From a virus: 30,698 nucleotides of DNA. Below are positions 1 to 30,698 of the stretch, in pieces. The notes beneath the pieces are model-generated. The model was not told the origin of the DNA and ran no database searches. It saw nothing but the letters and a program-made list of their open reading frames with translations. Location of the stretch: IMG/VR virus record IMGVR_UViG_3300030333_005025, positions 1 to 30,698 of that record. One strand, given 5' to 3'. Both the position numbers and the translations under genes were made by a program. Positions within the stretch are counted from its first letter, which is position 1. Every line of letters begins with the position of its first letter.

Positions 1-623
1 CTATCAACGCTTTTAACTGTAAGGCTTTGATCCTGGGTAGACGCAAGGTCATTATCGGATCCAATAATAAGCGACATACCTTTTTTGATGTACCGACTAC
101 CTGGATTGTCAACTGTAAGTTGCTTTTCTCCACTGCCTGGGATTGTTACACCGTCAGCAATTTGCGCCATTACACCTGTTTTAGATGTGTCTGAAAGAAG
201 GTTTCCCCAAACCTGTCGGTTCAAGTCAACCCGTAGGTCACGTCGCATACCTTCGACCTCAGTACGCATTGCAGAAGCAAACGCACCCTTGTCTCCAGTT
301 GAGGCGGCAATCACTGCACCTGTTAGCTGAATGCGACCATACAAGAACTTCGCACTAATGCGACTCTCTGCGTATGACTGCTTTCCTGCTGTGGGCAGAT
401 TACCTGTCTCACCACGTCCACCTACACCCGAGTTACGGGCTGTGTGAATAGGAAATACAACACGTCGACCACTAAACTTGCGCTTAGATTTCTCTACGTA
501 TTGAAGAATAGGCACCTTGTTATTTAGGTGCTCACGAACTGGACCCTCGTAATACTCTTTAAGTACTACGTCAAAATCGGTTCCACCGCCAAAACTGGCT
601 TTTTGACCATCACCAACTGCCAT
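1..623 (-). CDS. Major capsid protein (C-terminus cut by window edge)
   Basis: Putative HK97-fold coat protein forming the icosahedral head. 207 residues from the N-terminus are visible and the frame stays open to base 1, so the C-terminal part lies outside. The ATG at 621-623 has a good AAGGAG site 8 nt upstream that overlaps the stop codon of the scaffold gene, implying translational coupling. Visible features typical of this capsid class are an N-terminal helix (FDVVLKEYYEGPVREHL), a strand with KFSGRRVVFPIHTARNSG, and a GDKGAFASAMRTEVEGM helix preceding an aspartate/arginine-rich stretch. Position directly after portal and scaffold is the usual place for the coat gene. No protease gene is visible next to it, so maturation mode is unknown. 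The family call rests on pattern plus synteny, not a database search. Confidence 0.85.
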   Translation of the reverse strand, partial: MAVGDGQKASFGGGTDFDVVLKEYYEGPVREHLNNKVPILQYVEKSKRKFSGRRVVFPIHTARNSGVGGRGETGNLPTAGKQSYAESRISAKFLYGRIQLTGAVIAASTGDKGAFASAMRTEVEGMRRDLRVDLNRQVWGNLLSDTSKTGVMAQIADGVTIPGSGEKQLTVDNPGSRYIKKGMSLIIGSDNDLASTQDQSLTVKSVD

Positions 624-634
624 AATAAAACTCC

Positions 635-1342
635 TTAGTAATCACCAGCGAATCGTGCTCGTGCAGCAGCTTCCGCAGCGTCAAGGTCTTCCCCAAAATC
701 TTGTTTGACTGGAGCATGACCGGCACCGCGCTGCAATGCACGCGGCTTTGGTGTATACCCTTCTCGCTTGAGTCGCTCCATATATTTACGTTCTTGTTTT
801 TCGTGAGAACGTTTTGCCAGTCTGGCAACAGAAGCATTTGGGTTCTGCATTAAAGCATTTACAACATCAAGCTGCTCCATATGAGGATACTGCTCTTTAG
901 CCGCAGCCATTTCACGCTGTATTTCTTTTTCCGCTTCTTTGACCTGCATCTGCTGATACCGCGTGTCATTGTATTGCTGCTGCCTCAGTTGCCTGCTTTC
1001 AATTTCAGCAACCCTTCGCTCAAGAGGATCGACAAACACGTCTTGGTCTTCTTTGGGTGCAGACTGATTATTCATCTGACTCCACGCCCACTGATTCCAT
1101 TGCGCTGTTTCTTGATACTGCCCTTGCAAAGAACGATGGCTTTCTTGTAATTCTTCAAATTGCTCCTTCAATGAACGAATTTCATCTCGGCTTTCCTTGA
1201 ATCGTTCGTAAGGAACAGGGGAAGGATTTCCATCCTTATCAATCTCAGGTGAACCTGTATCGCCGGTATCCGCGTAACCTGAATCAGAGGTCTGCGATTC
1301 CTCTGAGGAGCCGTAGCTCGTATCGCCATTATAATCACTCAC
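635..1342 (-). CDS. Capsid scaffolding-like protein
   Basis: 235 residues, very hydrophilic. The N-terminal 35 residues are rich in Ser, Asp, Gly and Thr. Residues about 45-80 are a predicted coiled coil (ERFKESRDEIRSLKEQFEEL). A Gln/Glu-rich helical stretch follows at about 100-165, then a basic region and an acidic-then-basic C-terminus (DLDAAEAAARARFAGDY). That profile, and the place between portal and coat genes, fits an internal scaffold that guides procapsid assembly and then leaves. The start is GTG at 1340-1342, with GAGGG about 5 nt upstream; the next in-frame ATG would remove the whole N-terminal half. A minor head protein is an alternative. No protease signature is seen in it. Confidence 0.7.
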   Translation of the reverse strand: MSDYNGDTSYGSSEESQTSDSGYADTGDTGSPEIDKDGNPSPVPYERFKESRDEIRSLKEQFEELQESHRSLQGQYQETAQWNQWAWSQMNNQSAPKEDQDVFVDPLERRVAEIESRQLRQQQYNDTRYQQMQVKEAEKEIQREMAAAKEQYPHMEQLDVVNALMQNPNASVARLAKRSHEKQERKYMERLKREGYTPKPRALQRGAGHAPVKQDFGEDLDAAEAAARARFAGDY

Positions 1343-1377
1343 AATGCCCTCGTGCTAAATATCGTTTTAGCGGACGA

Positions 1378-3576
1378 TTAACGTGGACTAGATTCAAATC
1401 CGGTTTCGTAGTCAGCCACCCCAGGACCTCTTGTACCAATCGCTTGGTTCATCTCAGGACTTCCGCCTCCCACTAATCCGGCTGGTGGACCACCGCCTGG
1501 AGGACCACCCATCTCTGGCGCACCTTCTGCTTGCTGTGCGGCACCACCGGGTGCAGCAGGTTCGGCAGGAGGCATGCCAGGAACGCCAGCTTTAACATGA
1601 GCCGACCACCATGGTTGACCTTGTTGCTGCTGTGATTCTGCATGGTAATGCCATGCCAGATGTCTCTCAAAATTCTCCTGAACGTCGATTGGTAGCAACC
1701 TGTATTCAACTGACTTCATAAATTTCAGGTGCTCATCAATCATTACAATGTGGTCTTCCCATGGAGACACATCAGGAGTCTTGCCATTGGCAAGCATATG
1801 ATTTTCTTCTCTAGCGTAACGGCGATCTCTATCCTCATCACCGTACACTGGGTCCATATCCCCAAATTCCATCATCTTCCTGGCTTTCATTTGGGTCTGA
1901 GGATCACTTGGATCACCCAATATACCAACTTGATACATCTGCATAACCTGCTCTCGCCGGTAACTCGGATGTTTCGGAAGCATGGAATTGGCCATGATAC
2001 GGACATTTGTGTTCTTTATTTGCTGGGAATGGAACCTGAATACCTCAAGCCCGTTATTCTTACCAACAACCTGAATTGTCTTCTCAATAGGCATGTACTG
2101 ACGCCACATCCACAGCATCTGCATGCACATTTTTTCAATGCAAGTCTCAAGCTCTCTAACTGTTGGGCCTAGTTTAGTTGCATCAAGGTCGGATAAAAGA
2201 CCAATAGCGCGACCACTTGTCTGAGAGGGAGCCATGCCGCGAGTAACATCACTTACGCCACTAATATTTTGTATGTGCTCAATCTGCTCTTTTTCAAGCA
2301 TTCGATGCTCTGGACTAAGAGGAGGTGGCGGTAGCGGTTCAGGTGGTCTGGCAGAAGTTCTATTGTAGAATATAATCTCACCAGGCTCGTCGGTAAACGC
2401 AGAGCGGTCAACGCTCCCCTTCTCAGCTCTCCACTTAGGTTGAGCGTGAAGGTTTTTGTTTTCTATTCGCTGGCTAACGCTTTTGTTTAGCTCTTTCTGT
2501 GCTGGAATAAGTGAAGTTACAACGCCTTCCCCAGCTAGTTTTCCGGGTACAGTTACATGTCTAGCGCAGAAAAACGGCATCTTGCCATACGGCAAAGCCT
2601 CGTCTTCCTCTAAAACAATATCGCCAGCAACGATAGAGTAGTAACCGTCAGGGTGTCGAGCAGATGGCTTTTCAAAGTACTCAAGTACCAATATCCTGTC
2701 GATAGTAGACTGGTCTGTGCCAGATGAATTTGAGAACTCGCGTAGTACATTCTGGCTGTGGTGGTCTACTTCGTACTGAGTGTCAGATACAACATACTGA
2801 CCTTTCTTTGGCCACCGCATGCGAATCTCATCTATGTGCATCATGTTCGCATGGATAATCCACCGGGAATCATCTAGGTCACGAGCGCCTGGGTCCCATC
2901 CAACCTCAAGGACTGACAGCACATCAATGACAGGCAAACCAGCAGTTCGCTTATCTCTCTTCTTTTTTTTCTTTTTCTTGCTTTTGCTTTCTGGCTCTTC
3001 AGGCTCTTCTACACCAAGGTCTTTAGTGATGTACTCTATAAGATGCTCAACATCATCATCGGTTATGTAGTCGTCGCCTATATTGCTATCCCACCAACAC
3101 TTAAAGAAAACAGTGCCAGTTGTGGCCATCCACTTAACCGCTTCATGCAGCTTGTTCTGCATACCAAGCTCGTGCCAAAGGTACTCAAGCAAGTGCTCAC
3201 ACTGACGAGCGGCTTCAACATCATCATCATCATCCGAAGATGGCAGGCATATAAAGCCAGGACGGTTCTCAACTAGCTTACCGGCAAGGGTTTCGACGGT
3301 AGGCATAATGTAATTCAACACCATGCGAACCCGCCACGCAGGGGGATTATCCTCTGTCAGCAGCCTGGTTACTCTATTGTACCGTGACCACTGCCTGCCT
3401 GTAAAATAAGCCATGCCAAGCCAAGCATTCTCTATGGTTTGCAGCTTGGAGTCCTCTGAAGATTGCCACTGCCGATGTACAAACCGGCTAGACTCTCTTT
3501 CTTTTTCCGATGGAGAGTAGGACTTTACGCCGTCCTTAGTGTACTCCTCGGAAATTGGCCCGGTAATCTCAGACAT
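1378..3576 (-). CDS. Portal protein
   Basis: 732 residues, close to the length of P22-type portals. It would form the dodecameric DNA channel at one head vertex and dock the terminase. The N-terminal half has the usual portal features: an FTGRQWSRYNR segment (about 58-68), an RMVLNYIMPTVETLAGKL helix (about 84-101), and an alternating helix/strand region. The DVTRGMAPSQTSGRAIGLLSD stretch lies near the expected crown/wing boundary. Two oddities are a solid lysine tract (residues about 198-210, KSKKKKKKKRDKR) after an acidic EEPEEPE stretch, and a Gly/Pro/Ala-rich tail over the last 70 residues. The start overlaps the 3' end of the upstream small gene by 8 nt. Function is called from pattern, length and position between terminase and coat. 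Confidence 0.85.
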   Translation of the reverse strand: MSEITGPISEEYTKDGVKSYSPSEKERESSRFVHRQWQSSEDSKLQTIENAWLGMAYFTGRQWSRYNRVTRLLTEDNPPAWRVRMVLNYIMPTVETLAGKLVENRPGFICLPSSDDDDDVEAARQCEHLLEYLWHELGMQNKLHEAVKWMATTGTVFFKCWWDSNIGDDYITDDDVEHLIEYITKDLGVEEPEEPESKSKKKKKKKRDKRTAGLPVIDVLSVLEVGWDPGARDLDDSRWIIHANMMHIDEIRMRWPKKGQYVVSDTQYEVDHHSQNVLREFSNSSGTDQSTIDRILVLEYFEKPSARHPDGYYSIVAGDIVLEEDEALPYGKMPFFCARHVTVPGKLAGEGVVTSLIPAQKELNKSVSQRIENKNLHAQPKWRAEKGSVDRSAFTDEPGEIIFYNRTSARPPEPLPPPPLSPEHRMLEKEQIEHIQNISGVSDVTRGMAPSQTSGRAIGLLSDLDATKLGPTVRELETCIEKMCMQMLWMWRQYMPIEKTIQVVGKNNGLEVFRFHSQQIKNTNVRIMANSMLPKHPSYRREQVMQMYQVGILGDPSDPQTQMKARKMMEFGDMDPVYGDEDRDRRYAREENHMLANGKTPDVSPWEDHIVMIDEHLKFMKSVEYRLLPIDVQENFERHLAWHYHAESQQQQGQPWWSAHVKAGVPGMPPAEPAAPGGAAQQAEGAPEMGGPPGGGPPAGLVGGGSPEMNQAIGTRGPGVADYETGFESSPR

Positions 3577-3907
3577 TAGGGTTAGGCACCTTCTTCTTCT
3601 TCTTCTTTCGGCCAGACGCTTCTTGCTGCTCAGTTTGAATCTTTTTTTGCATTAGCATCGCTGCTCTCTGCCTTGCATCAATTGGCATCCCCCGAGGCTG
3701 TAGCGCAGACCCTTCAGCGCCCCGCTGTGACACAGCCTTGCTTGTCTTGGTTTTTGCCGTCAGCTCGCTTTGTTTTTTCTTTTTAGCAAGCATTGCAAGG
3801 AGATTGGGGTCCACGCCTGCTTCAGCCAGGAGCGACTCTCTTTTGCCAACCTTTTGATTTTCAAACGTCTTACTCTTTGCATACGGGTCTAGTGATTTAC
3901 GTGCCAT
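3569..3907 (-). CDS. Small basic protein of the head module, unknown function
   Basis: 112 residues, strongly basic, with two lysine runs (KKKKQ near residue 40 and GRKKKKKKV near the end) and no hydrophobic core segment. It is probably largely helical or disordered. The ATG overlaps the stop of the upstream gene (TAATG), and its own stop overlaps the portal start by 8 nt, so it is translated as part of the terminase-portal block. Its place suggests a head or head-tail accessory or DNA-binding role, but no family is recognised. Confidence 0.65.
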   Translation of the reverse strand: MARKSLDPYAKSKTFENQKVGKRESLLAEAGVDPNLLAMLAKKKKQSELTAKTKTSKAVSQRGAEGSALQPRGMPIDARQRAAMLMQKKIQTEQQEASGRKKKKKKVPNPNV

Positions 3908-4179
3908 TATACTGGACCGCCCACTCGCGCCTTAGCAATTTCTTCCATAGCGCCACCCGGTGCGCCCATACTTGGCGGTGGGCCTTCGCCCGCACCCTCA
4001 GCATCGCTTACAATCTCACTGGCAATCTGCTGTCTTGTCTCCATAGGGAGTAGTTTTAGTGCGCTAATTAGATCGTCAACCGTAGGCTCCTTGCCTTCGC
4101 CACCCATGCTAGGTGGTGGACCCATTGGCCCTTCATCGCCACCAGGAGGTGGACCCATCATATCCATTGGACCTGCCAT
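3907..4179 (-). CDS. Gly/Pro/Met-rich small protein, unknown function
   Basis: 90 residues. The N-terminus is built from GPPP/GG segments, and the motif GPPPSMG occurs twice, once near residue 20 and once near residue 70. These flank a short predicted helical segment (TVDDLISALKLLPMETRQQIASEI, about 33-56). The Gly/Pro composition matches the tail of the portal encoded just downstream. Start and stop are both shared with neighbours through TAATG overlaps, which supports real translation. No function is assigned. Confidence 0.6.
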   Translation of the reverse strand: MAGPMDMMGPPPGGDEGPMGPPPSMGGEGKEPTVDDLISALKLLPMETRQQIASEIVSDAEGAGEGPPPSMGAPGGAMEEIAKARVGGPV

Positions 4180-4586
4180 TACCCGAATCTCCTTCCTAAG
4201 TTTTGTGCTGCCTTTAGCCTTACTTCACCTGCCTGACCGCCGCTTATAGGCGCTGAACCAGGGTCTTTAGCTGATGATACTGACATCTGGGTATTTCCCA
4301 ACTGAGCATCTCTCGGGGCCATCGTTGGCTTCATCTTTGGCGCTACATGTTTCTTTGACCCAGAGCCAGAGGCAATCATATCGCCCACAAGACCAATAAG
4401 ACTTCCTATTGCAGCAACGCCTGTAACGAGGCCACCGGTAAGAGCGTCAGCAGCAAGGCCGCCGATTGCAGCCCCGGCACCACCAAGCGAACCGCCGAGC
4501 GTCATTCCTGTGTTCCCTTGATATCCAGCACTGCCCTGCTGACCGCCATATGTTTTGTCTTTATGTTCTAGCGGTGTTCTTGCCAT
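4179..4586 (-). CDS. Glycine/alanine-rich small protein with hydrophobic centre
   Basis: About 135 residues when started at ATG 4584-4586, which has GGAGG 10 nt upstream. An earlier in-frame ATG at 4616 would add ten residues but lacks a comparable site. Residues about 25-75 are Gly/Ala/Leu-rich and could form one or two glycine-zipper membrane segments (ADALTGGLVTGVAAIGSLIG). The C-terminal half is polar with several Lys and Met. Glycine-zipper proteins encoded near portals are sometimes injected into the membrane with the DNA; that role is only a possibility here. It overlaps the preceding membrane-protein gene by 26 nt. Confidence 0.6.
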   Translation of the reverse strand: MARTPLEHKDKTYGGQQGSAGYQGNTGMTLGGSLGGAGAAIGGLAADALTGGLVTGVAAIGSLIGLVGDMIASGSGSKKHVAPKMKPTMAPRDAQLGNTQMSVSSAKDPGSAPISGGQAGEVRLKAAQNLGRRFG

Positions 4587-4800
4587 TTTCAGCAACCCTC
4601 CAGTACTCGGATTCAAATTTATTCTTATTTACCATATCAAACTCTTCCCATGAATGGTTACTAGAGTTCATAAGCTCAATCTTATATTTGTGCTCTTGGC
4701 GCATATCCCACTTGTAAATCACCAGCGATACTACGCCGCATGTAGCTGATAAGGACAGGCAAGCCAAGATAATTACTGCCGTTAGCATTAGTTCCACCAT
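4561..4800 (-). CDS. Small single-pass membrane protein
   Basis: 79 residues. The N-terminal 30 residues form one hydrophobic segment (LMLTAVIILACLSLSATCG) followed by a KWDMRQEHKYK positive patch and an acidic/polar tail, so an N-out/C-in arrangement is likely. Its ATG lies inside the end of the large terminase gene (13-nt overlap) and its tail overlaps the next gene by 26 nt, consistent with coupled translation. No family is recognised. A role in lysis or superinfection exclusion is possible, but nothing in the sequence decides it. Confidence 0.6.
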   Translation of the reverse strand: MVELMLTAVIILACLSLSATCGVVSLVIYKWDMRQEHKYKIELMNSSNHSWEEFDMVNKNKFESEYWRVAENGKNTART

Positions 4801-6548
4801 TTACCTAAATGTGGATCTCTATCCATATCTTCTATGTTGAGAAAATTTGCCACCGCGTCTGCCCTGTAAGCCTCTATGACCGCCGGTTCAGATAATGACG
4901 CATCATCCAATTCGGAGTCAAGGTAGATTGATATAGCCATCGCCATAACCGCATCATCATGCTCACTCGTCATTGCCTCGTATCTGCCACGCTGGTTCTC
5001 AATGAACGTCTGGCATTCTTGCAAAAAACGCAAAGAATTAAAAGTCCAAGACCCTAAACGTATAGCTTTGGCCAGTGCAGCTATAGCGGCATCTCTTTTT
5101 CCCGTACTACCGGTCCTAAATCCAAATCGTTGCGACCAGTTACCCTGATATGACCTAACGTATAAGTTTGTGTATCCATCACCATCGTCGAGATCGAGCA
5201 ACTCTTTGACAACTGCGAGTCCCGGCCCGTCAACCTCAGGGACCACCAGGGCACTGTTATACGCTCGGCCAGCAAGGGCAGCTTGTTGAGCAACAACATC
5301 AGGAGGGACCCGCGCATAATATTCGGCAACCTGCTCTCTTGTAGTTCGGTCAAGAACCTGTATGCATGAAAAGTCTCCATCCTCCACCCCGTGTGCCGAA
5401 TCGATTGAAACAATATAATCATGAAGCGAATCCGGTGGATGCCATATCAGCCAGTCGTCGTTGCCAGGCTCTAGCACACCATTGTCTTTAAATAGCGAAC
5501 CTCGCTTTACCTTTGGATTGGCTTCCTTTATTTCGTTTATCCTTGCCAGCACTGCGCCTTGGTCAAACGGACTGCTCGCGCTAGACGTAAATGCAATTTG
5601 CGGTGTTAGCGGATACTCAGTATCAAACCGCGTAATGTCGCCACCGAACTTAGTTTGAAGGGTTTGCATTGCCCACTTGACCTGGCATGGTTTTAGATCG
5701 AACTCAACTGCACGCTTGGCCCATACGGTATCGTAACCCAATTGCTCGGTCATCTCCCAAAACAAGTCGTCATCGCCAGACTCACTTGCTTTCATTAACC
5801 GCTCATGTTGCGCTTTCTCGCCATGCTGCTCAGGCAATCTATACTTGTGGTGCTCTTGCCAACCAAAGAACAACGCCTTGAACATATTGCCGGGAGCGTC
5901 TTTGTAAGCGGACCAAAAGCGATTATAGAATGCGCCTGCTGCACCGTGCGCCGTTGACTCGATAATCACATAGGTTCCAGGTGAATCCTCGATAGACCCC
6001 ATCTGGGCCTGCAACACATCTTCGTCAGACGTTGAACGACGACGTTTCCACCAAAGCGCAAGCTCCGAAAGGTGAACGAAGTCAGGCGTCTGCCCACGGG
6101 CTGCGTCCGTTGCACCCTGAGTCTCAATACTAAACTTGCTACCATGCTTCCATTGAATAGCATGTCCCTTGATTGTCCCCGGAGCTGCTGTCTCATACAT
6201 ACTGGGGAGGTTCTGTTGGTAACGCTTAGTAATATCAAAGATTGCTCTGGTAGATTCTTTTAGGTGAGCTATGCACTTCGCGTTCACATGCCGGTTGAAT
6301 TGGCAGTAATGATGTCCCAGTGCTTCTATCAATGTAGAGCAACCCACCTTTCTAGACTTTAAAATGATAAGGCGTACAGGCTTCTTATCCGCCTCTTGTT
6401 CTTCTATCGCCTGAAGAATCTGTTCTTGTTCTGCGTTTAGGATGAGTGGTTTTAGAATGTACTTCCCATCTTGAATTGCACGGATACGAAGACAGCTTTC
6501 AAAGTAAAATCGCCTGTCATTCCTACATCGTTCCCAGAACTCACGCAT
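4788..6548 (-). CDS. terL: Terminase large subunit (packaging ATPase-nuclease)
   Basis: 586 residues. It cuts concatemeric DNA and drives it into the prohead through the portal. The ATPase domain has a deviant Walker A (KSRKVGCST, residues 64-72), a Walker B-like FVHLSELAL with E162, and a coupling motif IIESTAHG (195-202). The C-terminal RNase H-like nuclease carries the expected acidic residues: D383 in IVSIDSAHG, E438 in VPEVDG, and the HDD at 530-532. Both active sites therefore look intact. An in-frame TGA lies about 30 nt upstream of the ATG at 6546-6548, so this start is forced unless a rare codon is used. The ribosome site (GGGG) is weak. It follows the small subunit with a 128-nt gap. 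Confidence 0.93.
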   Translation of the reverse strand: MREFWERCRNDRRFYFESCLRIRAIQDGKYILKPLILNAEQEQILQAIEEQEADKKPVRLIILKSRKVGCSTLIEALGHHYCQFNRHVNAKCIAHLKESTRAIFDITKRYQQNLPSMYETAAPGTIKGHAIQWKHGSKFSIETQGATDAARGQTPDFVHLSELALWWKRRRSTSDEDVLQAQMGSIEDSPGTYVIIESTAHGAAGAFYNRFWSAYKDAPGNMFKALFFGWQEHHKYRLPEQHGEKAQHERLMKASESGDDDLFWEMTEQLGYDTVWAKRAVEFDLKPCQVKWAMQTLQTKFGGDITRFDTEYPLTPQIAFTSSASSPFDQGAVLARINEIKEANPKVKRGSLFKDNGVLEPGNDDWLIWHPPDSLHDYIVSIDSAHGVEDGDFSCIQVLDRTTREQVAEYYARVPPDVVAQQAALAGRAYNSALVVPEVDGPGLAVVKELLDLDDGDGYTNLYVRSYQGNWSQRFGFRTGSTGKRDAAIAALAKAIRLGSWTFNSLRFLQECQTFIENQRGRYEAMTSEHDDAVMAMAISIYLDSELDDASLSEPAVIEAYRADAVANFLNIEDMDRDPHLGKWWN

Positions 6549-6667
6549 AGAGAAATGGCCCCTGAACTGAATGAGGAGTCAACACAGAGGCCATAAAGGA
6601 AAAGAATGCACCAGACAACCCGAGGAGAAGTGTAGAAAAACTCAGGGTCGGCCCATTCAACATACAA
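6452..6667 (-). CDS. Possible small ORF between the terminase genes
   Basis: 71 residues in a frame different from the large terminase, overlapping its first 97 nt. It starts at ATG 6665-6667 with GGAG 5 nt upstream, a better initiation site than the one of the terminase gene itself. The first 40 residues contain a short hydrophobic stretch (VVWCILFLYGLCV); the rest is forced by the overlap. It could be a leader that couples translation from the small to the large subunit, or chance. No family is recognised. Confidence 0.3.
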   Translation of the reverse strand: MYVEWADPEFFYTSPRVVWCILFLYGLCVDSSFSSGAISLCVSSGNDVGMTGDFTLKAVFVSVQFKMGSTF

Positions 6668-6676
6668 GCTCCAATT

Positions 6677-7141
6677 TTACACTGCAACTTTCTTTTCTCG
6701 TTTTCGCCTGTGACCGGACTGCCGTACAGCTTTTTCTATCTTACGCCTCGTTAGCCCAGTCTTGTCTATTATTTCGTTATAGCTCAACCCAGCTTTATAC
6801 AACTCAACAGCAGATTCAAGCTGCGGTGCGCTGGTTCTGTCCATAAAAGAGGACTTCGCCTCCAGGTTATCAAGCCGCTTATCAAGCGTATCGGCGAATG
6901 GGTCCCATGAGCCTCCGTCATCGACGCTTGCTTTTTCAACCATGTCGCCAATTGACTTGCGAACGCTCACATAAGTTTGGACAGCCTTTAGTCGCCTACT
7001 CAACTCAATTGGATCATCAGAACACTCAGACATTACTTGAGCCAACATCTGCTCAGTCGCCATCGCGGAGCGAAGCCAATAGTCAACAACATCCTTTGAT
7101 TGGACCACCGGCAATAAATCTGACTTCACAATGTTACTCAT
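6677..7141 (-). CDS. terS: Terminase small subunit-like DNA-binding protein
   Basis: 154 residues, mostly helical. The middle part (about 25-90) has heptad-like spacing suitable for oligomerisation. Residues about 107-140 form a helix-turn-helix (ELYKAGLSYNEIIDKTGLTR) followed by a basic tail (RRKREKK). It would recognise the packaging site and present DNA to the large subunit. In many phages the HTH is N-terminal, so the C-terminal placement is a variation. The assignment rests on the gene lying directly upstream of terL, its size and its HTH. It has no clear ribosome site, and its start lies only 17 bp from the divergent regulator gene. Confidence 0.7.
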   Translation of the reverse strand: MSNIVKSDLLPVVQSKDVVDYWLRSAMATEQMLAQVMSECSDDPIELSRRLKAVQTYVSVRKSIGDMVEKASVDDGGSWDPFADTLDKRLDNLEAKSSFMDRTSAPQLESAVELYKAGLSYNEIIDKTGLTRRKIEKAVRQSGHRRKREKKVAV

Positions 7142-7152
7142 AGTGCTACTAT
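7125..7152 (+). promoter_or_regulatory. Promoter of the RHH regulator, apparently leaderless
   Basis: TTCACA (7125-7130), 16-bp spacer, TACTAT (7147-7152). The -10 box ends 6 bp before the ATG at 7159, so transcription would begin at or within a base or two of the start codon. There is no ribosome-binding site, which agrees with a leaderless message. The -35-ATGT and TACTATGTATA segments recur in the promoter at 8148. Confidence 0.5.
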
Positions 7153-7153
7153 G
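7139..7153. promoter_or_regulatory. Perfect inverted repeat, candidate operator
   Basis: CATAGT-GCT-ACTATG is a perfect 6-bp inverted repeat with a 3-bp spacer. It covers the terS start codon on one strand and the -10 box of the divergent RHH gene on the other. Half-sites of this length and TAGT/ACTA content suit a ribbon-helix-helix dimer pair. A binding role is inferred, not shown. Confidence 0.5.
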
Positions 7154-7158
7154 TATAT

Positions 7159-7187
7159 ATGAAACGTAAAGAATCCGTTGTTGTCAA
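7159..7187 (-). promoter_or_regulatory. Possible promoter for the terminase-capsid block
   Basis: On the minus strand a perfect TTGACA (7187-7182) is followed by a 17-bp spacer and TTTCAT (7164-7159, four of six matches to TATAAT). Initiation would fall around 7152, giving a leader of about ten bases for terS. It lies inside the RHH coding sequence and overlaps the opposite promoter, so the two would compete. Confidence 0.35.
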
Positions 7188-7584
7188 CGTTCATCGTGAT
7201 GTACATGAACTTCTCAAACGAACCGCAGATAGAAACAATGTCAACATTGCTTCACTAGCCGCCATCTCGGTCGAATCATTCATTGGCTCAATAGAGCGTT
7301 GGGGACTCCAGTCGCCTAAAGCTGAAAGGGCAGCCCCCAAATCTAAGAAGGGCACCTTCAATAAAGAGGTTGATAAAGTCGTAACCCTACCAGGGGAACT
7401 GCACGAAAAGCTAAATGACATCGGCGTATACCTTGGAGTCCCAGTAACATCCATGGTCAGGGACTCAATACTCGCACAGAGATTCAACTGGCAACGTATG
7501 CAACCAATCAACGCCAGAAATATGTCCAGCGTAAGAATGGTATTGTTCGAGTTGGAGCAAACCCCATCCGCTAAATCCGCGTAA
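7159..7584 (+). CDS. Tandem ribbon-helix-helix transcriptional regulator
   Basis: 141 residues with two RHH-like repeats. The first is at about 6-44 (strand SVVVNVHRD, then helices HELLKRTADRNN and IASLAAISVESFI). The second is at about 72-108 (strand DKVVTLPGE, then LHEKLNDIGVYLG and PVTSMVRDSILAQ). A basic linker (PKSKKG) joins them, and a C-terminal extension of 30 residues has no recognised fold. Arc and MetJ relatives carry one such unit and dimerise; two in one chain could form the fold as a monomer or bind two operators. It sits alone between the early and late blocks, divergent from terS, so control of the early/late choice and of its own gene is the natural inference. A DNA-partitioning role is an alternative. 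Confidence 0.65.
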   Translation: MKRKESVVVNVHRDVHELLKRTADRNNVNIASLAAISVESFIGSIERWGLQSPKAERAAPKSKKGTFNKEVDKVVTLPGELHEKLNDIGVYLGVPVTSMVRDSILAQRFNWQRMQPINARNMSSVRMVLFELEQTPSAKSA

Positions 7585-7593
7585 ACCCCCCGC

Positions 7594-7620
7594 GACAGAA
7601 CTGACAGAACTGACAAAACT
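7594..7620. repeat. Three tandem 9-bp repeats
   Basis: GACAGAACT occurs twice in tandem, followed by the one-mismatch copy GACAAAACT. The period is exactly 9 bp, and the array begins 10 bp after the RHH stop codon. It may be a protein-binding iteron array; nothing else supports a specific role. Confidence 0.6.
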
Positions 7621-8033
7621 CCATTTGGACCTAAAATGTCGATAGATGTTTGGCCGAATAGGGGTTCCCCGCCGCCGCCCCTTGCCTAAGGTACCCGGGG
7701 GTCGCGATGGCTCGCTAGGGGGTTGACCTCAAAACCTCGCGCGCTCACTAACTCGCTAACCCCATGACCGGATTGTTCTGGTAGCGTCGACTAGCACAGA
7801 CGACCACACTAAGGATTCACGAATCGCGCAATCTCACAGCGTCTCCCACTAGGACATTGTGACACACCAGTGACAGTAAGTAGTACAACCGACCAGTGAT
7901 TTACTCACACCTTGTGCACCTCTGCACACTACTAACCGACACACTGAAGCCCGAACACTCAGCACACCTATCACTACGTACATGCGAAACAACTCTCCAC
8001 CCATTGTCCTAGTCGGTATTAAATAAGGGAAAT

Positions 8034-8090
8034 GGAAAACAGGTGTGCCAAGTGTGCACCGTAGACCAGTCACCGTTTTCAAGTGTGCAC
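8034..8090. repeat. Imperfect inverted repeat and AAGTGTGCAC direct repeats
   Basis: GGAAAACAGGTG (8034-8045) can pair with CACCGTTTTC (8071-8080), leaving one bulged base. Inside and just after this hairpin, AAGTGTGCAC occurs at 8050-8059 and again at 8081-8090, 31 bp apart (about three helical turns). A related TTGTGCAC lies at 7912-7919. The arrangement resembles paired binding sites ahead of a promoter or origin. Confidence 0.55.
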
Positions 8091-8119
8091 AGCCTGAACA
8101 ACCTCACTAACACAATGGA

Positions 8120-8175
8120 TTTTTTTCAGTTTTTTGTGCCTTTTCTATTGACAATGTGCTAATTCATGATACTAT
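8120..8175 (+). promoter_or_regulatory. Early rightward promoter with phased T-tracts
   Basis: A perfect TTGACA (8148-8153) and TACTAT (8170-8175) are separated by 16 bp. Immediately upstream are T-runs at 8120-8126, 8130-8135 and 8141-8144, centred about 10 bp apart. They lie on one helix face and should bend the DNA or act as an UP element. It drives the early operon starting at 8195/8225. The core resembles the RHH-gene promoter in the -35-ATGT and TACTATGTATA segments. Confidence 0.7.
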
Positions 8176-8224
8176 GTATAAGTAGACTAAAACAATGGGC
8201 CAGAGGTCCAAAGGAAAACAAAGA

Positions 8225-8554
8225 ATGAATCCAGAAAAAAAAGTAGTGAACATCGAGCGAGCTAGTGAGCGTAAACCCGTAGACATGAAGACATTTATCC
8301 AGCTTTGGAATTCGGCGACTTCTGTAGATGATGCACGAAAGCGAGTTCAATCAGAGTATCCGCACCTGAGCGACACCCAAGTGACAACCCAAGCCGCGAC
8401 ATACCGCAAGGGGTTTCGAGTAGCACTTCAGAAGCTCGTAGATGCTGGGCGGATTACTGCGGAACAAGCGGAAGCCAAAAACCTGCAAACGTTTCGTAAG
8501 CGTTCAGTCGATTATGACGCGTGCGTTGCTGACGTTCTTGGCTTGGACATCTAG
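8225..8554 (+). CDS. Small helix-turn-helix protein, first early gene
   Basis: 109 residues from the ATG at 8225, which has AAGGA 9 nt upstream. An in-frame ATG at 8195 would add ten residues but has no ribosome site. Residues about 18-65 follow the pattern of a small phage HTH family (FIQLWNSATSVDDARKR, then a TQVTTQAATYRKGF helix and a Leu-rich end). The C-terminal third is polar. As the first gene behind the strongest promoter it is a good candidate for an early regulator or host-takeover protein, but the exact target is unknown. Confidence 0.65.
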   Translation: MNPEKKVVNIERASERKPVDMKTFIQLWNSATSVDDARKRVQSEYPHLSDTQVTTQAATYRKGFRVALQKLVDAGRITAEQAEAKNLQTFRKRSVDYDACVADVLGLDI

Positions 8555-8564
8555 AAAGATAGCA

Positions 8565-8598
8565 GGGCTGGCAGGGTAACACCTGCCGCCCTTCCTTT
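8565..8598 (+). terminator. Strong hairpin after the first early gene (terminator or attenuator)
   Basis: GGGCTGGCAGG (8565-8575) pairs with CCTGCCGCCC (8582-8591) around a 6-nt loop, giving ten base pairs with one bulged T, followed by TTCCTTT. The U-tract is imperfect, so termination is probably partial. This would let the first gene be expressed above the rest of the operon. Confidence 0.55.
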
Positions 8599-8621
8599 AA
8601 CAACTACTGGAGACTGACAAA

Positions 8622-8945
8622 ATGAGAAATTCTATAGATTATGAATGGTTAATTGAATGGGTGGACTGCCATGGTGATATACATTCAATTGAGTTTGAAG
8701 ACGCTGGAAACCTATCAGTGCTGATTGCTGGTGTTGAGTTTGATAAGGACAACGAACATGGATTGAGGCCGCGTGTAGTCGCAGTCTATAACTTGGGAAA
8801 TGACGATGACGGGTTACTTGAACGTGGCTGGTGCTACCCTGTCAACGGTGTTCTGGGTAGTCATTTTTGTGACGCGTACGACAATCATACCCGAAGGGTA
8901 CCGAAGAAAATAACCACTGAATTTATCAACTCTATCAATGGATAG
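8622..8945 (+). CDS. Hypothetical acidic early protein
   Basis: 107 residues, acidic, with alternating strand-like segments (SVLIAGVEF, RPRVVAVYNLG) and no membrane segment. It resembles no family that I can name. GGAG lies 8 nt before the ATG. Its end overlaps the next gene by 8 nt. Its position directly behind the attenuator-like hairpin suggests early expression. Confidence 0.65.
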   Translation: MRNSIDYEWLIEWVDCHGDIHSIEFEDAGNLSVLIAGVEFDKDNEHGLRPRVVAVYNLGNDDDGLLERGWCYPVNGVLGSHFCDAYDNHTRRVPKKITTEFINSING

Positions 8946-9144
8946 GAATATTCAGCGAGTTTACGAGTCGGACCAGTACGACACTTACCTATTGAGCCAG
9001 CAAGCCAGAGATAAGTGTCGTTACTGGTCAAAAGGTGACACGAGCGCACCGAAAACTTACAGAGATTCTAACGGTGTAGTTCATAGCGTTAGAACCAAGA
9101 AAGAAATTATTAACTATGATGAACTCATTCATCTACTGGATTAG
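8938..9144 (+). CDS. Hypothetical small early protein
   Basis: 68 residues, polar, with several Tyr and Asp. It contains a possible strand pair around GVVHSVRTKKEIINYDEL. The ATG overlaps the previous stop region (ATGGATAG). No recognised domain. Confidence 0.6.
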   Translation: MDRNIQRVYESDQYDTYLLSQQARDKCRYWSKGDTSAPKTYRDSNGVVHSVRTKKEIINYDELIHLLD

Positions 9145-9165
9145 TGAGTTAGGGAGATTCTGAGA

Positions 9166-9264
9166 ATGGAGACAATTTTATTTGTATTAGTGGCAATGCC
9201 GACAACGGCCTACTTGATTGCGGCGGTAGTGGTAGCACATCAAGCCAAAGGCAGGGTTCTGTAA
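9166..9264 (+). CDS. 32-residue membrane mini-protein
   Basis: A short reading frame starting at ATG 9166 with GGGAG about 10 nt upstream. Almost the entire protein is one hydrophobic helix (TILFVLVAMPTTAYLIAAVV) followed by a basic end (AHQAKGRVL). Its stop overlaps the ATG of the next gene (TAATG). The clean start signal, exact tail-to-head fit and uniform hydrophobicity argue that it is translated. Function unknown; an early membrane modifier is possible. Confidence 0.65.
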   Translation: METILFVLVAMPTTAYLIAAVVVAHQAKGRVL

Positions 9265-9458
9265 TGGCTAAGTATATAGCAGCAGGTGGGGCATATGCTG
9301 AATGGTCGCGAGTCAATCAGGCTTGGATAGTGAGACCGCATAACCCCAATTGGAGCAAGGAAGTGCGAGATAGCGCGCCAATTCTATGCGTGCTGAATAG
9401 TGAGAGTGAAGTGATTGATTACCTATGTGAACGAGGAGGATTGAATAACAATGAGTAA
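9264..9458 (+). CDS. Hypothetical small early protein
   Basis: 64 residues with three Trp in the first 30 and an SEVIDYLCERGG helix near the end. The ATG overlaps the stop of the membrane mini-protein. The 3' end contains the GAGGAGG ribosome site of the following gene and overlaps it by 8 nt. No recognised family. Confidence 0.6.
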   Translation: MAKYIAAGGAYAEWSRVNQAWIVRPHNPNWSKEVRDSAPILCVLNSESEVIDYLCERGGLNNNE

Positions 9459-9657
9459 ACCATTTATAGACGGCCATAAGTACCTAGTGACGGGCGAATT
9501 GCTGAATAAAAACTACGAGCTTATCAGGGACTTGCTTGATATGCGCGAGCCTTACCACACCAAACGCAGACAGAGAGGTACCGATGATATCCGCATAGAG
9601 TTAGCGGTAAACGTTGTAAGGATAGAGGATGAGGCACAAAGGATACTGGAACCGTGA
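9451..9657 (+). CDS. Hypothetical small early protein
   Basis: 68 residues, probably helical, with a basic patch in the middle (YHTKRRQRG) and an acidic end. It is preceded by a strong GGAGG inside the previous gene. No recognised domain. Confidence 0.6.
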   Translation: MSKPFIDGHKYLVTGELLNKNYELIRDLLDMREPYHTKRRQRGTDDIRIELAVNVVRIEDEAQRILEP

Positions 9658-9665
9658 GGGAAAAA

Positions 9666-9899
9666 ATGCAGATAAGGGAGCGCGCTGAATACTGCGTTAG
9701 GTGTACTTGTGAGCTAACGCATCAAGATGTCTACGAGTGTTTGGCGTGTTCCGTGGCGGTAAAAGAGTTTTTACTGGGTAGCGAGGCATGGCGCGAGTTA
9801 GCCGTGAGGCGTCCCGGCGATAGGCTCAATGAGAATCTAATGGACACCATAGCTAGGGAGTACAAAGGTCAATTGAATGAACTAAAAAATAGGAGGTAA
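9666..9899 (+). CDS. Small zinc-ribbon-like protein
   Basis: 77 residues from ATG 9666 (GAGGG 5 nt upstream). A GTG at 9654 could extend it by four residues. Cysteines at 10, 13, 15, 25 and 28 (CVRCTC then CLAC) form two knuckles of a possible zinc ribbon. The remainder is helical. Its end carries the ribosome site of the next gene. The function, perhaps nucleic-acid or protein binding, is inferred from the cysteine pattern only. Confidence 0.6.
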   Translation: MQIRERAEYCVRCTCELTHQDVYECLACSVAVKEFLLGSEAWRELAVRRPGDRLNENLMDTIAREYKGQLNELKNRR

Positions 9900-9902
9900 C
9901 AA

Positions 9903-10067
9903 GTGTCATACGATAGATGGCGGGAGGAGCCATATATTTTAATGAAAGGAACAGATGAGTGTTGGCCTGAATGCCCAGCGCACATTAATAGCAATAAAAA
10001 GAATGCTGAGTGCATATGCGCTCAATTAGATGAAGAAGCCAAGGAGGCTATGAGAAGTGAGTACTAA
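9903..10067 (+). CDS. 54-residue cysteine-containing protein, GTG start
   Basis: Starts at GTG 9903, with AGGAGG 5-6 nt upstream inside the end of the previous gene, and ends by overlapping the next GTG start by 11 nt. Cysteines at 20, 24, 37 and 39 (CWPEC and CIC) could hold one metal ion. The final 14 residues are an acidic helix. No family is recognised. Confidence 0.6.
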   Translation: MSYDRWREEPYILMKGTDECWPECPAHINSNKKNAECICAQLDEEAKEAMRSEY

Positions 10068-10356
10068 AAAATACGTATATAAAGTTCATGCTACGAATAC
10101 CGGAGTCGGTATCTATTTTGAGAGTTTAGAGGATGTATTTGAATACATAAAGGTTACGGCCAGAGGGATTATAAGTAACCCTGATGACTTTTATATCTCT
10201 ATAAATTGCAAGGATTTTAGATGGGTTGCGTGGGATGCTTTGGATTACAAGGTTCAGGCGCATTACACGTATAAAATGCAGAACTGGATTGATGCTGGAA
10301 TGCCTAGCAGTGTGCCAGTGGAGTCAGACTCTAGTGAGGAAGAGCTGGCTAAATGA
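10057..10356 (+). CDS. Hypothetical early protein, GTG start
   Basis: 99 residues, rich in Tyr, Phe and Trp, with an acidic tail (ESDSSEEELAK). GTG at 10057 is preceded by AAGGAGG at 10041-10047 within the previous gene. The stop overlaps the next ATG (ATGA). No recognised domain. Confidence 0.6.
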   Translation: MSTKKYVYKVHATNTGVGIYFESLEDVFEYIKVTARGIISNPDDFYISINCKDFRWVAWDALDYKVQAHYTYKMQNWIDAGMPSSVPVESDSSEEELAK

Positions 10357-10580
10357 GGATAGAACTCTATGAATCTGTAGAGGTTAGCAGCCCTGTCTCC
10401 TGTTCATTTTGCAAGTCGCAGATTGGACGGGATGACAGGTGCTGCATGACTGAAAGGTGTGAGTATTACTGTTCAGTGAGATGTGCTGAGCAGAGCTACA
10501 TATTCACGTTTGATGAATTACAAATTATAGACGCAAGCAACATGGTTCAGCTTGTATTTGAGGAGAAGAATGATGGCTAG
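10353..10580 (+). CDS. Small treble-clef-like zinc protein
   Basis: 75 residues. Cysteines at 17 and 20 (CSFC), a central cluster at 30, 31 and 36, and C40/C44 (CSVRC) give a MYM/TRASH-like spacing of the kind found in small zinc-binding modules. The C-terminal 30 residues form strand-like segments ending in an acidic tail. It is third in a run of cysteine-bearing mini-proteins. Confidence 0.6.
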   Translation: MRIELYESVEVSSPVSCSFCKSQIGRDDRCCMTERCEYYCSVRCAEQSYIFTFDELQIIDASNMVQLVFEEKNDG

Positions 10581-10887
10581 AAAGATAACAGAAGATGCAT
10601 GTAGAGCATTCCATAATGGTTACGATTTCAAGAAAAGCAACACTGAGGTTGGTCGTTACTATGAGTCAGGGGGTGATGATTTCGGTTGGTGTATGTGGCT
10701 GCATAATAACGGGATAGCAAAGCGAATGAACGGCAGGCTTTATATCAGAAGTGCAGGTTGGCGAACGCTGACAACAAAGGAAAGGTTGAACGGTATTAGC
10801 GGAGTGAATGTCTATCAGTCGAACTTCGATTGGTATCTAAACGGCGAGCTATGGGAAAACGATAGCGAGTGGACGGAGGTAAAGTAA
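10570..10887 (+). CDS. Conserved small phage protein of unknown function
   Basis: 105 residues from the ATG at 10570 (GGAG just upstream; ATG at 10573 is equally possible). The pattern RKITEDACRAFHNG, then NTEVGRYYESGG, then LHNNGIA, GWRTLTTKERLNG and WYLNGELWE matches a small protein I recall as common in early regions of many phages, of unsettled role. It overlaps the previous gene by 11 nt and the next by one base. Confidence 0.7.
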   Translation: MMARKITEDACRAFHNGYDFKKSNTEVGRYYESGGDDFGWCMWLHNNGIAKRMNGRLYIRSAGWRTLTTKERLNGISGVNVYQSNFDWYLNGELWENDSEWTEVK

Positions 10888-11102
10888 TGAGAGGTAGAGG
10901 TTCTTATCCATTTCATCGCCTTGTAGATAGCTTTATCTCTGAGCAAAGCGACGATGAAACGCATTACATAGTACGCGCTATAAGTCACACATCTTATGAG
11001 AATGGGGAGGTTGAAAGCCCGTCTATTTTTGTATGCGAGTGTGATTTTAAAGAGGTGGCGGACATTATAGCTGACTTATTAAACGACATGAGGTTGACAT
11101 GA
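10887..11102 (+). CDS. Hypothetical small early protein
   Basis: 71 residues from ATG 10887, with GGAGG 7 nt upstream and TAATG overlap with the preceding stop. A GTG at 10869 is too early. It has acidic patches and a VADIIADLLNDM helix near the end. No recognised family. Confidence 0.6.
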   Translation: MRGRGSYPFHRLVDSFISEQSDDETHYIVRAISHTSYENGEVESPSIFVCECDFKEVADIIADLLNDMRLT

Positions 11103-11281
11103 GAAAATGCAACTGTGGTTCTGGTGAAGTGAGCTGGTGGAAGTACGATGCTCAAGGCATACCGCTAACGAGAGTATGTGGTGAGTGCGAGGATGAAAAA
11201 CTTTCTCAGTTTAGACCGGAGATACTGAGGGGTTACGACCAATCTGATGTTGATGAGCCAATAGAACCGGAGGCTTACTGA
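11099..11281 (+). CDS. Conserved small phage zinc-ribbon protein
   Basis: 60 residues. CNCGSGE at 4-10 and CGEC at 27-30 form a likely zinc ribbon. These are followed by a KLSQFRPEI segment and an acidic Pro-rich tail (DEPIEPEAY). This CNCGSGE...C..C...RPEI...DEPIE layout recurs in many phage early regions as an uncharacterised small protein. ATGA overlap with the gene before. Confidence 0.7.
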   Translation: MRKCNCGSGEVSWWKYDAQGIPLTRVCGECEDEKLSQFRPEILRGYDQSDVDEPIEPEAY

Positions 11282-11373
11282 TGTGGACCGGTAATTGGCT
11301 GACAGACATCATGTTCTGGAGCGTGCTTACGATAGTAATCCCAGAACTAATTAGTGAGATAACAAATAATTGA
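11281..11373 (+). CDS. 30-residue hydrophobic mini-protein
   Basis: Starts at ATG 11281, sharing its A with the preceding TGA, and ends at TGA 11371. It has four Trp or Phe in its first 13 residues and a hydrophobic middle (IMFWSVLTIVIPELI) able to lie on or cross a membrane. It is the second such micro-protein in the early region. Translation is inferred from the coupled start. Confidence 0.5.
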   Translation: MWTGNWLTDIMFWSVLTIVIPELISEITNN

Positions 11374-11390
11374 TTGTCACTTATTTATAC

Positions 11391-11419
11391 TTGACAAAAC
11401 ATGGTTTTTATGATACTTT
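11391..11419 (+). promoter_or_regulatory. Internal promoter ahead of the two Xre regulators
   Basis: TTGACA (11391-11396), 17-bp spacer, TACTTT (11414-11419), then AGGAG and ATG 11433. The -10 context TATGATACTTT resembles the early promoter (CATGATACTAT). This placement also excludes any protein start upstream of 11433. Confidence 0.65.
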
Positions 11420-11432
11420 ACAGGAGAAATTT

Positions 11433-11678
11433 ATGGTTAATTCATGGTCTAAAAAGTTAGTGCGAGTGCGGCACCAGCTATCCAGCGAGGGAGGTAGGAC
11501 GGTAACGCAGCATGAGATGGCTGCATCTATAGGTTACAGTCCGGGCACCGTATCTAAATGGGAGCGAGGGGAGCGCACTCCAGATGTAGCAGTTAAGGTT
11601 TTGCTTACGCTACTGATGGAAGATCCGTCGTTCATTACCGTGATTAAGAGAATAGTACAGGACTTGGATAAGGAGTAG
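11433..11678 (+). CDS. Xre/Cro-type HTH regulator 1
   Basis: 81 residues with a central HTH_XRE domain: TQHEMAASIGYSPGTVSKWE followed by RGERTP. It is a compact DNA-binding unit without the peptidase/dimerisation domain of CI-type repressors, and so is Cro-like in size. The start is chosen at ATG 11433 because AGGAG lies 6 nt upstream and a full promoter occupies the region before it. It is directly followed by a second Xre-type gene. It likely binds operators in the early region, including its own promoter. Confidence 0.75.
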   Translation: MVNSWSKKLVRVRHQLSSEGGRTVTQHEMAASIGYSPGTVSKWERGERTPDVAVKVLLTLLMEDPSFITVIKRIVQDLDKE

Positions 11679-11680
11679 TT

Positions 11681-11902
11681 ATGCCACGCCAACTAGAGCA
11701 GACAACAAGATTAGCAGTAGCGCGAGAAGGCATTGGCCTATCGAGGGAGCAGGTCTGTGCGCGAGCGCAAGATGCTGGTTTCTCATTGTCATGCTCTACC
11801 CTAGTTCACTTCGAGCGAGGCTCGCGTCAACCTCGGGTGGACTTAGGGGTTTGGCTGGCTGACCTATATCAAATAGAAGTGAAGGAGTTATTTGATGACT
11901 AA
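11681..11902 (+). CDS. Xre/Cro-type HTH regulator 2
   Basis: 73 residues. The HTH pattern (LSREQVCARAQDAG, then LSCSTLVHFERGSRQP) covers residues 20-52, followed by VDLGVWLADLYQIEVKELF. The ATG at 11681 has AAGGAG 6 nt upstream and lies 2 nt past the previous stop. The two regulators differ in sequence, so this is a pair of distinct paralogues. Targets are unknown. Confidence 0.7.
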   Translation: MPRQLEQTTRLAVAREGIGLSREQVCARAQDAGFSLSCSTLVHFERGSRQPRVDLGVWLADLYQIEVKELFDD

Positions 11903-12929
11903 TATCTATACGACATCAAGCATAGGAGCGTTCCAAGCGTGCCCTAGGCTATACAATCTGCGAGTCAATAGGCAGTTGGAGTCAGTAGATAGACCACCAT
12001 ATTTTGCATTGGGTTCTTTGTTTCATAAAGCTAAAGAGGAGTGGCTGAAGTCAGGTAGGCAGCTCGCGCAAGCCAAGAAAGTTATACGAGATGCCGAGCT
12101 ATCGGATGAGGACATCAGGATGAAGGCTTACGCCATGATAATGGCTTACGATAGGAGATGGAAGTCAGGGTACAGCACTATAGAGTACCACGCTATCGAG
12201 AAAGAGTTCATCTGCCAGACAGAGAAAGGCGTAACGCTTGCGGGTATATGCGACGGGATAGTCTTACATGATGGCAGGTGGTGGATACTAGAGACTAAGA
12301 CAGCTTCTGCGTTAGACGATGCTTACATTAACAGGATGGGCTACCAAAGGCAGGCGCTGTTATATACCTACGCGATAAAGAGATTACTGGGGGACACGTT
12401 GATACCAGCGCACCTTGATAGGTACAGCAGTGTAGTCGGTGTCTTGTATGACTTTATACAGAAGCCCACGTGCAAGCGTAAAAAGGCTACGGCAAGCGAC
12501 AAGCGTAGGTATACAAAGAACGGCGAGTTGTACAAAGGCCAGAGGGAAAGAGATGAGAGTGACATTGACTACTTGAATAGAATGCATGACTGGTACAGGG
12601 AGAATGGAATGCAAGCCATGAGGAGGGTTGAGGTTGTGTTCACAGACAGTCAGTTAGATGCATTTGTTTCTGACCTGCATAACGCTATCGACATAATAGA
12701 AATGTGTCGCAGTAATGATGCATGGCCAATGTCTTTATCAGCTTGCCATGCGTACAACAGGCCATGCGAGTTCAATGATTACTGTAGGTCAGGCGATAGC
12801 GCGATTGTCCTACGTAACTTTTACAGGAAAAGAGAAAAAAAATTTGCTGAGTTCGAGGAAAACATAGGAGGAGAGAATGACAGCATTACTACCAAAGGAA
12901 AAGACAAGACCGGCAACCAATCTAGGTAA
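11895..12929 (+). CDS. Cas4/RecB-like PD-(D/E)XK nuclease with Fe-S cysteine set
   Basis: 344 residues from ATG 11895 (GAAGGAG 7 nt upstream; a TTG at 11892 is unlikely). It should trim DNA ends, probably making single-strand overhangs for annealing. The RecB-family signature is complete: H44 (GSLFH), D120 (GICDG), E133-T-K135, and a QRQALLYTYA motif around 151-160. C16 (ACPRLY) plus C284, C291 and C297 near the C-terminus match the 4Fe-4S clamp of Cas4 and AddB. No cas genes or CRISPR repeats are nearby. The next genes are a Sak4-like ATPase and an SSB, so it belongs to a phage recombination/replication set rather than immunity. A 50-residue charged tail overlaps the next gene. Confidence 0.88.
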   Translation: MTNIYTTSSIGAFQACPRLYNLRVNRQLESVDRPPYFALGSLFHKAKEEWLKSGRQLAQAKKVIRDAELSDEDIRMKAYAMIMAYDRRWKSGYSTIEYHAIEKEFICQTEKGVTLAGICDGIVLHDGRWWILETKTASALDDAYINRMGYQRQALLYTYAIKRLLGDTLIPAHLDRYSSVVGVLYDFIQKPTCKRKKATASDKRRYTKNGELYKGQRERDESDIDYLNRMHDWYRENGMQAMRRVEVVFTDSQLDAFVSDLHNAIDIIEMCRSNDAWPMSLSACHAYNRPCEFNDYCRSGDSAIVLRNFYRKREKKFAEFEENIGGENDSITTKGKDKTGNQSR

Positions 12930-13605
12930 TCAGATAATACTACTGTACGGCAAACCGAAAGTGGGTAAGTCAACACTTGCGAGTAAGTTTCCGGGAGCAA
13001 TCTTTGCAGCTACTGAGCCGGGACTCAAATATCTAAACGTGCATCAAGTGCAGGTTGGAGATTGGCGAGACTTCAAGACTCTATGTGTCGAGCTATTGCA
13101 GTCAGACCATGAGTTTAAAACGCTTATCGTAGATACAGTTGACCTGCTTTGGAATCATCTGTGCGATCACATCTGTAGGAAGGAGGGAGTGTCTCACATC
13201 TCAGACTTCAAGAGCTTTAGCAAGGGATACAGGATGGCAAAGGATGAGTTACAGAGAGTGCTTACAAAGGTAGCTAACCTAACTACGAAACGTGGCCATA
13301 GCATGGGGCTTGTGTTAATATCTCATGTTACCGAAACGCAGGATGATGGGTCGCTAGTATGGGCACCGAGTATATCTCAGTCACCAAGGCAAGTGCTTAT
13401 GAGTATGGCAGATGTTATCTGCTTTGCAGACATATATAAGGACAGCAGTGGTGATGTCAAAAGGGTGCTTAGGTTAGGTCCGCATCCAAACTACATGACA
13501 GGTGGCAGGATACCCAACCTGCCGGACGTTGTAAATTTAGAGTACAAAGAATTTGAAACAGCAGTGATAGATGCACTGGAAGAGGTGAACAATGATGGAA
13601 AGTAA
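12877..13605 (+). CDS. Sak4-like RecA-fold ATPase / single-strand annealing protein
   Basis: 242 residues. Walker A is GKPKVGKST (25-33), Walker B is LIVDTVD (83-89), and a VLISHVTE strand (about 146-153) follows as in RecA-like cores. The domain is small, without RecA's DNA-binding loops of full length, matching phage Sak4 proteins that pair complementary strands with help from an SSB. The two genes following an end-processing nuclease support this. It overlaps the nuclease gene by 53 nt and the next gene by 14 nt, so expression is coupled. A general AAA-24 type ATPase is the cautious alternative. Confidence 0.82.
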   Translation: MTALLPKEKTRPATNLGNQIILLYGKPKVGKSTLASKFPGAIFAATEPGLKYLNVHQVQVGDWRDFKTLCVELLQSDHEFKTLIVDTVDLLWNHLCDHICRKEGVSHISDFKSFSKGYRMAKDELQRVLTKVANLTTKRGHSMGLVLISHVTETQDDGSLVWAPSISQSPRQVLMSMADVICFADIYKDSSGDVKRVLRLGPHPNYMTGGRIPNLPDVVNLEYKEFETAVIDALEEVNNDGK

Positions 13606-14089
13606 GCATAATGAAATGGATTGGGCCAAGGTAAATAGCGCATGGTCTAGTGCGGATAAGGCCAAGCCAGAGAGAAAGCCGATGAAAAAAGATATGCCAC
13701 CTGTGCCTGATGGGAGGTACGTGGCTTGCAGTTCATCTGTTTTATTCACAACTACAAACAAGTCAGGCAAGCCATGCCTGTTGTGGATGTTGGATATACA
13801 GGAAGGACCGCATGCAAGCAGACGAGTGTTCAAAAGGAACATGCTGGTAGAGAAAAGTAATATGGAGTTCCTTGCAAAAGACTTACACACCTGCAAGGTT
13901 GCTCTTCCCGAACAGCTTAGTGATTTAGATACGACCAAGTTAGAGGACTTGACGTTGGCTATAACAATCAAGACCAAGACCACTGACAACGGTAGCTTTA
14001 CGGACGTATACATTAACAGGCTAGTAGATATGGAGGATGCAACGAGTAATGTTACGAATACTTACGAGGATGATGACATACCATTCTAA
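13592..14089 (+). CDS. DUF669-like single-stranded DNA-binding protein
   Basis: 165 residues. The central part has OB-like strands (DGRYVACSSSVLFT, KPCLLWMLDIQ, LTLAITIKTK). The end is a typical SSB tail, acidic with a hydrophobic tip (YEDDDIPF), which in SSBs recruits partner proteins. It follows the Sak4-like gene with overlap, and this gene pairing is well known in phages. The first ATG (13592) is used; the following ATG (13595) is equally possible. Confidence 0.75.
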   Translation: MMESKHNEMDWAKVNSAWSSADKAKPERKPMKKDMPPVPDGRYVACSSSVLFTTTNKSGKPCLLWMLDIQEGPHASRRVFKRNMLVEKSNMEFLAKDLHTCKVALPEQLSDLDTTKLEDLTLAITIKTKTTDNGSFTDVYINRLVDMEDATSNVTNTYEDDDIPF

Positions 14090-14138
14090 GTACCCACTAC
14101 CACCAGAGGTACCGGAGGCACCGCCTGTGGTCCTGTAA
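14070..14138 (+). CDS. Possible 22-residue proline-rich ORF
   Basis: In a frame shifted from the SSB gene, ATG 14070 preceded by GAGG opens a short frame ending at 14138. The product has the PLPPEVPEAPPVVL composition. It overlaps the end of the SSB gene and fills the only gap before the sigma4-alphaCTD gene. Chance is a real possibility. Confidence 0.2.
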   Translation: MMTYHSKYPLPPEVPEAPPVVL

Positions 14139-14148
14139 GGAGAAGGCT

Positions 14149-14874
14149 ATGGAATATACTCTAAAGCTCGATAACGGCGGTAAGGTAGTTATCTACGACT
14201 GCGCTAATGCAGATATTGGCTACAAAAAAGAGACTAAGACCCGGCTTCCGCAGGGGTCATGGCTAACAGAGGTTGAGAAGATAATTCTTTTTGACAGGCT
14301 ATTGAAGGGAGGGCGTAAGAGGAGGACGCTTAGGTCAATAGCAAATAAAACTCGTGTAAGTCATGAAAGGGTTCGTCAGCTTGAGGAAGCGGTTATTGCT
14401 AAAGTTCGAGATGCAGTGCTGACTAACAGCTTGCACACCCTAGCGGTTGACCCGATGACATTTATAAACACGAGTAAGCTGCAGGTGTTGGCAAATAAAG
14501 AGACTGGGCTTGCATTGCAGCTAAACTCATTTGTTGGATCCCCCATGATCTTAATAGATGAGCATTGGAAGTTATTGTTTCAGCCCCTGTCTGTAATCAG
14601 GGGAACAGTTAGGTTTAATAGCGGACTGGATAACGCGAAGATTGAAACAGTGCTAGACCTATGCACCAGAACAGAAGCCGAGTTACTAAAAGTAAAAAAC
14701 TTTGGAATGAAGTCCTTAAAGGAAGTTAAAGAAATGCTTGCGGAGCTTGGACTGGGGCTTGGTTCACGCCTTTGCTGGGCTAAAGATGGGAGGTGCGAGC
14801 GACCACTGTATTACAGCGAGGAAAAAGCATTCCGAAAATACATTAGGGAGGCTCAGGATAGTTTAGATGAGTAA
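14149..14874 (+). CDS. Sigma region 4 / RNA polymerase alpha-CTD fusion protein
   Basis: 241 residues. Residues about 39-92 match sigma-70 region 4 (LTEVEKIILFDRLL, then SIANKTRVSHERVRQLEEAV). At the positions that touch the -35 box, E73, R76 and Q77 are kept, while the first Arg is His72. Residues about 152-208 align without gaps to the alpha C-terminal domain of bacterial RNA polymerase: R155, G186, K188, S189 and E192 equal R265, G296, K298, S299 and E302 of E. coli alpha, with N268 and C269 replaced by Ser and Gly. The C-terminal 30 residues are basic and aromatic. No core-binding sigma region 2 or 3 is present. AAGGAG precedes the ATG. It probably binds promoter DNA and redirects or represses transcription. 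Domain calls are strong; the role is inferred. Confidence 0.8.
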   Translation: MEYTLKLDNGGKVVIYDCANADIGYKKETKTRLPQGSWLTEVEKIILFDRLLKGGRKRRTLRSIANKTRVSHERVRQLEEAVIAKVRDAVLTNSLHTLAVDPMTFINTSKLQVLANKETGLALQLNSFVGSPMILIDEHWKLLFQPLSVIRGTVRFNSGLDNAKIETVLDLCTRTEAELLKVKNFGMKSLKEVKEMLAELGLGLGSRLCWAKDGRCERPLYYSEEKAFRKYIREAQDSLDE

Positions 14875-15205
14875 GTCACAGCGAGATAAGGGGCATCGCT
14901 TTGAGCGACAAGTGGCAGCGGACGCTACAGTGGCTCTGGGTGAGAAGGTCCAAAGAACTATCCAGTTCAGAGGCGGTCAGTCTGAAGGCTCTGATGTGGT
15001 AGTGGAGCCATTTGCTATCGAGTGCAAGCACTATAAGAAGTTAGGAGGTCTAATAAACAGAGCGTATGAGCAAGCCAAGCGTGATGCTAAGGAGGGGTTC
15101 ATACCTATATGTATTTGCAAGGGTGACAGGCAAGAGCCTTTAGTCACCATGGGATACAAAGATTTTTGGGAACTAATAAAAGAATGGAGAGAAAGAAGTG
15201 AGTAG
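14867..15205 (+). CDS. Small PD-(D/E)XK nuclease / resolvase-like
   Basis: 112 residues. It carries E13 in the first helix, D43 in GSDVVVEP, and an E52-x-K54 pair in FAIECKHYK, the full PD-(D/E)XK set. A conserved-looking GFIPICICKGDRQEPLV strand follows. The size and motif spacing suit Holliday-junction resolvase-like or structure-specific phage endonucleases. It overlaps the preceding gene by 8 nt and lies in the recombination/replication block, where it could resolve branched intermediates before packaging. Confidence 0.75.
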   Translation: MSKSQRDKGHRFERQVAADATVALGEKVQRTIQFRGGQSEGSDVVVEPFAIECKHYKKLGGLINRAYEQAKRDAKEGFIPICICKGDRQEPLVTMGYKDFWELIKEWRERSE

Positions 15206-15440
15206 TTTAAGTGAAATGGAATGGCAGGATATGACAAACGGCAAAGAGGGAGTAACCATGCTTCAGTTCGCCGATAGGTTTAGCAGGGTACTGTTCCTTA
15301 CGGCCATGCAATACGAAAGAGATGACGAGGACGACGAGGAAGTGGATGGGTCTGGCGACATATGCGAAACGCTAACGGCAATAGCTATGGCAGTCGGGCA
15401 AACAGTTGAAACGTTTGGTCCGTTCGAGGAAGACAGCTAG
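15198..15440 (+). CDS. Hypothetical acidic protein, GTG start
   Basis: 80 residues from GTG 15198, with an AGAAAG purine tract upstream inside the preceding gene. The middle is highly acidic (ERDDEDDEEVDGSGD), flanked by helical segments. Acidic DNA-mimic behaviour is conceivable, but nothing specific identifies it. Its stop shares a base with the next GTG start. Confidence 0.55.
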   Translation: MSSLSEMEWQDMTNGKEGVTMLQFADRFSRVLFLTAMQYERDDEDDEEVDGSGDICETLTAIAMAVGQTVETFGPFEEDS

Positions 15441-15748
15441 TGGCACAAGTCAGACAGACTAAGCACTCATGCGATGTGTGTGGGAGAGTTGCATATACTA
15501 AGGAGGATAGAACGGCTGACGGTTGGCGTAAGATAAAGGTATGGAACGAAGGCACGGATAGTGAGCCAGTTGACTGGCAAGATTCATGCGATACATGTTC
15601 CACTGCTTTTAGGGATGCAATGACAGTTAGAAGGCGTGCAGAAAAGGGGAGGCACGTCGATCCTCCAGTCAAGGTGTACTCCAAAACACCAGAGCAGGCT
15701 GATGCCTTAGCCAAGTCATGGCTATCAAGGGCGGCTAAAGATAACTAG
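15440..15748 (+). CDS. Small zinc-ribbon protein, GTG start
   Basis: 102 residues. CDVC (11-14) and CDTC (50-53) form a standard four-cysteine zinc ribbon. The second half is basic and helical (RRRAEKGRHVD then a KTPEQADALAKSWL helix). The GTG overlaps the previous TAG (TAGTG). It could bind nucleic acid or a host protein; the exact role is unknown. It is the last gene before the structured segment. Confidence 0.62.
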   Translation: MAQVRQTKHSCDVCGRVAYTKEDRTADGWRKIKVWNEGTDSEPVDWQDSCDTCSTAFRDAMTVRRRAEKGRHVDPPVKVYSKTPEQADALAKSWLSRAAKDN

Positions 15749-15764
15749 GTAAATAGATACGGAA

Positions 15765-15925
15765 GAAGCCATCTCCCCGTGAGTTACTCGTGCTAACTTC
15801 GTAGACGCTGAATCTACAGACCCGTAAGCAAAGGCTTCACTCAGACAACCGCGCTTCAGGGGTACGACGGTTAGCGGTAGGATCGTTAGTGAGACTGACA
15901 GAAGTCTCATTGCTACCGCTATTTT
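15765..15925 (+). ncRNA. Structured untranslated segment upstream of the primase-helicase
   Basis: The 208-nt gap between genes contains several clean pairings. GAAGCC (15765-15770) pairs with GGCTTC (15833-15838). Inside is a 5-bp hairpin with a 7-nt loop (GTAGA 15801-15805, TCTAC 15813-15817). Downstream TAGCGGTAG (15872-15880) pairs with CTACCGCTA (15913-15921), enclosing TGAGACT (15890-15896) paired with AGTCTCA (15903-15909). Four T follow. It could be a small RNA, a cis-regulator of the next gene, or a weak terminator. It does not fit a tRNA. Confidence 0.45.
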
Positions 15926-15950
15926 CACATAACATAACAGTTGGTAGAAT
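15924..15950 (+). promoter_or_regulatory. Possible promoter for the primase-helicase, leaderless spacing
   Basis: TTCACA (15924-15929) and TAGAAT (15945-15950) with a short 15-bp spacer. The -10 box ends 6 bp before the ATG, the same spacing as at the RHH gene, and again no ribosome site is seen. The short spacer makes this tentative. Confidence 0.35.
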
Positions 15951-15956
15951 TGCAAA

Positions 15957-18272
15957 ATGGATATACGACAAGTGCTGATTGCCGCTGGTTACACAGCGAT
16001 TGACAGAATAACAGGCACCGAGCCTATCAGAAACTTACCATGCCCGGTGATAGAACATAAGAATCAAGGTAGACACCATGGCCCAGCTATGATTTACCCG
16101 CCAACCCACGAGGACAGGGGCACACTAACGTGCAGAAACTGTAACCAGAACTGGGGAGCTAGGAAGTTGGCCGAGGAGCTTGGTGTTACCAATGAGGTGC
16201 TAGCTGGCAGGGAGAGGTACGTACCGCCGAGGCAGGTAGAGAGGAAGGAGAAAGATAGAAAGCCTGTTGAACCTATAGATATGAATGAGTCATGGGTAAA
16301 AGCGCAGGCAGCTACAGTGCATAGCAGGAATGCATTCAATTACTTCAAGCGCAGATGGCATAACGATGATTGCGCTGAAGAGGCGTTACAGTTTGTTGGT
16401 TGGACTAGCGGCCACAAGGCTGATTACTGGACGAAATACTCTAACCACCTATTGCTGGTTCCGTTGCGGGATAAAAATGGGTCTGTGGTTAGTGGTGTTC
16501 GTAGGTTTACCGGGCATGGTACTACCAGTATAAAGTCGCTTCGTATATCCAATGAGGCAGTTGGTCTAGCCAGTGGAACCCCAGTATGGTTTGGCGATTC
16601 GCCCCCAGCAGCAGCTAAGTATGCTGCGGGTTCCACGCTTTACATAGCAGAGGGAGAGATAGATACGCTGTTGCTCATGTCGCTCAGGGAGAACAACAAG
16701 ATAGAGGGCGGTATATTGGGAGCGCCGGGTGGATCGGCAGCTACACCTAAGTGGTGGGACGAGACAGCGAGCCTGATAGCGGAGCCTCCAACGGCAGTTG
16801 TTATTGTCATGGATGCAGACGCAGCAGGGGACAAGTACTGGCAGAAGTCAGCGGCAGCATTCCCTAATGCACAGCGAGTCTTCCTTCCTGATGGGTACGA
16901 CCTGACTGATACTATGAATAAGTTTGGGGTAGAAGAAGTATTGTCGCTGCTCGCTGCATCGAGAAGTGCTCACTTCAGGTTCTATCAGTTAGACAGTGGG
17001 CAGTTCGCCTATCTGTCTGGCGACGTGTGGTATACGGGGACGGGGAGAAACTCTCTGACAGCAAGGTTGCGCGCATCTGGTTACGACTACGATGAGGCTA
17101 AATCTATGGCAACAAACCTACCGCCAGCTAGGGATATAGCGTTTGACCCATCGTCAACAGAGCCAGTGGTTATACGAAAGAACAACATATGGTTGAATCA
17201 GTTTAGAGGTTTGCCCCTGAAGCCAGTCCCAGGAGACTGTCAGTTATATACTGACTTGCTGTATTGGTTGTGCGGTGAGGATAGCGATTCATTCGAGTAC
17301 TGCATGGACTGGATAGCTAAACCATTGCAGTCCCTTTATACGGGTAAAGGTGCTCACAGAAACAAGTCCGCCCTTATATTTTATGGGGAACAGGGGTCTG
17401 GTAAAGGAATGTTTTGGGGGCCTGATGGAATGATGCGAGCTATATATGGTAGCAGGCAGACCGAGATATTGCAAACCCAGATGGATGATTCGTTTGATCA
17501 CAAGTCAATGACAACAGTGCTAATGCTTATAGCCAATGAGGTTGCGTGCTCTGGGTACAGGGATTCTAAGACGCTGAATAAGCTGAAGGCTTGGATCACA
17601 GAGCCTAGTATACAGGTAAGGAGAATGAGAAGGACTGCTGAAGAGATGCCAATCTGGTTCAACATGGTGTTCATGAGTAATGATGACACCCCGATTAGAC
17701 TGGAACCAGGGGACAGAAGGTACTCAGTGTTTAGCCAGAACAAGAAGCTGGACCCAAGCAGGATTGTGGACTTAGTGAGAGAGCGAGATTACGGGTGGCC
17801 GGGTGCGGTGCATTTCTTAGATGCCTTACTGAAGAGAAAGATAGCTGCCGACCTAGCTGTGCCAGTGCAGAACACAGCAAGACTAACACTGCTGGATGCC
17901 AGCAAGCCTTCACAGATTGCATTCGCTGAGATGATAGCTGAGTTCGGGCTGAACGCAGTAATGAAGGACTGGATTGAGGATGTTGGCCACAAGAGAGCAG
18001 GCCCGTTTACTGATGCGGCAACAGGCTTTGTGTCTGGTGAGCACCTGATGGAAGTGTACAGGTTCTGGTGCAGGCAGACTGGTATCAACTATCCGGTTAG
18101 AATGACAACCCTCTACCGGGCTATCGAGCTTGTTGTACCTGATATGAAGAAGACCCAGGGACGGTTAGGCAACCGTAGGGTTAGAGGTATAATGAACCTA
18201 CCGCTTGGCCCTGGGGGAGAGCGAGTCAAACCAGTGAAGTCGGTTAGTCCTTTTTACGACCAAGTAAAATAA
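15957..18272 (+). CDS. Replicative primase-helicase (zinc ribbon, TOPRIM, D5/SF3-like ATPase)
   Basis: 771 residues that would make primers and unwind the fork for phage DNA replication. The N-terminal zinc site includes C29, possible His ligands near 34-41, and C59/C62 (TCRNCNQNWGA). The TOPRIM domain shows E232 (AEGEID) and D286/D288 (VMDADAAGD). The helicase part has Walker A GEQGSGKG (477-484), a Walker B-like strand LMLIANEV (E528), a sensor Asn in MSND (about 575), and arginines in GDRRYSVF (585-592). This layout is the DUF5906/D5-type helicase seen in phages. A C-terminal wing of about 150 residues resembles a winged-helix tail. No DNA polymerase is in this window. No clear ribosome site; the start is fixed by the first ATG after the structured segment. 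The last 29 nt overlap a gene on the other strand. Confidence 0.9.
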   Translation: MDIRQVLIAAGYTAIDRITGTEPIRNLPCPVIEHKNQGRHHGPAMIYPPTHEDRGTLTCRNCNQNWGARKLAEELGVTNEVLAGRERYVPPRQVERKEKDRKPVEPIDMNESWVKAQAATVHSRNAFNYFKRRWHNDDCAEEALQFVGWTSGHKADYWTKYSNHLLLVPLRDKNGSVVSGVRRFTGHGTTSIKSLRISNEAVGLASGTPVWFGDSPPAAAKYAAGSTLYIAEGEIDTLLLMSLRENNKIEGGILGAPGGSAATPKWWDETASLIAEPPTAVVIVMDADAAGDKYWQKSAAAFPNAQRVFLPDGYDLTDTMNKFGVEEVLSLLAASRSAHFRFYQLDSGQFAYLSGDVWYTGTGRNSLTARLRASGYDYDEAKSMATNLPPARDIAFDPSSTEPVVIRKNNIWLNQFRGLPLKPVPGDCQLYTDLLYWLCGEDSDSFEYCMDWIAKPLQSLYTGKGAHRNKSALIFYGEQGSGKGMFWGPDGMMRAIYGSRQTEILQTQMDDSFDHKSMTTVLMLIANEVACSGYRDSKTLNKLKAWITEPSIQVRRMRRTAEEMPIWFNMVFMSNDDTPIRLEPGDRRYSVFSQNKKLDPSRIVDLVRERDYGWPGAVHFLDALLKRKIAADLAVPVQNTARLTLLDASKPSQIAFAEMIAEFGLNAVMKDWIEDVGHKRAGPFTDAATGFVSGEHLMEVYRFWCRQTGINYPVRMTTLYRAIELVVPDMKKTQGRLGNRRVRGIMNLPLGPGGERVKPVKSVSPFYDQVK

Positions 18273-18396
18273 CAGCAATATTAGCTGCCGCTTTCTTACG
18301 CGGGTTATCTTTCTTACCTTTTTTCTTCTTAGCTTTAGCCGCTGCCTCGTAGCCTTCCTTGGTGTACGGGTAACTTTTTCCATCTACTTTAGGCAT
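18244..18396 (-). CDS. Small basic phage protein (50 residues)
   Basis: ATG 18394-18396 with AGGGG upstream. It begins MPKVDGKSYPYTKEGYEAA, a pattern typical of small basic proteins that recur near late genes of many aquatic phages. The middle is lysine-rich (KAKKKKGKKD) and the end hydrophobic (ANIAVILLGRKKD). Function is unknown; DNA or membrane contact is plausible. Its 3' end overlaps the primase gene by 29 nt in convergent orientation. Confidence 0.72.
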   Translation of the reverse strand: MPKVDGKSYPYTKEGYEAAAKAKKKKGKKDNPRKKAAANIAVILLGRKKD

Positions 18397-18397
18397 G

Positions 18398-18619
18398 CTA
18401 TTCCCCTCTCTCGTCTACTATCTCTACCTTGTTAGCTTCTATATGAACTACATGCCCCTCGATTATTGCAATCCAAGCATGGTATAAACCTTTTTCAATT
18501 AACTCAGACAGTGCAGCTACCCAGCTATCTTGAACGTAACTTGGCAGGTGTTTCTTTGCCTCGTTCTGTAGTGAGTCGATCAATAGACCCACTATCTGTT
18601 TAGATGTATCACTCGGCAT
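18398..18619 (-). CDS. Hypothetical small late protein
   Basis: 73 residues from ATG 18617-18619; a GTG at 18631 would add four but has its ribosome site too close. It is helical, with an SELIEKGLYHAWIAIIEG segment, and acidic at the end. It overlaps the previous gene by 11 nt. No recognised family. It lies in the lysis cassette region. Confidence 0.55.
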   Translation of the reverse strand: MPSDTSKQIVGLLIDSLQNEAKKHLPSYVQDSWVAALSELIEKGLYHAWIAIIEGHVVHIEANKVEIVDERGE

Positions 18620-19010
18620 TGCTATCGGCACCCTCGCACTTGACCTTTGGAACGTTCTTAGCTTTTATCTCAGCCTTTAGGTCGCCGTCGCATGTAACTT
18701 TTACTACGCCAGCAGGTGAAGCTAGACTCGGGTGCTTGCTAATAGCTACTCGTGCGTTGTCACACAGAACAGGCCCACAGTTAATTGAACTAAGCGGCAG
18801 CATGCACAAGATAACAACAGGCAAAGCTCGTCGTAGGCCGACTGTAAGAGAAATGCCAAGCAATCCGCATAGACTTTCAAACAGTTCATCAGGAATCTCA
18901 TAGCCTGTGTACACCGGGAGTACAGCCTTTAGTATTATTAGGACACCAAGCGCAACCGACGACTGTACTGTTAGGCTCTTGGTGAGTGACTTTGTTTCTT
19001 TATCTGCCAT
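18609..19010 (-). CDS. Holin-like membrane protein with cysteine-containing tail
   Basis: 133 residues. Three hydrophobic segments are visible at about 18-36 (ALGVLIILKAVLPVYTG), 44-58 (LFESLCGLLGISLTVGL) and 63-78 (LPVVILCMLPLSSINC). The first 60 residues resemble small phage holins with a charged start (MADKETK). The last 55 residues are soluble, carry four cysteines and end in a charged stretch, which is unusual for a holin. A lipoprotein-like or spanin-like second function is possible, but no standard lipobox is seen. It lies 1 nt past the spanin-like gene and two genes from the lysozyme, so a lysis role is supported by context. Confidence 0.6.
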   Translation of the reverse strand: MADKETKSLTKSLTVQSSVALGVLIILKAVLPVYTGYEIPDELFESLCGLLGISLTVGLRRALPVVILCMLPLSSINCGPVLCDNARVAISKHPSLASPAGVVKVTCDGDLKAEIKAKNVPKVKCEGADSNAE

Positions 19011-19011
19011 G

Positions 19012-19326
19012 CTACTTCTCCAGTTTCTGAAGGATTCTGTTTTGATTCCTGATGATAGTAGTCTGATTAGTCTCTATTCTAATAACAGTCTCGCTGGTGG
19101 TGTCAGCCTTCTTCTTTATGCGGCTAACCTTTTCGTCTGTAGAGTCAATGCGCTTATGGATTCGGGCATCCTCTTTCTCCAGGGCAAGGCGCTCTGCTGC
19201 AGCAGACTCAGTTTGGTGCTTAACCTCAGACTTCATTTCACCTAGCTCAACAGACCCGGTAATCAACCAGGCTAACGCGCCAACAGCGCCTAAAACAACT
19301 GGCCAATATTTCAACACTTGCGTCAT
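19012..19326 (-). CDS. Inner-spanin-like protein: one membrane helix plus coiled coil
   Basis: 104 residues. One N-terminal transmembrane segment (WPVVLGAVGALAWLITG, about 8-24) is followed by a long charged coiled coil (about 30-100; for example KEDARIHKRIDSTDEKVSRI). This is the form of inner spanins that span the periplasm and help disrupt the outer membrane, which would imply a Gram-negative host. It overlaps the lysozyme start region by 4 nt. A tail or holin accessory is an alternative. No partner outer-spanin lipoprotein is clearly visible. Confidence 0.55.
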   Translation of the reverse strand: MTQVLKYWPVVLGAVGALAWLITGSVELGEMKSEVKHQTESAAAERLALEKEDARIHKRIDSTDEKVSRIKKKADTTSETVIRIETNQTTIIRNQNRILQKLEK

Positions 19327-20162
19327 GCGTACACCTTCAACTTAGCTAACTCACCTGGCTTCATACGATTCCTATCGACTCGGCCATTTACTCCATCAAT
19401 ACTACCATGGCCTGTCCACTGCCAACATGTCCAGTCTGTCCATGGTGTCATTGTTTTTGTGGGTGCCTTTACACTCTCGGGGCGATACTCTGCCCACCAG
19501 AGCTTATACTGTGACAGCGAGTCTAGTGAGTCTGCCTTTATTAGTCTACTTTGAACTGCCCAGCGTGCCGTGTAAATCACAGGCTTGCAGCCAATACCGT
19601 CTTCGACAACCCTGCACCACTCATGAGTCCAGTCAACATTGTAGTTGTGATCTGTTTTTATGTAGCCGCTTTCTACATCTAGCACAGGGGCGATGTCATC
19701 TGGCTGCGGTGTGCCGTAGTGCTTTAGAAAATTTTCTGCTTCACGTCTGGCATCTTCTAGCCTTAGTGACTGGTACGTATTGGGCCTTCCATAGTGGTAT
19801 GCACCGACTGGTATGCCCCAGGCCCGAGCGCCATCAAGGTTTCGCTGCATGCTTTTCTGCTTATGGGTGGTACCCTCGGTAGCTTTTACCCACGCATACT
19901 TACATCCGGCATCGGCCACGGCTTCCCAATCAACCTTTCCGTTATGACCGCTAATATCAATGCCGTCCAGGTACTCACTTGTTTGCACTGGTGTTAGTTT
20001 GGATAGCGCTCGTTCGGCACACCCGACATCAGCATGCTCTTCAAACAAATAAGTTGCAGATGCACCAAGCGTCATTGGCCCAAGGATTCCATCAAGCAGG
20101 CCAGCATTAAAGCCAGCAGAATTTAATAGCTGTTGCAGCTTCTTTACGTCGTTCTTCTTCAT
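19323..20162 (-). CDS. Endolysin: peptidoglycan-binding domain plus GH25 lysozyme
   Basis: 279 residues that cleave the peptidoglycan sugar backbone at lysis. Residues 1-45 form a peptidoglycan-binding-1-like motif (VKKLQQLLNSAGF then DGILGPMT). Residues about 64-270 are glycoside hydrolase family 25: GIDISGHNG with D69, ATEGTTH, GAYHYGRP, the catalytic LDVES (D162, E164), WWAEY, CWQWTGHGSIDGVNG, and a late D263. The catalytic acids appear complete. No N-terminal signal or SAR segment is visible, so export depends on the holin. The start overlaps the preceding small gene (ATGA). Confidence 0.92.
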   Translation of the reverse strand: MKKNDVKKLQQLLNSAGFNAGLLDGILGPMTLGASATYLFEEHADVGCAERALSKLTPVQTSEYLDGIDISGHNGKVDWEAVADAGCKYAWVKATEGTTHKQKSMQRNLDGARAWGIPVGAYHYGRPNTYQSLRLEDARREAENFLKHYGTPQPDDIAPVLDVESGYIKTDHNYNVDWTHEWCRVVEDGIGCKPVIYTARWAVQSRLIKADSLDSLSQYKLWWAEYRPESVKAPTKTMTPWTDWTCWQWTGHGSIDGVNGRVDRNRMKPGELAKLKVYA

Positions 20163-20290
20163 TTCTTTTTAGTGGTCGTTTTAGTCGCTTTCTTTTTAAC
20201 AACCTTCTTCTTTGGTGCGGCCTTTTTTTTGACAGTCTCTTTTTCGGTCTTTGCTTTAGCCCGTCTGCTTCTGTATGCAATTGAAAACAT
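20159..20290 (-). CDS. Lysine-rich 43-residue mini-protein
   Basis: ATG 20288-20290 with GGAGG 9 nt upstream. The last 30 residues are almost entirely Lys, Thr, Ala, Val and Pro in a histone-H1-like pattern (KKKAAPKKKVVKKKATKTTT). It would bind DNA or RNA non-specifically, or bind acidic surfaces. It sits between the fibre genes and the lysozyme, with its stop overlapping the lysozyme start. Packaging, nucleoid or membrane roles are all open. Confidence 0.65.
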   Translation of the reverse strand: MFSIAYRSRRAKAKTEKETVKKKAAPKKKVVKKKATKTTTKKK

Positions 20291-20294
20291 TTAT

Positions 20295-20468
20295 TTATTC
20301 CTCCACTAATATATCTGAAAACTCATGTGCTTGTGCCTGAGCTAATGTCATTGTTCCCGCTCGCACTGCATCTTCCGCTGCACCTAATGATGGTGTATCA
20401 GAAGGATTGTTCGCAAGGTACAGCCAGATATCAATGGCTAGCTGCTCTATGTCTTTTATCTGTGCCAT
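20295..20468 (-). CDS. Hypothetical 57-residue late protein
   Basis: ATG 20466-20468 shares bases with the stop of the LamG gene. Sequence begins MAQIKDIEQLAIDIWLYLAN and contains a second helical half (GAAEDAVRAGTMTLAQAQA), so a two-helix protein is likely. No recognised family. The ribosome site of the next gene lies in its stop region. Confidence 0.6.
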   Translation of the reverse strand: MAQIKDIEQLAIDIWLYLANNPSDTPSLGAAEDAVRAGTMTLAQAQAHEFSDILVEE

Positions 20469-21304
20469 CACAACCCTCGTCGCACATCAATAGGGGTGCC
20501 ACTGTTATAAAGAATTGCCGCCTGTGCGTCGGTAATGTGCACACCTTTCCATGCTGCTGAGTGGTCACTGCCGCCAGATTGCAAGCCGTTAGTCGCCGTA
20601 TCTGCACCCCATCTAGCGTCAACGTTATTGACGACATTAGAGCTAGAGTCCAGTGTGTCGCCACCACCACCCACAGCAAGCTTACCGTTAGCTACCGTGT
20701 GCTTGACCCCATCGACATAAGCAGTGAATCCTGCTGCATTGGTACTGCCGTCGTATGTCACAACAATATGATGGTATACACCGGCTTCTTTTACGTTGGT
20801 TGAGGATGCTGTAGGTACCAAGTGGCACGCTTCTCCTCCCCATGTGTCGATGAGGTAGACCTCTACCTCACCGTCGTTGAGGAAAATAGCCGGTCCTGTG
20901 TAGCCATTTCCTGATGTGTCGCGCTTTACATATACGCCAACATAACTTGTAGATACAGTTGCCGAATAACTGCTTATTGTCCACGGTGTAGTCACAGACC
21001 AATCCAGATCAGCATGATCGGAATGTTCCGTATGATGACCTGTGCTGCCGTATGTCATTGACGCACTGCCAGCCGCCTTGTAGGTAGTGCTCCAAGTACC
21101 AACAACATCACCATCATGGTCAGTTCCTGACTCACTATAATCTTCAGTAGTGCTGCCGCTATTCTCTTCAAAAGTAAGAAAGATAACAGGAGCAGGGCTA
21201 TTGTCTACGTGACCATGCAGGGCAATATTCTGCTTCTCTACACCGCTAAACTTTTTAATCTTGTAGCACTCAACACCATTTCGCTTTAATGCTACCGCCG
21301 ACAT
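20468..21304 (-). CDS. LamG / concanavalin-like virion protein
   Basis: 278 residues. Residues about 38-250 follow the LamG-type jelly-roll pattern: PVIFLTFEENSGS at the start, PWTISSYSA, VGVYVKRD, YHHIVVTYDGS, FTAYVDGVKHTV, and a late DARWGAD. Such domains on fibres or tail spikes bind sugars or host surface. The ATG overlaps the stop of the long fibre gene, so it is probably part of the same adhesion apparatus. No enzymatic residues are evident. Confidence 0.78.
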   Translation of the reverse strand: MSAVALKRNGVECYKIKKFSGVEKQNIALHGHVDNSPAPVIFLTFEENSGSTTEDYSESGTDHDGDVVGTWSTTYKAAGSASMTYGSTGHHTEHSDHADLDWSVTTPWTISSYSATVSTSYVGVYVKRDTSGNGYTGPAIFLNDGEVEVYLIDTWGGEACHLVPTASSTNVKEAGVYHHIVVTYDGSTNAAGFTAYVDGVKHTVANGKLAVGGGGDTLDSSSNVVNNVDARWGADTATNGLQSGGSDHSAAWKGVHITDAQAAILYNSGTPIDVRRGL

Positions 21305-23682
21305 TACGCAATCTCCACATAGTCATTCGATGGATTGAAGTAAAACAAGATGTGATTGCTGCCGTCTTTCTGTAGGCAGTGGCCCACAACTCTCACAACC
21401 TCGCCGCTTCCGGCGGGCGCTGTGAAATCTATCTGCCCAGCAGTGTCATCTGAAAGGTAACCAATCTTGCCGATATCTGCCGTGCCGTTGTAGTTACCGC
21501 TGTCAATTCGCATAAACCCTTTGACTAACATGCCGTCGTTGTTGCTGTTAGTGCCCACTGCCATTGCAAGCATCTCGCCTGGACCGCCGTCATTTGTATC
21601 GTTAGCCTGAGCCTCTTCCCAACCGGGGTGGTCAGATAGATAATAGATGTGGCCCTTGGTTGTTGTGTCGTTCAGCAGCTTAATAATATCGCCAGTGCAA
21701 TCGCCATCCGCACCAAACACACTTGGTATTGATGTCGCTGATGTGCCTATTGCGTTTTCATTACTTGGAAAACCGCTCGTTGTGACATGCCCATCGGCTA
21801 CGATTGAGAGGTGTCCATCCTCATCTGAGTTCAGGTATATACCCGTATCCCGAAATTCAACCTTTCCTGCTGCTGCAATGGATAAATCAGTACCGTCGAA
21901 CTCTAAATTGGCTTCACCGTTCAAGTCGTCCGAGCTTGTGAATGTCGCGATTCGGTTATTAGAGCCGTTGCTTACACTGGCTACAGCGCCACCGCCACCG
22001 CCACCGCTTCTTGCACTCCATATAACCTTGTTGTTGGAGCCATCCCATGACAACACGTCATCGTTGCTGGGCGTGTCTTGGCCAATCTTTGTAACTTCGC
22101 CACTGCTATCTACAATAATTGCGGCAGTTGTACCATGCGCTGTACCGGCACCAATCTCTAGCTTGTCAGTACCATCGTCAATTCCAATTCGGAAATCAGC
22201 AGCATGACCATCAAAAAGAAGGTTTGTATCTTCTTCACCACCATCACCAATGGTAACTCGCGGCGTTGTTCCACTAACCGTAAGGCTTCCGTCTGCCGTA
22301 ATAGGTCCGTTTACTGTAACGCTTGAGTTGAAAGTTGCAGCACCTTCTTCTGACATATCCAATGTCAGCGCAGTAATCTCAGAGCCACCATCATCACCTT
22401 TGAACAGGATGTCCTTGTCCTGGATAGTGGATTCAATAAGCATATTGTTCGAGCCATCTGCTCCAATGAGGCCAAACTCAGTACCTGCATTCAAGAACTC
22501 AACGTCCGCACCGCCCGCATCCAGCTTAATGTCGCCAGCAACGTCAATGGTCAGGTCGCCTGATGACAGGTCAATTTCAGTGCCATTGATAGAGATATTA
22601 TCTACCGATAAAGAATCCGCCGTAAGCGCACCGGCTGTCGTTGTTCCTAATGTAGTAGTGCCAAAGGTGTTAGACGCAGCATTCGATGTAATACCCGCTG
22701 CAAATGTACAGGCACCGCCATCGGCAATAGTGATTGCGCTATCACCATCAGTGTAGTCAATGGTGGCCGTTTCAACACTACCGCTGTGTACAGTTAGGCC
22801 AGTGTCTGAAACAGACACGCGCTTTGTGTTGTCAGCATAAAAGTTAATATGATCGCCATCTTCAAAATCAATCTTAGTCTCGTCGTCTTCACCGATTTTA
22901 ATATCGGTAGCCAACAAGGAAGTAATGCCTGTCTGTGCTGCCTCAACATTTACAGTGACGGCACCTGACGTACCGCCGCCGCTAAGGCCAGTGCCAGCCG
23001 TGACGCCTGTAATGTCTCCAACCGTTGGCGCAGACGCAACCCACTTTGCTCCGTCGTATGTCAGTACATCTGCGGAGCTTGGTGAGTCCTGGCCAATCTT
23101 AGTCACATGGCCACTGCCATCGAAGGTGATAGCTGCTGTACCACCGGCCTCTTTCAAAGAGCCGCCATCATCCAAGATAATGTCACCAGTAACCTTAACG
23201 TCACCAGCAACATCAAGCTCGTGGGCTGGAGAGTCAGTACCAATACCCACCTTAGAGTTGCTTACAACAAGGTCATCGTCAGAGCCAGAACGAATATGAA
23301 CCTTGGCTGCTGTAGTGTTGTCTCGGCCAATGCGAACGCTGTCTGCACCGTCCGTACCGATTTTTAGGTTGTTTGCACAACGAATATCTAAGGAGCCAGA
23401 TGGTACCTTTATGTGTGCCGTGCTGGTTGTTGTAGGCTTTAGCTGGATGTCACCGTCGTTGACAACAACATCACCTTTAGGGTCCAAGCCGATGTCACCA
23501 GCAGACCCGTCGTAAATAATAATCCTTCCAGAGTCTGTTCCCTCGTTGGTATTTAGGATCATATCCTTCGTACCCTCGGTAGAGATAGTTGCTGTTGTAG
23601 TAGTAGAGCTAATGTCTACTTTAGTAAGCTCGTCAAGGTCACTCTGTAGAGCTGATATTCTTACGCCTGATCTTGTTGGCAT
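21304..23682 (-). CDS. Long repetitive tail-fibre-like protein
   Basis: 792 residues, rich in Gly, Asp, Thr and Ser, with many short predicted beta strands in the style of beta-helical fibres (for example GIGTDSPAHELDVAGDVKV, SVSDTGLTVHSGSVETAT). A unit with a TKIGQDSP-SADVL-YDG-KW pattern near residue 200 recurs as TKIGQDTPSNDDVLSWDG near residue 545. A Gly run (SGGGGGGAV, about 560) separates a C-terminal domain of about 230 residues that may be the receptor-binding end. The N-terminal 25 residues (ISALQSDLDELT) could be the attachment point. Long antisense ORFs here come from codon composition. Confidence 0.75.
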   Translation of the reverse strand: MPTRSGVRISALQSDLDELTKVDISSTTTTATISTEGTKDMILNTNEGTDSGRIIIYDGSAGDIGLDPKGDVVVNDGDIQLKPTTTSTAHIKVPSGSLDIRCANNLKIGTDGADSVRIGRDNTTAAKVHIRSGSDDDLVVSNSKVGIGTDSPAHELDVAGDVKVTGDIILDDGGSLKEAGGTAAITFDGSGHVTKIGQDSPSSADVLTYDGAKWVASAPTVGDITGVTAGTGLSGGGTSGAVTVNVEAAQTGITSLLATDIKIGEDDETKIDFEDGDHINFYADNTKRVSVSDTGLTVHSGSVETATIDYTDGDSAITIADGGACTFAAGITSNAASNTFGTTTLGTTTAGALTADSLSVDNISINGTEIDLSSGDLTIDVAGDIKLDAGGADVEFLNAGTEFGLIGADGSNNMLIESTIQDKDILFKGDDGGSEITALTLDMSEEGAATFNSSVTVNGPITADGSLTVSGTTPRVTIGDGGEEDTNLLFDGHAADFRIGIDDGTDKLEIGAGTAHGTTAAIIVDSSGEVTKIGQDTPSNDDVLSWDGSNNKVIWSARSGGGGGGAVASVSNGSNNRIATFTSSDDLNGEANLEFDGTDLSIAAAGKVEFRDTGIYLNSDEDGHLSIVADGHVTTSGFPSNENAIGTSATSIPSVFGADGDCTGDIIKLLNDTTTKGHIYYLSDHPGWEEAQANDTNDGGPGEMLAMAVGTNSNNDGMLVKGFMRIDSGNYNGTADIGKIGYLSDDTAGQIDFTAPAGSGEVVRVVGHCLQKDGSNHILFYFNPSNDYVEIA

Positions 23683-23691
23683 TTTATACTC

Positions 23692-24114
23692 CTAAGCAGT
23701 CAAGGCCGTCCCAGTAATGTAACCACTACCAGAAGGACTTCCATTGCTTTTGCTGTACGCCTTTACAAATATAGTAGCACCGCCACCGCCAGCACAAGAA
23801 ACCTGAATGGCCTTGAACCCCATGTCAATGGCAAACTCACCATCAGTGCTACTCGTTTCGAGGGTAGGGCTGATGGGAATCTTCTGGAACGCAGAAGGGG
23901 TGTTAGTTGCTATTACTGTTTTAGTTCCATCGCTAATAGTCCAGTCCTCGCCGGACCAGTCTTCAGTTATTCCAACAAATGTAAGCTCTGTGTTGCTGCT
24001 GTTAACAAGCACTTCCCAAGTATCAACTGATTGCCTCGGGTAAAAGCGCCACGTGTCGGTGGTGCCGCTAGTTAATGTAACCTTTTCCATGAAAGCTGGT
24101 CTTGCGTTAGGCAT
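23692..24114 (-). CDS. Hypothetical beta-rich virion protein
   Basis: 140 residues, mostly strand-like (TDTWRFYPRQSVDTWEVLV, then TELTFVGITEDW, then GFKAIQVSC) with a Gly cluster near residue 112. Size and place between the fibre and the giant virion protein suggest a structural or fibre-linked role. GGAGAATAG precedes the ATG. No recognised family. Confidence 0.6.
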   Translation of the reverse strand: MPNARPAFMEKVTLTSGTTDTWRFYPRQSVDTWEVLVNSSNTELTFVGITEDWSGEDWTISDGTKTVIATNTPSAFQKIPISPTLETSSTDGEFAIDMGFKAIQVSCAGGGGATIFVKAYSKSNGSPSGSGYITGTALTA

Positions 24115-24117
24115 AAT

Positions 24118-27100
24118 CTATTCTCCTATCCATTCCCTTTGTTCTTCTGTCATAGGTGTCTTGGCTTCAAGTAGGATTCTTCGGCTGTTAATGATGTCCC
24201 GCTGTTCACCTGACCACAAATTTATTACTTCCAATAAGTCTTTTAAACTTCCCCAAGTTGGGTTTTCAATAAAATCACTAGACCTAGATTCAAAATCAAC
24301 TTTAGCTCTTGAATTTGGCATATGGTATATAACGCGCAAGAATGATTTTACAGCAGGTACGCCATACTGTAACACAAGCTCGTTTCTTTTGGCTTGGCCT
24401 TTTGTAGATACCAATTTCTCCAGAGCTTTTTCCTTCTGCTCCCAACCAAGGTTCTGTAATGATTTCGCAAAGTCTTCTTCTGTTACGTTGTGCTTCTTGT
24501 TAAGCGCTGCCAATACGCCAGACATGTATCTATCAAGGTCCTGTGCCCTGTTGATTATTAGCTCTGTCTTTGTGTATCCCTTCGTACGGGTAACAGCCAT
24601 TTCAAATAATCGCTCAGTAATTGGCCTAGCATAACCGTCACGGTCAACCCAGTTGTTCCATGCGCCAGCAGCTTTTTCCCAGAACCTTCCACCCTTGTAT
24701 CGGTTCCACTCCTCAACAGACTCTCCGGTAAGTTTTACCATTTCGGAATATGGACTGCCGCCAAATACACTGGCTATATCAGAAGGAGATGGGAATACTT
24801 GAGGCGCATAACCTTTAACCATTTCGTTGTGGAAGGTAACTAGACCTTCTCCGTCTAGCTTTGCGTTTATTGCGCCATGGAATGCTTTCATGAGAGGAAC
24901 GGCAAGGAAGTGGTTAAGGAAACCTGTACGACGTAAGTACTCTAGCGGCCTATTTCCTTCTATTGGATCAAACCCTGGGGACAGGTATCCGAATGGATTG
25001 AGAAAGTTGGTATCAACAAATAGGTGCCTTTTCTCGTAAGCCCTATCTGTCGGCTTGAACATTTCGCCACTAGCAGCAGGAACCTGCTTATCCCCGCCAT
25101 CAAGAAATGACAATAAAGACATTGATGCAGCAGGGGCAAATCTAAATCGCTCCCACTTGTTCATGCCTTCTGTCATAGCGTACAACCCATCAGCTCCTTC
25201 TGGAGATACACCTGCATTGGCAAAACCATGGGCAGTCATAGCGTCATGTATGGTCATGTACACTTGAGCCTGCACTGGGTTTCTCATAAGCCATTCAGTC
25301 GTGAGCGGAATAGCTCTTGCTGTAAAGGTAATGAAAGGTTGGCCCGCAATGTAGTGAACAGCTTTGGCTCCCCTTGCAGCCTGGAACCCTGATTCTGTAA
25401 TACCCTTGTAAGGAGCGTATGGCATTCGCATCATATGCACAAAGCCGGGAACGTTCTTATAGTCTATGAACTTCTCCATAGCCCCGGAAGCTGCCCTGCT
25501 TCTGCCTATTCGGCTTTTGTACTTATGGTGGTAGGCTTGTCTGAATATATCATCACATACCTTGCTGTAAAAAATACCAGGGAACTTAGTGATATCAACA
25601 CCGCCGTGGTATCTCTTCTTTATCCAGCCCTTTGCTCCGTGACCATGATGAATTCTGTCAACAAGGCCAGCAAATTCCTTTAGGCCGTCAGTGGGTGTCT
25701 TCCATACAGCCTTCATGGGAACAAAATCGCTGCCCCGTAAGCCAAGCTCGCCCTCTATAAACGAACTGCTAAACACACCGTCTTCGTATGTTTCTTTCCA
25801 ATGTTGTGATTTTTTGTTTGAGAAGGCATCTTGAATTGCCTGCTGGTAATACTTCCAGTTGCCGGGGTTTAGGATGCTTAGGCCAGCCATAGGTCCAAAG
25901 TAAAGTACATTGGTAAGTACGTTACGTATTGTTGTCGTTGGACTCCAGGCGGTGTTTGCGGATTTCCATTTCGACAGAAGCTCGGGATACCACCCGCTCA
26001 TATCGTCAATTAGTTTCTGGCCGTTTATAATATGGTACCAAACGTCTTCATGAACCCACTTGTTTGCTAAGTCTCCATACTTTTTAGGGGCGTAAAGGTC
26101 TACAAGTTCACGTAAGCCACTAAGCTGGGCAGTCTCACCTCTTCGGGCTAGGACCTCTTTGATCCTGCTTTCTGGGATTCTTAGGTTCTTTGCCTCTCGC
26201 TTCAGTTGCTTTGCAGACATGCTCTTATATCTGTTTGCATACATCGACTCTCCGGGCATCTTCATCCAGCCCTTTGAATTAGACATGTCGTAAGACTTTG
26301 CAATAATCGGAGACTTTGCCGCCTCTCTGTATATCTTGTGCATGGAGACTAGGCTTTGCATCCTGCCGAGGCCGGTAGTTGCAGTACGAAAGAAGTCGTT
26401 CGTCATTCCGTAGCCGCCCATGATTTTACCAGTGTCTGGGTCTGGCTTGTTCCTGGCTTTTATCTCACTAAGGCCACGCTCTAGCTTATCGCTTTGTTTA
26501 CGCAGCGCCATAGCTTTGCTAGCCTTTTCCCTGACGGACTTTCGTAGCCATTTGATTCTAGCGATTTCTGAAGTGGGTACAGGTGCGCCCATGCTTTGGG
26601 CTTCAGTTATCAATGAGTCTATCGCTTTAGCTGTTTTTGATAGCTCGCCAATAAACTTGCCATCTATAGGGGCATCGCTTTCAAGCAATTTGCTAAGGGA
26701 GGCTGTAATGCTTTGGTATCCCTTTGAAAGATTAGCAAGCTCCTCGATATCATCAAACGTCGAAAGCCTAGCCATGGTTGCTTGGGACAGTGCATCGGCA
26801 TGTAGGGCTGCATGATCATCTATTATCTTTTGAGGTATAGCCTCGCCAACACGAACAAGCCTGACTTCAATCGGTATCCCCGCTCTTCTAAGCTGGTTAT
26901 CCAGAAGAGAGCCTGCTGCGCCCGGTGCGACTGAGCGTGACTCGCCTCGTTGCTGCGCCCTAACAATATCGTCGGCTGTTTTTGCTTTTATGGCTGGCGG
27001 GTCAAATAGCTGCGCCCAGAAGAAGTCCCGTATCTGCTTTGGGCTGTGAAATAGGTTAAGACCTGCAAGCTCCTCGGATAACAGAAGAGACTTCTTAGCG

Positions 27101-29811
27101 AGATCAACTCCCCAGATGTTCATTGCGGCAACCTTGCCTGCAACTTCGTTTCTGAGTTGAATGGTCTTCAGGTCTACCTCTGACTTCTGCCACGCTTTGC
27201 CAGTCTCCGGGTTCTTCCCTAGTTTTAGTTTGACCTTGCCAGCGTCTGTAAGCTCCCATAGCCCGTGCTTGTTTATTTTTACAATGTTTTGAGCTGGGTT
27301 TGACGGATTGAATATAGGCCGGTGCTCCATCCAAGCCATTTCGTTGAATGTTGTTCTTATGTCCTTTGGCACTATAGGCGTAACTGGACCCTCAAACCCA
27401 GCTTTATGTAAGACGGCAGCCGCGCTAAGAGCACCAGGTTCAGGTTTATCAAATCTCTTTTTAACTTGCTCTGGTGTCAGGCTGTCAATGGAGTCGGCAA
27501 GCTCTTGAACATACATGAGCGATCTTCTGTTGTGACCCATGCCCTCTCTGGATACAGCCATAAAAAGCGCAAGGGACTTTCTTGAAGCAAGATTATCTAA
27601 CGGGGACATCAGCATGTTTCGCAAGAATCCCTGTCCTTTACCGGATGCTAGGCGTCTAACGGCAATGCCAAATAACTCCACAGGGGCAAACACATTCATG
27701 GGTGAGCTTAATAAAGTAAGGCCGTCCATGCGGTCCTGCCACAATTTTGATTTCGCTATATCATCGTTAAAGGTTTTTGCTGCATTTTGGGCATCAAATT
27801 TAAATCTATCAACGTAGCGACTTTGAAACCTATAACCATCAGGTAAAATTTTAAGGTTTTCCGGGTTTTTAAACAGCGCTTTAGCTTGAACATCGGTTGC
27901 TCGCGCACTGTTATAACCGTACCAAATAGCTTGCTTTCTTGTGGCATCAACCAACCTGTCCGCTGCTTTATCGGCCCCCCGTAAATAATGTTCTTTCTTT
28001 AGTTTGGCTTTCTTCATGAGTGGCGCTCTGACCATAAACATGTTGAGTGCCGCTTCCACCGGCCTGTAACGAACCATGTTCTCAAAATCTACACCGGGGA
28101 TTGTTCTATAAAAAGAATTAGCCATGCCCTGCGCCATAAAAGAAGCGCCGTCTGTAAACTCATCCATGCCCTGCTTGAGTGACTTTGTGGATGACCAAAC
28201 GTTTTTTCTGGAGAATGGGTTTATGTACTTTTGGGCACCTTCGTATAGGCCGACGGACATGCCATAGCCAATCTCCCAGAAGTTTGGGCCAAAGTGATCA
28301 ACCCAGTCCTGAATAAAATTATTCTTTTCAAGACCTAAATGCTTGCTGTCTGGCACATGAATAACTTTATCTAACCAGTTAGCAATCTTCATGCTGGATT
28401 GAGATGTCTCTGGCGAGATTGCTGCGTGAACTAGCTCGTGTGTCCCCCAAATAGTTCGAGCCGCAAACTCCTTTGATGAAGGAAGGAAATGAACCATTGG
28501 CGCACGTTCAAGGGGGTTATGCTCTACGTTTATGAGTGGCCTATCTCTATGAAAAATTCGCTTGTCTAGTTCTGGTATGTAGGCAACGTGCTTGCTTAAG
28601 AAGTTATATATCTGCGGAAAGGCTTGCATTGTTCGGGACGCAAGGTCTTCATCCCATGCAACCTCGCCTACCAATCTACCAGTATATCTTTTGTCAAAAA
28701 ACGCTGGCCGAGCCTGTGTCTCTTCAGCCCACTCCGGTAACTTGGCCATGGCAAACTGGCCTTTAGTTATCTGCCTGCTGTGTTCAGCGCCGGGAACTGC
28801 ATAGCCCGATACGTCTGCGGATATGGCTGGGCCAGAAGGTCTAGTGCCCGGCACATTTAACGGCGAATAGAAGTAATCCTCTCCGTAGTCAGCAGGCGTT
28901 TTCTTTCTGGTTGTGTAGTAAGCATCGGAAATCTTTTCCCCTGGGAATGTAAGCGTGTGCCTGGTTGTCACTGTGCCTGGGTCAAACCGGCGAGACTCGG
29001 GAAGGGCCATTCCAAGCATACGCTCTCTATGCTCTTTTGGTGTTGTGGTTCGGCCATACTCAAGAACTTTTTGCTGATACGGGGTAAGTAGACCGGCGTT
29101 CTTTCTTATGATTTCCCGGTATCGCTTGTTGGTTACGTCCTCGCCAGACTCAAGGATGCTTCGCATTTCACTGGCAGCGTCATCCGGAAGCAGGTTCATA
29201 GCATCGTTATGTGCAGCGTTCCATGACTCAGCATATTCATCGGTTAGTATCTTGGGCTGAACCCGTAGTGCATCTTTTATTTCAACAGAGCCTTTGCCTT
29301 CTGAGAACTTAGCCTGCTCTATTGGGTCAGGTAGGCCAGTTACTTCAGACACCCCTGGCCTTTTCCATTTCTCTTTAGGGCTGAATGCGAAGCCCATCTT
29401 CTCGGGAGTTATTGTTGTCCCGGTATCCATGTACTCTGGCTTGCCGTCAGTGAACACAAGGCCCTGTGGCCCGCGCCAGTCAACCGTAGGGAATCCGCGC
29501 CCCTTGTACTTCATAGCTAACTGCTGCTGACGTTCTCTGGATTCAGGGCTTAGTGATAGAATTTCTCCAGCGGTTGGACCTGCTTTTCCAGCAACATCAA
29601 AGCCACGAAAGTACCCACTAGGGGTATCTTCATAGACGGGCGTTCCTGTAGCTCCAGTCTCTCGCCACTTTTTTACCTGCTTTTCTGCGTCAGTTTCTTC
29701 TTTGCTTTCGGCCCACTGCCTAACGCCTTTGGAGAGAATGCTTTCTTCTTCGTCTTCCTCATCCTTCTTCCATTGCTTTATGTAGCTCTGGACTCTATCG
29801 AGGAAGCTCAT
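24118..29811 (-). CDS. Giant virion protein (1,897 residues) with an HEXXH motif
   Basis: The largest gene in the window. Probably an internal or ejected virion protein or part of the DNA-delivery apparatus, judged by size and position upstream of the fibre genes. The N-terminus is charged with short helices (RVQSYIKQWKKDEEDEEE). Around residues 458-462 is HELVH (H458, E459, H462) followed by AAISPETSQSS, the zinc-binding core of a metallopeptidase; E468 or a later Glu could be the third ligand. Long helical and Lys/Arg-rich stretches fill the middle. A hydrophobic turn (NVLYFGPMAGLSIL) and several segments near the C-terminal third (VAPAAS-like and SLLSFLDGG) could touch membrane. No RNA polymerase motifs of the N4 type are visible. 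AAGAGG precedes the ATG, which overlaps the preceding stop (ATGA). Confidence 0.7.
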   Translation of the reverse strand: MSFLDRVQSYIKQWKKDEEDEEESILSKGVRQWAESKEETDAEKQVKKWRETGATGTPVYEDTPSGYFRGFDVAGKAGPTAGEILSLSPESRERQQQLAMKYKGRGFPTVDWRGPQGLVFTDGKPEYMDTGTTITPEKMGFAFSPKEKWKRPGVSEVTGLPDPIEQAKFSEGKGSVEIKDALRVQPKILTDEYAESWNAAHNDAMNLLPDDAASEMRSILESGEDVTNKRYREIIRKNAGLLTPYQQKVLEYGRTTTPKEHRERMLGMALPESRRFDPGTVTTRHTLTFPGEKISDAYYTTRKKTPADYGEDYFYSPLNVPGTRPSGPAISADVSGYAVPGAEHSRQITKGQFAMAKLPEWAEETQARPAFFDKRYTGRLVGEVAWDEDLASRTMQAFPQIYNFLSKHVAYIPELDKRIFHRDRPLINVEHNPLERAPMVHFLPSSKEFAARTIWGTHELVHAAISPETSQSSMKIANWLDKVIHVPDSKHLGLEKNNFIQDWVDHFGPNFWEIGYGMSVGLYEGAQKYINPFSRKNVWSSTKSLKQGMDEFTDGASFMAQGMANSFYRTIPGVDFENMVRYRPVEAALNMFMVRAPLMKKAKLKKEHYLRGADKAADRLVDATRKQAIWYGYNSARATDVQAKALFKNPENLKILPDGYRFQSRYVDRFKFDAQNAAKTFNDDIAKSKLWQDRMDGLTLLSSPMNVFAPVELFGIAVRRLASGKGQGFLRNMLMSPLDNLASRKSLALFMAVSREGMGHNRRSLMYVQELADSIDSLTPEQVKKRFDKPEPGALSAAAVLHKAGFEGPVTPIVPKDIRTTFNEMAWMEHRPIFNPSNPAQNIVKINKHGLWELTDAGKVKLKLGKNPETGKAWQKSEVDLKTIQLRNEVAGKVAAMNIWGVDLAKKSLLLSEELAGLNLFHSPKQIRDFFWAQLFDPPAIKAKTADDIVRAQQRGESRSVAPGAAGSLLDNQLRRAGIPIEVRLVRVGEAIPQKIIDDHAALHADALSQATMARLSTFDDIEELANLSKGYQSITASLSKLLESDAPIDGKFIGELSKTAKAIDSLITEAQSMGAPVPTSEIARIKWLRKSVREKASKAMALRKQSDKLERGLSEIKARNKPDPDTGKIMGGYGMTNDFFRTATTGLGRMQSLVSMHKIYREAAKSPIIAKSYDMSNSKGWMKMPGESMYANRYKSMSAKQLKREAKNLRIPESRIKEVLARRGETAQLSGLRELVDLYAPKKYGDLANKWVHEDVWYHIINGQKLIDDMSGWYPELLSKWKSANTAWSPTTTIRNVLTNVLYFGPMAGLSILNPGNWKYYQQAIQDAFSNKKSQHWKETYEDGVFSSSFIEGELGLRGSDFVPMKAVWKTPTDGLKEFAGLVDRIHHGHGAKGWIKKRYHGGVDITKFPGIFYSKVCDDIFRQAYHHKYKSRIGRSRAASGAMEKFIDYKNVPGFVHMMRMPYAPYKGITESGFQAARGAKAVHYIAGQPFITFTARAIPLTTEWLMRNPVQAQVYMTIHDAMTAHGFANAGVSPEGADGLYAMTEGMNKWERFRFAPAASMSLLSFLDGGDKQVPAASGEMFKPTDRAYEKRHLFVDTNFLNPFGYLSPGFDPIEGNRPLEYLRRTGFLNHFLAVPLMKAFHGAINAKLDGEGLVTFHNEMVKGYAPQVFPSPSDIASVFGGSPYSEMVKLTGESVEEWNRYKGGRFWEKAAGAWNNWVDRDGYARPITERLFEMAVTRTKGYTKTELIINRAQDLDRYMSGVLAALNKKHNVTEEDFAKSLQNLGWEQKEKALEKLVSTKGQAKRNELVLQYGVPAVKSFLRVIYHMPNSRAKVDFESRSSDFIENPTWGSLKDLLEVINLWSGEQRDIINSRRILLEAKTPMTEEQREWIGE

Positions 29812-30698
29812 GCGGAACCTCTTGGTGAGGAGTCTCTTGTTTTACGCAGCAGTCTTAAGTCCCTAGCAAACCCCATTTGCTTTTTCTTCTTAGATAAATC
29901 CTGACGCTCCCACTTAAGCCAGAGGGATTGCTCTGGGTTTAGACCCATGTCGCTGTCGCCCTTGGGCATAACGTATTCGCCTTTGTGTACTTTAGCGTAT
30001 GGAGAGCCTTGTTTGTCAGTAAGGTAGCCATCGCTTATAACCGGACCACCCTTATCATATGAAGCACTTGGCTCTGGGCTTGGTGCTTTGCGGAGCTTTC
30101 CGTCGTTGAGGAAATTTATTAGCTCGCTGTTGGTAGCGGAATCCTTTAGGTAATAGTTCTTATAAGGAACCGTTATTTTGCTAACGAATTGTGAGCGAAT
30201 GCGTTCTTTATGTTTTTTCAGTTTATTGCGGCCAGCAATGAGAATGCTTCTTGCCTTTTTTGTTTTTTCTGCGCCGCCAGACCCTTCAAATTTAGGGAAT
30301 TTTTCATTGTTGTAGTACGGGGATAACTCAGATTCGTTTAGAATTACGCTCCTCGATCTTCCGGCTTCATTCTTAAATTCAATCGTAATCTTATCTGCCC
30401 TGCTTCCCCATATCTTTTCCTTTGGCTTTATCTTAGCGATTTCACCTAAGAATTGAGATCGAATATTACGGAGTTTGCCCTCGGCGTTTCTCTGTGCCTT
30501 TCGATTCTCTTTTTCTTCGCTACCGCCTACCTTTGGAGTTTTCCTGATTTGTTCTTTATTGTCATTGTTGACTAACTTTCCAAGTGCCTTTGTCTGTTCT
30601 ACCCAGGAAACAGTTCTAGGCTTGATAGAGCCGTCTAGCAGTGGAGCCGCTATAACGCGCGCTCTACTAAGCCCCTTGTCCGACAGGCGGTGGGGGTT
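29808..30698 (-). CDS. Virion protein with tape-measure-like C-terminus (start outside window)
   Basis: The frame is open from the right edge to TGA at 29808-29810, giving 296 C-terminal residues. It is very basic (about one residue in five is Lys or Arg). A segment with RSQFLGEIAKI near residue 83 recurs as RSQFVSKITV near 175, suggesting an internal duplication. Near residues 237-268 the pattern DKGGPVISDGYLTDKQGSP then VHKGEYVMPKG resembles the GG-x-V...GE-x-V-x-P end seen in many tape-measure-like phage proteins. The true start and full length are unknown. Its stop overlaps the next start (ATGA). Confidence 0.6.
   Translation of the reverse strand, partial: NPHRLSDKGLSRARVIAAPLLDGSIKPRTVSWVEQTKALGKLVNNDNKEQIRKTPKVGGSEEKENRKAQRNAEGKLRNIRSQFLGEIAKIKPKEKIWGSRADKITIEFKNEAGRSRSVILNESELSPYYNNEKFPKFEGSGGAEKTKKARSILIAGRNKLKKHKERIRSQFVSKITVPYKNYYLKDSATNSELINFLNDGKLRKAPSPEPSASYDKGGPVISDGYLTDKQGSPYAKVHKGEYVMPKGDSDMGLNPEQSLWLKWERQDLSKKKKQMGFARDLRLLRKTRDSSPRGSA

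Follow-up and report, generated by a model that had tools for sequence, protein, structure and literature searches.

The window analysed here is the whole of the viral contig IMGVR_UViG_3300030333_005025 (30.7 kb; 30,698 nt), a record that is probably incomplete since related contigs reach 40.7 and 42.3 kb. The original prediction placed at 14149–14874 a protein fusing a sigma region 4 to the C-terminal domain of the RNA polymerase alpha subunit (alpha-CTD), and an open reading frame of 241 amino acids is found at these coordinates. With its ATG preceded six bases upstream by AAGGAG, the open reading frame looks real. The features of the locus are:

8148–8176, plus strand: early promoter of sigma-70 type, TTGACA-16-TACTATG, preceded by a T-rich tract (from sequence)
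13592–14089, plus strand: SSB-like DUF669 gene (PF05037, E=9.6e-7), the upstream edge of a variable slot
14137–14142, plus strand: ribosome-binding site AAGGAG, six bases ahead of the ATG (from sequence)
14149–14874, plus strand: sigma-4/alpha-CTD fusion gene, ATG at 14149, stop at 14872–14874, 241 aa
14263–14424, plus strand: sigma-70 region-4 domain, residues 39–92 (NCBIfam RpoH and structure matches)
14425–14568, plus strand: middle segment, residues 93–140 (alignment with the ortholog, low pLDDT)
14569–14772, plus strand: RNA polymerase alpha C-terminal domain, residues 141–208, start about 140 (PF03118, structure, contact residues)
14773–14871, plus strand: C-terminal tail, residues 209–241 (predicted helix; partly conserved in the ortholog)
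14867–15205, plus strand: RusA-like/PDDEXK resolvase gene (PHROG 244, E=4.4e-22; PF24608)

The gene sits in an early-type cluster in the order PD-(D/E)XK exonuclease, Sak4-like AAA_24, SSB-like DUF669, fusion, RusA-like/PDDEXK resolvase and DUF5906/Toprim primase-helicase, its stop overlapping the start of the resolvase gene (ATGAGTAA in the window, ATGGGTAA in the related contig L038). Upstream of the exonuclease an XRE-type HTH protein conserved in relatives is encoded at 11370–11675, with a weak match to sigma-70 region 3 (PF04539, E=5e-4, under the cut-off). Ahead of the primase lies a noncoding stretch (15750–15956), mostly missing from the related contigs L002 and L003, with a long local hairpin and a z of -1.2 for the whole stretch; these two relatives carry a TTGACA-17-TACGAT-like promoter ahead of the primase, with only a weak one in the window. 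Elsewhere, 10552–10887 encodes a Kyanoviridae Gp96 family protein (PF23790, E=6.2e-14), though this marine phage looks unrelated, and 24118–29811 encodes a protein of 1897 aa that matches neither Pfam nor PHROG families and whose only relative is a weak one in L004.

Sequence profiles and predicted structure agree on both domains, confirming that a sigma-70 region 4 and an RNA polymerase alpha-CTD are joined in one 241-residue chain in the order that had been predicted. The alpha-CTD, proposed to span residues 152–208, was matched by PF03118 over residues 153–199 (E=4.5e-14, 52.3 bits against a Pfam cut-off of 23.8) and by the NCBIfam rpoA model over residues 143–208 (E=6.7e-16), with AlphaFold pLDDT of 83–96 over residues 141–200. 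The predicted model has the helix-hairpin-helix fold of an alpha-CTD, superposing gaplessly on Caulobacter 9zum (Z 10.8, rmsd 1.8 over 74) and on E. coli 1lb2 (Z 10.4), and matching 8y5t with Z 10.3 and rmsd 0.8 over 67. The rpoA models match by their CTD part only, the alpha N-terminal assembly domain not being found in the window protein.

Residues 39–92, likewise proposed as sigma-70 region 4, were matched over residues 38–91 by NCBIfam RpoH/sigma-32 models, which are proteobacterial RpoH models (E=2.7e-7 and 3e-7), and by PF04545 with 20.0 bits (E=4.8e-4), slightly below the cut-off of 24.1. The assignment is carried by these RpoH profiles together with an ortholog in L038 that lies over the PF04545 cut-off and a structural match to sigma-32. 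In the full model, region 4 (pLDDT 72–93 over residues of about 41–90) gave Z of 7.3–7.7 against solved sigma chains, a middling value taken alone. When the segment was modelled apart, its best PDB match was E. coli sigma-32 (rmsd 1.3 over 52, 38% identity), with a probability of 1.00 but E=0.03 and a mean pLDDT of 61 for the separate model. Structure prediction with comparison to the PDB thus has both segments folding as proposed. The AlphaFold run used a 25-sequence alignment and gave a pTM of 0.42, which indicates that each domain is modelled confidently and their mutual arrangement is not. The middle segment (93–140) is well conserved with the ortholog (LAVD..., ETGLAL, HW.LLFQP), with pLDDT of 41–54 over much of it. 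Chance similarity is ruled out by the E-values, the ortholog and the fold, and by their profile matches both domains are members of specific polymerase families rather than generic HTH or HhH domains.

No gap interrupts the register with E. coli-type alpha between positions 256 and 321, as measured against the 329-residue Salmonella alpha, whose numbering puts the arginine at 265. The five contacts listed in the original prediction stand in this register (R155=R265, G186=G296, K188=K298, S189=S299, E192=E302). A sixth it had left out, N268, also a recognised DNA contact, is serine in the window protein (S158) and asparagine in the L038 ortholog, such that five of the six UP-element contacts R265, N268, G296, K298, S299 and E302 are kept; C269 is also changed, to G159. 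On the sigma side, the sigma70 DNA contacts E585, R586, R588 and Q589 are present and R584 is replaced by histidine, while from the -35 recognition set R584, E585, R588 and Q589 the ortholog keeps R588 only. Given the His at R584, the Ser at N268 and the changes at E585 and Q589 in the ortholog, the specificity for -35 and UP elements could be weak or changed.

In E. coli the canonical contact between alpha-CTD and sigma region 4 is that of alpha D259/E261, the 261 determinant, with sigma70 R596. The corresponding residues are V149/R151 and A84 in the window protein, and M/T and N in the L038 ortholog. With residues replaced on both sides, this contact is lost in the window/L038 clade, and the fusion is not expected to reproduce the usual side-by-side contact. 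The covalent link may have rendered the contact superfluous; alternatively, the fused domains may no longer lie side by side.

The ortholog in L038 (IMGVR_UViG_3300030419_002867) is 49% identical over window residues 39–240, occupies the same locus between SSB-like and RusA-like genes with one extra small ORF, and passes both Pfam cut-offs (PF03118 62.0 bits, PF04545 26.1 bits). L038 is a more distant phage, with an SSB 39% identical to that of the window. The fusion gene is missing from L002 and L003, the two closest primase relatives (88–89% identity), in which SSB is followed by the resolvase after a gap of some 50 bp, while L004, L010 and L013 have other small genes in or beside the SSB-resolvase slot. 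Of 24 contigs reached by way of terminase and primase, none showed an alpha-CTD. The slot is a variable accessory position with the fusion gene patchily distributed, and its absence from close relatives indicates that it is dispensable for this type of phage. Against L002/L003, the nucleotide identity of the window is about 60% upstream and climbs to about 90% within the resolvase, making it likely that the upstream module has been exchanged.

Scans with alpha-CTD and fusion alignments detected a sigma-4 followed by an alpha-CTD in 17 viral contigs, the window included, and alpha-CTD-only matches in 28, both counts being lower bounds as the scans require exact motif matches. Two of the 17 contigs, L182 and L183, are near-identical. 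The full window protein as sole query found no relative in viral contigs, its motifs being too specific. Among 391 genomes sampled from one clostridial class, with about seven candidates scored per genome, a single genome (L169) carries a fusion gene. The architecture is thus not singular, being shared by 16 more viral contigs and by a bacterial genome, and a one-off unique fusion is ruled out. The fusion as a common bacterial gene is likewise not supported, given one genome in 391 from that clostridial class, proteobacterial genomes lying outside the sample; in the bacterial genome scan all 80 loci among the matches listed were ordinary rpoA. Matches of the window protein in INPHARED and in plasmids were to the alpha-CTD side only, those opened being bacterial rpoA. 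INPHARED 'phage' records such as OR851339, OR844994 and CAKLQH020000003 have it, where opened, among ribosomal-protein genes, a setting in which such records look contaminated or mislabelled.

Comparison of 17 fusion proteins (16 viral, one bacterial) matched both Pfam families at E<=0.01 in every case. None of the 17 departs from alpha R265 or G296; K298 and S299 are kept in 16 and N268 and E302 in 15, while sigma R586 and R588 are invariant and R596 is kept in 13. The spacing from sigma R588 to alpha R265 is 72–97 residues in 16 of the 17 and 79 in the window protein, a narrow range that would fit both domains acting together and that shared descent could also give. On this basis we define a fusion class by the presence of both domains, sigma-4 first, and an R588-to-R265 distance of about 70–100 residues, in which the window protein falls. 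Several members adjoin phage DNA polymerase, helicase, methyltransferase or replication-initiation genes, and several carry an added N-terminal HTH. Three nucleic-acid-binding modules (N-terminal Cro/XRE-type HTH, sigma region 4 and alpha-CTD) are seen at L182:2755-3645, L185:2755-3591, L186:2617-3600 and L189:2647-3675. A separate viral alpha-CTD (L065:4180-4626) is interrupted by an insertion that follows its first helix. Searches of open-access full texts turned up no account of such a fusion occurring naturally, and the fusion is apparently a recurrent, small and undescribed architectural class.

The Bacillota-type fusions (viral L178-L191, clostridial L169) have the domains, their order and a similar spacing in common with the window protein. 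They differ in having an RpoD-like sigma-4 in those scanned, R596 mostly kept and often an added N-terminal HTH, and in being without the conserved middle segment and tail of the window clade. Among rpoA profiles, the one that fits the window protein and its L038 ortholog best is also the best for Salmonella and Acinetobacter, whereas L051 and L066, fusions of Bacillota type, are best matched by a different one. On these profiles, separate origins for the marine and the Bacillota fusions are plausible but are not claimed here, with an alpha-CTD tree of 71 columns being without resolution and a single origin of all fusions not rejected (p-AU 0.29).

Sigma region 4 contacts both the -35 element and, on core polymerase, the tip of the beta flap (PMC6755090), the flap contact being described also in work on T4 (PMC2988020). 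As such, the original statement that the protein has no core-binding sigma region is misleading, for region 4 itself docks on the flap tip and the missing part is region 2. This module of the beta-prime clamp and the -10 element (PF04542) was not found in the window protein, which is thus not a complete sigma-70 family factor, nor in nine contigs of the window phage group, positive controls having worked. A split sigma with a separate region-2 protein was accordingly rejected within these nine contigs, which may be incomplete. With no region 2, the phage probably relies on host holoenzyme for promoter opening. A search for a T7-like RNA polymerase gave no match but is uninformative, since no control matched for the family. 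The sequence at 8148–8176 is a good sigma-70-type early promoter and, as a target of the fusion protein, a candidate only. A promoter-like TTCACA-16-TACTAT at 7125–7157, over the start of a presumed small-terminase gene, is conserved in L005 and L006. No promoter class or motif particular to fusion carriers was found when looked for.

The reading we prefer, at about even odds, is that of a transcription factor by which the phage acts at promoters on the RNA polymerase of its host. The interpretation in the original prediction is supported in part, the roles it put forward (occupying a -35 plus UP element, bridging activator, shut-off of host promoters) being putative. The alpha-CTD would grip the minor groove of A/T-rich (UP-like) DNA, while sigma-4 would read a -35-like site and/or dock on the beta flap tip, the seat of the host sigma's own region 4, with about 80 residues between the contact points making both contacts possible at once. 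The fusion would in this way supply the two upstream promoter contacts of the polymerase in trans and bias the host enzyme toward phage promoters, promoter opening being left to the host holoenzyme for want of a detected region 2. We infer that the protein binds DNA and the flap, and that its effect is recruitment rather than repression, from what the analysis shows: the two domains, their predicted folds and kept DNA-contact residues, the recurrent narrow spacing, the early replication-type operon and no region 2 detected. Support comes from the membership of both domains in specific polymerase families, the kept contact residues, the spacing, the missing region 2, the precedents in T4 and the structure 3n97; against it stand the altered R584 and N268, the lost alpha-CTD/sigma-4 contact residues, the want of a carrier promoter motif and the absence from close relatives. 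A broader proposal, in which a widespread class of phage factors replaces the sigma-4/-35 and alpha-CTD/UP contacts in trans and so gives phages a promoter class of their own without a polymerase or a complete sigma, is put forward more tentatively.

Two promoter-reading modules lacking region 2 are also what would be expected of an occupant unable to open promoters, and the protein could act in host shut-off, with sigma-4 on the beta flap and/or the -35 element and alpha-CTD on the UP element blocking sigma-70 promoters as a dominant negative. A gp33-gp55 fusion does compete effectively against sigma70 transcription (PMC2988020), but the phage's own early promoter is itself of sigma-70 type with a T-rich tract and would be hit by a general blocker unless timing differs. 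We regard shut-off as rather unlikely, while the sequence cannot decide between it and activation. A similarly low likelihood is given to a sequence-specific repressor or activator of the phage's own genes, whose domains would only bind DNA and leave polymerase untouched. The third N-terminal HTH of several relatives fits such a multi-headed DNA-binding protein, as does the pattern of conservation, DNA-contacting residues being the best kept and the window clade having lost R596 and the 261 determinant that faces polymerase; R596 is nevertheless kept in 13 of 17 fusions, and the polymerase subunits from which both domains come normally make protein contacts as well. Least probable of all is a replication or recombination accessory, aiding resolvase, SSB or primase by structure-specific or non-specific DNA binding rather than acting in transcription. 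The gene does lie between SSB and resolvase, overlapping the resolvase start in two phages, and other fusions adjoin DNA polymerase, helicase and replication initiator genes, but both domains match specific RNA polymerase families and the slot holds unrelated small genes in relatives, so that position says little about function.

For action on host polymerase there are precedents in T4. Like the fusion, the late co-activator gp33 is without region 2, mimicking sigma region 4 and taking its place on the beta flap tip (PMC2988020), flap binding by the fusion being putative. Unlike the fusion, gp33 carries no alpha-CTD and does not discernibly resemble sigma in sequence; it acts with gp55 as a split sigma (PMC2988020) and needs both gp55 and the sliding clamp, whereas no gp55-like region-2 protein was detected in the window phage group. 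The same two upstream contacts, region 4 and alpha-CTD, are targeted by AsiA/MotA appropriation and by Alt/ModA modification of alpha R265 (PMC6755090, PMC2988021), a residue crucial for UP-element binding and the target of Alt (PMC2988021). T4 thereby remodels or modifies host domains, whereas in the window phage a single phage-encoded chain contains copies of both. Alpha-CTD and sigma-4 are seen together on UP/-35 DNA in the crystal structure 3n97. Alpha-CTDs outside rpoA also occur in Mycobacterium phage Mithril, Rhodococcus phage Finch and Erythrobacter phage vB_EliS-L02 (ORF 40), in which, unlike the fusion, no sigma-4 domain has been reported or seen. Likewise, the minimal single-HTH sigma factors of jumbo phages have, as does the fusion, an HTH resembling region 4 and no other part of sigma (PMC7824862), but no alpha-CTD.

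Phages were known to remodel sigma region 4 (AsiA), to mimic it (gp33) and to modify alpha-CTD (Alt/ModA). What appears to be new is that copies of both modules are carried in one chain, in diverse phages and at near-constant spacing. If active on polymerase, the fusion would be a compact natural tool for re-aiming bacterial transcription and a single-chain system in which the cooperation of -35 and UP contacts could be studied, and it probably helps phages to steer the host transcription machinery.
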